DNA of 64,000 bases from Alloascoidea africana (taxonomy: Eukaryota; Ascomycota; Alloascoideomycetes; Alloascoideales; Alloascoideaceae). This document shows positions 1 to 64,000 of this stretch, one piece after another. A model generated the notes under the pieces. The model was given only the letters and a program-made list of their open reading frames with translations, ran no database searches and was not told where the DNA came from. Each line of letters opens with the position of its first letter. Positions within the stretch are counted from its first letter, which is position 1. The stretch is taken from NCBI GenBank assembly GCA_030581615.1, contig JAKTTT010000042.1, positions 124,001 through 188,000 of the forward strand, read 5' to 3'. Both the position numbers and the translations under genes were made by a program.

Positions 1-2372
1 TGACCTGTCCCTGTTCCTGATATACATGACTGTTGCTATTGTTAAGTTCGTTTTGTGGGTCTCGAGGTAACCAGACGCTTTCTTGTTGACGGATATCATT
101 CCTATAAAATGGTTGCGTGGGAGCGCCTGTTGTTCCATGAATGTTCGGAGCAGTCTGTTCTTCTGAAATGCTTCTTTGGGTTCCGGTATTTAAAATTTCT
201 GAGGAGTGCTGCTGTCTCACCGGTTCTTCATTTTCTGGATATAACTTCTTTGACAGATATAGGAAGTGATGAAACAAATTTCCTATGCTTTCCCAAAATA
301 GATGGCCTGGTGAAAACCCTAGCATTTTCCGATCTTCGAAACGTTTGATATCTTCAATGAAAACATCCATAAGTGCAAAGTTTTGCGAAGCTTCAGGGTG
401 TTGGGGATGCAGTAAAATATACGTGAACAGAGCGAAAAACCCAGACACCGGATAATATGTAAGCCAATTATTGTAGAATGATATGATTCTGTTGTACTTA
501 TGTGCCAGTTTCATAATTTCTTTTGCGGAAAGAAAGTATTTCTGAAGCGATCGATGTGCAAAGTTTTTCCCATTCTTGCAGCTGGCTAAAAAACTACTGT
601 CCGAAGAAGAATCCGAAAAAGTCATTACAGCCCTGTTTATCGACATGATAAGGTCGTAATAATTGAATTGTAGGTATAGAATTATTCCGCCTATTGTTTT
701 GATTCGTAGAGAAGCATCCTCAGCACAGCAAACTCGAAGGAGTTCGTTTTCTCCGGGTCTCAAAGTTTTTGGCAGGTTGTTTTCCCAAGCTGTCACTTTG
801 GCTTCTAAATAGGTTGCGATGTCGACGACTTCTTGAAATGTCTTTCCTTCAAATGCTCGAGGGCAAAATAGTTTCTCAAAACACTCGCCAATAATCCAAT
901 GAAGAGACCCATAAATCCGCTCAGCAGCCTTGTCAAACTGTTGCAAAAACTCTGATAATGTATTCTCAAAAGTCGGATCGTTCCCATTCAAGGCATGAAG
1001 AAGCTTGTTGGCCGCTAGATCCAGGTCTTCCATTTCGTTGGTTTCCCTAATGAATAGAGGCATCGTTATATCTCTTTGATGTGTTACTGGAGGCCTGCCA
1101 AATTTAATTGATGACTCGATATCTAGACAATAACATCTCCACCAAGCTTTTATTCGCCTATCTGCATTCTCGGGGGACAGCCCAGACAGGCTGGATTTAA
1201 GATGAAGACCAGACTCTTGGGCTAGTCTTACAACCGTTGAACAAAACATATACCCAATTTCTGGAGCTGTTACCATAGTAAACACATTACAGGCAAATAT
1301 CAGCGCTTGAATGCCTTGAAAGCCGTCGCCCACGATGGACAGTCTGTGGTAATAAAACACTGCATTTCTCACGTATTTGACAGATTTCTCTCGCCCCCAA
1401 ATTTCAGTTGATCCAACAAGGTTTACATTTCGGTTCTCTTTAGCTTCTTCTAGTAAATACCCGCACAAACAGATTAGATTCAGAATTAGCAACTCCGCGT
1501 TAGAACATTTTGTCTTGTAATAACGATCAACCATGTCGTTTCTGGAAGGTGGTTCGACAATATCTACAGATAATTCCATGCATTCACCCACGATATCAAC
1601 ATATTCCAGTAATGTTTTTTTAGGCGGTAATGGCTCAAGCTGGGAGGTATCTATAGGCTGAACAAACAGTTTCAGGTGCTTATTTATATAAGACAGGACC
1701 TTCTTCTTTGCCTCCATAAGCATATCCAAGTCTCTTCGAGTAACTTTAACTCTAGAGGCTACCCATTCTACTCCTTGTGGAGAAAACACAGAGAAATTAA
1801 TATGCGGACCGTTAAAATTTGAAAAATCAGATGCGAGCGATGGGTCGTTTGAGGCTTTTTCAATGTTTGAGGAGGCTTTCAGATTATTATTTGGAGGGCT
1901 AGAAGATTCATCGTCCGAAGAGTAAGCATCAGAGCTGTCGGAGTTACCATCTTCTTCTTCCTGAACAGCATCGAGAGGACGCTTTTTTGATTGTGAGTCG
2001 CATGTAGGTTCTTTGATATCTAATTTTATTGCGATGCTCTCGATCAAGGATTCCATTCGTTGTAAGCGTGTCTCTAGAGTTTGCATGTATCTTACACTGT
2101 AAAACATTTGTTAGACTCCTATACCCACAGTGTTAAAGTCAAACTAGCTTGTCATCGTACCGCTTTGGAGGACTTCTTTTCTTTTCAACGTGTGTATAAG
2201 TGCAGTCCACTCCATAGTTCAAACAATTAGCACAGGTCGTCTTTCCATCACATTTGATTTTCTTCTTTCTACAGAGATCACAGGCCTTGGATGTTCTCTG
2301 CCGCTTTAACAATCGCAAGGGCTGGGAACCAGAAGATCGGCTTCGCACACAGTTGGGAGCAAACGAACTCAT
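1..2372 (-). CDS. Zn2Cys6 transcription factor, C-terminus cut by window edge
   Basis: Nuclear zinc-cluster regulator. Exon 1 (2161-2372) encodes a Gal4-type cluster with Cys at residues 31, 34, 41, 47, 50 and 57 (spacing CX2CX6CX5CX2CX6C), preceded by basic residues. I infer an intron at 2097-2160 (donor GTACGA, branch CTAAC, acceptor ACAG). This joins SPPKR to [14 protein letters not shown], the usual linker plus coiled-coil dimerisation element of this family. Exon 2 (<1-2096) stays open to the left edge. It has an acidic Ser-rich stretch, then a helical region resembling the fungal-specific middle homology domain, including a [15 protein letters not shown] segment. The start ATG at 2370-2372 is the first in frame before the cluster. 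The protein continues outside the window, and its targets cannot be told from sequence. Confidence 0.88.
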
Positions 2373-3340
2373 CAGGAAAGAGAAAGAATCCAGCTCTTCA
2401 GGGCTTCCCGTAATGCTTCCACAGTGGCAAACTGAACTTCATGTGTGCCGCTTGAAGCTAACTTAGCGAATACATGTGAATATGCAATTACCCGGCGGTC
2501 AGAGGACATGCTGGAAGTTCTAAAGTAATCCCGGGAAACATATTAGAATCAGTCAGGAACGGAAAACTTAGGAGAATTTATGTGGGAACCAAGCTTCCGG
2601 CATATCCATTTGGAGTCCAAGCAGGCATTTTTCTCCACGCATGTTGTTGGGACTGTATTGTAGGATGTCCGGAATTGCCAGAGCAAGTCCGAATAGCATT
2701 GCTAAACTATCTTTCTATCAAACAATCACCAAATGAACCCTAACTGGTAAGCCGAATGGCGGACATTCCTGGTCAAAAGTTGGTGACAAGCTCAATATGG
2801 ATGTTTGCATCCAGTTGTGTCTTCATGACAGAGATGGCCTCTATTTTTATAATATTCTTTTTATGTTATTAACCAGGAACAGGACTTTCTTCTGGTTTCT
2901 ACGTATGAATTATATAGTGAGCGTCCTTTCTCGCTTTAGTTTTAAGAATACTAACTGGCTTGACCTCAGGTCTTGCTAGTAACCTTTCGAATTAAAACGT
3001 TTTTTATTTCTGCCAAGAAGGAAAGAAAAAAGCTACAGGGCTTCACATGGATGTCACATACAGACCTCACTTCAATTCATAGAGAAAGAGTATTCGTCAT
3101 CGAGTCACATCATTTCAACTTTCTTCTTTCATTCTTCTGGAAACCCCAGTTTCCAACTTCCGGGTTCATCTTACGCACCACCGTGTGACCTCATCTGAAG
3201 CCGTTCTACAGTTTGTAAATGGTCTCAAAGTATTTTTCAGTAATGAATAAGATTCCCACATTAATTATGTATATACAGTCGATAAACAAAAACTGCTTAT
3301 CAGTAATTACTGAGGATGAAATGGTGACATAAAATTAGAA
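2373..3340. other. Intergenic, no gene seen
   Basis: This 968-base stretch lies between the zinc-cluster gene and PET127. It holds only short open frames (up to 71 codons) with no recognisable domain or splice support. It presumably carries the promoter of the zinc-cluster gene and the 3' end of PET127. Confidence 0.6.
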
Positions 3341-5311
3341 TTATTGTTCTTTGGGATGCCAGACTACTGGTGGCCTATTCTCTAGCTCCTTCTTCAGCTT
3401 TTCGTTTCGTTCGAATCCCATCTTTCCGTAGTATCTCAGCGTTTTTGTAAAGGTTGTTTCATTACTTTTATTCTCATGTGCAATTTCATCTTTAATCTGT
3501 AGGCAATCCAGGTATTCTGCTCGAGCTTTACTAGAATCCAGTTCAAGTAGTGAATGCTTTATTGACCAATTAACGTTCGTGTTCGGCGGCATCGGGTACA
3601 CTTGACGCGATACCAGTCCATTGAAGAGATGACTAACTTTAAGTTCGTATCCAAATACCTTTTCAGCCGAGTCATTGTTTATTTTGCTCATTTCTAAGCG
3701 CTTTTTGTTGATTAATTCAGATTTCTTCTCATTAATTTGGTCTTGGGTCAAATTCTCCATCAGCTCCGACACTTGCCCCTTAACAGCGTCCTCTTGCATT
3801 TTCTCGATTAATTCATCACTCATTGGAACAATCAAAAATTTCATATTATGTCCCATCCTTTGTTTCTTAACTTCTAAGCGTCCCTTACATGCTGGACCAG
3901 AGGCAGAAACTACCAATCTAAATGATTGGTTAGGAATTTTTTCTATTATTTTTTTCAGAATCAAGCTCCATAACTCTAGTGACATTTTGAATTCACAGTC
4001 TGCAACATAAGAACTCATTTGTAACGAGTCTGCCTTGGTTATGCCATGAGAATAGGAGTGGAAAATGCTATCAATTTCAGACAGCGGAATATATTGAAAT
4101 CCGAAAATTCTTTGAATATTATGGTATGCTACAAATATGCCGTCCATTTGTCCAATCCGTGCTTGTAAGGAATATTTAAGCATTGTCGATCGAATCAAGT
4201 CATGATATTCTCTCTCAAAAGACTCAAAACGGCCAAAGGTTTTGTTTATGTCATAGCCAGTTGGATTATCTGTCACATGTTCTAGATCATACCTAACAGC
4301 ACAAACTGCCCTCGTCTTCAGGTCAAAGGTGCCTGTCCCGGGAAGCCTAGGATCGTAGCAGTCTAACTGTGATCTTAAGACAAAGTCGCTAACTGTGGAA
4401 TAGTGGTAAGCCTCATTTTTTCGTCGCTCGCTTTCAGGAATATTATGTGAATTCTTTAGTCTGTAATTTTCAAACTCATGCTCGTTTGTCGTCAGCATTT
4501 TTTCCATCAAGTGTCCTAGCAAGGAGAGGACTATCTCTCTGTCCGTAGATTTGTCTGAATCAATGGCATATACGCCGTTTTCTTTCTTGTAATTTACAAA
4601 AGTAAAAGCAGGGGCTCTAGCCGATTTTGAGAAATTAAGAAATGGATCTTTGAAATTCATAGATAAGTTTGAAGCTACCGCTGGTCGCTTTTGAGAGAGG
4701 AAATAATGAAATTGAGAAAGAACACTTGTCATAGAGGATGTTGACGAATAAAACATTTTCTCTTTCTCTTTTGCTAAGGCTTGGAGTATTTCGTCTTTGG
4801 AGGCCGTTACAAACCCGGTAATTGCATCAAAATCAAACTCTGATACAGGCATAATATTCTGTAAATACGGAGTAAAATTGTAGACTTTTGATCGTGGATC
4901 TTGGAGATAGTGAACTCCAGGAGAAAACAAAACTCGATCTAAATTGTGTGCTAGTTTTGGAGGATCTGGAGGTGGACAGCGAGGAGTAACCTTCTCAACT
5001 GTTAGCGCCCTTGGGTCTATTATCCCAATATCATGCCCTTCTTTTTGTTGTTGTTTTGTTATTAGGGATAGGGATTCTAATATCTCCCGCACAGATCCTT
5101 TATTTTTCTGGTTTATGTTTTTCGATTGGCGCTTTTTTTGCTTGGTTGATGATGCACTGCTTTTGCTATCATTTGCAAATGATGCTGATGAACTTTTTGA
5201 TGCAGAATCAGCAACAACACTGGCAAACCTTATGGTCCATCTATCTGATTTCTTAAATCTAGAAATTCTTCCCAGTCCAGTTATCGCCATAGGCTTATGT
5301 TTTCTAAACAT
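3341..5311 (-). CDS. PET127: Pet127-like mitochondrial RNA-processing protein
   Basis: Single-exon protein of 656 aa. In Saccharomyces, Pet127 is a mitochondrial membrane-associated protein needed for 5' trimming and turnover of mitochondrial RNAs, and the family core resembles PD-(D/E)XK nucleases. Here the first ~80 residues are basic and Ser/Lys-rich (MFRKHKPMAITGLGRISRF), fitting a mitochondrial presequence. The core shows conserved stretches such as PPPDPPKLAHNLDRVLFSPG, a DPRLPGTGTFDLKTR segment matching the nuclease-like D...K signature, and a C-terminal region with PMPPNTNVNWS. The length falls between fission-yeast and Saccharomyces homologues. The ATG at 5309-5311 is the first in frame. 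The call rests on recalled family motifs. Confidence 0.82.
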   Translation of the reverse strand: MFRKHKPMAITGLGRISRFKKSDRWTIRFASVVADSASKSSSASFANDSKSSASSTKQKKRQSKNINQKNKGSVREILESLSLITKQQQKEGHDIGIIDPRALTVEKVTPRCPPPDPPKLAHNLDRVLFSPGVHYLQDPRSKVYNFTPYLQNIMPVSEFDFDAITGFVTASKDEILQALAKEKEKMFYSSTSSMTSVLSQFHYFLSQKRPAVASNLSMNFKDPFLNFSKSARAPAFTFVNYKKENGVYAIDSDKSTDREIVLSLLGHLMEKMLTTNEHEFENYRLKNSHNIPESERRKNEAYHYSTVSDFVLRSQLDCYDPRLPGTGTFDLKTRAVCAVRYDLEHVTDNPTGYDINKTFGRFESFEREYHDLIRSTMLKYSLQARIGQMDGIFVAYHNIQRIFGFQYIPLSEIDSIFHSYSHGITKADSLQMSSYVADCEFKMSLELWSLILKKIIEKIPNQSFRLVVSASGPACKGRLEVKKQRMGHNMKFLIVPMSDELIEKMQEDAVKGQVSELMENLTQDQINEKKSELINKKRLEMSKINNDSAEKVFGYELKVSHLFNGLVSRQVYPMPPNTNVNWSIKHSLLELDSSKARAEYLDCLQIKDEIAHENKSNETTFTKTLRYYGKMGFERNEKLKKELENRPPVVWHPKEQ

Positions 5312-5404
5312 TGTCTCCTTCTGCTAGATCGAGTTTTCAGATTTTGATAGATGAGATGCTCATAAAAACCTTCTCGGTAACAACACCCATACATCATCAC
5401 TATA

Positions 5405-5830
5405 AGTATCTTCTTCGATATCTGTTCTAGAAGTAAAGCTTATGGGAATATTCCGTGTAGGGTCTTCCTTAGAAGGTCGCCCATTGCTTTTTTAAGGATT
5501 GCCTCTTCGTATGGAGTATCCCTATACGAAGCCAATGTCTTTAAGTTTAACGCTACGGCTTGGATACTTACTTCCAACGATGGAGTTTCTCCATACATTA
5601 GAGTCATTCCAATTTATATCTCGACTTAAAACTATCTAATGTATGGAGAAACTCCAACGTTGGAAGTAAATATCCAAGCAGTAGCTTTAAACTAAAGACA
5701 TCGGCTTCGTATCGGGATACTCCATACGAAGAGACAATCTTTAAAAGCAGTGGGCGACCTTTAAAGGAAGACCCTACACGGAATATTCCCATCAGCTTTC
5801 ATTCTAGACAAGATATCGAAGAAAATACTT
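5405..5830. repeat. Long imperfect palindrome (inverted repeat, ~195-bp arms)
   Basis: The arm at 5405-5602 is matched in inverted orientation by 5636-5830, with a spacer of about 33 bp. The match is visible end to end: CTTCGATATCT near 5412 with AGATATCGAAG near 5811, GGGAATATTCCGTGTAGGGT near 5444 with ACCCTACACGGAATATTCCC near 5771, and CCATACATTAG near 5592 with CTAATGTATGG near 5636. By eye the arms are about 85-90% identical. The right arm runs straight into the copia-type fossil, so the left arm is probably an inverted copy of element sequence. Confidence 0.85.
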
Positions 5831-5839
5831 CGAACGCTA

Positions 5840-7700
5840 GAAGGATTAGCCGAGAAAGTGAGTCAATGGATTCACTGTTTAAATCCGATGGAAGTTTGGA
5901 TATTTGCAAAGCAAATATACCAATCATTGTTAGAAGGATTAAACAGAAAATCCAGACTCAGCCTGTACAGACAGGAAAAGGAAAGAGAAAATCGGACGCC
6001 CTGGTCAGGAAGGTTCAGAATATGGCAAAAAGACCAGATCATAATCTGGCAACCGATCAAATAGTCCGAAATTATCCTCAAGGTCCTCCACCTTTGATAG
6101 ATAGTTCCTTTTCGTGTCATGCTGTGGACGTTGACTCGAGCTTCATTAAGAAGCATAATGAGTTATTGCGGGTACCAAACAACTATTACCAAGCAGTGCA
6201 TTGTACAGAGGCTATACAGTGGAAAACGACCATGGAAGAAGAATACTCGAAGCTCAGCGCTCCGGTAACACGCTATGAGTTCATTGGATTTGCACTGTAA
6301 TTAGCTACTAAATATGGACTTCAAACTAAACATTTAGATGTAAAGAATGCATTTTTATTTGCAGAAATTCCACAAAAAGAAAAAATCTATGTTGAAGAAC
6401 CATTAGGATTTGGAAAGAACCGAAAAGCAAAAGTGTGGAAACTTCATAAGTCTTTATACGGTTTAAAGTCATCGCCAAAAAGGTGGAACCAAACACTGAT
6501 GACATATTTAGTCGAAAGGATTCCAAAGACTTACTTCAAGTCCTAGTGTATATGTGTTGAAAGGAAGAAACAGTAGTGATTATACTATTGCAATTATATA
6601 TGTTGACGGTATGCTTCTTCTAAGTAAACATGATTATACGTTCAACGATATCGCGAACGTTATAAAAGAACGTTTTGAACTAAGTGATTTAGGTCCTGTC
6701 AAGAAGTTTCTCGGCTTACATATAGACATGGATTACGATCACGGAACTTGTGCCATCGATCAGACAATTTATATTGAAAATCTGGCCAAGTTCAAAGTAA
6801 AAAGGGTATAGCTCCAAAAGAAGAGCTTAGACCTAGAACCCAAAGAAAAGTTGATAAACCGGGCTCACAGTATGTGGGTTTCCATTCAGTTCCGATGGAT
6901 GACTTCTATTTTAAAGATGATGACTTACCAAAAGACGAACTTGAAGCTCTGGAGGTAAAACTGTATCCTTACAGAACCCTCGTGGGCGGTTTAATTCATA
7001 TCGCAAGATGCACACGTCTGGACGTGGCCTACAGTGTAGGTTGTTTAGCTCGATATATGAATAAACAAGGCAAGAAACACTGGGATACAGCGCTACAGGT
7101 TTTACGACATTTATATCATACACGGAACTTCAAGCTACTTTACTCTAGGGGTTCTTGTGATCCGAAAGGAAACAAACCCCAATTATGGGGAGAAAGTGAC
7201 GCGAATTGGGCTCCTTCGTCTTCTGATCTGAGAAGTACATCGGGTTATATTCTACGATTTGGTGGTGATACCATTCACTGGTCATCAGCAGTTCAATCGC
7301 TTACAGCGCTCAGCTCATCTGAAGCGGAACTGTAAGCGATGGTAAAGTTGGTAAAAGAAACCCTAGGGTTTCATTATTTCATAACGGAAATTAATAAAAC
7401 AATAGGTTTCCCTGTGGTACCACTCCAAATCCCGATACCACTGTTTACAGACAACCAAGCGTTGGTGAATTGGCGTCGTGGGAAAGAAGAGTACCGCCGG
7501 ATCAGATTTGTGGTTTTTAGAATACGACGACTCCTGGAACATCAGGATAAGGAAGTCGTGGTGGATAAAGAGGACGGAAATGAAAATACGGCTGATATTT
7601 TCACTAAGCCTCTCCAAAGAGTGAAGTTACAATATCACCGTGGTCATATCCTCGAAGAAATATTACCACCGGAGTCTACGTTAAGGCGGGACACCTAGAG
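5840..7700 (+). mobile_element. Fossil Ty1/copia (Pseudoviridae) retroelement, pol 3' part
   Basis: Remnant of an LTR retrotransposon of the Ty1/copia family on the plus strand. What remains is the reverse transcriptase region followed by RNase H, in the order typical of copia pol: an RT segment with KHLDVKNAFL and LYGLKSSPKRWNQ, the YVDGM-type RT box, the DLGPVKKFLG motif, then RNase H motifs around SDANWAPSSSDLRSTSGY, LSSSEAEL and NTADIFTKPLQ. I do not recognise capsid, protease or integrase regions, nor a matching LTR pair. The copy is broken in at least four places and cannot be active. Protein motifs are still easy to read, so decay is moderate rather than ancient. Confidence 0.9.
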
Positions 7701-9254
7701 AATCTACAAGTAGTGAATTTGGATACAATAATATACAATTCAATACAGACGAAAAGAGGAAGGTTAAAGCTACTGATGATTGAATTTGGTTCAATTTTTT
7801 CCATCTTGCTAACATAAAGGCAACTAGTGGTTTTTTTTAATATACATTTGTGCTTTTTTCTATTTCCATCTTGCCAACAAAAGGCAAGTTGTGGTTTTGA
7901 GTTTTAATCTTGAGAGGTCAGATCGCACAATACAAAAGGACAAACCTTGGTTTCATAAAGAAATCTTGTGCTCAAGGTCCCTCTGTGAACACAAGATCTG
8001 CCCTTTCCATTTTTTTGCTTCCCAGTGAAAACAACTGAAGTTTTTTTGGAAACTGGCAATACAATAAATAGTTTATGTCGTCAATCTGATTGTGTGAAAT
8101 AGACCACAACAGCGGTAAAGAACTGAGGCGACAATAAAATGAACTCTCGAAGACTGTTTGTAACTTTTTTTTTGCACCCAACGTGTTTTTTTGGTCGAAC
8201 AGTAAAGTCAATTAAAAAGACGGTTAGCAAGACAAAATGAAAGCAATGAGAAATTGTGAATGCTTACTAAAGTCGATTATTGACAATGCCTTTTGTTTTT
8301 TGTTTTTTGACGAAAGGACGAAAAGCCCCTTATTGTTGAAACTTGCAAAAGTTAATTACCGAATCGGCCGAAACGGTAATTAGCTTCTTTCACCCTTTAA
8401 ATAGCACTTGCATGCTAGTACGCTGGGAAAAAGAAAACTGCCAAAAATGGTGGTGCCGGCAAAGAAAAGATAGCAAAAGTGAAAAGGGGAAAACAAAGTC
8501 TAAGACTGTGAGTGTAAAGTCACTGACTTACACCAAAAATTAAAAGCTTAGCAGACAATGCAAGTCTCACAGAGAACAAAAGACATTCTTTGTTGAGTGA
8601 GTCAGAATTTGGTCTGTTCAAAGAACAAGAAACAAACTGGCTACTTCACCAACAAAAACTTTTGATTACCCAAGAGCTGATCTAGTTTCAGCTTGAACGG
8701 GAATCGTTGTCGCTTGAACTGGAATTTGCGCAGGGACCACCAGTCCCGCCAAGCTAGGCGGGAATGTCCACCTCTAGGGGAACCAAAAGTGAGTGGCACG
8801 TGAGCGTAGGGTAACAGCGGGGGCTGTTAAGCATAAACAGTGCGTTAGATTGTCTCTAGTCCTAGTTCTCTAACCGATAACATCATCGCAATCTAACTCA
8901 ACCTGCCTAGATGCCTTTAAATTCATGCTTAAAAGATATCATGGAACGTACTGGTTTAAACGAGCGTAAACTCGAGAATTAAAATCAAATAGAGAGCCCA
9001 TGCAGATAGTATTACTTAAATTGAGATTTTCCCCCGCAATAGAAGTTCTAAACTAGAGACACCACAAAATGTTTATCGTCTCGTAATCTTAAAGCACAAT
9101 AATAATCTTTTAAATATTGTATTCCGATATATATTTTGCAATTCATAGTTCCAATAAAGTTGAACGTCACTTGGATTTGCAACGCAACCACCACCAAAAC
9201 CTCTTTATTTTGGTACAAATCAAACTATAAAATATGTAGTTGATCTATAAAGTT
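7701..9254. other. Gene-free flank of the copia fossil with small repeats and hairpins
   Basis: No coding region is supported. The flank holds a directly repeated ~35-bp motif (TTCCATCTTGC... at about 7799-7834 and 7864-7898), which may belong to the fossil's 3' end. It also holds a perfect 9-bp inverted repeat TAATTACCG/CGGTAATTA at 8353-8382 followed by a TTTAAATAG TATA-like element. Between about 8730 and 8900 lies a cluster of short hairpins. A CACGTG sits at 8797-8802. Part of this may be a degenerate 3' LTR, but no partner was found on the left side. Confidence 0.45.
8733..8899. other. Cluster of short perfect stem-loops
   Basis: Four inverted repeats follow each other: GGGAC/GTCCC (8733-8747), CCCGCC/GGCGGG (8745-8762), AACAGC/GCTGTT (8813-8828), and GTTAGATTG near 8844 with CAATCTAAC near 8890. 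The GC-rich stems stand out from the AT-rich flank. This could be a structured transcript, LTR-derived sequence or a cruciform-prone site. Nothing identifies a known RNA family. Confidence 0.35.
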
Positions 9255-12015
9255 TCATTTTCTTTTCTTTGCATCAAAGGGAGGCGAGAGATAAAGTTCC
9301 CAGTCGTCCTTGTTGTTTCGATCTCCCCAAGGTAGCAGGTGTCGGACTAGAACTCTATAAGAACCGTCTGGGATCTCCTTTCCAGTAGCGAGTTTGTTGA
9401 TTTGAACCCAAGCATACGCGCTCTGTCTAGGGAAAAATCCGAAAGGGAAATTTGCAACGTCGTCATCTTCATCTGGGAAAGTTCCGATGCCACCTAGGAA
9501 AGACTTATCATTGGTCGGTGGAGGAAGGGTAAATTTATCGGTTGTCCAATCGGCCTTAACTAACTTTATGACAGAGCCAAGTAAAAGGGTTAGAAAAATC
9601 ATAAAGCTTTCTAAACAAACAGACACTTACGTCAATTGAAAATCCTTTTGTGGACCATCCGTTAAGGAAATAGACTCTGGGGGATGTTAGATTAGAACTA
9701 AAGTCAACTGATGACTTGTAATCGTCCAGTTCATATAAATCTCTGCCTTCAACAGCATAAACTACTGGGCCAATATCATTATTGTTCCAGCTGAAAGCTT
9801 TCCTGGTGTCGATTTGAATTCCGGTATATGGAACAGAAACAGTTTCGTTGTTATCGCCATAAAAGACGATTTTTCCTTCGAACAAAGGAGCGTAATCTTC
9901 ATGTCCAGAGGGACCAATAATTTCAACCTCAACAGAACCGCTTTCACCAGGTCCCAGGGTGAAATTTGAAAGAGAAAGCTTCACCTCAGACTCTAGATCA
10001 TCGATGTTTGCTGGGAACCTATTTTCAATTATGTGATTCTCACTCAACACTCTTCTTGTGGAAAAAGCACTGTGGTCAACATTATATGTGACTTCAGATT
10101 TACCGGTATTCTTGATGGTGATCGTATTCTTCTCTTTTCTGTAAGTGGTTTCGTTCAAGGAAAGAGCAGCATCGGAAGTAACAATAGTATCATAGTCCAA
10201 AAGATCCACGGCCCTAACGAGACCTGCTCCTTGCTGTGCCAAAGGAGCATATCTATCGGTACTGACTCCCCCTTGGAGTTCTAGAAGGCTATGGGCAGTT
10301 GAAATAAAGCGATTTCTTAAATCAATAGCTGGTGTCTTACCAAGTGCTGAACGTCCACCTTTGGCCGAAAAGTAGACTGCAGCTACACCAGCAATGTAGG
10401 GGCATGACATGCTGGTGCCGCTGAGGACGGCGTATGATTTATCGAGATAAGTAGAGTAGATCAAACCACCAGGTGCTGCTACTGAGGGATAGAAAGCCTG
10501 GTCCACGGTTGGACCCCAAGATGTATATCCGCTGATCTGGCCTGTGATAGTTGTAGCTTTAGTAGTTGCGACATCGGGGTCTCCAAAGGTAATAGATATC
10601 TTTTCTCCAGCCGCTGTATGTACAATAAGCCAGGCACCAACTTCCTCTTCAACAGTAGCAGCACCAAGGAGAGTCTTTTGTTCCGATAATTTGGCTCTTG
10701 GATAGGACAATGGTTCTCCTTTGGCCTTGTAGAAAAATGCATACTGGTAATCATAGGATTTTCCAAGGCCAATCACTTGTTGGTTAAAGTCACATCTACC
10801 TTTAGGTAAGAATATAATTGGAGAAGTTGTGGGCTTTTCAAAAGCGTCCGAGCAGACGTCATTCTTTGTAAACTTTATAGGGTATTTACCAGTTTTATTC
10901 CAGGAACTGCTACCCACAGTAAGATAATCAAACTCCAAGGTATCACCTGAACTCGAAGATAAGGTTGCTTTCCAAGCGATAAGCTGTTCGGAGTCGGAAG
11001 AGGCAACAGCGGTAACAAATTCACCAGCTGCTGCTGAAGATGCGTAATAGGGCTTTTCATTATATCCGCTGTTCCCTGCTGAAATCGAAACGAAAACTCC
11101 CTTTTCAACTAGTCTAGAAGCGACCAAGGACCAGGGATCATCTCTATACCCCCCAGAACCTCCAATAGAAGACGTGATAATGTCTGCCCCATCTTCATAT
11201 GCCTTTTGGAAGGCTTTGATCAGGATATCGGTAGCTGTTCCACCTTCACAACCGAAAACTTTATAAGAATATAGTGTTGCATTTGGGGCAACACCAATCC
11301 AACCAGGGCCTTCTCCGGCGATGATTCCCGCTACGTGCGTACCGTGTCCATTGCAATCCAATGGATCATTGTCTGGCGAAGGTGGGTAGTTGATTTTTCC
11401 AAGTCCCAATGAACGGCCGGGCACCCATTCACTACCATAGCGATCACCAACAAAGTCATAACCACCTGCCACTTTATACCCAGGTCCAAAGCCTCCACCA
11501 AGGGCAGGGTGTGTGTACTCAACTCCTGTATCGACAATGGCAATCTGAATATTCTCTCCGAACAAACCTCTTTCGTGAAGCTCCTCGACACCAGTGATCA
11601 AATGAGGGTTCCAAGTAGGAGCCTTGGCACCTTGTTGTATTTCAATCGGATCCAAAAAGATTTCATCAACAGGCCAAACATTTTGCACTTCCTCCAATTT
11701 TTGAAGGTCTTCTTGGGTTGTTTTGTTATCGTTTATTATGAACGAAGACCCACTGAAGATTTCACCGCTAATATTAACGCTTGGAGCAACATCAATCCCA
11801 AGTGCATTCAAAAGACCATAAAACCCCTCGTCGGGATGGTCAGATCTTTTGGATAAAGATTGTTTATTGTACTCAACGATAAACTTGTTGGGAATTGGAG
11901 TTCGGCCAGAGATTTTGTTAACTGCATTGTCAATCAAGGTCTGATCAATTGCTCCAACCAGTCCAATGTTGGACACAAATGATCCGAACAATAAAGCGGA
12001 TAGAGCTGCCTTCAT
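9255..12015 (-). CDS. Secreted subtilisin-like serine protease (S8)
   Basis: Predicted secreted endopeptidase of about 894 aa in two exons: 9631-12015 and 9255-9554. The intron (9555-9630) has donor GTAAGT and branch TCTAAC; an acceptor nine bases earlier is also possible. Residues 1-22 form a signal peptide, and residues ~40-125 look like an inhibitor I9-type propeptide. The catalytic triad is Asp162 (VDTGVEYTHP), His224 (GHGTHVAG) and Ser535 (GTSMSCPYIAG), with oxyanion Asn315 (SAGNSG). A protease-associated-like insert lies around 375-480, and a beta-rich Fn3-like tail follows with several N-glycosylation sequons. This layout matches large fungal subtilases such as minor extracellular protease types rather than proteinase B or kexin. 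The ATG at 12013-12015 starts the signal peptide. Confidence 0.9.
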
Positions 12016-15000
12016 TGTTCTAAGTGGGGAAATGCTTGGTTTGAAGATGAAGGATTGATAGGAGAAATGCTGCGAATATTGTGTTTAAATATCTTTGGTT
12101 TAGTGAGCTTTGGGTTAGATAAGGGTCCTTCTTTAAACGGGTACACTGAGTGTGACGATAGCACGCCATACAATCTGTTTAGTGATAAATAAATGAGATT
12201 TTGTTCATAATCATTCAAAGATATTAAGAATTCCACTTTTCTTTCGGCCGCAAACGGCTTATCCGAGGGGATATTATTGATAAAGAAAACATCAAGTTGT
12301 GCCGGATTAACTCTGAAGCTTATGGGACTGAGGCGCAGAAGGGCAGCGTGAGGTTTGTATTGTTACGCGCTATCGTTGCCTCGCGTCATCGAGTCTAGAG
12401 TTCATTTGTAGAAAGCCTAAATGAAACATTCTCAACGATTTATTTTAACTGGCTTGCATATTGTATTGAAATTCAGATCGCCAAAGAAAGTTGAGGAATA
12501 GTATCCTCAATGTGCATACAATCAATTACTACGGCTCCAGCTGGCACGGGTGAAAACCAGCTAGAAAGCCGTATCACCTAATGACAAGGGAAGCACTTAT
12601 AAAACAGCAGAGTTTGTACAAAACACGGGTCTTTTTGCAGGGGATGGGGGGATACAAGTTCCCCACTTTATACGATGACTTTAGAGAGTAAGCTAATGCT
12701 TCTTGAGGCCGAGTCAGTATTAGAGTGCTCTCAAGATCATCTTCATCGATTACATTCTTAGCAGTTTTCATGTTGGAAATCCGAGATTTCTTGTTACATT
12801 AACTATCAGCCTTCGGTGTAAAACATTCGAGTGCCATGTATAAAACCAAACCAGATTGGGTTCTAACAATGCCTTTCGCACAATAGCATAGTATATCATA
12901 CTTTTGTACAGGAGCGAGCCAATGTAGAGAACTCTTCCATTATGTGAACAAGTCTTTTGAAAATCGAATCTAAAACAAGAGCGGTGAGGCATAATAGTTC
13001 CCTTACCTGCGGTATCATTGGAGTCCCTGCATTTCATGACGAATCGTCACACAACTCCGGATTTTTGCCTGTCTAAAATGTCAATCCAGTGACTAGCTGA
13101 TTTCTCTACATGGATGGTCACTACCTACTGATACATTATCCTATTAGCTGAGCATAGATCTCAACAGTATGCCATATTGATTAGCTTAGAAGCTAGTTCT
13201 TTAGTTGGTCAAAAATGAACTCGACACTGATCATGTTTTCTCTCATTTGATTGAGAAGAAAACCATTCTCATTTTTTTCCTCAGTTGAGTTCGTTTTAGT
13301 TTTTCCGTTAGCTTCTCTGGGCATAGCAAGGTTTTTAAGAGGAATTCTTAATTTATTTTCAGTCACTGCCTTATCACCAAAATTGTCATTTAGTCATTTA
13401 ACACTCTCTTGACGTAAAATATGGAGCATGTTTGTGACTCTATTCTTCGCATCCAAATAGTCACTTGGAAAATCAGTTCTAAATTATCAAACTATGAAGG
13501 AGCCAAGACGAATCCTTCTAACTTGTTCTATCTAGCACAAAGCATTTTCTGAGGAAACCAATAGCAACCATTTTCCTAATTGCACAGGGGGAATATTTTT
13601 GGGTATCAAATCTTTTGAGCTTCTATACTCTCAAATTCCTAATGTGAGGCTAGCAACAGAGATCAAGAATATGGCCGTGTTTTTTTTAAACATCCTTTAA
13701 AGTCCTATTAAACTAACAGGCCGTGCACTACCGCCTGAACCTTAACCACACAACACCATTGTTGTCGGTTGAACTTTTAGTGAAAATTCTCAAAGAAAGA
13801 AAACAAAACAAAATAGAATCAATGATCAAATAATTTTAACCATTAATGATGCCGCATTTAGCAATTTTTAATGTAACTTTTGTTGCTAAACTGTAAACAC
13901 AAATGGATAGTAGAGGGCGGATGGATTGGTTGAGAAAGCACTGGAAGAATGGAGAAAGAAGAAGGATACAGGAAGGACGGAAGAAGCCAGAAGAGCAAGA
14001 TAAGGAGAGAACATATAAACAAGATAGAATCCATAGTAGAATAGAATCTTGGGCCTCTTAGGCTTACATAAACTTGTCTAATATTTTGAGAGTAGACCCT
14101 TACATAGTTTTGCAGGCCTGGGCTAATTGAGCTTCGGGTAGGTGGTTCATAGAATATCGACTACTAACTTTGATATGAACATGAAAATACCTTAGAACGA
14201 TGGTTAATAGTTTTAATAGAAAATTTGGAAGATTAGTAAAATTCTATAACCCTACTAAAGTGAATTTGAGCCATGTCGCATTTGTAGAGTAGCAAAATGA
14301 ACAGAAACAAACTCCAGTTGACGAAGAAATGAATGTAGCTGATCGATTATATTTATATTACTCTGCGATGGCCCAGTCACTGTCATTATGCGACCAACCC
14401 TATTTACAATTCCGCATTGTCAGAATACCCAATTTTGTTCGTATATGGCCACCTTCCCAATTTACACTTTGATATCTAGGGAAATTAAAGCTTCAAGCCT
14501 TGTAGAACCGTAAGGCCAAGTTGATAAATTTGTTACGGTCATCGTTAGACATTTCCTGGCATTGGACATATGATCCAGACTGTCAGTTAACATTACATTA
14601 GAAAACGTCCAGAGCTTTTGAGTTGCTGACTATCTATTTGTGGGAGATAATAATCCCAACTGAAAGCCTCCGAATCAAAGGAAGCTGCCCAAGACCGAGT
14701 TGTCTCTGGAATCAGGAAAACTTTGAATGTATATTAATTTTTAGTGCTGTTTCATACAAAGGTTGACTTCAAGATGCTTCATACTTCTACTAACATCTCA
14801 TTCTCAAATTTTCATTTGCTTTTGATACCTCTCAATAATAGATAAAAACCAGCAATCCTATCAAGTAGAAGGGTGGGCGAATATGGCAAGGCTGTGAGAG
14901 TCTTGTGGTATTTTGTCTGAAGAAAGAAATACAATAGATAGAAGATAAGGGCCAGGCGGCATTGTTCATCTCACTTGTAAGTGGAATGGTTCAACCAAGG

Positions 15001-16198
15001 AAGAGTGCCCAAGACGAAGATATTTGCCCTTTAATTCACGGAAACACTGTTCCTAAATGTCATGCCAGGAACCCCAGATGGACTGAAAACCGCCAGAGGT
15101 TGTATATAGTAACAAATAAATATAGTTGTAGTTTAAAATTTACATCACTTTGAAGATGGATAAACAGCCGATTGATAGGCTTTAAGACAATAATCAAGCA
15201 TCTACCTTGACTGTCTTGGTTGAATGGCATTTAGCTGAAAGCTTTTGTTGTACGATTGCTAACGCATTTATTGTTGCAACAGATGTGTTTTCTTTCCCTA
15301 TTTACTAAATCAGATAGGAACAAAAACATAAGTTTGACACACGCACTTTTCAAGTTACTAGACTGCTTTCTCCTCCGCCATTCGTCTCATCAGAATAACT
15401 TTGTGCCATCAACTGAGAAGCATAGGGGCGAGCTAGGTTGCTCTATGAATGAGCAGGAATTTCCCAAGTTCTTGTCACCCCAAGTCAATGGTTACGTGGT
15501 TTTACTGTCACCAAAAAATAAGAAAGGAGGACGAAAGGCTCTCCTTCAGTTTTCTAATTGATTTCTCTTCGTTTACCACTCCACTAAGTAAGCTTTAAGA
15601 ATGTCGGCGTATGATCAACTGATCCGTAAGCCGACTTGATTTCAACTGTAACAATTTATATGGTTCCAGTTCTTTATTCATAATCTAAACTATATGGATT
15701 TGTAGAAGAAGTCTGGTCCCCTGCTATGTTTTCTGGATGATGTTGAAATTAGGTTTGTGTTGTTCAGCCATCTTTTCCTCTTCTAGTGGTTATCACAAAA
15801 CTCTAAATCTCTTCAAGGTCGACTGCAGTCCTGCTTTTCCATAATCGGCTACTTTGCATAGCAACTCTACATGGCGTTGGAGGGATTTTGTCAAAAGTAG
15901 TGCTGTTTACGGAAAGTGTGCTTAGAGTTGCATACATGGGTATCCTATTGTAGACAATGTGTTGTTGGTTGTTCCCATAATAAGTAAAAAGGTATATGAC
16001 CTTGCAGTTGGCTGTGAATATCTGTCCTGTTATGGTAATGACGCCCAATCGCATATGTTTGTCTCAGCCATCTCCAACCATTCTTTGAATCATTTAAGAG
16101 CGTTTGTGATGTCCCAAGGTAAAATGTTCATTTAATTCGCCGGCTCCTCTCCATTTTTCAAGTATATCTGCACCATCTATTATTTTACTAAAGCAATA
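12016..16198. other. Large gene-poor interval
   Basis: About 4.2 kb without a convincing gene. Open frames are short (the longest about 101 codons at 15256-15561), overlap at random and show no recognised domain. A degenerate LTR-like stretch lies at about 13900-14075 and is listed separately. The left end must contain the subtilase promoter. I see no tRNA or other RNA signature. Confidence 0.5.
13900..14075 (+). repeat. Candidate degenerate solo LTR (copy A)
   Basis: A purine-rich stretch with GGAAGGACGGAAGAAG is followed by a TATA-like ACATATAAACA, TAGAATCCATAG and CTCTTAGGCTTACA. The same order of motifs recurs at about 53940-54095 near the other end of the window. This arrangement resembles the TATA and R regions of yeast Ty-type LTRs, so both may be old solo LTRs of one family. 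Ends and target-site duplications are not clear. It is a non-coding fossil if the reading is right. Confidence 0.3.
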
Positions 16199-16507
16199 AT
16201 GAAAATTTCAGTTGTTACATCAGGATTTTGCCTCTCAATGCTCTCCATGGCTGGTCTGAGCAGTTGTACCAGCACAACAACTACTACCACAGAGATTCAT
16301 ACCACTTTGAAAACAACAGAGGTTATCACTATGTGCGCACCATCCATAACAGACTGCCCAGTATCAAGTCAGCCTCCGTCACCTTCAAATTCGTCTACAC
16401 CAGACCCCCCAGTGGTTTCCACAGCAGAGGGTTCAAGTGGCAAGCTCAGCGTGGGCGGTTCAGTAGCAGCGGCTGGTGCAATTTTGCTGGCTGGAATATT
16501 GTGTTGA
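16199..16507 (+). CDS. Small Ser/Thr-rich GPI-anchored wall protein (predicted)
   Basis: Protein of 102 aa with no enzyme domain. It has an N-terminal hydrophobic signal (MKISVVTSGFCLSMLSMAGL), then a Thr-rich stretch with a TTEVITMCAPSITDCP segment. That segment resembles the T-x-C-x-P-x-x-T-x-C-P modules of yeast cell-wall mannoproteins. A Pro/Ser linker follows, then a hydrophobic tail (VAAAGAILLAGILC) behind small residues EGSSGKLS that could serve as the GPI cleavage site. Four cysteines lie beyond the signal or in the tail. I infer a small, heavily O-mannosylated wall or plasma-membrane protein. The start ATG at 16199 directly precedes the signal. The exact family is unknown. Confidence 0.65.
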   Translation: MKISVVTSGFCLSMLSMAGLSSCTSTTTTTTEIHTTLKTTEVITMCAPSITDCPVSSQPPSPSNSSTPDPPVVSTAEGSSGKLSVGGSVAAAGAILLAGILC

Positions 16508-17370
16508 CTCTAAAAGGTTGATCAATACCAAGTTGATTATTAATAAAAGGAAAAACTGGTTGAATCCTATGGATTGTATTTTATCTAACATACCGGAGAC
16601 AGTAGCCTCCATCTGTATCATAATAATCTCTATGAAAGACGCTTTTGTTTCTGACTTTGATTGTATCTGGCTTTTTATTCTTGCAATGCTAATAGTTTCA
16701 TAAGAGTTAATTTAAATTCCTCAGAATGAGCTGTATCTCTATTTCTGCTTTCCTTTTACGAAATAAATCAGGCTGTGGTTGAACTATGGCATTCTATGTG
16801 TAGGCGAACTACACCCACTCAAAAACACAGAACGATAAATACTGTATATAGTTAACAATTAATACTTTCTAACGAGCTTCTAATTTTCAGTGCACCGAAA
16901 CCTAACTTCCAAGCAATTCGGGATTATTGCAATTCTGAAGGTGATATTCGGTGATGTTGGAAAGGAATCTTTTAGCATCTGAAGCCTTGAAAGAAATAAT
17001 GCGACAAAAATACGCTATACTGCCCTATAGGAAATCTGATGAATCCAATTTTGCTTCAATTCATCTACCGCTTAAGGTTGAGGTACGAATACAATAGCAA
17101 TCTCTTGTAGACCATTTTTATCATATACAATATAAAGTTACTTTCAGTAGAAATGGTAATAATAAAAATTAAAGATGCAAATTATGCTGATTCGTTGGGG
17201 CTCTCATACTCTATCAGAAATCCTAAAGCTCTACCACACGTACTAGAGATGAAAATCTCGCACCATTGTGTATCGTTTTAAATGTTGATAGAATAGGTCG
17301 AAATGTCCACACAATTTCCATTCCAATTACATGCCTTGGTTGATCTCTATGATTTGATAAACTTCTTGGT
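16508..17370. other. Intergenic, no gene seen
   Basis: This 863-base AT-rich interval lies between the converging wall-protein gene and the complex I subunit gene. Open frames are short and unsupported, and no RNA gene or repeat was recognised. Confidence 0.6.
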
Positions 17371-17717
17371 TTACTCGGGTACACCAGTTAACTTTCTGAT
17401 GGTCGATTCGATCCCTTTTGCATCTAATCCATCTAAGGACGCTTTGGCCTCTTTACCAAACTCGAATCGAGCATAGACTGTTGGTTTCAGTTGACTTGCT
17501 TCACGAATTAAGACGGGTAGAGCAGGATTGTGTTTTTTGATAGTTGGGTATGATTTCACGAGAAACGATCTTTTATATACAAGTTAGTCGTTAGATTCTA
17601 AGATCACACTGTCGCTAAAAAGGCATACCTGAGCGAGGAACTTGCTTGATCATTTTGACACAGGTGAAATCGTAGCTCTTTCACGGCCTTGGGAAAAACA
17701 TATCGTAGTGCGCTCAT
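17371..17717 (-). CDS. Complex I accessory subunit NDUFA2/B8-like
   Basis: A 95-aa thioredoxin-fold accessory subunit of mitochondrial NADH:ubiquinone oxidoreductase. It has two exons, 17629-17717 and 17371-17569, with a 59-nt intron (donor GTATGC, branch CTAAC, acceptor AAAAG) that splits an Arg codon. The spliced protein reads MSALRYVFPKAVKELRFHLC..., then SLRSFLVKSYPTIKKHNP, LPVLIREAS and YARFEFGKE. These match the family pattern of an R-x-H-L-C-Q N-terminus followed by LPILIREC and a WARY-FG-type motif. The length is normal for the family. Together with the 30-kDa subunit gene at 30.5 kb, it shows the organism keeps a proton-pumping complex I. Confidence 0.87.
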
Positions 17718-17995
17718 CTTCTGCAACTGGTGTATGTATTCAAAAGGTGAAAGTGTTGAAGGAAGAGCTCACAGCTTAACGCTCAGCCGGCAAATGAGAG
17801 AACAGTAATTATAAAGTGCACAAGTGTGGCGTTGCTACTATACTTGTACCAGTTACACCCATACACCTCTTCTCGTACTTTGCAAAATCTAGATGAAAAG
17901 TCTAATTCATATACGAAGCAGTTGTTCCATAATTCTTTTCTATCTACCTTTCAATCTAAACATGCTGATCTTTCCGTTAAACAAATAAAAAGCAA

Positions 17996-19954
17996 TCATT
18001 TTTTGTTGTTTTCTGTGCTTGAGTAAGTCGCGTCCAAGTTTTCGGGATCTCGTAAAAGCGGATCGATCTCTCCGTCCTCACCAGGACGGCCATCGGCTCC
18101 AAGCACTTTGCCAATAAACCCAGATACCGACTGGCTACCTCTACGGACATGGCTCAAAATACTTCTCTCCTCGGCATACTTGTCTAAATCGACCTCCGGA
18201 GGTTCAATGTCCTCTGGATCTATTACTGAAGGCGATTGGAAACTTCCAACGATAGATCCCGCCCCAAATCTTGTTGGTGATGTAGCAATATGCTGAGAAG
18301 TAGATTCGTTCAAACGCGCTGCTGAATTTCTTGCAAGGGCAGCGGGAGAAGGTGTGATTATTGGGGAAGGCAAATCTCCTCCATTGAAGCCGGACCTTCC
18401 GCTGAAAATTGAATTTGCGTCTCCAGCTGCGCTCCCTGCTCGTCTTCGAGACCTAGAACCGTTACCACTGAAAACTGAGGTATTATCAACTAAAGGTCCA
18501 GGACTGCGACCCCGGCCCCGGCGTTGTGCGGACGTGTTTACGCTGAATATAGAAGAAGATTGGTCCCCAAAAATCGAGTCCATTTCCTCCAACTGCAGAC
18601 CTTTCGTTTCCGGATAAATGAAGAACACGACGATTGCGGAGAGCATACAAAAGAATGCATGTAGAAGATAAAGTCTCCATCCGATTAGTTCTTGTAATAC
18701 TGGCGTTTGCTCGCCAACGATCCAGTTGAAAACCCAGTTCGAGGCTGTTGACAGAGAAGCTCCCTTAGCACGAACGCTGAGAGGCAAGATCTCTGGTGGG
18801 TAAAGCCAGGGAACAGGACCCCATGAGTAACCAAAAAACGCATTAAAAACAATCACCGAAAAGACAACCAGCGTAGGGGTAGATGGGATATTCAAAAACA
18901 TAAAATACGAGATCGATGACAGTGCAACAGACATTATCACTGCTCCCGAGATGAGTATCACCCTTCTTCCCCATCGGTCCACCAAATACCAAGGAGGAAT
19001 GGTGCTGAAGAAGTAGATAATACTGTTGATGCCTGTCATTAAGATCGCATCGCGGCCAACCCAACCGGCTTGCTCAAAGACTAGCGGAGCGTAATAAGAA
19101 ATAACATTGATTCCGTTTAACTGTGCAAAAGCTTGAGAAGAAACAGCAATGATCACGCGTCTTTTATACCGCCTCCACATATAGCTATAAGATCGCTCTC
19201 CTTCCATACGATGTATTAAAACCCCTTCTTTTATTGAACGGTATTCGTCTCGAGCACGGGGACTTTGTATATCGCCTCCACCCTGTAAACACGCTATAAC
19301 TACAATACCTTCTTCGTCATGGTCGGTATCGAGCAACCACCGTGGCGATTCGCATATTAGAAAGGAACCAAAATATAATAAAGCTCCCATAACGCATTGG
19401 ATAAGAAGCGGTATTCTCCAGGAATGATCGTTCTCTATAAACGAGCAGAAGTAGTCGACCCAGACTGAGGAAGAATATCCAACAATGTTTCCAGTAAATT
19501 CGATACATGCTAGCTTTCCTCTGTTGTGAGGAGGAGAAATTTCGGACTGGTAAACGGGAACGATCGTGGATAACATGCCTACACCAATACCGCTAATAAA
19601 TCTTCCCAGGATAAGCCATCCCATGTTTGTGCTGAAGGTTTGAATGAAACCTCCAATGATGAAGATGAATGAGCCATGTCTGATAGTTCGCCGGCGGCCG
19701 ATCACGTCTCCGATTTTGCCAACGCAAAGAGAAGAAATCAGGGCACCGATCTCGAGAATGGCTACCATAGTTCCGATGGTAGCTCGGGATGGTTGGTTAA
19801 AGTAGTCTTTGAAGTATGGTCCTGTGATGATGCCCGACATGACCCCTTGGTCGTACCCAAAGAGGAATACACCAAGACTAACAAACATCGTTGTAAAGTA
19901 TATCAGTTTGGAGCCCGTCAGTCCGGAGACCTTTTGGTTCCTTATTGATGCCAT
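17996..19954 (-). CDS. MFS sugar porter with long cytosolic C-tail
   Basis: Predicted 12-TM plasma-membrane sugar transporter of 652 aa. Diagnostic motifs in order: FLFGYDQGVMSG in TM1, the loop motif GDVIGRRR, a PESPRWL-type CESPRWLLD after TM6, QLNGINVISYYAP in TM7, VDRWGRR in the second half, and PETKGLQLEEMD after TM12. This is the sugar porter (hexose transporter) family. A hydrophilic tail of about 160 residues follows, rich in Ser, Arg and Gly. It is longer than in ordinary hexose carriers, so a regulatory or sensor-like role is possible, though I see no Snf3/Rgt2-type repeat. The substrate is unknown. The ATG at 19952-19954 is the natural start. Confidence 0.87.
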   Translation of the reverse strand: MASIRNQKVSGLTGSKLIYFTTMFVSLGVFLFGYDQGVMSGIITGPYFKDYFNQPSRATIGTMVAILEIGALISSLCVGKIGDVIGRRRTIRHGSFIFIIGGFIQTFSTNMGWLILGRFISGIGVGMLSTIVPVYQSEISPPHNRGKLACIEFTGNIVGYSSSVWVDYFCSFIENDHSWRIPLLIQCVMGALLYFGSFLICESPRWLLDTDHDEEGIVVIACLQGGGDIQSPRARDEYRSIKEGVLIHRMEGERSYSYMWRRYKRRVIIAVSSQAFAQLNGINVISYYAPLVFEQAGWVGRDAILMTGINSIIYFFSTIPPWYLVDRWGRRVILISGAVIMSVALSSISYFMFLNIPSTPTLVVFSVIVFNAFFGYSWGPVPWLYPPEILPLSVRAKGASLSTASNWVFNWIVGEQTPVLQELIGWRLYLLHAFFCMLSAIVVFFIYPETKGLQLEEMDSIFGDQSSSIFSVNTSAQRRGRGRSPGPLVDNTSVFSGNGSRSRRRAGSAAGDANSIFSGRSGFNGGDLPSPIITPSPAALARNSAARLNESTSQHIATSPTRFGAGSIVGSFQSPSVIDPEDIEPPEVDLDKYAEERSILSHVRRGSQSVSGFIGKVLGADGRPGEDGEIDPLLRDPENLDATYSSTENNKK

Positions 19955-22900
19955 GGCTCTCTGTGCTGTCTACTGTTTCTGGTGCTAGTTGGGAAAAAGT
20001 AGAAAATGTGAGTCGAGAGGTGTATATATGGAGAGGAGTGGAAGAAGTGCTGTGGTTAAAAAGATTGTGTAGATCCACTCTGCACCCCACATCTGGAGGA
20101 ATTCTGTGACTTGGTCACCATTTCAATATTTGAAATGTTGTTCTGACGTAATGATCGGAAAAGAATGAAGGCAAGAAACGTGTGACTAGTCTATATTCCT
20201 GCACTTCCATAGCCTCAAATTATGCCTGGAGCTTGTGGATGATGCTGAATGGAAGAAGTCATGAAAGCGAAATCAGTTTATTTTCTACTAGTGTATCTGT
20301 GATGATATAAAGGCATTCATTTTGTTTGTCTACCGAGGCGTGTAGATCAAAAACCTGTTGTTGTGCGATAAAGCGAGAAAGTGAACAGCCATCAGCCCCA
20401 ATGTTCTCTATTTGCCAAGAACTGCGGCAAAGTTTCGACCCTTATCTGTGTAAGATGTAAGTGTCAAGAGCTGATGCTGCAGAGCAGTATGGAGTAACAA
20501 ATAAACCGAAAGAGAGGACAAGTTTCTTTGCTTTGTGAAAGGTCCATTGAACCCTGCACGAAGCAGAGCTGTAAGAGCGCAGGCACAACCTTTATCTGAT
20601 AGATAAGACACCAGCACTTGGGCTGCTAACTAGATCACTAGCTGTCAATTCTCCGGTGTCCTCCCATTGTTCAACCTAGTAAATGCATCACGATTCTCAA
20701 TAGGTCAATGATAAGCTTTCTGTGGAAAAAGCACAAAAGGCTTTGATGATTACTGTGCTGGCAATACTTTGAATAACAGCTTCCTTCTCGAGTTTCATTA
20801 ATACTTGCAAAGTACATATTGTTCTATGACACAGCTCAGATGTCTCGAGGCCAACAATTTGGTAGACCGTTGAAACGAGGGATTCATTGATTCCTTATCT
20901 GTCGTAGGACGATCCATGCTCTTAACACTTCGAGGCAAGGACCAAACAACCTACCACCGAAAAGACAACTAAAATGTGTGAGAGTTAAGAAAATGTTGTT
21001 TGGGGCTACTTGAAAGTTCTTGATGGTTTGTGGAAACCGAGGACTCATCGAGTATTTGGATAACCTGTCATCACTGGAGGATGTAAGGGTTAACGTTTAC
21101 ATATTGTGGTAAGTTCGGAACCCGAACCCTTGCTAGGGTGTGAGACACCGGAGCGCCAACAATTTAAAGACGCTGAACCATCTCGAACTGCTTTGAACTT
21201 TCACTTTTACAGAATACAAAGGTTTCGCAAAGTTGTTAGTATGGTTTCTAAACTCTCTGGAACGTCATTACAGGACGGTTCACCTTAGAATGATGTTGAA
21301 AATAAGTCAACAAGATGGACTCGAAATGTCCTAAGAATCTAATGTACAAGTAGTGGGGACCAGAATAGACTGCGAATAGGCTAATTTGTTTTGTCTCAAG
21401 AGATGTTATTAGCAAAAACTTTAGAGCGTTCAATTGCTGTATAGTTGATTTATCGACATGCCTATTATCTAAACTTTTCATCCAAACCAGTTTGGCCTGC
21501 TGTGGGATTTGTTATTCCTTATATGTAGTGCGAAACTTTTATGATTCGAAGAAGTTTGTGGCAGTTTAGATACACTAGAATTTCCACAACTATTCCTGTT
21601 CAGCTCCGTTAATGGCAAACCAGCTTTTTTCTCTTTTGCAGTTTTCACATGTTGCAACTATGTTCTGTGCTCTGCAGCAGGTTCTTTGAATTAAGGTCTC
21701 TTATAGAGAAAATACTTCAAAATACATTCTATTATGCTGTTGATTTAACTACAAACTGAATACATGAGCTGTTATAGAGTTGCTTCGTTATGATATCCAC
21801 TACATTTTGTAGACTGCGAAGGAAAACTCCATAACGTAGAGTGTAGCACAAGACCAAAAGAGGGCGAAAATTTGGTCTCGGCTTTACACCACTTGAAGCT
21901 GAAACTAGTTGGCTTAGCACTTGAGGACTTCACCCGAGTCTTAAAAATGGAGACAATCACATCTGATTCCCGTGTAAGGAAACCCTGAACAATTGTTACC
22001 AATAAGGAGCCTTTTTTTGACGTTTGGATTCGGTCCACCGCAACTTCCATGTTCACAAGTCTCCATAAATTCAACTTTTGAGCATGAACTGTGGTAAGAA
22101 ACAGTTTTCTCCATTAATCCGAGTGTCGATACTCAACGCGAGATTATAATACGACAGGGTCCTGTTGCATGGTGGGGTGGTGGGGGTCTGCAAACGCAAA
22201 GGGCATGTAGGGAAGTGGGGTAGGGGTCAAAGTGGGAATCAATTTGTTTACCAATTCGCAGTTCGCCTGGAAAGATTCTCCAGGTGCTAGTTTACATCTC
22301 AAGTAGAGCATGCTCTTGGTCAAACCGTTCTGATTGCTTCCCAAGGTATCGCAAGAGCACAAACATCCAACATTTAAGCATTAACTCCTCGTGCTCTAAG
22401 GTTATCATATATAAACAGCAAGAGCTTGTTTCGCTTAAAAAATAAATGTCTGAAAGAGTCAGAAGGGCTGTGGGCGTGGAGTAAACGGACGTAGAGGAGT
22501 TCAAAGGCGCATATTAGGATACTAAATTATAAGAAACAATGCCAAGACTCCTATGGAGAAGACCAATCTTTAACACTAGATAAATCAAGTGTAAATAGTT
22601 CAAAAGAATTAAAGATTGTTCAAAAACTTTGAACCTCGGAATCGATGTTTGGTGTAGGACATAACCGATGGTATGGAATAATCCAGCTCTAGATCCACCA
22701 TTCCCCTCTTTACAATGAACTCAGCATAATTATTAACATGTCATTTGTCATTCTCACAACGGTTTAGAAATTAATTTGCTAGTACGTTGGACTATTACTT
22801 GTACCATGAGATTATACTCTTTTATCAAGAGCTACGGTAAATAATAGGGAAAAACTGTTTGTTTCTCTAGTATGCAGGGACCAAGCTACAAATCTCTCTT

Positions 22901-23348
22901 TCACACCCTAAAAGTCAAATCTGAAGGAAAATAGGAAGATCAGAACTTGTCCTGCTATAATGTACTAAAAAAACCTGTTGCAAAAAATAAAATAAAACAG
23001 GAAGCACGAGCTAGGATGCAAGGGAATGTAGACATGGGGAAGTTGGACCAGAATATTCAGCCCTCTTGTAAGCGTACATTGGCATGTCCGACCTAACGCT
23101 GAAAATCTACGAAAATGCCCATAACACACTACAAATGAAGGAAACGATTAACCAATCTTGGCAGCCTTTCTTGTTTGGGGTTACGACTACCCCTCCTCTC
23201 TGAATACAGTATATAAATCCTTATAAATCCATTCCAGTCTAGTTACTTCTTTATCAACCAGCTTTCCCTTTCTGTATCCCAACACTGGATCCCAGCTTAA
23301 TTATTCACCTTCTGATCAATTACTTTCAATATCAGCCCTCATTTAAAA
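19955..23348. other. Large gene-poor interval
   Basis: About 3.4 kb between the divergently transcribed sugar porter and acetate permease genes. Only short, overlapping open frames occur and none has a recognisable product. Both flanking genes have their promoters here, and the length suggests extended regulatory sequence. A TATA element next to the permease is listed separately. Confidence 0.5.
23210..23218 (+). promoter_or_regulatory. TATA box of acetate permease gene
   Basis: TATATAAAT lies about 130 bases before the ATG at 23349. A CTACCCCTCC GC-box-like element sits just upstream, which could be a carbon-source-responsive site. Confidence 0.5.
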
Positions 23349-24146
23349 ATGTCTAACGACTTGGAGAAAGGATACATTGCCAACGACTCTGGTTCTGGTT
23401 CAAACACAGCATTGCCAAACGTTTCCAAAGTTCAGACTTCAGGGCACATCGATGGCCGTGAAGTGATACACATTGGTGACACAATTGTATATAAGCATGA
23501 ATTTATCGAGGCTTTTGGAGGCTCTCTCATTCCTGGAAAACAAGATGCTCCAATTCACAAGTTTGCGAATCCTGCTCCACTTGGCCTCAGTGCATTTGCC
23601 CTTACAACTTTTGTTCTCTCTCTTATCAACGCAAGAGCCGGCGATGTTTCAAAGCCTAACGTTGTTGTCGGCCTTGCTTTCTTCTACGGAGGTCTAATTC
23701 AGCTTCTAGCTGGTATGTGGGAGATTGCAGTTGAGAACACTTTCGGTGGAACTGCGCTTTCATCTTATGGCGGTTTCTGGATGTCTTGGGGTGCAATCCA
23801 AGTTGACGCGTTTGGAATTGTCTCTTCCTACGAAGGCGATAAACATCAGCTGTCTACAGCAATTGGATTTTACCTTTGCGGCTGGTGGATCTTTACAACA
23901 ATGATGACTTTGTGCACTTTGAAGTCTACTGTCGCATTCTTTGCATTATTTGCTTCTCTTGACGTTACTTTCTTCCTCCTCATGCTTGGTGACTTACTGG
24001 AAGCCCCAGGATGTACAAAGGCAGGTGGAATCATGGGAGTAATTACAGCCTTTTTGGGATGGTACAATGCCTATGCAGGCGTGGCCACGAAGGAGAACTC
24101 ATATATTCCTGTTAAAGTCATCCATATGCCCGGAGCAAGGAAGTAA
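23349..24146 (+). CDS. Acetate permease, GPR1/FUN34/YaaH (ATO) family
   Basis: Membrane protein of 265 aa, equivalent to yeast Ady2/Ato and Yarrowia Gpr1, which import acetate with protons or influence acetate and ammonium export. The N-terminal ~75 residues are hydrophilic and cytosolic. The family signature NPAPLGLSAFALTTF then opens TM1, and six hydrophobic segments follow. Other conserved features include FYGGLIQLLAGMWEIAVENTFGGTALSSYGGFW and a short C-terminal tail; the first of these contains the FGGTALSSYG motif. The gene is intronless. Two acetyl-CoA synthetases elsewhere in the window would act on the imported acetate, though they are not adjacent. The ATG is set by the full N-terminal region. 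Confidence 0.93.
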   Translation: MSNDLEKGYIANDSGSGSNTALPNVSKVQTSGHIDGREVIHIGDTIVYKHEFIEAFGGSLIPGKQDAPIHKFANPAPLGLSAFALTTFVLSLINARAGDVSKPNVVVGLAFFYGGLIQLLAGMWEIAVENTFGGTALSSYGGFWMSWGAIQVDAFGIVSSYEGDKHQLSTAIGFYLCGWWIFTTMMTLCTLKSTVAFFALFASLDVTFFLLMLGDLLEAPGCTKAGGIMGVITAFLGWYNAYAGVATKENSYIPVKVIHMPGARK

Positions 24147-26477
24147 GCCTCCAAAAATGTGGAATGTGTCTCTCCAGTAATGACTTGGTTTTGTAGCTTG
24201 TTAATGTTAAAAAATTGAAACAGAAGGTGATGAAGCTGTTCTAATATATTTATTCTATCTAAATTTCTCATTGTAAAGCTTGTAGCACTAGCAAAGTGGA
24301 GGATAACAACTGCCATATCCTGACGTATTTCGGTGTTCCGATTCCACCCTGAAGTGCAGCAAAAATCTGATAAAATAATACGCATCGGCGATGCTTTAAC
24401 CCCCACCTTCCTAATTTGAACGAAAAAAAGATTGAATTTCTCAATTGTATGGGTTATGATGTGTTGAGTTTTTCACATCCTAACATGATGTCAAATTATT
24501 CCGACCTGATGGGAGATGCTCAGAGGTATACTTCAAACTTTGTTTAGGAAAAGTGGAACACTATTGTTAGTACAAACTAGTGTCAACAACAAGGAGTGTC
24601 TTTGATAGTCGTTTCAGGTCAACTTGGCACTTTGTTTATAGTCCTAGTTATTCATAAATAAGGTGGGATATCGAACTGGAATCCGCCAAGCAAGAATATA
24701 TTCAAATTAAAATTTCCACATTTTGCCTAGCTTGCGCAACTCTCGAAAAAATGTGAGAAAACAGAACTCGAATAGTTTTACTAAAAGGTCGAGACGATCT
24801 CAACGTCTGTTCCGTTCTGTCACACTTGTACAAACATGGGCAACCCTGTCCTAGGGTCTGCGTTTTACCTCTACTCTACTTTCTCATTGAAGACAAATGA
24901 ACTAAACAAGAACAATCTAAATCGAGATAGAAGCATTTTCGGAGTTGATGTGTGGTTTTTTTGCCTGGTAGACAGTTAGAACCGGGTCTGGAATCTCCCT
25001 GTCTAACCTACCAAATAGTTTTGAGAGTTTACTGCCTTTTTATAGTAGGGATTGGAATTTGAGCCTCCCTTATCTCGGTGTTTTTCTGAAGCATGGTTTG
25101 GACTCTTGAATCTGAGCGCGGAAGAATGCGTTATGAGCGTCGTTTTGATTTCTAACTGAATCTCAACCTTTGTCGTTTCAGTTGTTTGAGTTTACCCTTA
25201 AACCCCGGAATTAACGCTTATTGAGCCGAAACAGCATAAACAATCCACCACACCCTCATTAAAGACCCTCAATTGGCTTTAAGCAACAAACATATTGAAG
25301 CTTGGAGTAGAACTGGATCAGTTTTTGTATCTCGTATGAAAAAAAATAAATAAAAAAAATGAGAAATCGCATGCTCTGTTACCTACAAGAAATCTTGTAG
25401 TTACGAAGAGATTATGGAGGTTTTAGTTGATCCGTCGTTCCTGACCGAGAAAAGCGTTGAACTATTTTTAAGGTAACTAACAAACGGGAATTGAGGTTCT
25501 GTATTCCACTGATGGCTTGGGTGTATTCCCCGCAGAGACCTGAAAATTCATTAGAAAGCATGTTGGATAACCCTTTCCCAAATCTTGTTTCCATACATCT
25601 GTATTATCTCCCCTCTGTGATCTGCTCCCTGCCTAAAGGACAAGAAAGGATAGATAATTAACAAACTTTATCGCTGAGGTAGGAGGGGTAAATCAGAGAC
25701 TCTCTGACAGCGAAAATATGTGGTTTGTAGCCTTGAACAAATATCATACCTTTGAAATCTCGGAGGATATGTCATTATGACCAAAGTCTTAGTCCTGCAA
25801 TTGGCTTGAGATGGCAGAAAAATGGGCTTGTGAACTTTTCCATATTGCACTACTGGAGGTACCGCATGGAACAAACAGCTTCCGTTCTCCGGTGCCGTGA
25901 TTCGATTTAAAGTTTCGACCCTCCCAATAAGGTTGTTAGTGGTTTCCTTTTCTCTTCCCTTGCGCTTTATGAGGCCCCAAGGATGAGAAACAGAACAGGG
26001 GCGAAGGGGCTTTTGAAGTTTCATTCAGTTTGTCAATTGCCAGATGCCTTCTGCAACGCGTATGAGTATAAAGGGGGGAAGTACAGAAGCCATGCTCAAA
26101 TAGGCTAATACACCTCAATTGAGTCCTTCAGATGAGATCAGTTGACCGTGGTCGGGCAATTCAACTCAGTCCGATAGCAGATTTGGGCGCCTCTTTGAAA
26201 CCTTTCTTTCAAGGTTGCAAGAAGAGACAGAAACAAGAAATGTGAAAGGAGATGCAAGGAATTTGGGGTAAATCTTAACCCCAGTTAAAACCTGCCCAGC
26301 AATCATTAGTTGATGGTCTCAATACCTTCCGTGGATACTTTCATTTAAAGTCTATTCTGCTACTTGCAAATATCTGCCCCGCACCCAGTTTTCATATAAA
26401 ATCGACAGGAATATCCTGTTTCCTTCTTCAAGCCTCTGCATCCTTCTCGAATTTCCCTCACTTTCTCACATCAACAA
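24147..26477. other. Intergenic, no gene seen
   Basis: About 2.3 kb upstream of the SDR gene. Short frames on the minus strand (for example 25668-26024) have no recognisable composition or domain. The right end contains the SDR promoter with a TATA element. Confidence 0.5.
26377..26400 (+). promoter_or_regulatory. SDR gene promoter: CCCCGC box and TATA
   Basis: CCCCGC at 26377-26382 (GCGGGG on the other strand, the core of Mig1/CreA-type sites) is followed by ATATAAA at 26394-26400, about 78 bases before the ATG at 26478. Control by carbon catabolite repression is an inference from the motif only. Confidence 0.4.
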
Positions 26478-27221
26478 ATGTCAAAAGTAGCTCTTATTAC
26501 TGGTGCTGCCCAAGGAATTGGCGCTGCCACATCAATTCAATTGGCCAAAGATGGCTTCGATATTGCAGTTGCTGACCTTCCCGGACAAGAAAGTACCGCT
26601 CAAGGAGTCATCAGTGAAATTACAAAGCTGGGACAGAGAGCCATCTGGATCCCATTGGATGTTACTTCTAAAGAGGACGTAGTTGCAGGTGTCGAAAAGG
26701 CTTACAAGGAATTGGGCTCATTTGACGTTATCGTCAACAATGCTGGAATTGCCATTTCTAAACAAGTGCCAGATGTGACTGAAGCGGACATTGACAAGGT
26801 ATTCAATGTCAACGTCAAGGGAGTTCTATGGGGAATTCAGGCTGCTGGTGCCAAGTTCAGAGAGCTGGGCAAGGAGGGAAGAATCATAAATGCTTGTTCT
26901 GCCGCTGGTTACATGCCATCTTCGCCTCTTTGTGTCTACTCTGCTTCAAAGTTTGCCGTTAGATCGCTGACTTATGCTGCATCGCGAGAGTACGCCAAGG
27001 ACAAGATTACAGTCAATGCTTACTGCCCAGGTGTTATTGCTACTGACATGTCAAAGAATGGTCAGGCCGATGCCCTTAAAGTTGGTGTTCTGTTGACCCC
27101 AATGGGCCGTTTGGGAACGTCAGAGGAAGTTGCTGGACTCGTTTCGTTTTTGGCTTCAGACAGTGCTAACTACGTCACAGGCCAAGCGATCAGTGTCGAT
27201 GGAGGAATGGTCAACCAGTAA
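26478..27221 (+). CDS. SDR dehydrogenase, diacetyl/acetoin reductase-like
   Basis: Classical short-chain dehydrogenase/reductase of 247 aa. It has the nucleotide-binding TGAAQGIG at residues 8-15, NNAGIA near residue 90, the catalytic Ser in NACSAAG, and YSASK with Tyr and Lys spaced by three. The C-terminus VTGQAISVDGGMV is typical. Asp in IAVADLP after beta-2 favours NAD(H) over NADP(H). The overall pattern most resembles (S)-acetoin-forming diacetyl reductase/2,3-butanediol dehydrogenase, but other sugar-alcohol or ketone substrates remain possible. Intronless, probably cytosolic. Confidence 0.85.
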   Translation: MSKVALITGAAQGIGAATSIQLAKDGFDIAVADLPGQESTAQGVISEITKLGQRAIWIPLDVTSKEDVVAGVEKAYKELGSFDVIVNNAGIAISKQVPDVTEADIDKVFNVNVKGVLWGIQAAGAKFRELGKEGRIINACSAAGYMPSSPLCVYSASKFAVRSLTYAASREYAKDKITVNAYCPGVIATDMSKNGQADALKVGVLLTPMGRLGTSEEVAGLVSFLASDSANYVTGQAISVDGGMVNQ

Positions 27222-28018
27222 TAATACAATGCCATAGATTAAAGACAGTTAACTATTCAGCTCTTATATCACGAAATCTGATGAAATTGATTTTCAAGTA
27301 GATACTAGATGGACATGAGTTACATGTTTAGATGCATAAATTTCGGGAACGGTTGAAAAGGCTTCCGAGGGCCACTGAACTCTCCACCTCCCCTCTCCCC
27401 CACTTGACACTCGAAAACGCCCACCCTCGTAATATCGTTCTACATGCTTCACTTCTCGATTTGTGGTTCTTTTGCTTTAGGAGAGGATGGCAACTATTGT
27501 TGTTCTTCAGGTTAAGCTCAAGTGTATTTGATGGATGCATAGCCGAAGCGAGCTTGCAGAGTTGGAACAAATTGGGTTGTGAGCTTGAACATGTTATCGC
27601 CCTTCTTGGTAGCCAATACTGCTCCCTAAACCGTTTTATGCTCTGTGAAAACCATTTGACTGAACTTGAACATCTTTAATTATTTTCAATCTTCTTTTTT
27701 GCCTGCTTCTGGCATAATTTATAAGCAGAGAATTTGTTCGCTGGCCGCCTGGGATGTACGGTATCATTATTTCGTTCGATATAACTGTTTAACGGCGTCA
27801 TTATTTTGTGAAAGCACAGTCATTAAACTCCAAAGTATTCTGGTAGTTAGCACCATTGAAGGTTTTGGGCATTTTTAATGTAATTGTTACTTCTCTCAAC
27901 TGTATTCCTTTCAAGCGCTAACAAAGCTTTTATTAGTACTAAATGCTCTATATCTTGAATATTCCTAAATCTCATTTGTAAGCTTATAAATGAGCAAATC
28001 ATAAAACTCGAATGCTTT
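27222..28018. other. Intergenic between converging genes
   Basis: 797 bases between the 3' ends of the SDR and dioxygenase genes. A 115-codon open frame at 27332-27679 lacks any recognisable domain and is probably chance. Confidence 0.55.
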
Positions 28019-29227
28019 CTACTCAATGGAAAGACCGAGTGCCTCACGTCTACTCTTGGAGTTGGGATCAAAGAAAGGAACCTCTGCCAAAGAAGTAACC
28101 CGTGTTCCATGTCTTGGCTCATCACCTTCGTAGTCCCAAACAGCATAATGCTGAGAAATTCTGTTATCCCAAAGGGCAGAAGTTCCCAATCCAGGCTTGG
28201 TGGGTTGCCATTGAAATCTAACCTGAATTTCCAAGCTCTTTTCGTAAATGTTGAACAAGTACTCCAATACAATCCGAGATTCCTCTGGTTCCAATCCTAC
28301 AATATGCGAGGTCATACTTCTGTTGACAAACAATGATTTCCAGCCAGTTGCGGGGTGTGTTCTGACAATTAGATGCTCTCTCTCAATTCTCTTGGGGCCC
28401 GAAAGTGGATCCTCGCGGTCAACATATCTATGGGCGGAGAAGTAAACAGCTTTTTTGCCTTCCAAGAATTTTTGAAATGCTGGAGACAACTTGTCATAAG
28501 CGGCGTATCCAGAAGACCAGGAAGTGTCGCCCCCAACGGCGGGAATAGTATCATTGTGCAAATGGGTTATTCCAGCTGGATTCACCTCATGAACTAAATC
28601 TGTATGCCATCCAGAAGTACCCACTGGACGGTGAAATGAAGCCTTGTAGCCCTCATGGATTGCATAATCTGGCCAAATGATGGTGGTTCCAGGTACGCCG
28701 GGTACACGAGGAGCTTGGGCATGGACTTCCACTTGTCCATAATACTGGCCAATTTCAACCTGTCTTTGAGGGGACAAATCCTGATCTCTAAAGAAAACGA
28801 CAGTTCTTTCAGCAATCAATAGAGCCAACTCATCCAACTGCTGATTTGTCAAGTCCTGTAGTTGCAATCCAATGATTTCAGTACCAATGTGCTTGGTCAA
28901 ATGTTTCACTCCTTTGGCAGCCCCTAGCAATGCTTTCTTTTCAGGGTCTGCATTTTTTCCTCTCTCAATGTACTCAACGGGCTTGTCTCTAATGGTCTCA
29001 GCCTCATCAAGAAAAATTGGAATAGTATCCTTTCTCTGGGGATAACCGTTTGAAAGGTCAATGCCATGTCTTTCAAACCTAGCCTTTGTGGGGGCAGGTA
29101 GGTGATCAATCCAAGATGCAGTTGAGCCAAGTTTGACCTTAGCAAGAGGGTTGATGACAATTTGATTTGTCCTGTTGGTAATGTCTTGAACACTAGGAGA
29201 TTCGTTAGAGACTTGAGCTGGAGCCAT
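28019..29227 (-). CDS. JLP1: JLP1-like Fe(II)/2-oxoglutarate sulfonate dioxygenase
   Basis: 402-aa enzyme of the TauD/TfdA family. The yeast Jlp1 orthologue splits sulfonates such as taurine or isethionate to release sulfite for sulfur nutrition. Iron ligands are visible as His208 and Asp210 (GWHTDLV) and His360 (WDNRISQHYAVWDY), with Arg376 (GTRVTS) for the 2-oxoglutarate carboxylate. The RTVVFFRDQDL strand and the VNRSMTSHIVGL segment are also typical. The length equals that of Jlp1. No targeting signal is visible, so it is probably cytosolic. Other alkylsulfatase-type substrates cannot be excluded. An AT-rich TATA-like stretch lies at about 29285-29300, upstream on the minus strand. Confidence 0.87.
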   Translation of the reverse strand: MAPAQVSNESPSVQDITNRTNQIVINPLAKVKLGSTASWIDHLPAPTKARFERHGIDLSNGYPQRKDTIPIFLDEAETIRDKPVEYIERGKNADPEKKALLGAAKGVKHLTKHIGTEIIGLQLQDLTNQQLDELALLIAERTVVFFRDQDLSPQRQVEIGQYYGQVEVHAQAPRVPGVPGTTIIWPDYAIHEGYKASFHRPVGTSGWHTDLVHEVNPAGITHLHNDTIPAVGGDTSWSSGYAAYDKLSPAFQKFLEGKKAVYFSAHRYVDREDPLSGPKRIEREHLIVRTHPATGWKSLFVNRSMTSHIVGLEPEESRIVLEYLFNIYEKSLEIQVRFQWQPTKPGLGTSALWDNRISQHYAVWDYEGDEPRHGTRVTSLAEVPFFDPNSKSRREALGLSIE

Positions 29228-30483
29228 GTTGAGTTCAGTGAAGCGTGGTGATACAGAAGATCAGGCAAAAGTCAAGGGATACACATTTATATTTATACCT
29301 CTAACTTTATCTAATAGATCTGCCATCAAACATAGAACTATTAGTAATGGAAATGACGAAAATGAGTTTTAAAATGAGAAATTAGAGCTTTCAACCAGGA
29401 AATGGGTTGACAATTGCTTTAGCGCCCAAACGATCTCCGATATTGCCAATAAACGGTTCACCATACATCTTTACTAAGGAACCAGTGAACCAGCTGCGAA
29501 CCGGCCGTTCTTTGATCAACTATTGGACAGAGTCAGCCGTTGATCTCCAGTGATTTAATCTGACCGAACAACATGGTGAGATCAAATCCAAGATCAGATA
29601 ACAATTACTTCCCAAAATGGAAGTCGGAAATGAGGTGCTGATTGATCCTGATGACGAACTCCCTAGTGAAAGCTTTAACCCATACACCCTTTAACTTATT
29701 TATCTATGTTAAACGGTTCTAAACAACTGCAAGAACAGCAATTGAAACAAGAGATGCTCAGGAAAAGGAATATATAGCTTACTAAACCAACATGAAAAGC
29801 TTTTAGTTTACTTTTGGAACTGCTAATAAGTGCATCATTTCTTGCAAAATCTCTAATACTCGCGGATAAAAACGAAAGCACTACTAACTGCTTTTTCTTC
29901 AACAATGCTCAGAGCACTATTACCCAAATGTTCTATTTTTACCACACATGGAGAGCATTGCGCGGCCTTTTAAATCAATAAATCTAATGAAGGATGATGT
30001 AGTAGTAGCATGTTTTTTCGCGTTTCACACCCTTGTGCCTGCGACTTGTTTGGAACTCAAATCACGTAGTTTTTCGTTTCAAAGCAATTGGACTGTAATT
30101 GATAGTAATGATTGAGGCGCAAAGCTCGCGACTCATCGTCAACGGCCTCTGAAGCTGTGTGATGTTGATTTGTAAGCATTCATTTCGTTTCATTGTTCGC
30201 GCCCCACTTTCTCTTCCTATACAAGTTCTCAACTACAAGCTTAAGAGCTCTTTTGAATGAATATCACCATGCAGTTAATCTGTCGAGAACTATATCGTTC
30301 TATTATGTCATTGGTTTCAAGTCTTTAAAGTAACCATACAAAATGCCATTATATATATAAAGATGATAACAGTGATGGTGAAAGCGGAGATGACGACTTT
30401 TCAAAGTAACTGGATTCCTGGGTTTTGGTTTTGGGACGGCTCTCTTCAATCAACGATCTACTTATTCTAAAGAATCAAATCAA
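29228..30483. other. Intergenic, no gene seen
   Basis: About 1.26 kb between the dioxygenase promoter and the 3' end of the complex I gene. Nothing coding is supported; the short minus-strand frame at 29696-29905 has no recognisable features. Confidence 0.55.
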
Positions 30484-31466
30484 TCACTTCTTGCCTTCCT
30501 CAGATCCTTCGGCCTCTGGCTCTGGTGGAGGAGTTGGGAGCTTAAAGGACTCTGGTCTATCATCTCTGCCGGGTCCAACAGGCTCCCAAGAGGTTGAGCC
30601 AGCCGAGAAATTTCGGTATGCTTGAGTCAATTCCAAAGGTTCATAAACAATCCTCTTCTTCTCCTCATCGTACCTCACCTCAGTGTAACCGGTCTGTGGG
30701 AAGTCTTTTCTGAGTGGGTGTCCTTCAAAGCCGTAATCTGTCATGATACGTCTCAAATCAGGGTGGTTTTCAAAGAAAACGCCAAACATGTCATAGGTCT
30801 CTCTTTCGTACCAGTTGGCTCCCTGGTAAAGTGGGAATATACTGGGAACAGGACTTACCTCCGAGGCGTATGTTTTGACTCTGATTCTCGAGTTATGACG
30901 GACAGAGAGAAAGTTGTAAACCACATCAAATCTGTACTGTTTCGTAGGGTAGTCAGCTGCTGTTATGTCCATTACGGCTTTGTACTGCGCAGTTGTATGG
31001 TCCTTGAGAAAAGTGCAAACAGGTATAATGGCAGAAGGTGCAACATATAAAACAAGCTCATTTTTCCACACGGAAAACTTTTGGATAAATTTTGGTAAAC
31101 AAGAGATCAAATATTTGCCATATCTGTGCAGCTCGTCGACATGCTCCAGATACTTGTCAGCGGGATTGATAAGATCGGCTTTTAGCTCCCCAGGGTCTGG
31201 AGTTATTCAAAAAGAAAAAAACAGGTTAGAAAAGACACAAGAGATTAGTATATCTCAATTTAAAGAAACCTACTAGCACGGGGTAATGATCGAACATCTA
31301 CCAATGGCTCATCTTCCTCCGATCTTGAAGTTTTACTACTTGAAAAAGATCTTGGAGCAGAAATTAAACCGGCTCTTGCACCAAACAACGCTGTACTTCT
31401 GGCTGATACAGAAGCAGGTCGAATAGATCTAATTGCAGATCTTGCAAGGACCCTGGTAGAGATCAT
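30484..31466 (-). CDS. NUGM: Complex I 30-kDa subunit (NDUFS3/NUGM)
   Basis: Core Q-module subunit of mitochondrial NADH:ubiquinone oxidoreductase, 301 aa in two exons (31274-31466 and 30484-31196). The 77-nt intron has donor GTAGGT, branch TACTAAT or CTAAC and acceptor CCAG, giving an Asn codon across the junction (PRA-N-PGELK). The N-terminus MISTRVLARSAIRSIRPAS is a classic arginine-rich mitochondrial presequence. Family motifs include DITAADYPT, RFDVVYNFLSVRHNSRIRVK, NWYERETYDMFGVFF, and HPDLRRIMTDYGFEGHPLRK followed by DFPQTGY. I start at the ATG 31464-31466 because the frame upstream has only non-ATG codons. A TCACGTGA site lies about 120 bases upstream. Confidence 0.95.
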
Positions 31467-31581
31467 ATTTGGCAAAGTTTTGGTGAGAGAGAAAGGCAAG
31501 AGAAGTCAAGCTACAGAGACCAAGGTGGACCAGAGCGGATGGAGGTTTATTTTACTCAAGTTTCTATTGGTGGAGTGGAAA

Positions 31582-31589
31582 TCACGTGA
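31582..31589. promoter_or_regulatory. TCACGTGA site upstream of NUGM
   Basis: Perfect 8-bp palindrome with a CACGTG core, the recognition sequence of Cbf1/bHLH-type factors, about 120 bases before the NUGM ATG. CACGTG also occurs upstream of the MAGO/TyrRS pair and of the small gene at 45.98 kb. Confidence 0.45.
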
Positions 31590-33236
31590 ATGAAATGTCG
31601 TTGGCTTCCAAAATATCAAATCCAGATATGGTACAAAAAATCATTCAATGCAGACTTCATTCGATTTAGGCGATTACCAAATGTGAGGAGTTCGTTGAGC
31701 AGATTTTAAATTATATATCTCGGCAATCAGTTTGATTGTATGTTTGGAGACAGGTTGTATTGTAGTTAGGTGTTACGTCCCGAAAGTGTTACTCTTTTGA
31801 GACATTTCCCTCACCTTTTAAGGGGCCTAAAAGGGCATTTATTACGTTAAAACATTCATATCGGTGATCAATGCTTTGCTTGGAAGCATTGCATATCACG
31901 CTGGCCATTGAAAATGAGAAATCTAAAGTTGAGATCAATATTACTACAGCCTTGATAATGTGGGTGATGGCCAATCTAGAAAACACTCTGACATCTTTAA
32001 AGGAAAGAGTTCCCTGTTTTATGTTCTTCTTCGACTTTTTCATAGTTTGCGGTTTAATAATTATGACTGTTTGTGTCTTGTTAGAGAGATAGAGCCCTAT
32101 ACCAACCTCAAGAGATCATTCAGTTTAGGAAATCTCAAAGGGGATATTACCAGAAGAAAGACATAACCTCAAGAGAGCCATTGTTCTGTATTAGCGCCCT
32201 TTTGAAAAACATCTCAGAAAATCAAAAAGCAATGACTAGGAATCTCTTTTTCCAAGAATTATGAGGTGATGTTATAAGATATTTTTCTAATTGATTGTAG
32301 AAAGCGTTACATAAAAACCTTGAAAAGAATGGAAAATGAATCGTCAACATTTTCTGCAAATGGTTTTGTCATAAACCGATAATCCGAATCTGACAATTCT
32401 CTTCTGTGAAATCATTTTAAGCTCATCCCGGAAGTTTCTAAATGAATTCAAAGAAATGCGAAAAGTGTTCGTTGTATATGAAAACAGAATTGGCTTGCTC
32501 TATTTTTGACAATTATGCTTTCTGTAAAGTGTCTTCATACTAATACAAGTATAAATTCCTCTAAGATTTGGTCTTTACACAGTGGTGGCAAAATGCATTT
32601 GTAGTCAAACGCTTCTATTCAACTTTCAATTCAGCTCTGTTGTAAAATCTTCCCAAGCCGACTGTCTCAGCCTCTCTGAAAACGGTAAAAAGAAACTATT
32701 AACACAAGTTCACTGTCGTTTCAGTCTTTTTACCCTTAGACTTTTGTATTTGGCGTCCAAAAGTAGTAATTCCCGATGTTTATCTGAAGGGAATACTGCT
32801 AATCTTATTGCGCCTCCTTGAGATGCCTCGCGGCGCTTTGCTCAAGTACTTCAAAACCATCAGCCCTTCGGAACAGCTTAGCAATAGAATTGGTGGATAT
32901 TCGACAATTAAATCTCCTTTGAAATTTTCATTTGATATTGCGTTTTCAAGAAAGCAATTAAATCTTCTAGATGGTATAGTGTTCACCTTTGTAACGCTCT
33001 GGCTGGCACAGCCACAGTTCAAAATAATCAAGCTTGTTTGATGCAGGGCTCAAGTTAAGAACTCCTGTTTGCTTGGAAAAGGTTAGCTATTTTTGGTCAA
33101 TAATGCGGTAAAACAGCCATAATGAACATATGTTTTGATTTGATGGAAAAATACATCCTACAGAATTATTTGCTTGTTGTACTGTATTCCAAAAATCAAG
33201 AGAAGACAGCAAAGAGAAGCTGCTCCGTAGGTAAAC

Positions 33237-33246
33237 ATATATAAAG
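33237..33246 (+). promoter_or_regulatory. TATA box of RTA1-like gene
   Basis: ATATATAAAG lies about 95 bases before the ATG at 33340, a typical distance for yeast. Confidence 0.5.
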
Positions 33247-33339
33247 GGGTGGCTGCTCTCTGAAACGAATTTCTACAAAAAAAAACTTGCATTCTTTTCC
33301 TTAGTCTTTTTGCATAATTTCTCATCTACAAAAACTCCA

Positions 33340-34296
33340 ATGACAGAAGAAACAGACTTTTCCAATTGGGAAGCTTATAAATATGTTCCCACTCTTGTAG
33401 GAGGTACAATTTTTGCACTTCTTTTTCTTTTATCAGGAATTGTTCACCTCTTCCAATTATTTCTAATTGGCCCATTTGTTCGCAAAAGCAGACCATCAAT
33501 GGTACCACAGCGACTATTCATATTCATTCCTCTCATTATAGGTACATTTTTAGAGGGTGTTGGATATCTTGCAAGGGTAGGGTCTCATTTTGATACCAAC
33601 AAATTCAGCTTTTATTTTACACAAACTCTTCTACTATTGATTGCCCCGGCCTTTCTTGCTGCAACCATTTACATGCTCTTTGGAAGGGAAATAGTTATGC
33701 TCGAAGCTCAAAAATATTCAGTAGTTCCTATGAAGTGGCTGACAAAGATTTTTGTATTTGGAGATGTTGCATCTTTACTGTTACAGGCTGCTGGAGGTGG
33801 AATGATCGCATCCAAAGATCCAGACAAAATGGATAGAGGTGAAAACATTGTTCTAATTGGTCTTTTTGTTCAGATTATTTTCTTTGGAGTGTTTGTAGTT
33901 GTTCTGACAGTTTTTTACATTTTAAATTCGCGGAAACCTACTACGAGATCAACTATGCTTCTTGCTGAGCAACACAGATATTACAATTGGAAAACTCTCT
34001 TGTGGACAGAGTTTTTGGCTTCTCAGTTGATTCTAGGAAGATCGATTTTTCGTGTTGTTGAATATGTTCAAGGACGCAACGGCTACCTAATAAGTCATGA
34101 GTGCTTTTTGTATCTGTTTGATGCTGTTCCTGTTTTTATTGCGGTTATTATGTTTAATATTCAACACCCCAATGGAATTATGGAAAAGAGTCCCAGCTCA
34201 GAGGAGTATTATGAGTTAAACTCCTTGAGCACCAAAAAAACCGAGGCAGAAGAGCAAGCTTTCCGATATCAAAATGACTTTCATATTGTGCATTAG
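33340..34296 (+). CDS. RTA1-like seven-TM membrane protein
   Basis: Protein of 318 aa with about seven hydrophobic segments and a short polar C-terminal tail. It fits the RTA1/RSB1/RTM1 family, whose yeast members affect sphingoid-base export and resistance to toxic lipids or 7-aminocholesterol. Matching segments are GTFLEGVGYLARVGS after TM2, FVFGDVASLLLQAAGGGM, the SRSIFRVVEYVQG-like RSIFRVVEY, and a C-terminal EC..YLFDAVPVF motif. The family reading frame continues upstream only through a non-ATG codon, so I start at the ATG 33340-33342 (MTEETDFSN). Substrate and exact paralogue are undetermined. Confidence 0.85.
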   Translation: MTEETDFSNWEAYKYVPTLVGGTIFALLFLLSGIVHLFQLFLIGPFVRKSRPSMVPQRLFIFIPLIIGTFLEGVGYLARVGSHFDTNKFSFYFTQTLLLLIAPAFLAATIYMLFGREIVMLEAQKYSVVPMKWLTKIFVFGDVASLLLQAAGGGMIASKDPDKMDRGENIVLIGLFVQIIFFGVFVVVLTVFYILNSRKPTTRSTMLLAEQHRYYNWKTLLWTEFLASQLILGRSIFRVVEYVQGRNGYLISHECFLYLFDAVPVFIAVIMFNIQHPNGIMEKSPSSEEYYELNSLSTKKTEAEEQAFRYQNDFHIVH

Positions 34297-34988
34297 TTTT
34301 GGTGTTCAAAATGTTCATTTGGTGGGTTTCATCGCAGCATATTTTTCAAGTGGCAAAATGTATTCTTTTTTATAAATAATTACTATATCGTCTGAATACA
34401 TTGGTGTAACCTGTTCTCACAGGAGGTTTCGAAATACCTTATTAACAATTGAAATGCTTTTCCAACTGAACTTTTATACAAAAGGCTGTTTTAAAAGTAA
34501 CCACAGCTTCAACTTTTAGACTCATGTTTACTTTCTGTTGATTAGAGCACCGCTCTCCTTTGTTTCACACATAGCTTGAATCTGCGTATTAGCGGTGATC
34601 AACTATGATTTGCAAGAGAGCAGTTCTTGTCAGATTTTCTATTCTACTTCATTTAGTATGTTTCAAGAAATAGCCTATCATTTTGTGGCCACCTACGAAA
34701 ACTAGATGATGAATATGACTAGAAATCATATCGAGAAACGCTCGTTTTGCCAATACCCTGTTACTCCTTTATATTGAACCAGAATCAATGACATTTGCAA
34801 TTCTAAAGAAAGATAACCAACCCCAGTAGATCTAAAACAAAACAAACCCGCGAAAATCTCTAAGCAACAGGCTCGTTCACTATATTGCATCCTCAAAACA
34901 GCAAGTGCTAGCCCTTTTCCCAAGCATCGATAGTTCACCAAAAGAGTCCATGCTCCAGTGATCTGCTCCGCCTCGTTGAGGTTAGGTA
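34297..34988. other. Intergenic between converging genes
   Basis: About 690 bases between the 3' ends of the RTA1-like and CPD1-like genes. No feature recognised. Confidence 0.6.
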
Positions 34989-35748
34989 TCAATGGAGATC
35001 TCGATATCCCAACGTCTCCCACTCCTTAATCGGACCTGTACATCGTACCAGGGACAGTCTTCCATTACTCCAACCGAGATCAGAAAGATCAACACTATCG
35101 CCCAAAGAATCCTCAACTCGAGTTAGAATTGTTCTACGCAGCGCATCGTCAATGGGATATTCTTTCGAGTATAGCAGGCTGAGATGGGGGTCAAAATCCT
35201 TGATCCAGAGCTCAGCTTGGTGAGCAGCTTTTGCTTCAGGAGTTTCTTCGGACTGACTCGCAGGTTCAGTAACGTTCTTTGCCGAAAAGACAAACTTTTC
35301 TCTCGCAACTCTTGCGAAGGAAACCAATCCAACAAGACTCTCACATCCAATGTAACATTTTTTAAAAGTTGAGTATCCAAAATGAACCGTTCCAAACCTA
35401 ACTGTGATCCCGCCTTCCCCCAGACTCTTAACAGCAGCCACGCACGCATCAAGTATCAAGTCCACATCCCTCTGGGACTCAGCTATGATGTCTGTTGTTA
35501 TAGTAACATGTGGTTCAAAAACCTCAGCATCAGAAAATAGTGGCTGAAGTCCAGCTATTAATGAACGAAGCGACTCATATAGAGGTGAGCCTACCTTGGG
35601 TTGGAGCCAAAGCGCGATTCCTGGGTCTCACAATATTTGATATTTGAGGGTTAGCTTTTGAAAAAGTCTTGGTTTCAAGCAGCATTGGTCTTCACGTCTC
35701 TACAAACAAAGCCAAAATGCTCACAAAACAATAATACCGCATACCCAT
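34989..35748 (-). CDS. CPD1: 2',3'-cyclic-nucleotide 3'-phosphodiesterase (2H family)
   Basis: Hydrolyses ADP-ribose 1'',2''-cyclic phosphate, a tRNA-splicing by-product, to the 1''-phosphate in Saccharomyces. Exon 2 (34989-35620) carries both catalytic H-x-T/S motifs, HVTITTD and HLSLLYS, in a 211-aa protein of typical length. The frame lacks a starting ATG. I infer a 4-nt first exon ATGG at 35745-35748, spliced through a 124-nt intron (donor GTATGC, branch CTAAC, acceptor CCCAG). This gives MGIALWLQP, matching the MAIALW-type start of Cpd1. An in-frame ATG further upstream (35923-35925) would add a 59-residue hydrophobic-led extension; I consider it less likely. Confidence 0.85.
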
Positions 35749-35967
35749 TTGCAGTTTGATTTGTTCAACAGAAGTTGTGCACTTACAAGTATGAGTGCGA
35801 TATACGTCCGGATAGTTTGAGTTGGATTCACACAACCTTCCACTCTCCTCTTTTCCGGTACGCCCCAAGCCTGAGATTATGGCCAATACCAAAAGTGCCG
35901 CGTAATTTAAATCATTAAAACACATCTAAAGCATCTAAGATATAATATGGACTAAAAATTCGGGGAA

Positions 35968-38900
35968 CTATAATTTATTCACCAAGGGAGAGAAAAAAGG
36001 CAGTTTGGGAATGTCCAAATCTTCAATGCAACGGGCACCTTTTTGAACCCGTTCAAAACGAACATAATCTTGAAATTCTGTAACGGTTTGGTTCCACTCT
36101 GCCAAAGAGTGGCCAACATAATTCCAGAACTTGACATCTTCTCTGAATGCTCTAGTCATTTTTTTTGTATTAGTTCTTGTTGAAACTTCTTTATTGTCAG
36201 GGGAATCAACTGCAAACGGTAGCTTCGGACAAGCTGCAGAGCAATCCCCAGGCTTCGATTTTATCGGTCTAAATTTTGCTTTCTTTTTATTTGTAGCCTC
36301 TCTGTAGAGTTTTAATAGTGAACAGTTTTCGTCAAAGATAAGTGAAAACTGGTTTACGGATTGAAGCGGCTCCAGGGCTTGGCTGAAAAGCTCTGGAGGA
36401 GAAGGAATAATTTCAATTGGGTTAGATATTTGCCCCTTTTGGGTGCTATTAGAAGGTCGATCGGCATCTTTAATGGAGAGTGAAGAAGACCGTGTTTTTT
36501 CATTTTTTGAAAGAATGGATACCAGGGAGTGTTTCTTGGACAGAGTCCGAGGCACAAAACTTAGGGCATCATTATCATTATCCTTAGGCGAGTCCGATAA
36601 TATTAATGGTTGTCTTCTGACCGAATGGAAACTTCTCTCACAAACAAAACTAATTACCGAGTTGCTTCTTTTTAAAAGTTTTTCTGGTGTTGCTGCTTTG
36701 GGCTCCTCTGTGTTTTCAATATCAAGAAGCATTAGAGATTTGGACTTGTATTTTTTGGTCAGAGTTTTGGATCGCTCTTTGAGTGCAAGAGAAACGGAGC
36801 TTCGAAAAGAGCGAGCGGAAATGTTTTGGTTTTGAGGAGTGACATTAGCCCCACAGGTTTCAATAGAAGACTTTGCCAAAGAGCATGTATGGTTAAGAAC
36901 ACTTTTAAAGCTTGCCTTTGAGCTCTTCCGACTCAATAAAGATATTGAAGATTTCCGGGCCAACTTAGATGTGTTGCTACTTGTGTTTGTGCCATCGCCA
37001 CTTATCACCAACCCTTCACTGGGATATGAGTATGCTACCTCATCAAATAAGTCGTATGGATAGGTTCTTGTAGGAGTCGCGCCAGACCTAACCGCTGAAT
37101 TTTCTCTCCCAGTTATGAGCATGCAAGAGTCATCATCAATTTCCGAAGCCGATGACGAAAATACATATGGAGAAAGGGAATAAAAGCTTGAATGTTTTTG
37201 TGCTTGAGGAGAAAAGATGCTCTGACATGTATTAACAGGAATTATACCCATTCGGTAGTATGGCGCTTGAGAAGAAGGCATGGTCCAAGAAGAGGAGATT
37301 GGTTTGGAAGATGCTTGCGTTAAAGATAGTAAATGATCATAAGAAAGCGCAAGGTTTTTTCGAAGAAGCTTCATTACTATTTCACTTTGCCTTTCTTCTG
37401 AAACTGTTGCATTGGTGCTAAGGCCGGAATTAAAGCGTAAGCTCGGATCAGTTATTGCAATTCTCCAACAGATCAGTCGATGATAGTAGGAGCGAATTAA
37501 AGGACTCCAATGGCAAAAATATTTCTTCCAAAAGGAATCTGAAAGAACCCAAGCAGTCACATTATACGATAAGCTCAGATCTCTATGCGTATTCCGATTG
37601 TTTGTCTTGTGGTGTCGTGAGGTAGGGGCTATTGGAAATTGTGGAAAGAAATTCCAAACATTGAATAGAAACGTTAGCGCTCTAAGTTCAAGGTTCAAGC
37701 TTTGTGTCTCAAGCATTTTTTTAACCACATCAATCCAGAAAAACCAATCAATCATGCCTGCAAATTTCGAAGCACATGGATCTGATTCAGTGGGGAGCAA
37801 AATATTCAGTAGGATTTCTTCTGCAACGTCAACGAAATTACAGCAGATTTCGATATCATAGATTTTAACAGACAATGCAGCTGTTCGAAGTATTCTTTCG
37901 AATTGTTCACAATAAAACATTTCAAAGGAACAATTGGACCCAGTGCCATGTCCAATTTCTCTAATGGTTCGAAAGATTATATGGCTTCGAATCAAGTTTC
38001 TTCTTTGATTTTTGAGAAGAATTGAGGCCGAAGGATTTGTCTGTTCTTTTTGCGACTCGTGTGAAATAGCTCTAGTAAGGTTAGTAAAGCCTTGGCGTTG
38101 AAATTTATAATAAGTCTCACCTCTGTGGGGCTGAAGGAATTTCATAGAGAGACTCGATAATTTGTAAGAAATGCCCTTGAACTGTCATCATTCCAGGAGT
38201 AAGGACATGTGAAAATGGCTCTTCTTGTCTGGGTAAATGAAAAGAAATCAAGTCATAATAGTGTTTGAGAAAAGAAAAAAATACATAACCGTTAGTGTTA
38301 GTCCAATGGCTCACCCATGATCCAACCAGCTCGGGACAATTCTTTGATAAAAAGTTCTCAGGGATGACTTTTTCCCTAGAGTGATTGAATAATTTGGGTG
38401 GTCCAGTTCGCTGTTGTTGCAACCTTTCATAATCAAAAAGGTTTCTCAGATGATCAGGAAATTGATCTTTAATCTTGTTTAACCTGCATCTTGAGAGATT
38501 GAAGTTATTATCCAAGCAAGATGAGACGAATGATTTGTGAATACGATCAGATTTTGTTTTAGGAACATCCAGCAATTGTAACAAGATTTCGGCAACTCCT
38601 GGAGCATAAAAAAACCCGTAGGCTAAGGTTTTTCCAGCAAAAGCAGATATCGATAAAGGAACTGTTTTGAGTCCAAGTTTTGTCGTAACAAAATCGATTG
38701 TACTATAGAGTAGAGTTTGGTAGTTCTCTTTTATTGGGGAATCAGATGCAGAAGAAACTCTCCATTCTTTTCTGCACATCAACCTGGATACAGCTTCTAA
38801 GTAAGCTGAGCGATCAGATACAGCAACAGGGTGGTCTCGATCCTGGACAGACTTTAGAGATTCGATCCACCATTTTCCAAAAATGTTCACTCTTCTCACT

Positions 38901-39322
38901 CTTTCTGAAAAGAGGATGGCATCACCATGACACTTTTCATTGCGAAGAAATGGCAACAATTTTCTTCTCAAAATATTTGTTTTTGCTATCCCAGATTTTG
39001 ATTTGAATTTTAGTAAACTGCACTCTAATTCTTTGAAAAGAAAAGCATCCACATCTTTTTTTCCCTTTTCGATGGATTGGCTATTTTTGGATTCAAACGA
39101 AGTTATGTCTGTAGATATAGAAGAGGATGATGAGATGTTGTGGAGTTGACGTAGATGTGAGCCTGAATCGATCGATGAGGAAGAAGGGGAAGCGCTTGTC
39201 AAAGTTGAGGATAGAGTTATTTGTGAATCTGTTTTTAGAGATAAAAACGACGATGAGGTTGTTTCAGCAGATAAATGTACTGTAGACGGCTCCAAACCGG
39301 CCTCTATTGCACAAGGAGACAT
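35968..39322 (-). CDS. Large fungal protein with DUF1765-like region
   Basis: About 1101 aa in two exons (38121-39322 and 35968-38071). They are separated by a 49-nt intron with donor GTGAGA, branch TACTAAC and acceptor ACTAG that restores an Arg codon (SAPQ-R-AISHES). Residues 1-80 are Ser/Thr-rich. A conserved-looking helical core then runs through both exons, with GKWWIESL, DRSAYLEAVSRLMCRKEW and FNVWNFFP segments fitting the fungal DUF1765 family. The C-terminal third is Ser-rich and probably disordered. Function is unknown. The start used is the ATG at 39320-39322. The frame continues a few codons upstream to a TTTTAG, so a further 5' exon ending in ...RRTAILSSW is possible. Confidence 0.7.
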
Positions 39323-41693
39323 CAACCAAGAACTCAATATCGCTGTTCTTCTCTAAAATACAATGACAACTAACAATTGCTAACAGTGCTTTATCAAACT
39401 TAAACGCTTTACCAATCCTCTACTATGATCAGGAAAGAAGCTGGATATCCTGGAAGATAAATACTAGACTCTTTAATCTCACAATGGCTAACTCAGATTA
39501 GCTCCCTGCTTTCATGGCGAATATCAATCAACGACAATAGCACCACCGTTTTTCACGTCAAGCGCCCAGCTGGAATAAACTCATTCTTTTGAAATAGATA
39601 ACTGGTAAGGATGAAATTGATCCAGAATTTTTCCTATGTTAGTAGGCATATATAGAATGCGAAAAATGGCCCTACATGTATGGTTTTTGAAGTTCTTAAT
39701 CAGTTCGAACGAGGTCTTAGATTGGAAGCTCGAGACTGGTCTAGAATAAAACAGTAATCATGAAACACTGGAAAGGATATATATCAAGACTTACCTGTAT
39801 TTTCTGCCATAACTTGCTCTATCTTGGCTATTAGAAACCCGTCCAAAGCTGTTCTCAAGTTAATAGATAGAGCAAGCACCTTACAATTCTAATGCCACAC
39901 AAATGCCATTTCTTCTCCTCCAGATATTTCGATCTCCTTACCGGTTTATTTTCAGATTACTGTTCTGACGCTTTTAGTATGCTTTTTACAAGGGATGGTA
40001 CAATGATGGTCCAGTACATGCTATTTTTCCGAGGAGCTCATTAGGTTACCACGATTTAGTCTTGTGCTCTTTAGATTTTCGGTTAAACAATAAACTTATG
40101 GCTAGATTATATCCTCTTCTCTCAATGTCAAGTTAATCCGAACATGCGATGCATTGTCCTAGTTTCAAACTCATTCTAATGTTCCTTTATCTCTTTGTTG
40201 ATAACCTCCAACTCTAGTGTATCTTTGCTTCTATCACTTCAGGAGTCACTTCCGATGTAACATTGGTTCCCAGGAAACTACAGTCAATCCTGGGTCTTGA
40301 AACTCACAGACTATACTGTGCTGTTTATTTATCCATACATGTTTTGTATGTGCCGTAGGAGTGCACTTCGGGCACCCGAAAAGTGTCTATCAATATTCCT
40401 AGAGCCTACACTAACGGCTACTTTTTTTTCAAACAGAATTTTTTAATGTCCTCAGTATCACCTGGTTTTCTTGACTGGGCATTTCATATTTCTTCATATT
40501 TATTAGCATATTTACTGTTAATCAGAAAGTATAGCCATAAGAGAAGTTTATGCCACGACCTTTGGAACCTTGTGTTCAAAAGGGCTGGTTCAAGTGTTCA
40601 TCTGTTGAAGCTCTGGGCAATTGAAGACTAAAGCTACTGAAAAATTATACGCGTTGACATCCTTTACATTATTTTTTGAAAAACGTGCACCTTTAAGGAT
40701 TGGAAATTCCCAATCAAAGATGCTTTATGTCCAAACAGTTGGTATTTCCTCTCTAATTATAGGTTTTGATGGAGCATAGAGCCCGTTAGATAATTCAACC
40801 AGGTTACTCAGTTCCAGATGGAGGAGCTTCTGAGAACTTGAGTAAGTTATAGTGATGTCACCAGCCATGAACTGAATGGAGGAGATCATGTAAAGAGTAG
40901 TTTCAAGTGAACATGTCAATAGCTAGCCGGTTTCACATTCGGCAATTGTTACCCAGTTCATAAGCTCAGGGGCTTTCAGCAACGATACCCAATACTTCAA
41001 ACAAAAATCGCCATCTCTTGTTGTGAAAATAATCGACAGTTTCATGTTTTTTGCGAGACTGGTCACCATTTTTCTAGTTCTCGAGTCCTGCATGAACTTT
41101 TTGTGGTTCAAATGTGTAGTCTCCTTGGCTTGGAAAATTTCAATCGCTAACTATTGGGCTGTAAAAGACTCGTCAAAAAATCATGAAGAAAACGTTTAAT
41201 ATTTTTACACTGGCGTGTGCTATTCCCAGGAAATAGCACGTTTCATCAATTGAAAAATTGTAACACTATTGTGGGTGTGTTCTCTGTCAAATGCTTGTCC
41301 CAACAGGAATTTGTTACTTTATCAGACTACAATTCTATCTCTAAACTAAAGCCCTCAAACCCAAGACCAAAATCAAAATATCTGGGAAATGAAGGCGATT
41401 AATTTAGTTTATGTGGTTAAAATAAACCCAGGAGTTTTGACTAGTATGAAATGATTTATTCAGGTTTGCTGCAATAATAGCCTTTTGAACGTAGAACGGT
41501 CCCCTCATGATAGCATTATTAAAAAATGAACGTCAAGAACCAACCGATTCTAATGAGTAGTGAACTAAGGAAACAAGCTGCTCTAATTCAGTGAAGAGTA
41601 AAAGGATGGTTACATGTGGCGGGGCACAAAGTGGTACAAAATTCAAAAAGCGGAGAAATTTCGCTTAGTCCATGAACCAGTGGTCTTTCCCGG
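39323..41693. other. Gene-poor interval
   Basis: About 2.4 kb. Two adjacent small hairpins occur at 40334-40350 (CATACA/TGTATG) and about 40364-40385. A possible coding relic on the minus strand at 40725-41141 is listed separately. Nothing else is supported. Confidence 0.45.
40725..41141 (-). pseudogene. Possible coding relic with one in-frame stop
   Basis: On the minus strand one frame stays open for about 135 codons, interrupted only by a TAG at 40923-40925. The two halves are about 62 and 64 codons after the best start-like positions. The upper half lacks an ATG near its beginning. The translated sequence is of ordinary composition (for example KLSIIFTTRDGDF and LLHLELSNLVEL) but matches no family I know. 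It may be a decayed host gene or a chance frame. Confidence 0.22.
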
Positions 41694-43415
41694 TTACTTT
41701 GCGCTAGATTTAGCAAAGATAGCTTTGTTAGAACGTCCTAACCAGGCCTGTTGATTTTCTATGAACATCATCATTGCTGTCTGTGATAGATTGGGCACTG
41801 GAAGCAAAATGAGCCAGAAGCAGAAAATCAGGATCATTCCAATTTTTAATGGAGTCGAAATTAGTGTCATCAGAATCAAGCTCCCTGGATCATTCTCAAT
41901 TTCTGACTCAATCTTATCAAGGTCATCGATTCTATATGAGTATTCCCCAGAAACATCGATCTTGTCAAAAGAGAGTGATGCTGAATGATAATCCTCAAGA
42001 ATCAGCCCGGTACTGGAGTTTTCAGTAGCCGTAGCCAACTTTACTCTCTTGTACTCTCTCGACCAGGTGGTTTTCACGGTAGTAAAGTTTGGACTGGAGA
42101 AATCTGGCGGGTCTCCCATGTAACGATAGCGAGGCTCTCTGGACTTACATTCATTCATATAAAGGCCTGATGCAGCTTGGATCCGATCGGAACAGAGACC
42201 AAAATGGTTAACTGTTTGAATCTTATCAAGCCAACCATAATCTATTGATCTGTTCAGGTTTGCCCCATTGTAAAACATGGTTTGGGTCAACGTATTCTTT
42301 TCACTATCCGCATCCAGGGCATAAACATGTGAAACTACACTGTAAGTGTCATTTCTCTGATCCAATGCAGTATATTCAAGATAGTAGTAAGTTGGACTTG
42401 GCTCAATTGTCTTTCCTTCGTTGGTGCCGTTGCTCAGGCCAGAGGTAAACTCTGTGCTCAGGAGTCTGTCTCTGATTGCAACTACAACAGACTCATTTGA
42501 TACTTTTAGCCTTGATATTCGGCTCGAGTAGGCTCCATCTGGGAGAATCTGGAATGGAAAGTGGTAAACAGCAGAAAAGTCATCTTTCAAGGCGCTCGGC
42601 CCAATAATCAACAGCTCGTGGTCTTTAGAGTAGTAGTTTGTGTCCAGCGAATAGAATGGTGACTTCCACATGTCTGTCTGGTTGACAGAATTGCCAGTGC
42701 CATGAAGAGCTTTAAAGATGTCACCGTCGGCAGATACAGTCTTTGCAAGCTGCTTGCCGTAAAGGGCTACCGCAAGGTCATTATATCCCTTGGAGTTGTC
42801 GACAGAGGTTGGCACCTCTGGTGGGAAGATATCATAGAAACGCAACCATGCATAGAGGGCGTATGTGATCTCGACATCCAGCAGGCTGTTCTGGCTATAC
42901 GTCTCGTAAACGCTATCTTTTGAGAGAATAGGATTGGAGATGAGAAGAATCTTTTGCGATGCGTACTGGATGGGGATGCTGAGAAACCTCGCTGGTATCG
43001 TGAGCAGGAAGAGCCAAAAAACCACCAGAAGGATGACTACTGGAGCACGAACAGGGGCTGTTGTCCATGTTTTGGGCTTCAAGCAAGTCAGCGCTTTCCA
43101 GAAGTTCCACCTAGAGTTCTCGATTTTGCTTTCTTGTTCTGTTTCTGACCCTGCTATGCTATGTTGTCGACGACTTTCATCGTCTTCATCTTCTTCTAAT
43201 GAGGCGAGTGGAATTAACTCACTTTCTCTTCGTCCCTTAAGCAACCTTTTTAGAAACTCTGAAACCAGCTTCAAATAGGACGTGGAGAGCGCCAGGAACA
43301 GATTAGCGCATCGGACAGCATTACTCACACGATCGACTAGAGCCAGAAAGATCTCTGAAGCGGCAAAGCCCACCACAAATGCCAATATCGGAAGCTGGTG
43401 ATAAGATACAATCAT
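41694..43415 (-). CDS. Unknown three-TM membrane protein, paralogue A
   Basis: I do not recognise this 573-aa protein. It has TM1 near residues 8-27, a cytosolic acidic, Ser/Glu-rich linker, TM2 after RAPVVILLVVFW, a large probably luminal or extracellular domain with many N-glycosylation sequons, and TM3 near the C-terminus (IGMILIFCFWLILL). It is a diverged paralogue of the divergently transcribed neighbour at 43574. Both share NPxxSxxxxY...NSL, YALYAW/GLYAW, YNDLAVALYGKQLA/FNDIALGLSGKQLA, GAYSS and IRDRLLS/IRDKLVS. The ATG at 43413-43415 lies inside a 34-bp tandem duplication that also places an out-of-frame ATG upstream. Confidence 0.8.
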   Translation of the reverse strand: MIVSYHQLPILAFVVGFAASEIFLALVDRVSNAVRCANLFLALSTSYLKLVSEFLKRLLKGRRESELIPLASLEEDEDDESRRQHSIAGSETEQESKIENSRWNFWKALTCLKPKTWTTAPVRAPVVILLVVFWLFLLTIPARFLSIPIQYASQKILLISNPILSKDSVYETYSQNSLLDVEITYALYAWLRFYDIFPPEVPTSVDNSKGYNDLAVALYGKQLAKTVSADGDIFKALHGTGNSVNQTDMWKSPFYSLDTNYYSKDHELLIIGPSALKDDFSAVYHFPFQILPDGAYSSRISRLKVSNESVVVAIRDRLLSTEFTSGLSNGTNEGKTIEPSPTYYYLEYTALDQRNDTYSVVSHVYALDADSEKNTLTQTMFYNGANLNRSIDYGWLDKIQTVNHFGLCSDRIQAASGLYMNECKSREPRYRYMGDPPDFSSPNFTTVKTTWSREYKRVKLATATENSSTGLILEDYHSASLSFDKIDVSGEYSYRIDDLDKIESEIENDPGSLILMTLISTPLKIGMILIFCFWLILLPVPNLSQTAMMMFIENQQAWLGRSNKAIFAKSSAK

Positions 43416-43449
43416 GGAGTGTCGGAAGCTGGTGATAAGATACAATCAT
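43321..43449 (-). other. Upstream ORF overlapping start of paralogue A
   Basis: The second copy of a 34-bp tandem repeat supplies an ATG at 43447-43449, out of frame with the main ATG at 43413-43415. It opens a 42-codon frame that ends at TAA 43321-43323, inside the main coding region. If the transcript starts upstream of it, this uORF would reduce translation of the membrane protein. Confidence 0.5.
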
Positions 43450-43459
43450 GAAGTATCGG
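43386..43459. repeat. 34-bp tandem duplication across a start codon
   Basis: The unit TCGGAAGCTGGTGATAAG... begins at 43388 and again at 43422, and TCGG recurs at 43456, giving a period of 34 bp and just over two copies. The copies differ at one or two bases. Near-identity implies a recent duplication. Confidence 0.9.
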
Positions 43460-43573
43460 TCAAAGGCAATAATGGGTCATGGATACGAATCTTTGAGATT
43501 TAAAATTTACAATCTGAAATATCTCTTAATGGCTATTATTATCCGTTAAACTCATCTACTTGCCACTACACAA

Positions 43574-45292
43574 ATGCTCGTCAACTATGCCTCTTTACTC
43601 GCCCTGTCGACTATAGCGGGATATGCCATCTCTTATCTGCTTTATGTTCTTTTCGATTATCTTGCAAGCAAAATGAAAACGACAAACCTCTGGTTTGTTT
43701 TCCGCACCTCACCTCTTCGATCTATAGCCAAGAGTTGGACCAACACAGAGACTGATCTGAAGAAAAGTCAAACAAATGTTAAGTTTGCCACTTCAGACTG
43801 TGAGGGTATACCAAAAAGGTGCTATCACCAAACCAAATATGCTCCGGAGACTGGCTCCGAGTCAGATGCCCCTGTTTCCTTATTATCTCGAAGGTCATTG
43901 CAGCGTGTTTGGAGAAGCTCGGTGCATGCGAAATGGACCGTAGAAAAGGCACGGGCTCCAGCATTTTTTCTCCTGGCCACTGTCCTCTTTGGCGTTGTCT
44001 CTTTGGGAAGCCATATGATTGTTTTGGCCATTCTAAATTCATCAGAGGAGGTTGTCATTGTCCCAAACCCTTTATCAGCAGTTGACAATTTGTACCAAAA
44101 GATAAGCGGAAACTCGCTAGTAAATGCCAAACTGACAACAGGTCTCTATGCCTGGGCACAATTTGCAGACATGGCAAAGAATGAAGGCATTTGGGGGCAA
44201 CCTCCAGAAAGAATTGACAAGACCTTTGACTTTAACGACATTGCTTTGGGTCTTTCTGGGAAGCAGCTGGCTTTAAACATATCCGCTAGAGCAAAAATCG
44301 ATCCCGTCTACACAAACTTCATTCCCAGCAGATTTGAAAGCTCTGCTCTCAGTTCTTACTATACCGAAGATGGCAAGTTTTTGGCTCTTGGTGCCAAAGC
44401 TAAGTTTCGAAACACAGACGGCGGGGCCTACGACTTTGCCCACATTCCTGTATACCGCATGCCCGTGGGGGCTTATTCGTCGTATCTGGCTGAAATGGTG
44501 GACGAGAAAGGAGAGAAAAGAAATTGCCTTATTAGAGACAAGCTTGTCTCTGTGGAACCGCTAAGCGACGAAATGACGGGCGAAAGAATCCACATTATGT
44601 TCAGTTGGATCAAGCTAAATATGACGCTGAACGGGAACAACTCTCACATTACGCCGACCGGAGTAGCACTTCTGAACTCGACCAGATTCTCCAATGGTAA
44701 AGCTGTAGTTGACATGGTATTTTACGTTCAAAATGTGACGGACGCGACGAGGCTAAATCTCTACGCATGGCTGGATCTTGTTGAACGGTCTAACTTTGAG
44801 GTCTTCCAAGTTTACTTTTCTGAGCCTCCATGGGTGTTCATGAATCCAGGCTCCAACATTTGTGGAACCTATATTACAACTGGCGTACCTTCCTGCTCAA
44901 ACTATAGCGCTGCCAGAGACCCTCCTATACTAATAGGCTATCGCTTCACCTGGATTCACGAGATGCGACCTGTGGATGTTGAGACCTCAGGAATATCCTA
45001 TACACCAAACGTCAGAAGTAGAGAGCTCTACTTTTCAAGAAACAATGTATCTGGTAACATGAGGTACGTTGTTAAAACTGGAGATCATAGTAAAGACTTT
45101 TACATTTCCTACAGCCTCCCAAACGGTATATTTGGTTTGATCATTGCCCTAGTGTTTATTGCATTGCTTTCTCTTCCTTTCTGGGATAAGACATCTTCCA
45201 CAGCCACTTCTCTGTTCCTTTCTAATCAGGTTCCAAGCGCTCAGTCGCATACTTGGCTGGACACAGCGTTTTCCCGAAGCCAAGCTAGATAG
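43574..45292 (+). CDS. Unknown three-TM membrane protein, paralogue B
   Basis: I do not recognise this 572-aa protein. It has the same architecture as paralogue A: N-terminal TM1 (YASLLALSTIAGYAISYLL), basic and Ser-rich cytosolic linker, TM2 (APAFFLLATVLFGVVSLG), a glycosylation-site-rich outer domain of ~350 residues, and C-terminal TM3 (GLIIALVFIALLSLPFW). Shared blocks with A are collinear through the whole protein, so the pair arose by duplication with inversion. Only about 158 bases separate the two start codons, which suggests a shared bidirectional promoter. Identity is low by eye, so the split is old. A receptor-like or wall-related role is only a guess. Confidence 0.8.
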   Translation: MLVNYASLLALSTIAGYAISYLLYVLFDYLASKMKTTNLWFVFRTSPLRSIAKSWTNTETDLKKSQTNVKFATSDCEGIPKRCYHQTKYAPETGSESDAPVSLLSRRSLQRVWRSSVHAKWTVEKARAPAFFLLATVLFGVVSLGSHMIVLAILNSSEEVVIVPNPLSAVDNLYQKISGNSLVNAKLTTGLYAWAQFADMAKNEGIWGQPPERIDKTFDFNDIALGLSGKQLALNISARAKIDPVYTNFIPSRFESSALSSYYTEDGKFLALGAKAKFRNTDGGAYDFAHIPVYRMPVGAYSSYLAEMVDEKGEKRNCLIRDKLVSVEPLSDEMTGERIHIMFSWIKLNMTLNGNNSHITPTGVALLNSTRFSNGKAVVDMVFYVQNVTDATRLNLYAWLDLVERSNFEVFQVYFSEPPWVFMNPGSNICGTYITTGVPSCSNYSAARDPPILIGYRFTWIHEMRPVDVETSGISYTPNVRSRELYFSRNNVSGNMRYVVKTGDHSKDFYISYSLPNGIFGLIIALVFIALLSLPFWDKTSSTATSLFLSNQVPSAQSHTWLDTAFSRSQAR

Positions 45293-45406
45293 TAGAGTTT
45301 GCATATAAATTGATTTAAGTATCTGGGGTATTTTGTGTGTTATAAGTGCTGTGCATCTTCATAAAACGGAGTAAATGGTTCCTGAAAAGATTCTTGTTGA
45401 GCTGAA

Positions 45407-45982
45407 TTACATCTCTCTCAAATCCAGTTCCACCAACACCTCTCCAACAAGCCAAAGCCCATCTTCAGTTGAGCGAGGAATAGTACAGCTCAAGACTTTC
45501 ATTTTCCAAACATGACCTGCACGTTAACGATAACCATTGTTTATTTCCTAAGTAAACAAAATGATCCTGTGCAAGAGTGAAACAACGCCTTTCATACTGC
45601 GGGCGAACACAATTTGATCCTTCAGTTAACATGTCCAGCCCTGTATACTCTAGGCCCAGCGCTTGTGCTTCAATAATCGTCTCCATGACATGCCGTGCAG
45701 TTTTATTCGGATTAATTCCAATTCTTACTTGATTAGGCGCCTATCATGAACACAAGTTAAATCGGACTGAGGTGTGCTAAGTTGTGGGATGTGAGACAAG
45801 GCATGCCTATATAATGGACTTTTGATGAAGTGCATCATTGACTTTAGACTGCTTTTGGTGTCATCAGAACAAAAACTTCCAGAGTGATACGATTTCTCCT
45901 TTTCTCGGGAATTCTCTCCCAAATAGGCCCATAAAAAGTGGAATAAAAGGTCCATTTTCAGGCAAAAAGTACAATTATCCAT
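45407..45982 (-). pseudogene. Small gene in three frame segments (broken or unusually expressed)
   Basis: Three adjacent minus-strand segments read like one protein of about 190 aa, but each change of segment needs a frame shift. Segment 1 starts with ATG 45980-45982 (MDNCTFCLKMDLLFHFLW) and runs to TAA 45725-45727. Segment 2 (about 45722-45515) begins RIGINPNKTARHVMETI and includes EYTGLDMLTEGSNCVRP. Segment 3 (about 45511-45407) has HVWKMKVLSCTIPRSTEDGL and ends at TAA 45407-45409. The two shifts compensate each other. No good donor/branch/acceptor set explains either junction, so a pseudogene or assembly errors are the simplest readings. I do not recognise the family. CACGTG lies 16 bases before the ATG. 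Confidence 0.4.
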
Positions 45983-46400
45983 AATCAGAGCTCATATCAC
46001 GTGCTAGTGGGACTCTCCACCAAGTTTTGATTTGAAGGCACAAGGCTTTGGTTTCGGTTTCGGTTTCGGTCACAACCTACCATACATCCTCAGCTATCGT
46101 TATATTTATCTTGCACAAAGATACCCCCTTGTCGTCAATCATCCAGTCTCGCAGAGCAACTGATTTGAGATCTAAAGGCCTTTAGTAGCATTTTGTGTTT
46201 TCGATTTCCGGTTTAGGGAGATCCAGATTCATCGCCTATTTATTTACTGCTCGCGAGTGTCATACTGCTCATCGATACTTGCCGCTCTGCAACTGATATC
46301 CTGGCGGTTCATAGCCGAATTAAATAGGGGCTGATATCAATCTGTAAAACGCATATCAGCCTGATCCGAATTCTGCAAACAGCCTCGCCAAAGATCAAAC
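45983..46400. promoter_or_regulatory. Divergent promoter with CACGTG and GGTTTC repeats
   Basis: Intergenic region between the small minus-strand gene and the DEP1-like gene. It contains CACGTG at 45998-46003 and a short hexamer array, GGTTTC three times in tandem at about 46050-46068. Both could be regulator binding sites; no experimental motif is asserted. Confidence 0.4.
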
Positions 46401-47813
46401 ATGGTGGAGTCTGAAGCCGAGGGGAAAAGTCTCCCCGAAGACTGTAAGTGAGTTCTAGTTTGGTTTTCAGGATGAAATTAACAGGAGGATTTAGTGCTTA
46501 AAGAGTCTGTTGATGACGGGTCTTCTCCATTGTCCGAGGTAAATACTCCATCTCCAATCGACATGAAAGAGGACCATCGAGAGGTATCACCGAAACAAAA
46601 AGAAATCGGAGTCGTGGCAGAGAAAAAAGGAGACACAAACTCACAGGCCGAAGAGCACCTCGACATTTCCGATGTTTCTGAGCTTAGCGATGTTGATGAT
46701 TCGGAGGCGGAAACAGAACCAGCGGATGACTGCCCAAATCCCAGAGTTCGATACAAACGAATTGCGTTTATCGGGGGCTCAGAAAACGATCAAACGACGA
46801 GTAAGAATGACATGCAAACTAGTAAATCTGAAGAAAGTACATACAAGACTACAGATAGTTCGGTAGAAAGGGACGCCGGATTGAGAGAAAAACCTGCTGA
46901 AGGTTTGGCGAGAAACCGCAAGACCGAAGCATCTGATGAGACAAAACATTTGCAGTCAACTTCCGGGATAACCGATTTTTCTCGAAAACGAAAAAGCGAG
47001 AACATGAATGGACTTGATAACCTCCCAAAGTCAAAAAAGCAGAAAGAAGACCAACCGGGAGGATCAATATCACAAGACAATAATGATAAGAATTCAACTG
47101 ACAAACCAAACAATTACCCCAGTGGGGTAACTGACGAAGAAGACTCTACTTCTTTACCATGTAAAACTGATAGCCAGATTCAGAATGAAGGAAAAGAGCC
47201 AGATAACGAAGTTACAGGGAAAAAACCTTCTGATGATTATGAGGATGTCGAATTGAAACTACGGAAAGAAGCTATCACACTTTTAACTGAAATTGAGGTA
47301 GAGTTTGCAGAGTTAAGGGATAGACTATACCAAGATAAAATGACAAAATATGAAACAGAGATAAAAATGTGTATGAACGGGACACATCCACAACTGGCAG
47401 AAGTATATGAAGTTATTTATGCTCATAGAGATCGCGAAATACAAAGGGCACAGAAGAGCCGACAGTACAGACTCCAATGCATTGGCAATCAGGCAAAAGC
47501 GTACAGGGTGCAATTACACCAACAATTTCTAAAAGACCAGGGAGACGTTAGACTGGACCTTCTCCGCTCGACAACGGAAGAATGGTATGAGGTGAACCGG
47601 GAACGCAGGTCAATGGATGCGCTTGTTCCGGATTTTGTTTTGATGCCTTCTGAAGATCGTGAAGTTGAAATGGACAGAAGAAGGGCACTGAATAGTGAGA
47701 TATCAACTCTATCTGGATTAAACAGACACTATGGCTTTCCCCTAGCACCGGAAATTAGACCGGCATCGAGAAACATGATCGAAGAGGATTTTATTGCTTT
47801 GGGCCTTCGATAA
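46401..47813 (+). CDS. DEP1: Sds3/Dep1-family subunit of Rpd3L deacetylase complex
   Basis: Predicted 453-aa nuclear protein in two exons (46401-46443 and 46495-47813). The intron of 51 nt (donor GTAAGT, branch TTAAC, acceptor TTTAG) joins MVESEAEGKSLPED to LLKESVDDG. Other acceptors bring in stops or break the frame. The first ~270 residues are acidic and disordered. The Sds3-like domain follows, with EFAELRDRLYQDKM, GTHPQL, ERD/HRDREIQRAQ, and STTEEWYEVNRERRSMD. Dep1, Sds3 and BRMS1 share this domain and scaffold the Sin3-Rpd3 histone deacetylase. The long acidic N-terminus and the HPQL..VY segment favour Dep1 over Sds3, but this is not certain. Confidence 0.8.
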
Positions 47814-47984
47814 AATCTGACGCCACTGTTTGTGGTCTAATTTTCGACACTATGCCCATTATAGTAGACATGTATCACTAGTACTAATAGTATGAGACTT
47901 ATCGTCTTGGGAATAGAAGTTACCCCGACTAATGTTTTATGAAGTCCCCACAGAATCTATTGAGCAGTTCATAAGAAGCAGATC

Positions 47985-48512
47985 ATGGAGAAAACAACAG
48001 AATATAAGCAATTTGAAGAATTCCCATGGGATACTGATGACGAGTTTCAGGTAAACTATTTCTGTGCAAGTTTCTCAGCTGATCTAGATCGGTGAATGTT
48101 CTAACTCTGAGTGCACTTTCAGCAAGGCCTTCAAATGATCATAGAGACTGTTACCAAGTCATCAGATACTGTAAAGGAAGAGGAGAAAGATGCGCTTATC
48201 TTACAAGCAAAGCAATTTTTTTATTTAAAGAAGAGAAATGTTTCAATAGACTTAGACGACTATAAAAGTTGGAAGAACTCAACTTCCGAGACGCAAAGCG
48301 CAACAGAGCTGAGAGCTGAACATTCTGATAAAGCCAACGAAAGCGCATCTAACGTCGATCCACCTCCATATTCTTCGAACTATCAGCAGATAGTTGAGCT
48401 TATTCTATCAGGAAAACCGATCCCTGGAATTCAGAATGTTCCTAACATTGTACTTAAGAATGCATCGTCGCCTTCAGAGGTAAAACAAAGAAAGAAACCA
48501 TGGGAAATATGA
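47985..48512 (+). CDS. PEX39-like peroxisomal import factor (KPWE motif)
   Basis: Small soluble protein of 151 aa in two exons (47985-48050 and 48123-48512). The intron has donor GTAAAC, branch TTCTAACTC and acceptor TTTCAG, phase 0. It starts MEKTTEYKQFEEFPWDTDDE, continues with a helical QGLQMI segment, carries GKPIPGIQNVPNI, and ends with KPWE at residues 147-150. This arrangement resembles yeast Yjr012c/Pex39, recently described as a Pex7-binding factor that uses a K/R-PWE motif shared with Pex13. If correct it acts in PTS2 protein import in the cytosol and at the peroxisome. The family assignment rests on motif recall. Confidence 0.6.
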
Positions 48513-48709
48513 CTTTATGGATGAATTCCTAAATGGAAACTATATATATATTGAAATTTCTACTGACCATCAAACTGTGCATACCTTTTTGCTTCTGTTC
48601 GATTCTTTGATGATCACCCAAGATGCAGATGGGTGGTTGGGTGTTAGATCAACTACTTTGAAAAACCTGAAAAAAAAATGAAATAGAAAGTAAAGTCTAC
48701 TTTTTAGAC

Positions 48710-49976
48710 ATGCCGACAGAATTAGAAGAGGTAGAGAACTACTGATATATGCTATTCTTGAAGTTCAAACTAATATAATTGTGCACATCTAGCTGGTAGG
48801 ATTCTTGCACAGTCCTCAACCTGCAGTGAGGCAGATTGCAATTGACAATTTGGTTGGCTATTCAACAGGAGAAAATGCAGCTGTATTCAAAATTGAAGAT
48901 TATCGGGCTATAAAGGATCTAAAGATTCTAGCCAGAGAAAAGAATGTAGGAGCAACTTGTCGTTTCTTCCTGATTGCGAGAAAGAACACAATTTAACTAT
49001 TTCTGCGCTTCTAGCGAACCTTGGCCTCTCAAGCACTGACGATTTTGGTGAATCTATGCGATGACCCAGTGGCACTGGAAAGAACAGCAAGCGACAATAA
49101 ATTTATGGAATTCATTGCAACTTCTGTTTGTGTAAGTTTAGTGGAAAGACCGAACAAAGTGGTTAAAGACTAACGCCCATGAAGAACATTGAAGAAAAAA
49201 ATGCTGATCTGATGTGCATCCTATTGGCAAATATGGCAAAACATGACAATATTGTAAAGATATTCGATATTGTTCAGGAAAATCTAAATAAAGACATATT
49301 CAAATCAAAAAAAGTTTTAGATTCGCTGATGGATTGTTTCGTCAAAGGGGGTGATCGATCCATAAATAAGTTTGCAAACTACGACTATTTATCATACTTC
49401 TTTGCAGACTTGTCAAAGCATATCAAGGGAAGAGAGTATTTTATCACACAACAGGATTACGATACTGTCGTTCCGCTCACAAAATTGCTAGTTTTCACTG
49501 AAAAGTATGACAATAAGATTCGACGCGAGGGCGTGGCATCGACAATCAAAAACTCGCTCTTTGCAGTCGATTCACACGAGACTCTACTACAAGATGAACA
49601 AATTAATATTCTTCCATATCTTCTTTTACCATTAGCTGGTCCCGAGACACTGGATGATGACGAAATGTTTGCGCTACCCGATGAGTTGCAACTCCTACCT
49701 GATGATAAGAAACGAGAACCATTGCCAGCTATTCAGTGTGTGCATGTGGAAAGTCTACTACTTCTGTGCACAACGAGAAAGTGCCGAGAATACCTACGGA
49801 CGAAAAGCGTGTATCCCATTATCAGGGAGCTGCACAAGTCTTCTACAAACGAGGAAGTTCAGGATAGATGCGACAGAATCGTCCAGATGCTGATGAGAGA
49901 CGAAGCGTCGGAGACAAAAGTTGAAGAAGTTGAAGAAAGTGATGAAGAGGATTATGAAATTACAGAAATAGCTTAG
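48710..49976 (+). CDS. HGH1: Hgh1-like armadillo chaperone for eEF2
   Basis: Cytosolic armadillo-repeat protein of about 360 aa that, in Saccharomyces, works with TRiC to fold elongation factor 2. I resolve four exons: 48710-48730, 48793-48945, 49015-49131 and 49185-49976. Introns of 62, 69 and 53 nt show donors GTAGAG, GTAGGA, GTAAGT and branches ACTAAT, TTTAAC, GACTAAC. The protein begins [15 protein letters not shown] and passes through [36 protein letters not shown] and [18 protein letters not shown]. It then carries the [14 protein letters not shown] and PLAGPE blocks, all typical of Hgh1 (DUF383/DUF384). An acidic tail ends it. The 21-nt first exon alone supplies the start codon. Confidence 0.92.
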
Positions 49977-50050
49977 ACAAGTTATAGAGCTGAATGAACA
50001 AATCTTTTCCCTACTGAGCATACTAATACATTATGAAACAAAGCTATATG

Positions 50051-50844
50051 TTATATCGGTTTGATCTGAGTTGTTCTGTTAGAACGAGTTTTAAGTTGCC
50101 GCATGAAGTTAACGATGCTTACCTTGAAATTTAGCGATATGAGAGAGAATACAATTGCCTTGAGATCCTGTATCAAATAGTAAAACACTCTCAATCCTTC
50201 AGGATCATCGCTATTTTGAACATCTGTCAAAGATCCAATTTTTGCTGTCTTTATTTCATATCCCATTAGTTCATTAAAGCTTTTGATCCAAACGTTGCTG
50301 TACTTACTTGAAAATTAATATGATACCGTCCGTGTCGAACCTCTAATTCTTGTTTCCCATCTCGATTTTTAGGTGGCCATTTGGAGTCGCTCTCTCTGAA
50401 ATATCAGGTTAACAATCGATTTCTTCCCTCCCAATTTTCCAACGTTCTTTTTTCATAAACATCTTACTTTAGAATTTCGCTGTCTGTTATAATCTTTTTT
50501 ATCTGATCAACCGTCAAAGAGCTTAGAAAAACTAGGTGAAAAGTTTAGCAACACGACAAAGAATATACCCCATAAACCAACACATACGCTCTTTTCGAAT
50601 CAAGGAATCCTTTCTGTAATTGGAGTTGTTTGCATATCTTAGAGTTGCCATCTTGCCGTCCGGTTGTAATTGTACATCAAATTCTAAGCGTCAAAGGTTA
50701 GTTTTCTGGAATGGGTGATGCGCTCACAAAGCACATACCTAGAAATTCATGCCCAAACCGCCCCTGGTGACCAGAGTAATATCGAAGATAAAAGGGCTCA
50801 ACTATCTCCTCTCTTTTTACAGATTTTCCTTCTGGCTCTGGCAT
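50051..50844 (-). CDS. MAGO: Mago nashi, exon-junction complex core
   Basis: Partner of Y14 in the exon junction complex, nuclear and cytoplasmic. I resolve six exons: 50739-50844, 50588-50683, 50468-50531, 50308-50395, 50123-50248 and 50051-50065. Phases agree and sum to 165 codons (164 aa). Motifs appear in order: [84 protein letters not shown], and a terminal FK-IKPI whose last four residues plus stop form a 15-nt exon. A short acidic N-terminal extension ([17 protein letters not shown]) precedes the family core. Saccharomyces lacks this gene, so its presence fits an intron-rich yeast. It is divergent from TyrRS with about 170 bases between. Confidence 0.95.
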
Positions 50845-50927
50845 TTCTAACTGTGCTCTTGCTCCTGCCCCTGTCTGAAAAGCCTTGGAGAAGCTGAACA
50901 ATAGGTTAATGGTGGAAACGTCCGTAT

Positions 50928-50933
50928 CACGTG
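50928..50933. promoter_or_regulatory. CACGTG in MAGO/TyrRS divergent promoter
   Basis: The site lies midway in the ~173-base gap between the MAGO ATG (50844) and the TyrRS ATG (51018), and could serve both genes. Confidence 0.4.
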
Positions 50934-51017
50934 GTTCGACGATCTAAGGGCTTTTTTCAAAGATATGAATCATACCCAGCCAACTTGACAATCAAAGAAA
51001 AATCAGACAAAAAAAAC

Positions 51018-52361
51018 ATGTCCGAGCCTGTTGTTGATCCACAAGAAGCTTATGCCCTTATAACGAAAAATCTGCAAGAAGTCTTGAATGCCCAGATTAT
51101 TAAGAATGTCTTGGAGGTAGAAAAGAGGCCACTGAAAATCTATTGGGGTATGGCTTACTTTGTTTAGTCCGTGTGGTTTGAATGCTTTTTTCTAATAAAG
51201 ATGGTTCACCTTTAGGAACGGCTCCCACTGGTAGACCTCACTGTGGTTACTTTGTCGCAATGACAAAGTTGGCACATTTCTTGAAAGCTGGTTGCCATGT
51301 AATTGTCCTCCTAGCCGACTTGCATGCCTTTTTGGATAATATGAAGGCTCCTTTGGAGGTTGTTCAATACAGAGCGAAATACTACGAGAAAATTATAAAG
51401 TCTGTATTGAGATCAATAAATGTGCCTATTGACAAGCTTCAGTTTGTTGTTGGTAGAGATTATCAGTTGTCAGCAGAGTACACTATGGATATTTTCAAAC
51501 TCAGCAATGTTGTCTCTCAGAATGATGCCAAAAGGGCTGGAGCAGACGTAGTGAAACAGGTTAGCAATCCACTTCTAAGTGGTCTAATCTACCCTCTAAT
51601 GCAGGCTCTTGACGAACAGCATTTGGGCGTGGACGCTCAGTTTGGTGGTGTTGACCAAAGAAAGATTTTTGTCCTGGCCGAGGAGAATCTCCCTTCTCTT
51701 GGGTATAAAAAGAGAGCACATCTTATGAATCCAATGGTCCCTGGTCTTGGTCAAGGAGGGTATGTTGTGTTTTCATTATCACTTATAAAGGATCCAGAAT
51801 GTTAACGTCTCGTCTAGTAAAATGTCAGCTTCCGACCCAAATTCCAAGATTGACCTGGTTGAACAACCAAAGCAGGTAAAGAAGAAGATTGGAAGCGCCT
51901 ACTGTGCACCCGGAGAAGTTGAAGGGAATGGTCTGATAGCATTTGTTGAATATGTCATTTTCCCGGTATCTGAGTTGGTCGATGGTAAACCCTCCTTCTT
52001 CATCAACCGCCCCGAGCAATATGGAGGGCCCATAACATATGAATCGGTGGAAACTCTCAAGAAAGAGTATAGTGAAAATATTCTTTCTCCCCAAGACTTG
52101 AAGCTTGGTGTTGTGGATGCTATGAATAAGCTCCTCGATCCTATTCGAACAGACTTTGAGAACGATCCGGAGTTCAGAGAGGCCAGTGAACTTGGATATC
52201 CCGCTCCAACGAAACCTGAAAAGAAGAAGAAGAAGGAAAAGAAAAATAAGGGTTCGCGTTATCCAGGTGCTGTGCAATCTGCCGCAAAGACTGAAGCAAA
52301 CGGTAGTGCCACATCTGAACCTGAACAAAAAAGCACACCTGTTGAAGCCCAGCTCACATAG
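51018..52361 (+). CDS. TYS1: Cytosolic tyrosyl-tRNA synthetase
   Basis: Class I aminoacyl-tRNA synthetase of about 405 aa that charges tRNA-Tyr. There are three exons, 51018-51147, 51216-51759 and 51818-52361. Intron 1 has donor GTATGG and acceptor TTTAG; intron 2 has donor GTATGT, branch TTAAC and acceptor TCTAG, with phases that fit. The HIGH-type motif is [10 protein letters not shown], assembled across the first junction (YWG-TAPTG). The KMSKS loop is KMSAS, completed by the second junction ([15 protein letters not shown]). Tyrosine-pocket residues in [19 protein letters not shown] are typical. The C-terminus has a Lys-rich stretch and a Ser/Thr-rich tail. The ATG at 51018 gives the standard [15 protein letters not shown] start. 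Confidence 0.95.
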
Positions 52362-52678
52362 GTAAATATGTTTGTAGACTTTTACTTTTATAACATTTTT
52401 TGTCAAGAGGTCGTGGTTTAATTACCTTTTGTCTGCTCGGATTACCATTGTTTTACGTTTACCGATTGTTTTAGACACATTTCGTGGGGCCATATTAGCG
52501 GGTTAGTTTTGTAACCAAACCTTATACCTCAAATGAATGCGAGAGCCCATGGATGAGACTCTTTTTGCTTTCCCATCTGTCCATACCCCATTTAACACTG
52601 CCTCATCTTCTATTCCTCCCACCATAACATTTACCAAGGAATAACTAGTTAGAGAAGAAGAATACGAAACTTATAGAT
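52362..52678. other. Intergenic, no gene seen
   Basis: 317 bases between TYS1 and the tropomyosin gene; it holds the tropomyosin promoter. No distinct motif was noted. Confidence 0.6.
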
Positions 52679-53418
52679 ATGGATAAATTACGAGAGGTAT
52701 GTTCGTATATTTGATCTAGCTTTTGAAGTGGAATGTGAGCCCAGAAGCCAACGGTGATAAGTGGTGAGGTGGTCAATTAATAGACGCGTGGATGCCTTTG
52801 CAATGCCCAAACTTCAATGCTGGAGAGAGATTTTGATTGCACAATGTGGTTGTTGACGCTCAATGGGCCAATATTCTAAAAGAATTTCAAGTTTCTGCCA
52901 ACTGCGTTTGAATCAGGATGTGAAGGAAATATACTAACAGATAATGATAGAAAATCAGTTCTTTGAAGGCGGAAGTTGAAAACTCCCAGATAAAAGCTGA
53001 TGATGCCTCAGACAAGGTCAAAAGCTTGGAAGAGGAAATTTCTACCAAAGAGCACGAGATCAAATCTTTCCAGCACAAGAATGGACTCTTAGAAGAACAG
53101 ATTGAAAAACTAGAAACCACAATTGCTGAAAGCAAAAGCTCTTTGGAAGATTTTTCTTCTCTCAAGACATCTAATGAAGGCTTTATCAAGAAGAATGGTT
53201 TGTTAGAGGATGAGCTGGAGGAATCGGATAAGAAGCTGAAAGAGGCCACAGATGCGCTTCGCGAAACAGACATCAAGGCAGAGCAATTAGAGCGAAAGGC
53301 TGCCGCGTTGGAAAAAGAGAAAGATGAATGGGAGAAAAAGTTTGAAGAGTTGGCTGAGCGATATGCTACCACAAAGTCCGAACTGGAAGACATTTCCCAA
53401 CAGTTGGATGCCATCTAG
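52679..53418 (+). CDS. TPM1: Tropomyosin
   Basis: Coiled-coil protein that coats formin-made actin cables. Exon 1 is only 18 nt (52679-52696, MDKLRE). A 254-nt intron follows (donor GTATGT, branch TACTAAC, acceptor GATAG), and exon 2 runs 52951-53418. The product is 161 aa, the same length as Saccharomyces Tpm2 and fission-yeast Cdc8. It starts MDKLREKISSLKAEVE and is heptad-patterned throughout, with LEEDLEESD-like LEDELEESDKKLKEATD and KAEQLERKAAALEKEKDEWE blocks. CTG codons fall at conserved Leu heptad positions, which supports the standard code. The stop is TAG at 53416-53418 followed by CAA TCG. The same frame stays open afterwards and encodes a possible membrane tail, listed separately. 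Confidence 0.95.
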
Positions 53419-53574
53419 CAATCGGAATTTGCAAAAGGAAATGAGGATGGCGATAGTGATGCTCATAGTGGGAAAGGAGACGATAAAGATGACACCAACA
53501 TTACAAGCAATGGTTTTGGAAACCCTTGGCTCATTCTAATAGTTCTTATCGTGTATTGGCTCAAAGAAATATGA
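53419..53574 (+). other. Possible readthrough extension of tropomyosin with membrane tail
   Basis: Directly after the tropomyosin TAG the frame continues for 51 codons to TGA at 53572-53574. The predicted extension has an acidic, Gly/Ser/Asp-rich linker (QSEFAKGNEDGDSD...), then PWLILIVLIVYWL and a short KEI end. This is the layout of a tail-anchored membrane protein. The stop context UAG-CAA-UCG matches the leaky UAG-CAR-YYA pattern except at the last base. No splice pair that would skip the stop was found. Alternatives are a chance open frame (roughly 1 in 12 for 51 codons before considering composition) or a recently truncated longer gene. Confidence 0.5.
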
Positions 53575-54265
53575 ATATACTAGACCGCTTGCAAGTATAG
53601 ACCTTTTTTGTATGCTCTTCTCTTAAGTATAGAATTTATTCCTACTGTAAAGCATGTGGTGGGGACGTTGTGTGAAAAGCCAATTAGCTTCTATTTTTAC
53701 TATCTAAGAGGAAATGAGTTCAAATCTTGTAAAAGATCCTAAGATACATTCTAAGTTGGGTTAGACAAATTGGTGCCCTCGTTAACACTCCATAGTTTGG
53801 CGTTTCTGGGTTTCTCGGTTTATCAGTGAGCACTGGAGCGAGAATATGTCCAGAAACGGGGTTTGCTGACATCGCTATCATGACCAGATGATTGGTTATG
53901 ATCTTCATGATCATCCTTGCAAGCAGAAAGAAATAGAAGAGTGATGGATGGACAGTATGAGATGAATATCTAAAGAGGAAGAAGAGAAGTAGAATGTGAA
54001 GGAAGGAAGAAGTCAAACACACACAAAGAATATATAGAGTAAGTAGAATCCATAAGGAATTATCGAAACTTGACTCTTTTAGGCTCACAATCCTGGACAT
54101 TGCTCACAACTCCCGCAATCGCGTCTCTGTATTCAGTGTTATAGAGGACCAGCAAGTATATAGCACAGCATCGGCACACCGAGAGAATTGCCATAACAGC
54201 GAAAGCATAGCTAAGTAACAATTCGGGTACCTGCTCGTAGGCCTATGATAAGCTGAGCAACAGTC
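53575..54265. other. Intergenic with LTR-like stretch
   Basis: About 690 bases between tropomyosin and the APH-like gene. It contains candidate solo-LTR copy B and otherwise only unsupported short frames. Confidence 0.5.
53940..54095 (+). repeat. Candidate degenerate solo LTR (copy B)
   Basis: It has the same motif order as copy A near 13.9 kb: a purine-rich run with GGAAGGAAGAAG, AATATATAGAG, TAGAATCCATAAG and CTCTTTTAGGCTCACA. The two copies are clearly related but diverged. It is probably an old LTR fossil of a Ty-like element, lying at the left side of the foreign-looking APH segment. Confidence 0.3.
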
Positions 54266-55331
54266 TCAGATATTAGACAACATGAAATATATCCACGGGT
54301 GGTAAAACCTCTCATCATCCACTGTATCAATGACCTCAGGCAGATAACTGGTATGCCATTCCTCTTGAAGGGCAGAATTGAACTCCTCATCCACAATACC
54401 TACCCGCCGTGCCTTACAATACTCCCAATACGAAGGATACCATCCTGATTGGCCCCAATCAAGAATTCCCACAACCTTTGGGTTAGGGCCATACGATAAT
54501 AGTATATTAGGCGGACAGAGATCGTTATGGGTAAAACTAATTGGAATATCACCGCTAATGTCGATTCCACATATATCATGGAACTTTTGCACCGCATTTG
54601 CGCCTAGGAACGGCCCTACACGCTCTGGCTGGCCAGCAACGAAAATATCGTTTAGCGGGCGCTTTCCTACACTCCCTATTTATATTGGATTAGACTAAAT
54701 GGGATATAGCAAGGCCATCGTATGATATCTTACCAATATATCTGTCTGATTCTTGGGTCAAAGCCCTCCAAGCATTCACCATATATCTTAGTTCCTTGCA
54801 GACAGCCTGCCGTTCGGTTTCATTCATGGAGCTAAATCTTGCCTGTAGAGTATCACCCTCGATCAAAGACATATATATGAACTGTTGGCCACTATCTTTA
54901 GTCCAACCAAAGACCTCAGGGACTGGGACACGACCTTGTAGCCGCTCACGCATCAACACCTGGGCCTCGACCTCGGCGATAGTAACGTCGACCCCATACT
55001 TGACGGCTAGTCCCAGAGATGGGATGATAACGGGGGGTGGATGGTTCAAGGATGCGGCACGGTAGTGGCCAGAGGCCTCATTCAAGGCTCTGATCTCTAC
55101 AGGCGAGGGTAGCGCGGGCGCTCTGCGCTCTTGGAAGAAACTGGACTGGGGGAAGACCTTGGCGATTGGCGTCGGTGCTGAGCACGCGCTTAGCTCTGGG
55201 GACTCATGGCCAGTGTTTCCGGGCGTTAGATGTGATGCTGAGTTGAGATTCCTTGACGAAATATGAGACATAGCCGTCCTGGTTGGTGACCTGGAGTTTT
55301 CTGCTAAGGTTGACCGCCTAGTCAGGACCAT
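54266..55331 (-). CDS. APH-family phosphotransferase, filamentous-fungus-like (probable transfer)
   Basis: Predicted small-molecule kinase of 335 aa with the aminoglycoside/choline kinase fold. Exons are 54734-55331 and 54266-54675; the 58-nt intron has donor GTAAGA, branch CTAAT and acceptor ATAG, giving YIGSVGKRP across the junction. Motifs: nucleotide-loop region with LAVKYG and Glu in EVEAQVLMRER, VPVPEVFGW, YMSLIEGDTL, the catalytic loop FTHNDLCPPNILL, and the metal motif GILDWGQSGWYPSYWEY. These are typical of large gene families in filamentous ascomycetes, not yeasts. GC is visibly higher than in neighbouring genes. I therefore infer horizontal acquisition. The open frame looks intact. 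The substrate is unknown; drug resistance should not be assumed. Confidence 0.85.
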
Positions 55332-56406
55332 GATGACACCACAACGACCCGCTTGCCCCAGGCACCTGAGACTTGGTTGAACCAACACAAAAAACAAACA
55401 AGCCAACAACCTTAGAAAATCGAGATTCAGTCCATATGACTGTATTCAGACAATATAGGGGTTGTGACACCAGCCGATCAGCTCAACAACCGATAAGTCT
55501 AAAACGGAAATGGAAACTCGGCTTTTGTATTTTTTCTTAAATAAATTCACTTTCACCTTGTATATTTTTTTCAAAATGAATCCAAATTGTTTACCTAATC
55601 TTTCTCTTGCCATTGAGGGCTACTACAGAAATAAAAAATCGCTTCGCCAAATTGCCAAAGATCATGAAGTCCCCTTACTACTTTACATGGAAGACTTAAT
55701 GGTTCATTCGTGATTGATACGGAATAGACGTGATTATATTGCTTTCTTTAGCTTTACTCTATACCGTGTTGTTGTTTCTTTGAGGAGATAACGAATATAT
55801 TAGAAGGTTGTAAAAGAATAGAAGTATGTAAGGATTGGCTATATAAAGTAGTGAACAAATATAATTTATGTTAGAACTTGAACAAATTTGGAGATACTGT
55901 TTAAAGTAATCTGGACAAGAAGGTGTAATTGTTTAAGAAAGTAAGATGAATGAATGCAGAGGATTTACTCAGTTTTACAATTAATGATAAGACAACTTAT
56001 ATTGATTCAAATATTAGAACTATTTGAATCAATTTTAGCTTTAAAAAGTATAAATTTTGTAAAGTCATTGCTTAACACTTGGATCGGAAACCCCATTGAT
56101 TGTTCGTCGGCTACAGGTTGAGTAAGTGCAATGCTATGAAAAGACAGGCTAGCTTAAAGTTTCTATTATATCCTTAACTAGTTAATTTCTAATTTCAGTC
56201 TACAGCTACTCTTGAAAAATCAGCCAAGAATGTTGGCATAGTAATAAAGTATGCCAAGAAAACTAGAAAAAAGCTTGGGTTTTTAGCAGATCATATAATA
56301 TCATTTTCATTCATGTCTATAAAGTGAAGGCTACCGACACAAACATTTTCATCAAGAGATAAATAATAGTCGTATATAGCACAAAGCATCTAAGAGAGCT
56401 TCAAAA
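55332..56406. other. AT-rich interval right of APH gene
   Basis: About 1.1 kb, very AT-rich. It holds one short HTH-like open frame, listed separately. I see no other coding signal. Confidence 0.5.
55576..55713 (+). CDS. Short HTH-like ORF, possible Pogo/psq transposase scrap
   Basis: A 45-aa frame from ATG 55576-55578. The segment AIEGYYRNKKSLRQIAKDHEVP has the spacing of the psq-type helix-turn-helix found at the N-terminus of Pogo/Fot1 DNA transposases (a pattern like ...SLRAAAKEYGVPxSTL), but the continuation after VP does not match. If real it is a small fragment left by a DNA transposon next to the transferred-looking gene. It could equally be chance. Confidence 0.25.
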   Translation: MNPNCLPNLSLAIEGYYRNKKSLRQIAKDHEVPLLLYMEDLMVHS

Positions 56407-58422
56407 TCAAGAGCTTTCCCTCTCAGCTTTGACAACCTCAACAAGGTGTGGGACAACCTCTGGGTTTGACAAAGTGGTAATATCTCCCAAAGAATCCTCC
56501 TCAGCATTCAAGATCTTTCTCACGATTCTTCTCATCAATTTACCGGATCTCGTTTTTGGTAAATCGTTCACAATCCAAACCTTTCGAGGAGCAGCAAAAG
56601 GTCCAATATCCTTTCTAATTGTTTGTCTTAGCTCAACCTTCAAAGGTTCAAGTTCTTCAGTCGAAGGGGTCTTTTTCAGAGAAACAAAAGTGTGAACTGC
56701 CTGTCCAGTAAGCTCATCAGCAACGCCAACAGCTACAGCTTCAGCGGCTGCGGGATGCTCCAAAACAGCAGACTCGATTTCAGCAGTTGACAAACGATGT
56801 CCTGAAACATTGACAACATCATCAACACGACCTCTAACCCAGTACATTCCATCATCATCGCGAGCACAACCATCACCAGAGTTGTAAATATTTGTTGTGC
56901 GAAGAGGGAATGATTCAAGATAAGACTTGATGTAACGGTTATGGTCGTTCCAAACCGTACGTGCCATGGATGGGAATGGCTTTCTGATGGCAAGAACACC
57001 TTCAACGTTGTTACCCTTTAGTTCTTCTCCAGTAACAGGATCAACAATAAGTGTATCTATTCCAAAAATAGGGAAAGAGGCTGCACCTGGCTTCGTAGGT
57101 GCAACTCCAACGCAAGAGGACAAAACTTGAGATCCTGTTTCTGTTTGCCAGTAACTGTCAATCAAATGAACATTGCTGTTTCCAATCATCTTGTAATACC
57201 ATTCCCAAACTTCATGGGCAATTGGCTCACCAACAGAACCAATCATCTTGAGAGAAGAAAAGTCATGATGAATCCAGTCGTCACCAGCGCGCTTTAGAAG
57301 ACGAAGTGCTGTGGGTGCAACGTAGAAATGGGTGATCTTATTCTTCTCAATGATATCCCAGTATCTTGAAAAATTTGGATAGTTTGGCGTGCCTTCGTAC
57401 ATCACAGTGGTTCTTCCCAGTCCTAGGGTTCCATAGCAGATATAGGTGTGTCCAGTAACCCAGCCGATGTCGGCACAGCAGAAGAATTTGTCATCTGGTT
57501 GCAAGTCAAATACATATTTGGCGGTTTGCATAGCTGCGACCAAATATCCACCAGTGGAATGGGCCAGCCCTTTTGGTGCACCTGTGGAACCAGAAGTGTA
57601 TAGCATGAAAAGAGGATCTTCAGCGTTGACGGGGACGGGAGGGCAATATGCTCTATGCTTTGGTACTTCCTTGTGCCACCAGCTGTCTCTTTCGTCAGTC
57701 CAAGGGACGTCATTTCCAGTGCGTTGGTAGACTAGACAGTGTTTGACTTCTGGGCATTCCTTTAGAGCATCATCTACTATTTTCTTGGTTTCGATTATTC
57801 TTCCACCTCGCGTAGACTGGTCAGTAGTGATGACAATATGGGAATTTGCGTTCTTGATTCGATCACGAAGAGAAGTTGAAGAAAATCCACAAAACACAAC
57901 AGAATGGAAAGCTCCCAATCGACAGATTGCAAGCAATGTGATGACAGACTCTGGGATCATTGGCATATAGACGGTGACGCAGTCACCTTTCTTGACACCA
58001 AAGGAAGAAAGAACATTGGCCACTCGGCACACCTCACGGAGCAGTTCGCGGAAAGTGATATTTCTTCCGTCACCAGGCTCATCAGCTTCGTAGATAATAG
58101 CCACTTTATCGGGATTGGCAATGGCATGTCTATCAACACAATTGTAGGAAGCATTTAGCTCTCCTTCCAAAAACCAGGCGGCATCACCATGCTCAAATCC
58201 TCCACTAAGAACAGTCTTGAAAGGTTTGGTCCAGTGAAGAAGGTCTCTTGCCTGATTCCCATAGAAAGTTTCCGGGTCCTCAATTGACTGCTTGTACATT
58301 GCTTGGTACTCTTCAAAGTTTTTCAAATAAGAATTGGGATACTTGTCATGGTAGTCAGCTGGTGGAAACACCTTATCGACATGGCGATGTTGTTCCTCGG
58401 TTGTGTTCTGAACTTCTGTCAT
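56407..58422 (-). CDS. ACS2: Acetyl-CoA synthetase (copy 1)
   Basis: 671-aa AMP-forming acetate:CoA ligase. Motifs: the P-loop [18 protein letters not shown], Trp acetate pocket in [65 protein letters not shown] for the hinge and CoA region, and [11 protein letters not shown] with the lysine used in the adenylation step and regulated by acetylation. The frame is open further upstream, but the first 76 residues there are unlike the family. I start at ATG 58420-58422 ([20 protein letters not shown]). It lies in tandem with a second copy 1.4 kb away on the same strand. Whether it corresponds to Saccharomyces ACS1 or ACS2 is uncertain. Confidence 0.95.
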
Positions 58423-59780
58423 ATTTTTGTGTGTTTTCACTGTTTTGATGGCTGATTGATAGTGAATTGAAAAACTGAAGGAGAGAACAAATCCTTTCCA
58501 ATTTATACAAATGAAAATGACCACCAGAACAAGAGGATCAATGTAGCGGTCTACTGGAATCAAAGCGGAGAAGCTTAGAAAATCACCACAAATTATGTTG
58601 GCCTGAGAATCAACACCTCTATCAGTATATCCTAATGGCTGTTTATTCATGTTTTGGTCTCATAATGTGTACCCCACTCTGCCCCAGAGAGAGGATCAGT
58701 TGATAATACCGACCTCAGCCTTGCCCATATTCTAAATCGTTGAATAGGCGAGAAATTGACCTTACATCAAGGCACAGAAGTAAGCGCTGCTGTATGGAAC
58801 TGGGGATGACTTGGCAAACGGTTGAAGATTTCAAATAGAGATAGTCCACATCATCACGGGTCAAGGGAGTTTGTGAAGTTTGCGGAGATTTCTAAAAGTG
58901 GTATTGAATTCATCCCTAGCTCATCGGACATTCCATGCTTCATCACAATACGGTTGATCCAATAATATCTACCTTGGAAAAGAAGAGCAAAGAAGCAAAA
59001 TAGGCGCATAAAATTATAAGAAACGGTTTGGATTTGGGATGAAGAGTCCCAAGATCTCCCAATTCTTCACAAATTTATGGGAGTCCAATGAATGGAGCGT
59101 GCACAATAGGGATATCTTGGGCAGACCCCAAGTCCTTGCTGGAGGTGTCTTGAAGTCTTGATCACATCCCAAAGAATCAACGCCCAAAACGCCAAAGGGC
59201 GTCTCACCTTATTTTAGCTTCTATGCTTTGGTACAGGCAGATACGTGCTGGTATGCAAACCCTCCCTTAGACCCTCTCGACATGAAAAGCCCTCAGGGTC
59301 ACGAAAAAGCCAAGACGCTTTATCATGTTGAAAGACAGTGAGGTGTAGTTAGAAGCCATCCTCACAGTGGAGAGGAGATGAGAGGAGAGGGCAAAACCCC
59401 ACTGACTTCTGCTGGTGCGCTTATCCGGGATCGGACACCAAAATTAACAAAACACGTTTCTGGGACCCTGGTGTATTGTATGGGTCTAAACTGGTAGTGG
59501 CATGTGTCAAATTCAGTTTGCCCAAATGCTTGAGGGACACGCCGCGATAACGGAAAGATTTCACAATGGTTCGTTTGTACTGAACTCGATGAATGATTTT
59601 CCAATTGTAAAATTTGAGCCGAAAGCGTATTGCTCTCATAGGGGTCCGAACTCTGACGTTCAATTTAGGTACCAACTCCAAAAATGTCATTAGCTAGCTC
59701 TAGGACTAATTATTACTCTAAAGAACTAGCACATTTCATAATAAACGAAGAAAAGAGAAAAAAAAAGCCAAGTCAAAACA
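58423..59780. other. Intergenic between tandem ACS genes
   Basis: About 1.36 kb with the promoter of ACS copy 1 on its left side. It contains a CCCCACTCTGCCCC-type pair of GC boxes near 58670-58685. Short frames at 59362-59693 on both strands show no family resemblance. Confidence 0.5.
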
Positions 59781-61802
59781 TCATAATCCTTCTTTTACAA
59801 CATCGATAATATGCTGGACCACTTGAGGGTTGCTCAGAGTGCTAATGTCGCCCAATTGGTCTTCCTCCCCACTCAAAATCCTCCTCAAAATGCGTCGCAT
59901 GATTTTCCCACTACGAGTCCTTGGTAAATCATCAACAATAAGTATTCTCCTGGGTGTTGCAAAAGGTCCAATCTGCTGTCTAATAGCGAAAATCAATCGC
60001 TTTTTGGTAGAGACCACCGAGCTGGGGTCTGGTCTTGTGCGAGTTTTCAGAGACACAAAAGCATTGACCGATTGGCCCGTGAGATCATCATGAAGACCGA
60101 CAACAGCTGCTTCAGCAACATCTCTGTGAGAAAGCAATGCGGCCTCGATCTCGGAGGTGGAAAGCCTATGTCCGGAAACATTCACCACATCATCCACCCT
60201 GCCTCTAACCCAATAGAACCCTTCGTGGTCCCGTCCGGCGCCATCGCCTGTGAAGTATACTCCAGGATATGGCCTGAGATAGGTGTCCAAAAACCTTTCA
60301 TGATCTCTCCAAATTGTACGGGACATGGACGGCCATGGAGATCGAATTGCAAGTATACCTTCTACATCATTGCCCTTGAGTTCTTCGCCTGTCATGGGAT
60401 CAATGATCATTGCATCGATACCAAAGAAAGGGAAAGATGCAGAGCCTGGTTTTGTGGGAGAGACGCCTGCCAGTGGTGTGATCATATGGGAGCCATTTTC
60501 AGTTTGCCAGTATGTATCACAGATTTGTGCCTTGTCTTTCCCCACATGGTGGCTATACCAATGCCAAACCTCTGGAGCAATGGGCTCGCCAACAGAGCCC
60601 AGAATCCGGATACTGGAGAGATCGTGGTGAATATACTTTTCGCCTGCTCTTTTAAGTAGGCGCAAAGCCGTGGGGGCAACGTAAAACTGCGTAACTTTGT
60701 ACTTGTCGATAATGTCCCAGTATCGGGAAAAGTTGGGGTATGCCGGCGTGCCTTCGAAAACAACGCTCGTGGCTCCCAGTAACAAAGGCCCATAGAGCAC
60801 GTAGGTATGACCAGTGATCCATCCAACGTCTCCAGCAGTAAACAAGATATCGTCTTTATGCAGATCAAAAACGTACTTGGAGCTCAAGGCAGCGCCTAGC
60901 AAGTATCCTCCGGTGGTGTGAACCAAGCCTTTAGGAAGGCCTGTGGACCCAGAAGTGTACAAGAGAAAGAGCGGGTGCTCTGAATTGACTTCCACGGGAG
61001 GACAATATGGTCTCTGCTTGACAACCTCTTCGTGCCACCAGAGATCCCGACCGGTGACCCAAGGAATTTTTTTACCAGTACGCTTAACAATAAGGGTCTG
61101 TTTAACACAGGGACAAGACCTCAGGGCTTCATCGACTATTCTCTTTGTTTCAATAGTTTTGCCGCCCCGCTTTGACTCATCAGAAGTGATCACCACTCTT
61201 GATCTGGCATTCAAAATTCGGTCTCTTAACGAGCCGGCTGAAAATCCTGCAAAAACAACAGAGTGGATTGCACCGAGTCTGGCAATAGCGAGGAGGGCAA
61301 TGATTACCTGTGGTATCATAGGAAGATACACAGCAACGGTGTCACCCTTTTTCACACCAAATGATTCAAGTGCATTTGCGACCTGGCACACTTCTCTCAG
61401 CAGCTCGCCATAGGTAATCAACGAGCCCTCTCCTGGTTCGTCCGCTTCATAGATGATGGCGACTTTGTCAGGGTTTTCAATTGCATGTCTATCGACAGCA
61501 TTGTAGCATGCATTAAGTTGTCCTTCCAGAAACCAAGACATGTTCCCATGCTCAAACCCACCAAATTTTGGGGTTTTAAAGTCTCGGGTCCATGATAGCA
61601 AGTCTCGTGCCTGCTTGGAGAAAAACTCAGCTGGATTTTCAATTGACTCCTTGTACATTTTCTCATAGTCCTCAAACGTTGTCAGATGGGCCTGGCCATG
61701 TGGGTGTTCTGTGTGGTACTGGGGCGAGGGCAGGTGTTTTTCCACGTCCGCGGCCTCTACCACGACGACGTTCTGCTTATCATGAGGACATCCTGCTGAC
61801 AT
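59781..61802 (-). CDS. ACS1: Acetyl-CoA synthetase (copy 2)
   Basis: 673-aa paralogue of the neighbouring enzyme with all ACS motifs: [76 protein letters not shown] and [16 protein letters not shown]. Its N-terminus ([21 protein letters not shown]) and its central region differ clearly from copy 1, so the duplication is not recent. The ATG at 61800-61802 is natural. A CCCCGC box about 70 bases upstream (61869-61874) and a TTTAAATA element suggest carbon-regulated transcription. The assignment of ACS1 versus ACS2 between the two copies is provisional. Confidence 0.94.
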
Positions 61803-63194
61803 TCTTGAGGAAGATGAGAAGATATTTGCAATAGACAGAATCCAAGGGTTTAAATAACACCACGCCTACCCCGCAGCTCCACATATTAATACGATTGAAT
61901 CGATGGTGCTTACCCGGACCTCACTCCTTGCCATGTTTCGTACCGCTGAGACTGTGTTTCTTCTTCTTCTTCACGCTGAATCTCGAGACCAGGCTCGCGA
62001 AGGGGCGTTTATTTCGTGTTGGCCTGGCGTGTTGTCGCGTGCTGACTTGCTTTAGCACATCTTGCGAGTAGCCGGCTGATGAAATGTGAAATCAGTTAGA
62101 GATGTATATAGTATGGGGAAACAGAACAACACGCATACACTTTTCTGGCTCTGTTGACACCAATGTCTTGGACGCTGTTGGGTTATGATTATGATCACTA
62201 TTTGGACCTGTTGCGATGCGAGATGTAGCCAGATTTCCAAATGGCGGTAAAAGCTCGGTTGGTGGCAATGTTTGAGATCTATCTGCTCGCATGTCTTTCA
62301 ACATCAGCCCAGTTTTTCGTTAGAATAGCACTTTAAAGATCTGCATTCGTAGTTCGTACCTGGAGAAAACGACTTGTGGAAAGCCGGCGTGTTTGAAGGG
62401 TACTGGGATTCTTTTGCGGACAAAAATCCGTTGCAAGTGAAACGGGCTTCTTGAGATCTGCTATACTTGTTTTTATTTGCAAGATGAAACTGATGGATCA
62501 TGTTTGGAGGTATCTGTTCCTGTTTGCCTGATTGTTTTGATTAGCAACTTAGTGGAAGCAGTCGTGTGACGTTGAGTAGAAATCCAACACAGCAAACCCG
62601 TCTGATGAGATGGGCCGTGAACCCAAATATACCAGCACAGAACTCACCGTTTTCCCTTTGGTTCTTTGCCTTGCTCGGTGTGTCTTCTTGGTCTGAAGCC
62701 CAGCAACCTGATGGGATTTGAGCGTTGCCTCGCTGTCTCCTCCCGGTTGCCTTTCTGCCGTAGCCGTGCACTCGAAACCGAGACGTCACAAACGGCCGGA
62801 CCTTCCCGTGCCCGTTGAAACTATCGTGCCCGGTGCCTACGCCGTCCGCACACGGAGCGCCCATCTTCTGATCCTAAGATCTCATCTCTCTGGAGCCTGA
62901 GCACATCGAGAAGCGACAGCGAGGGGTGCACGGGTGTTGTGTACACAACACCTCCAGCCACGTGATCTGGATGCAGGTGTCTTTTTGTTTGGCGAAATCT
63001 GCTTTGCGGCAGCCATTCTCACTGTTGATACCCAGCTGTTCTCTCTCGCACTCGCTCAAAACTAAGCCCTTGGGTCTGTTTCGTGCCCAGCTCTAGCTTT
63101 CTTTGATTGATATACAGACTACAACAACTTTCCAATTAAAAGTGTGCCCCTGGCAAGCTTGACTCAAACTCTATATTGACCGGTTCAACTTAAA
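61803..63194. other. Divergent intergenic region before FLC-like gene
   Basis: About 1.4 kb between ACS copy 2 and the FLC-like gene. It has CCCCGC at 61869-61874, a perfect 20-bp palindrome at 62933-62952 and CACGTG at 62959-62964. Open frames at 62541-62900 are unsupported. Confidence 0.55.
62933..62964. promoter_or_regulatory. Perfect 20-bp palindrome plus CACGTG
   Basis: GGTGTTGTGTACACAACACC (62933-62952) is its own reverse complement. It is followed seven bases later by CACGTG (62959-62964). The pair lies about 230 bases upstream of the FLC-like ATG and about 1.1 kb upstream of ACS copy 2. A 20-bp perfect palindrome suggests a homodimeric regulator site. Confidence 0.55.
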
Positions 63195-64000
63195 ATGATG
63201 CTGCTGTTCCCCTTCAACTCTGCTCCGCCATGGCTGTCATTCCTAACCGTCTTCCTTTGCCTTGGCCAGGTTCTAGCAGATAAATATATCGAATCGTCCT
63301 CTCTGTTGACATGTATGAGAAAATCGCAGCTGACGGCCTCTTTCTTCAAAGTCGCTTTTTTCCCTGGCAACAATAGCGTGTCATTCGAGATAGAGGCTAC
63401 CACAACTATATCCGGGAAGGCAACTGCAAAAGTGGAGGTAATAGCATACGGTATAACAGTTGTCACACAGGAAGTTTCGCTATGCTCTTTGGGCGTGGCC
63501 ACCATCTGTCCTTTGGCTGCTGGGCGTATTGACGTGGCCACGGACTACGAAGTTGACTCTGACATGATTTCCCAGATACCTGGCATCGCCTACTCGGTAC
63601 CGGATCTCGATGGTATAGTGAAGGTAACTGTTTACACATCCGATTCTTCTTCCCCCGTGGCATGTGTCCAAGCCGTGCTTTCTAACGGGAAAACGGTTCA
63701 AACAAAGTACGTTCAGTGGCCCATTGCAGTCATTTCAGGGCTTGGGCTTGTGGCTAGTGGGTTTGCCTCTATTTTTGGACACTCCAACACTGCAGCGCAC
63801 ATTGCCTCCAATTCTGTAGCACTTTTCGCCTACTTTCAATCAGTTGCTGTTATTAGTATGATGGCCGTACAAAAATGCCCTCCGATTGCTGCTGCTTGGG
63901 CTCAAAACTTCATGTGGACCTTGGGCATCATCAAGGTCTCCTTTATGCAAAGCATTTTCAATTGGTATGTTCAGGCAACAGGTGGAACAAGCACTGATAT
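63195..64000 (+). CDS. FLC/TRP-like membrane protein, C-terminus cut by window edge
   Basis: The first 268 residues of a protein of the fungal TRP-like/Flc family (Flc1-3 in Saccharomyces, linked to FAD import into the ER, calcium and wall maintenance). Residues 1-29 form a signal peptide (LSFLTVFLCLGQVLA). An ML-like lipid-binding domain follows with conserved Cys and motifs CMRKSQLTASFFKVAFFP, ICPLAAG and YSVPDLDG. Transmembrane segments then begin at VQWPIAVISGLGLVASGF and continue as the polytopic core up to the edge. Two ATGs are adjacent (63195 and 63198); I use the first. The frame runs off the right edge. Confidence 0.9.
   Translation, partial: MMLLFPFNSAPPWLSFLTVFLCLGQVLADKYIESSSLLTCMRKSQLTASFFKVAFFPGNNSVSFEIEATTTISGKATAKVEVIAYGITVVTQEVSLCSLGVATICPLAAGRIDVATDYEVDSDMISQIPGIAYSVPDLDGIVKVTVYTSDSSSPVACVQAVLSNGKTVQTKYVQWPIAVISGLGLVASGFASIFGHSNTAAHIASNSVALFAYFQSVAVISMMAVQKCPPIAAAWAQNFMWTLGIIKVSFMQSIFNWYVQATGGTSTD

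Follow-up and report, generated by a model that had tools for sequence, protein, structure and literature searches.

A coding-like frame with a hydrophobic end behind the UAG stop of a tropomyosin gene in Alloascoidea africana, and its possible translation by readthrough

Background

Tropomyosin is a protein that coats actin, and the fungal tropomyosins of S. cerevisiae are Tpm1 and Tpm2. In the same yeast, intron retention in PTC7 reportedly adds an optional membrane segment to a soluble protein.

Stop-codon readthrough is described as relatively abundant in yeasts in the available text of one study (PMC4999894). For fungal metabolic enzymes, the accessible part of the source describes readthrough at UGA CUA that produces a C-terminal extension and dual localization (PMC4207609), and for PDE2 the available text reports that the readthrough extension of Pde2 leads to degradation (PMC10493509). 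The leaky context of tobacco mosaic virus is given as CARYYA, with CARNBA as its yeast counterpart (PMC4132726, PMC2194720, from the portions available). According to the accessible text of the first of these, all six bases of CARYYA seem to matter in an OPRL1 reporter, and readthrough with this hexamer is much alike for UAG and UGA (PMC4132726). A frameshift near the end of TPM2 has been reported in two S. cerevisiae strains, and the available text of that report makes no mention of tropomyosin readthrough (PMC4494051). In the literature that we searched, mostly outside subscription journals, neither a tail-anchored tropomyosin nor programmed readthrough of a tropomyosin gene was described.

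Here we present an analysis of a tropomyosin gene of Alloascoidea africana that lies within a 64,000-nucleotide stretch of DNA, hereafter the window, on contig 42 (C42) of a genome searched as 23.18 Mb in 138 contigs. Like the three paralogs found in this genome, the gene ends at the usual tropomyosin C-terminus; unlike them, it has behind its stop an in-frame, coding-like tail whose end is hydrophobic, and translation of this tail through the stop could attach a minor fraction of the protein to a membrane.

Results

The tropomyosin gene and its stop

The gene is made up of the following features, with positions given in the window:

52679..52696, + strand: tropomyosin exon 1 (MDKLRE), 18 nt, ATG GAT AAA TTA CGA GAG, then GTATGT
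52697..52950, + strand: intron of 254 nt, with a GTATGT donor, a TACTAAC branch point and a TAG acceptor (pattern search)
52951..53415, + strand: exon 2 of the tropomyosin (residues 7-161); the joined protein matches Pfam Tropomyosin (PF00261); 60% identity over 155 residues to the paralog on contig C4
53416..53418, + strand: UAG stop at the ancestral tropomyosin C-terminus, the same aligned residue as the stop of the three other genomic loci found

Six residues from exon 1 and 155 from exon 2 join into a tropomyosin of 161 aa, which matches the PF00261 profile with an E-value of 8.9e-35 and a score of 120.7 bits against a curated cut-off of 38.6. The MDKLRE of exon 1 aligns with the starts of the paralogs on contigs C25 (MDKLREKL) and C11 (MDRLREKL), and the branch point of the intron is a perfect TACTAAC. 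An Rfam search of the window gave no matches.

The open frame past the stop

Behind the UAG, the frame of exon 2 stays open for 51 codons (53419-53571; translation QSEFAKGNEDGDSDAHSGKGDDKDDTNITSNGFGNPWLILIVLIVYWLKEI), and it comprises the following features:

53419..53424, + strand: CAAUCG, one mismatch to the leaky-stop hexamer CARYYA; 0 of 87 control stops lie within one mismatch
53419..53520, + strand: acidic linker of 34 codons, with 9 D/E and 3 K/R; bears the coding signal, +8.8 bits
53521..53571, + strand: C-terminal 17 codons, NPWLILIVLIVYWLKEI, a candidate tail anchor; codon score -3.25 bits, 13-residue Kyte-Doolittle mean 2.49
53572..53574, + strand: TGA, the in-frame stop that ends the extension

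The original prediction of 51 open in-frame codons after the UAG, encoding an acidic linker and a hydrophobic end, was thus borne out, with the TGA at 53572-53574; the feature as it had first been noted started at 53401, five codons upstream of the UAG. As controls we took 87 ORFs that start with ATG and span 200 aa or more, drawn from 294 kb of the genome with introns ignored, and an in-frame extension of at least 51 codons follows three of them, one of the three being a neighbouring gene in frame. Methionine is absent from the product of exon 2, and the tail lacks an ATG in frame, so a short protein initiated independently would require an unusual start. A readthrough product is predicted to yield the tryptic peptides GNEDGDSDAHSGK and, across the stop, SELEDISQQLDAI-x-QSEFAK.

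Coding-like character of the tail

Codon log-odds compare the codon frequencies of the 87 long ORFs with those of non-coding DNA from the regions that hold them; the "non-coding" sets still contain short or spliced genes. On this scale the tail scores +5.5 bits in frame, -2.0 and -11.9 bits in the other forward frames and -3.9 to -10.8 bits in the reverse frames, and the median of coding windows is 5.06 bits. Training on the 70 ORFs outside the window gave +5.25 bits, and training on the window's 17 ORFs gave +5.87.

The tail was compared with the 153 bases past each of the 87 control stops, a set that was not selected for openness, so that the open-segment control described below is the fairer one. 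It tops all 87 of these post-stop windows both in G at codon position 1 (0.39, post-stop mean 0.18) and in purines at position 1 (0.745, post-stop mean 0.48), and its codon score is reached by one of the 87, with stops unpenalised. A logistic classifier built on 87 C-terminal coding and 87 post-stop windows (cross-validated accuracy 0.88) gave the tail a value of 0.987, which none of the 87 post-stop windows reached and below which 67 of the 87 coding windows fell. Neither G+C, matched or exceeded in 20 of the 87 post-stop windows, nor pyrimidines at position 3, as numerous in 24 of them, set the tail apart.

The open-segment control consisted of 722 segments, each 45-70 codons long and lying outside any ATG ORF that reaches 100 aa, reduced to 721 by removal of the tail itself. 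Taken singly, the per-codon score was reached by 22 of these segments, the position-1 G content by 8 and the position-1 purine content by 11, and the purine excess of position 1 over positions 2 and 3 was equalled by 15. Codon score, position-1 G and position-1 purines jointly were equalled by none of the 721; the measures used against both the 87 post-stop windows and the 721 segments were picked post hoc, with the tail already seen. By codon score alone, 1150 of 14235 overlapping open non-coding windows did as well as the tail. Simulation from its dinucleotides produced 6740 open sequences among 200000, of which 126 reached the codon score and 17 had an equally hydrophobic C-terminus.

It is the linker that carries the whole of the coding signal, and purines are frequent at its position 2 as well (0.765). 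Of 213 hydrophobic windows taken from long ORFs, 15% score as low as the hydrophobic end or lower. When scored in 17-codon steps, the frame is negative from 53512 on (-2.1 at 53512-53562); since the drop starts inside the hydrophobic end, the TGA is not marked by the score. Taken together, these comparisons support the view that the tail is coding-like by its joint pattern and not by any single measure, with the signal carried by the linker and not by the hydrophobic end. That the tail would read like coding sequence had been anticipated, and none of the 87 post-stop windows and none of the 721 open segments equals it jointly.

A candidate membrane anchor

The tail ends in PWLILIVLIVYWL followed by KEI, which places the 13-residue hydrophobic core three residues before the C-terminus. 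A hydrophobic core of 13 residues is short for an ER anchor. The codons of this end are varied, with three for Ile, three for Leu and two for Val, and it is therefore no simple repeat. Outside the long ORFs there are 1686 open segments of 40 codons or more, the tail counted; 32 have a hydrophobic end as strong, and an acidic stretch precedes it in three of those 32, the tail being one. The end, whose hydropathy mean is 2.49, is a plausible membrane segment, as the original prediction had proposed.

The context of the stop codon

The hexamer behind the UAG, CAAUCG, differs from CARYYA in its last base alone, G for A, and the adenines at -1 and -2 are absent, the bases there being C and U; the original prediction was right on both points. 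All 87 control stops have at least two mismatches to CARYYA. The full leaky hexamer, which marks one class of programmed readthrough cases, is absent here, as the last base fits neither CARYYA nor the yeast CARNBA. Some cases also rely on a stimulatory RNA structure past the stop; the RNA fold of 53419-53530 showed nothing unusual against shuffles (z 0.03). Given the final G for A and the lack of an unusual fold in 53419-53530, readthrough at UAG CAAUCG, if any, would be expected to be modest.

Reassignment of TAG to sense was also considered, and was rejected because TAG is the stop of 23 of the 87 long ORFs.

Paralogs, relatives and the origin of the tail

A six-frame search of the genome placed tropomyosin at at least four loci, on C4, C11, C25 and in the window on C42, from at least eight matches in a search that scores the best candidates; locus counts from such a search are lower bounds for large families. 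All four loci end at one aligned residue, with DAI in the window copy and EAI or ESI in the others. On C4, C11 and C25 a second in-frame stop follows the first after 0, 1 and 8 codons, respectively, and a counterpart of the tail is absent after the stops of all three. The UAG is probably the ancestral state. Because the stop sits at the paralogs' aligned end and the paralogs are without a tail, the window gene probably does not represent a longer protein cut short, and the tail would be a gain.

The C11 and C25 tropomyosins (L010 5713-6084 and L011 5852-6220) are 84% identical and have 38 consecutive residues fewer than the 161-residue form, which leaves 123; the missing 38 residues correspond to about one repeat length. 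The database yielded four protein relatives that share 54-61% identity with the window tropomyosin, and LEAI is the C-terminus in three of the four. One relative, P0001, extends 14 residues beyond the usual tropomyosin end, and the first of these residues, W, may be a TGA translated as W by the gene caller. In an eight-sequence tree, for which the non-tropomyosin N-terminal parts of P0001, P0004 and C25 were trimmed beforehand, no terminal branch is longer than that of the window copy, 0.36 substitutions per site, which would fit a specialised copy.

The tail is single-copy in the genome. Birth of the tail by duplication was rejected, as its sole genomic match, both as protein and as DNA, is itself. 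A region search with the joined protein gave two candidates sharing words and none at E <= 10 (proteins of about 117-372 residues), and one with the tail alone gave no candidates (proteins of about 28-89 residues). Alignment of the tropomyosin against viral contigs and prokaryote genome contigs found no relatives.

When 10-kb stretches of C4, C11 and C25 were compared with the window, tropomyosin was the sole match and there was no shared synteny; two neighbouring genes that were tested have one genomic match apiece. On C11 (L010 3254-6084) and C25 (L011 3242-6343), the tropomyosins adjoin the same neighbour gene, 79% identical over 611 residues, which we take to resemble 6-phosphofructo-2-kinase. 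Tropomyosin and neighbour are here a duplicated segment.

Other features of the window and genome

Three ORFs at 5866-7698 of the window hold polyprotein pieces, presumably of a copia-type retrotransposon, and two adjoining ORFs on the minus strand at 56407-61802 are, we assume, acetyl-CoA synthetase-like. Two divergent ORFs at 41694-45292, of 573 and 572 aa, share a similar layout and are possibly duplicated membrane-protein genes. On contig C4 (72102-73331; L014 about 2102-3331), the TAG of a long ORF is followed by 580 open in-frame codons. The second part of this open frame, which we take to resemble an ALG8-type glucosyltransferase, has its own ATG near the start, and for both reasons it was taken as a neighbouring gene in the same frame.

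Discussion

The most likely reading of this locus, which we put forward tentatively, is readthrough of the UAG that gives a minor tail-anchored tropomyosin. In outline, a diverged tropomyosin paralog would be translated by ribosomes most of which halt at the ancestral UAG, yielding the ordinary 161-residue protein. A minor fraction would insert an amino acid at the UAG, helped weakly by its CAAUCG context, and so add the 51-residue tail, an acidic linker with a short hydrophobic C-terminal segment that would serve as a tail anchor. The few membrane-tethered chains could then pair with normal chains on actin cables. What we infer in this scheme is the passage through the stop, the entry of the tail into a membrane and which membrane that would be.

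It is a further and rather unlikely proposition that the duplicated tropomyosin evolved its tail anchor behind a leaky UAG such that readthrough sets the membrane-tethered fraction and connects actin cables with the cell cortex or an organelle. A tropomyosin anchored by readthrough would represent a tunable link between actin cables and membranes, in which translation termination decides the location of a cytoskeletal protein. Few examples of readthrough with a clear function have been documented in yeasts.

A close rival, just behind readthrough and a serious possibility in its own right, is that the frame of the tail is open by chance within the 3' UTR; its occasional readthrough products would then be misfits flagged for degradation by their hydrophobic end. 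Extensions of at least 51 codons after three of 87 ORFs (one a neighbouring gene) and 31 other segments of 1686 with equally hydrophobic ends mean that some such tails are to be expected in a genome of thousands of genes. In addition, the in-frame score is already negative within the hydrophobic end, the two protein searches (about 117-372 and 28-89 residues) returned no relatives of the tail, and many yeast readthrough cases are suspected to be non-functional, according to the available text of PMC4999894. A chance frame would, however, have to account for a joint coding pattern that none of the 87 post-stop windows and none of the 721 other segments shares, for a stop context unmatched by any of the 87 control stops, and for an acidic stretch ahead of such a hydrophobic end, a combination with only two other instances in 1686 segments.

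An improbable alternative is that the tail is a real exon reached by alternative splicing, for instance from the intron 1 donor to the acceptor-like CTAG that includes the stop, so that MDKLRE would be joined to the tail with no coiled coil, or by an intron that skips the stop. The UAG could indeed close a 3' splice site, with which exon 1 is compatible in phase. However, TACTAAC and NNCTAAC are absent from 53251-53600, whereas the gene's own intron has a perfect TACTAAC, and the single CTRAY match in that interval, at 53536, lies 3' of the stop. Moreover, none of the GTs of exon 2 occurs in GTATGT or GTAAGT, and the nearest to these, GTTTGT at 53198, does not share the phase of the tail. With no branch point in 53251-53600 and no good donor in exon 2, the stop is unlikely to be spliced out or used as an acceptor; removal of the stop by splicing, which had been raised with the original prediction, thus found no sequence support in the search for branch-point and donor patterns.

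About equally improbable is that the UAG stems from a sequencing or assembly error, or from a segregating allele, in a gene that normally encodes a 212-residue tail-anchored tropomyosin: the tail is coding-like and a single base separates a sense codon from TAG, but the three paralogs found stop at exactly the UAG's aligned residue, so the stop is probably ancestral, and it would take a strong coincidence for an error to fall just there.

The readthrough reading can be set against several known systems. In its 161 residues, its PF00261 match and a stop at the aligned C-terminus of the paralogs, the window protein is like a fungal tropomyosin of the Tpm1/Tpm2 type; unlike such a tropomyosin, its gene is followed by an in-frame coding-like tail with a hydrophobic C-terminus, which none of the three paralogs found has. 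As is said of PTC7, the locus would supply an optional membrane segment to a soluble protein, by intron retention in PTC7 and by the proposed readthrough here. The stop is followed by CAA and two pyrimidines, as in the CARYYA of tobacco mosaic virus and the CARNBA of yeast, and differs from both hexamers, as given in the accessible portions of their sources (PMC4132726, PMC2194720), in having G and not A as the last base. Finally, as described in the available texts for the fungal metabolic enzymes (PMC4207609) and for PDE2 (PMC10493509), a leaky stop would add a C-terminal extension. Unlike the UGA CUA of the metabolic enzymes, UAG CAAUCG would give a membrane anchor to a cytoskeletal protein, and whereas the extension of Pde2 leads to degradation, that of the window tropomyosin would be a membrane anchor.
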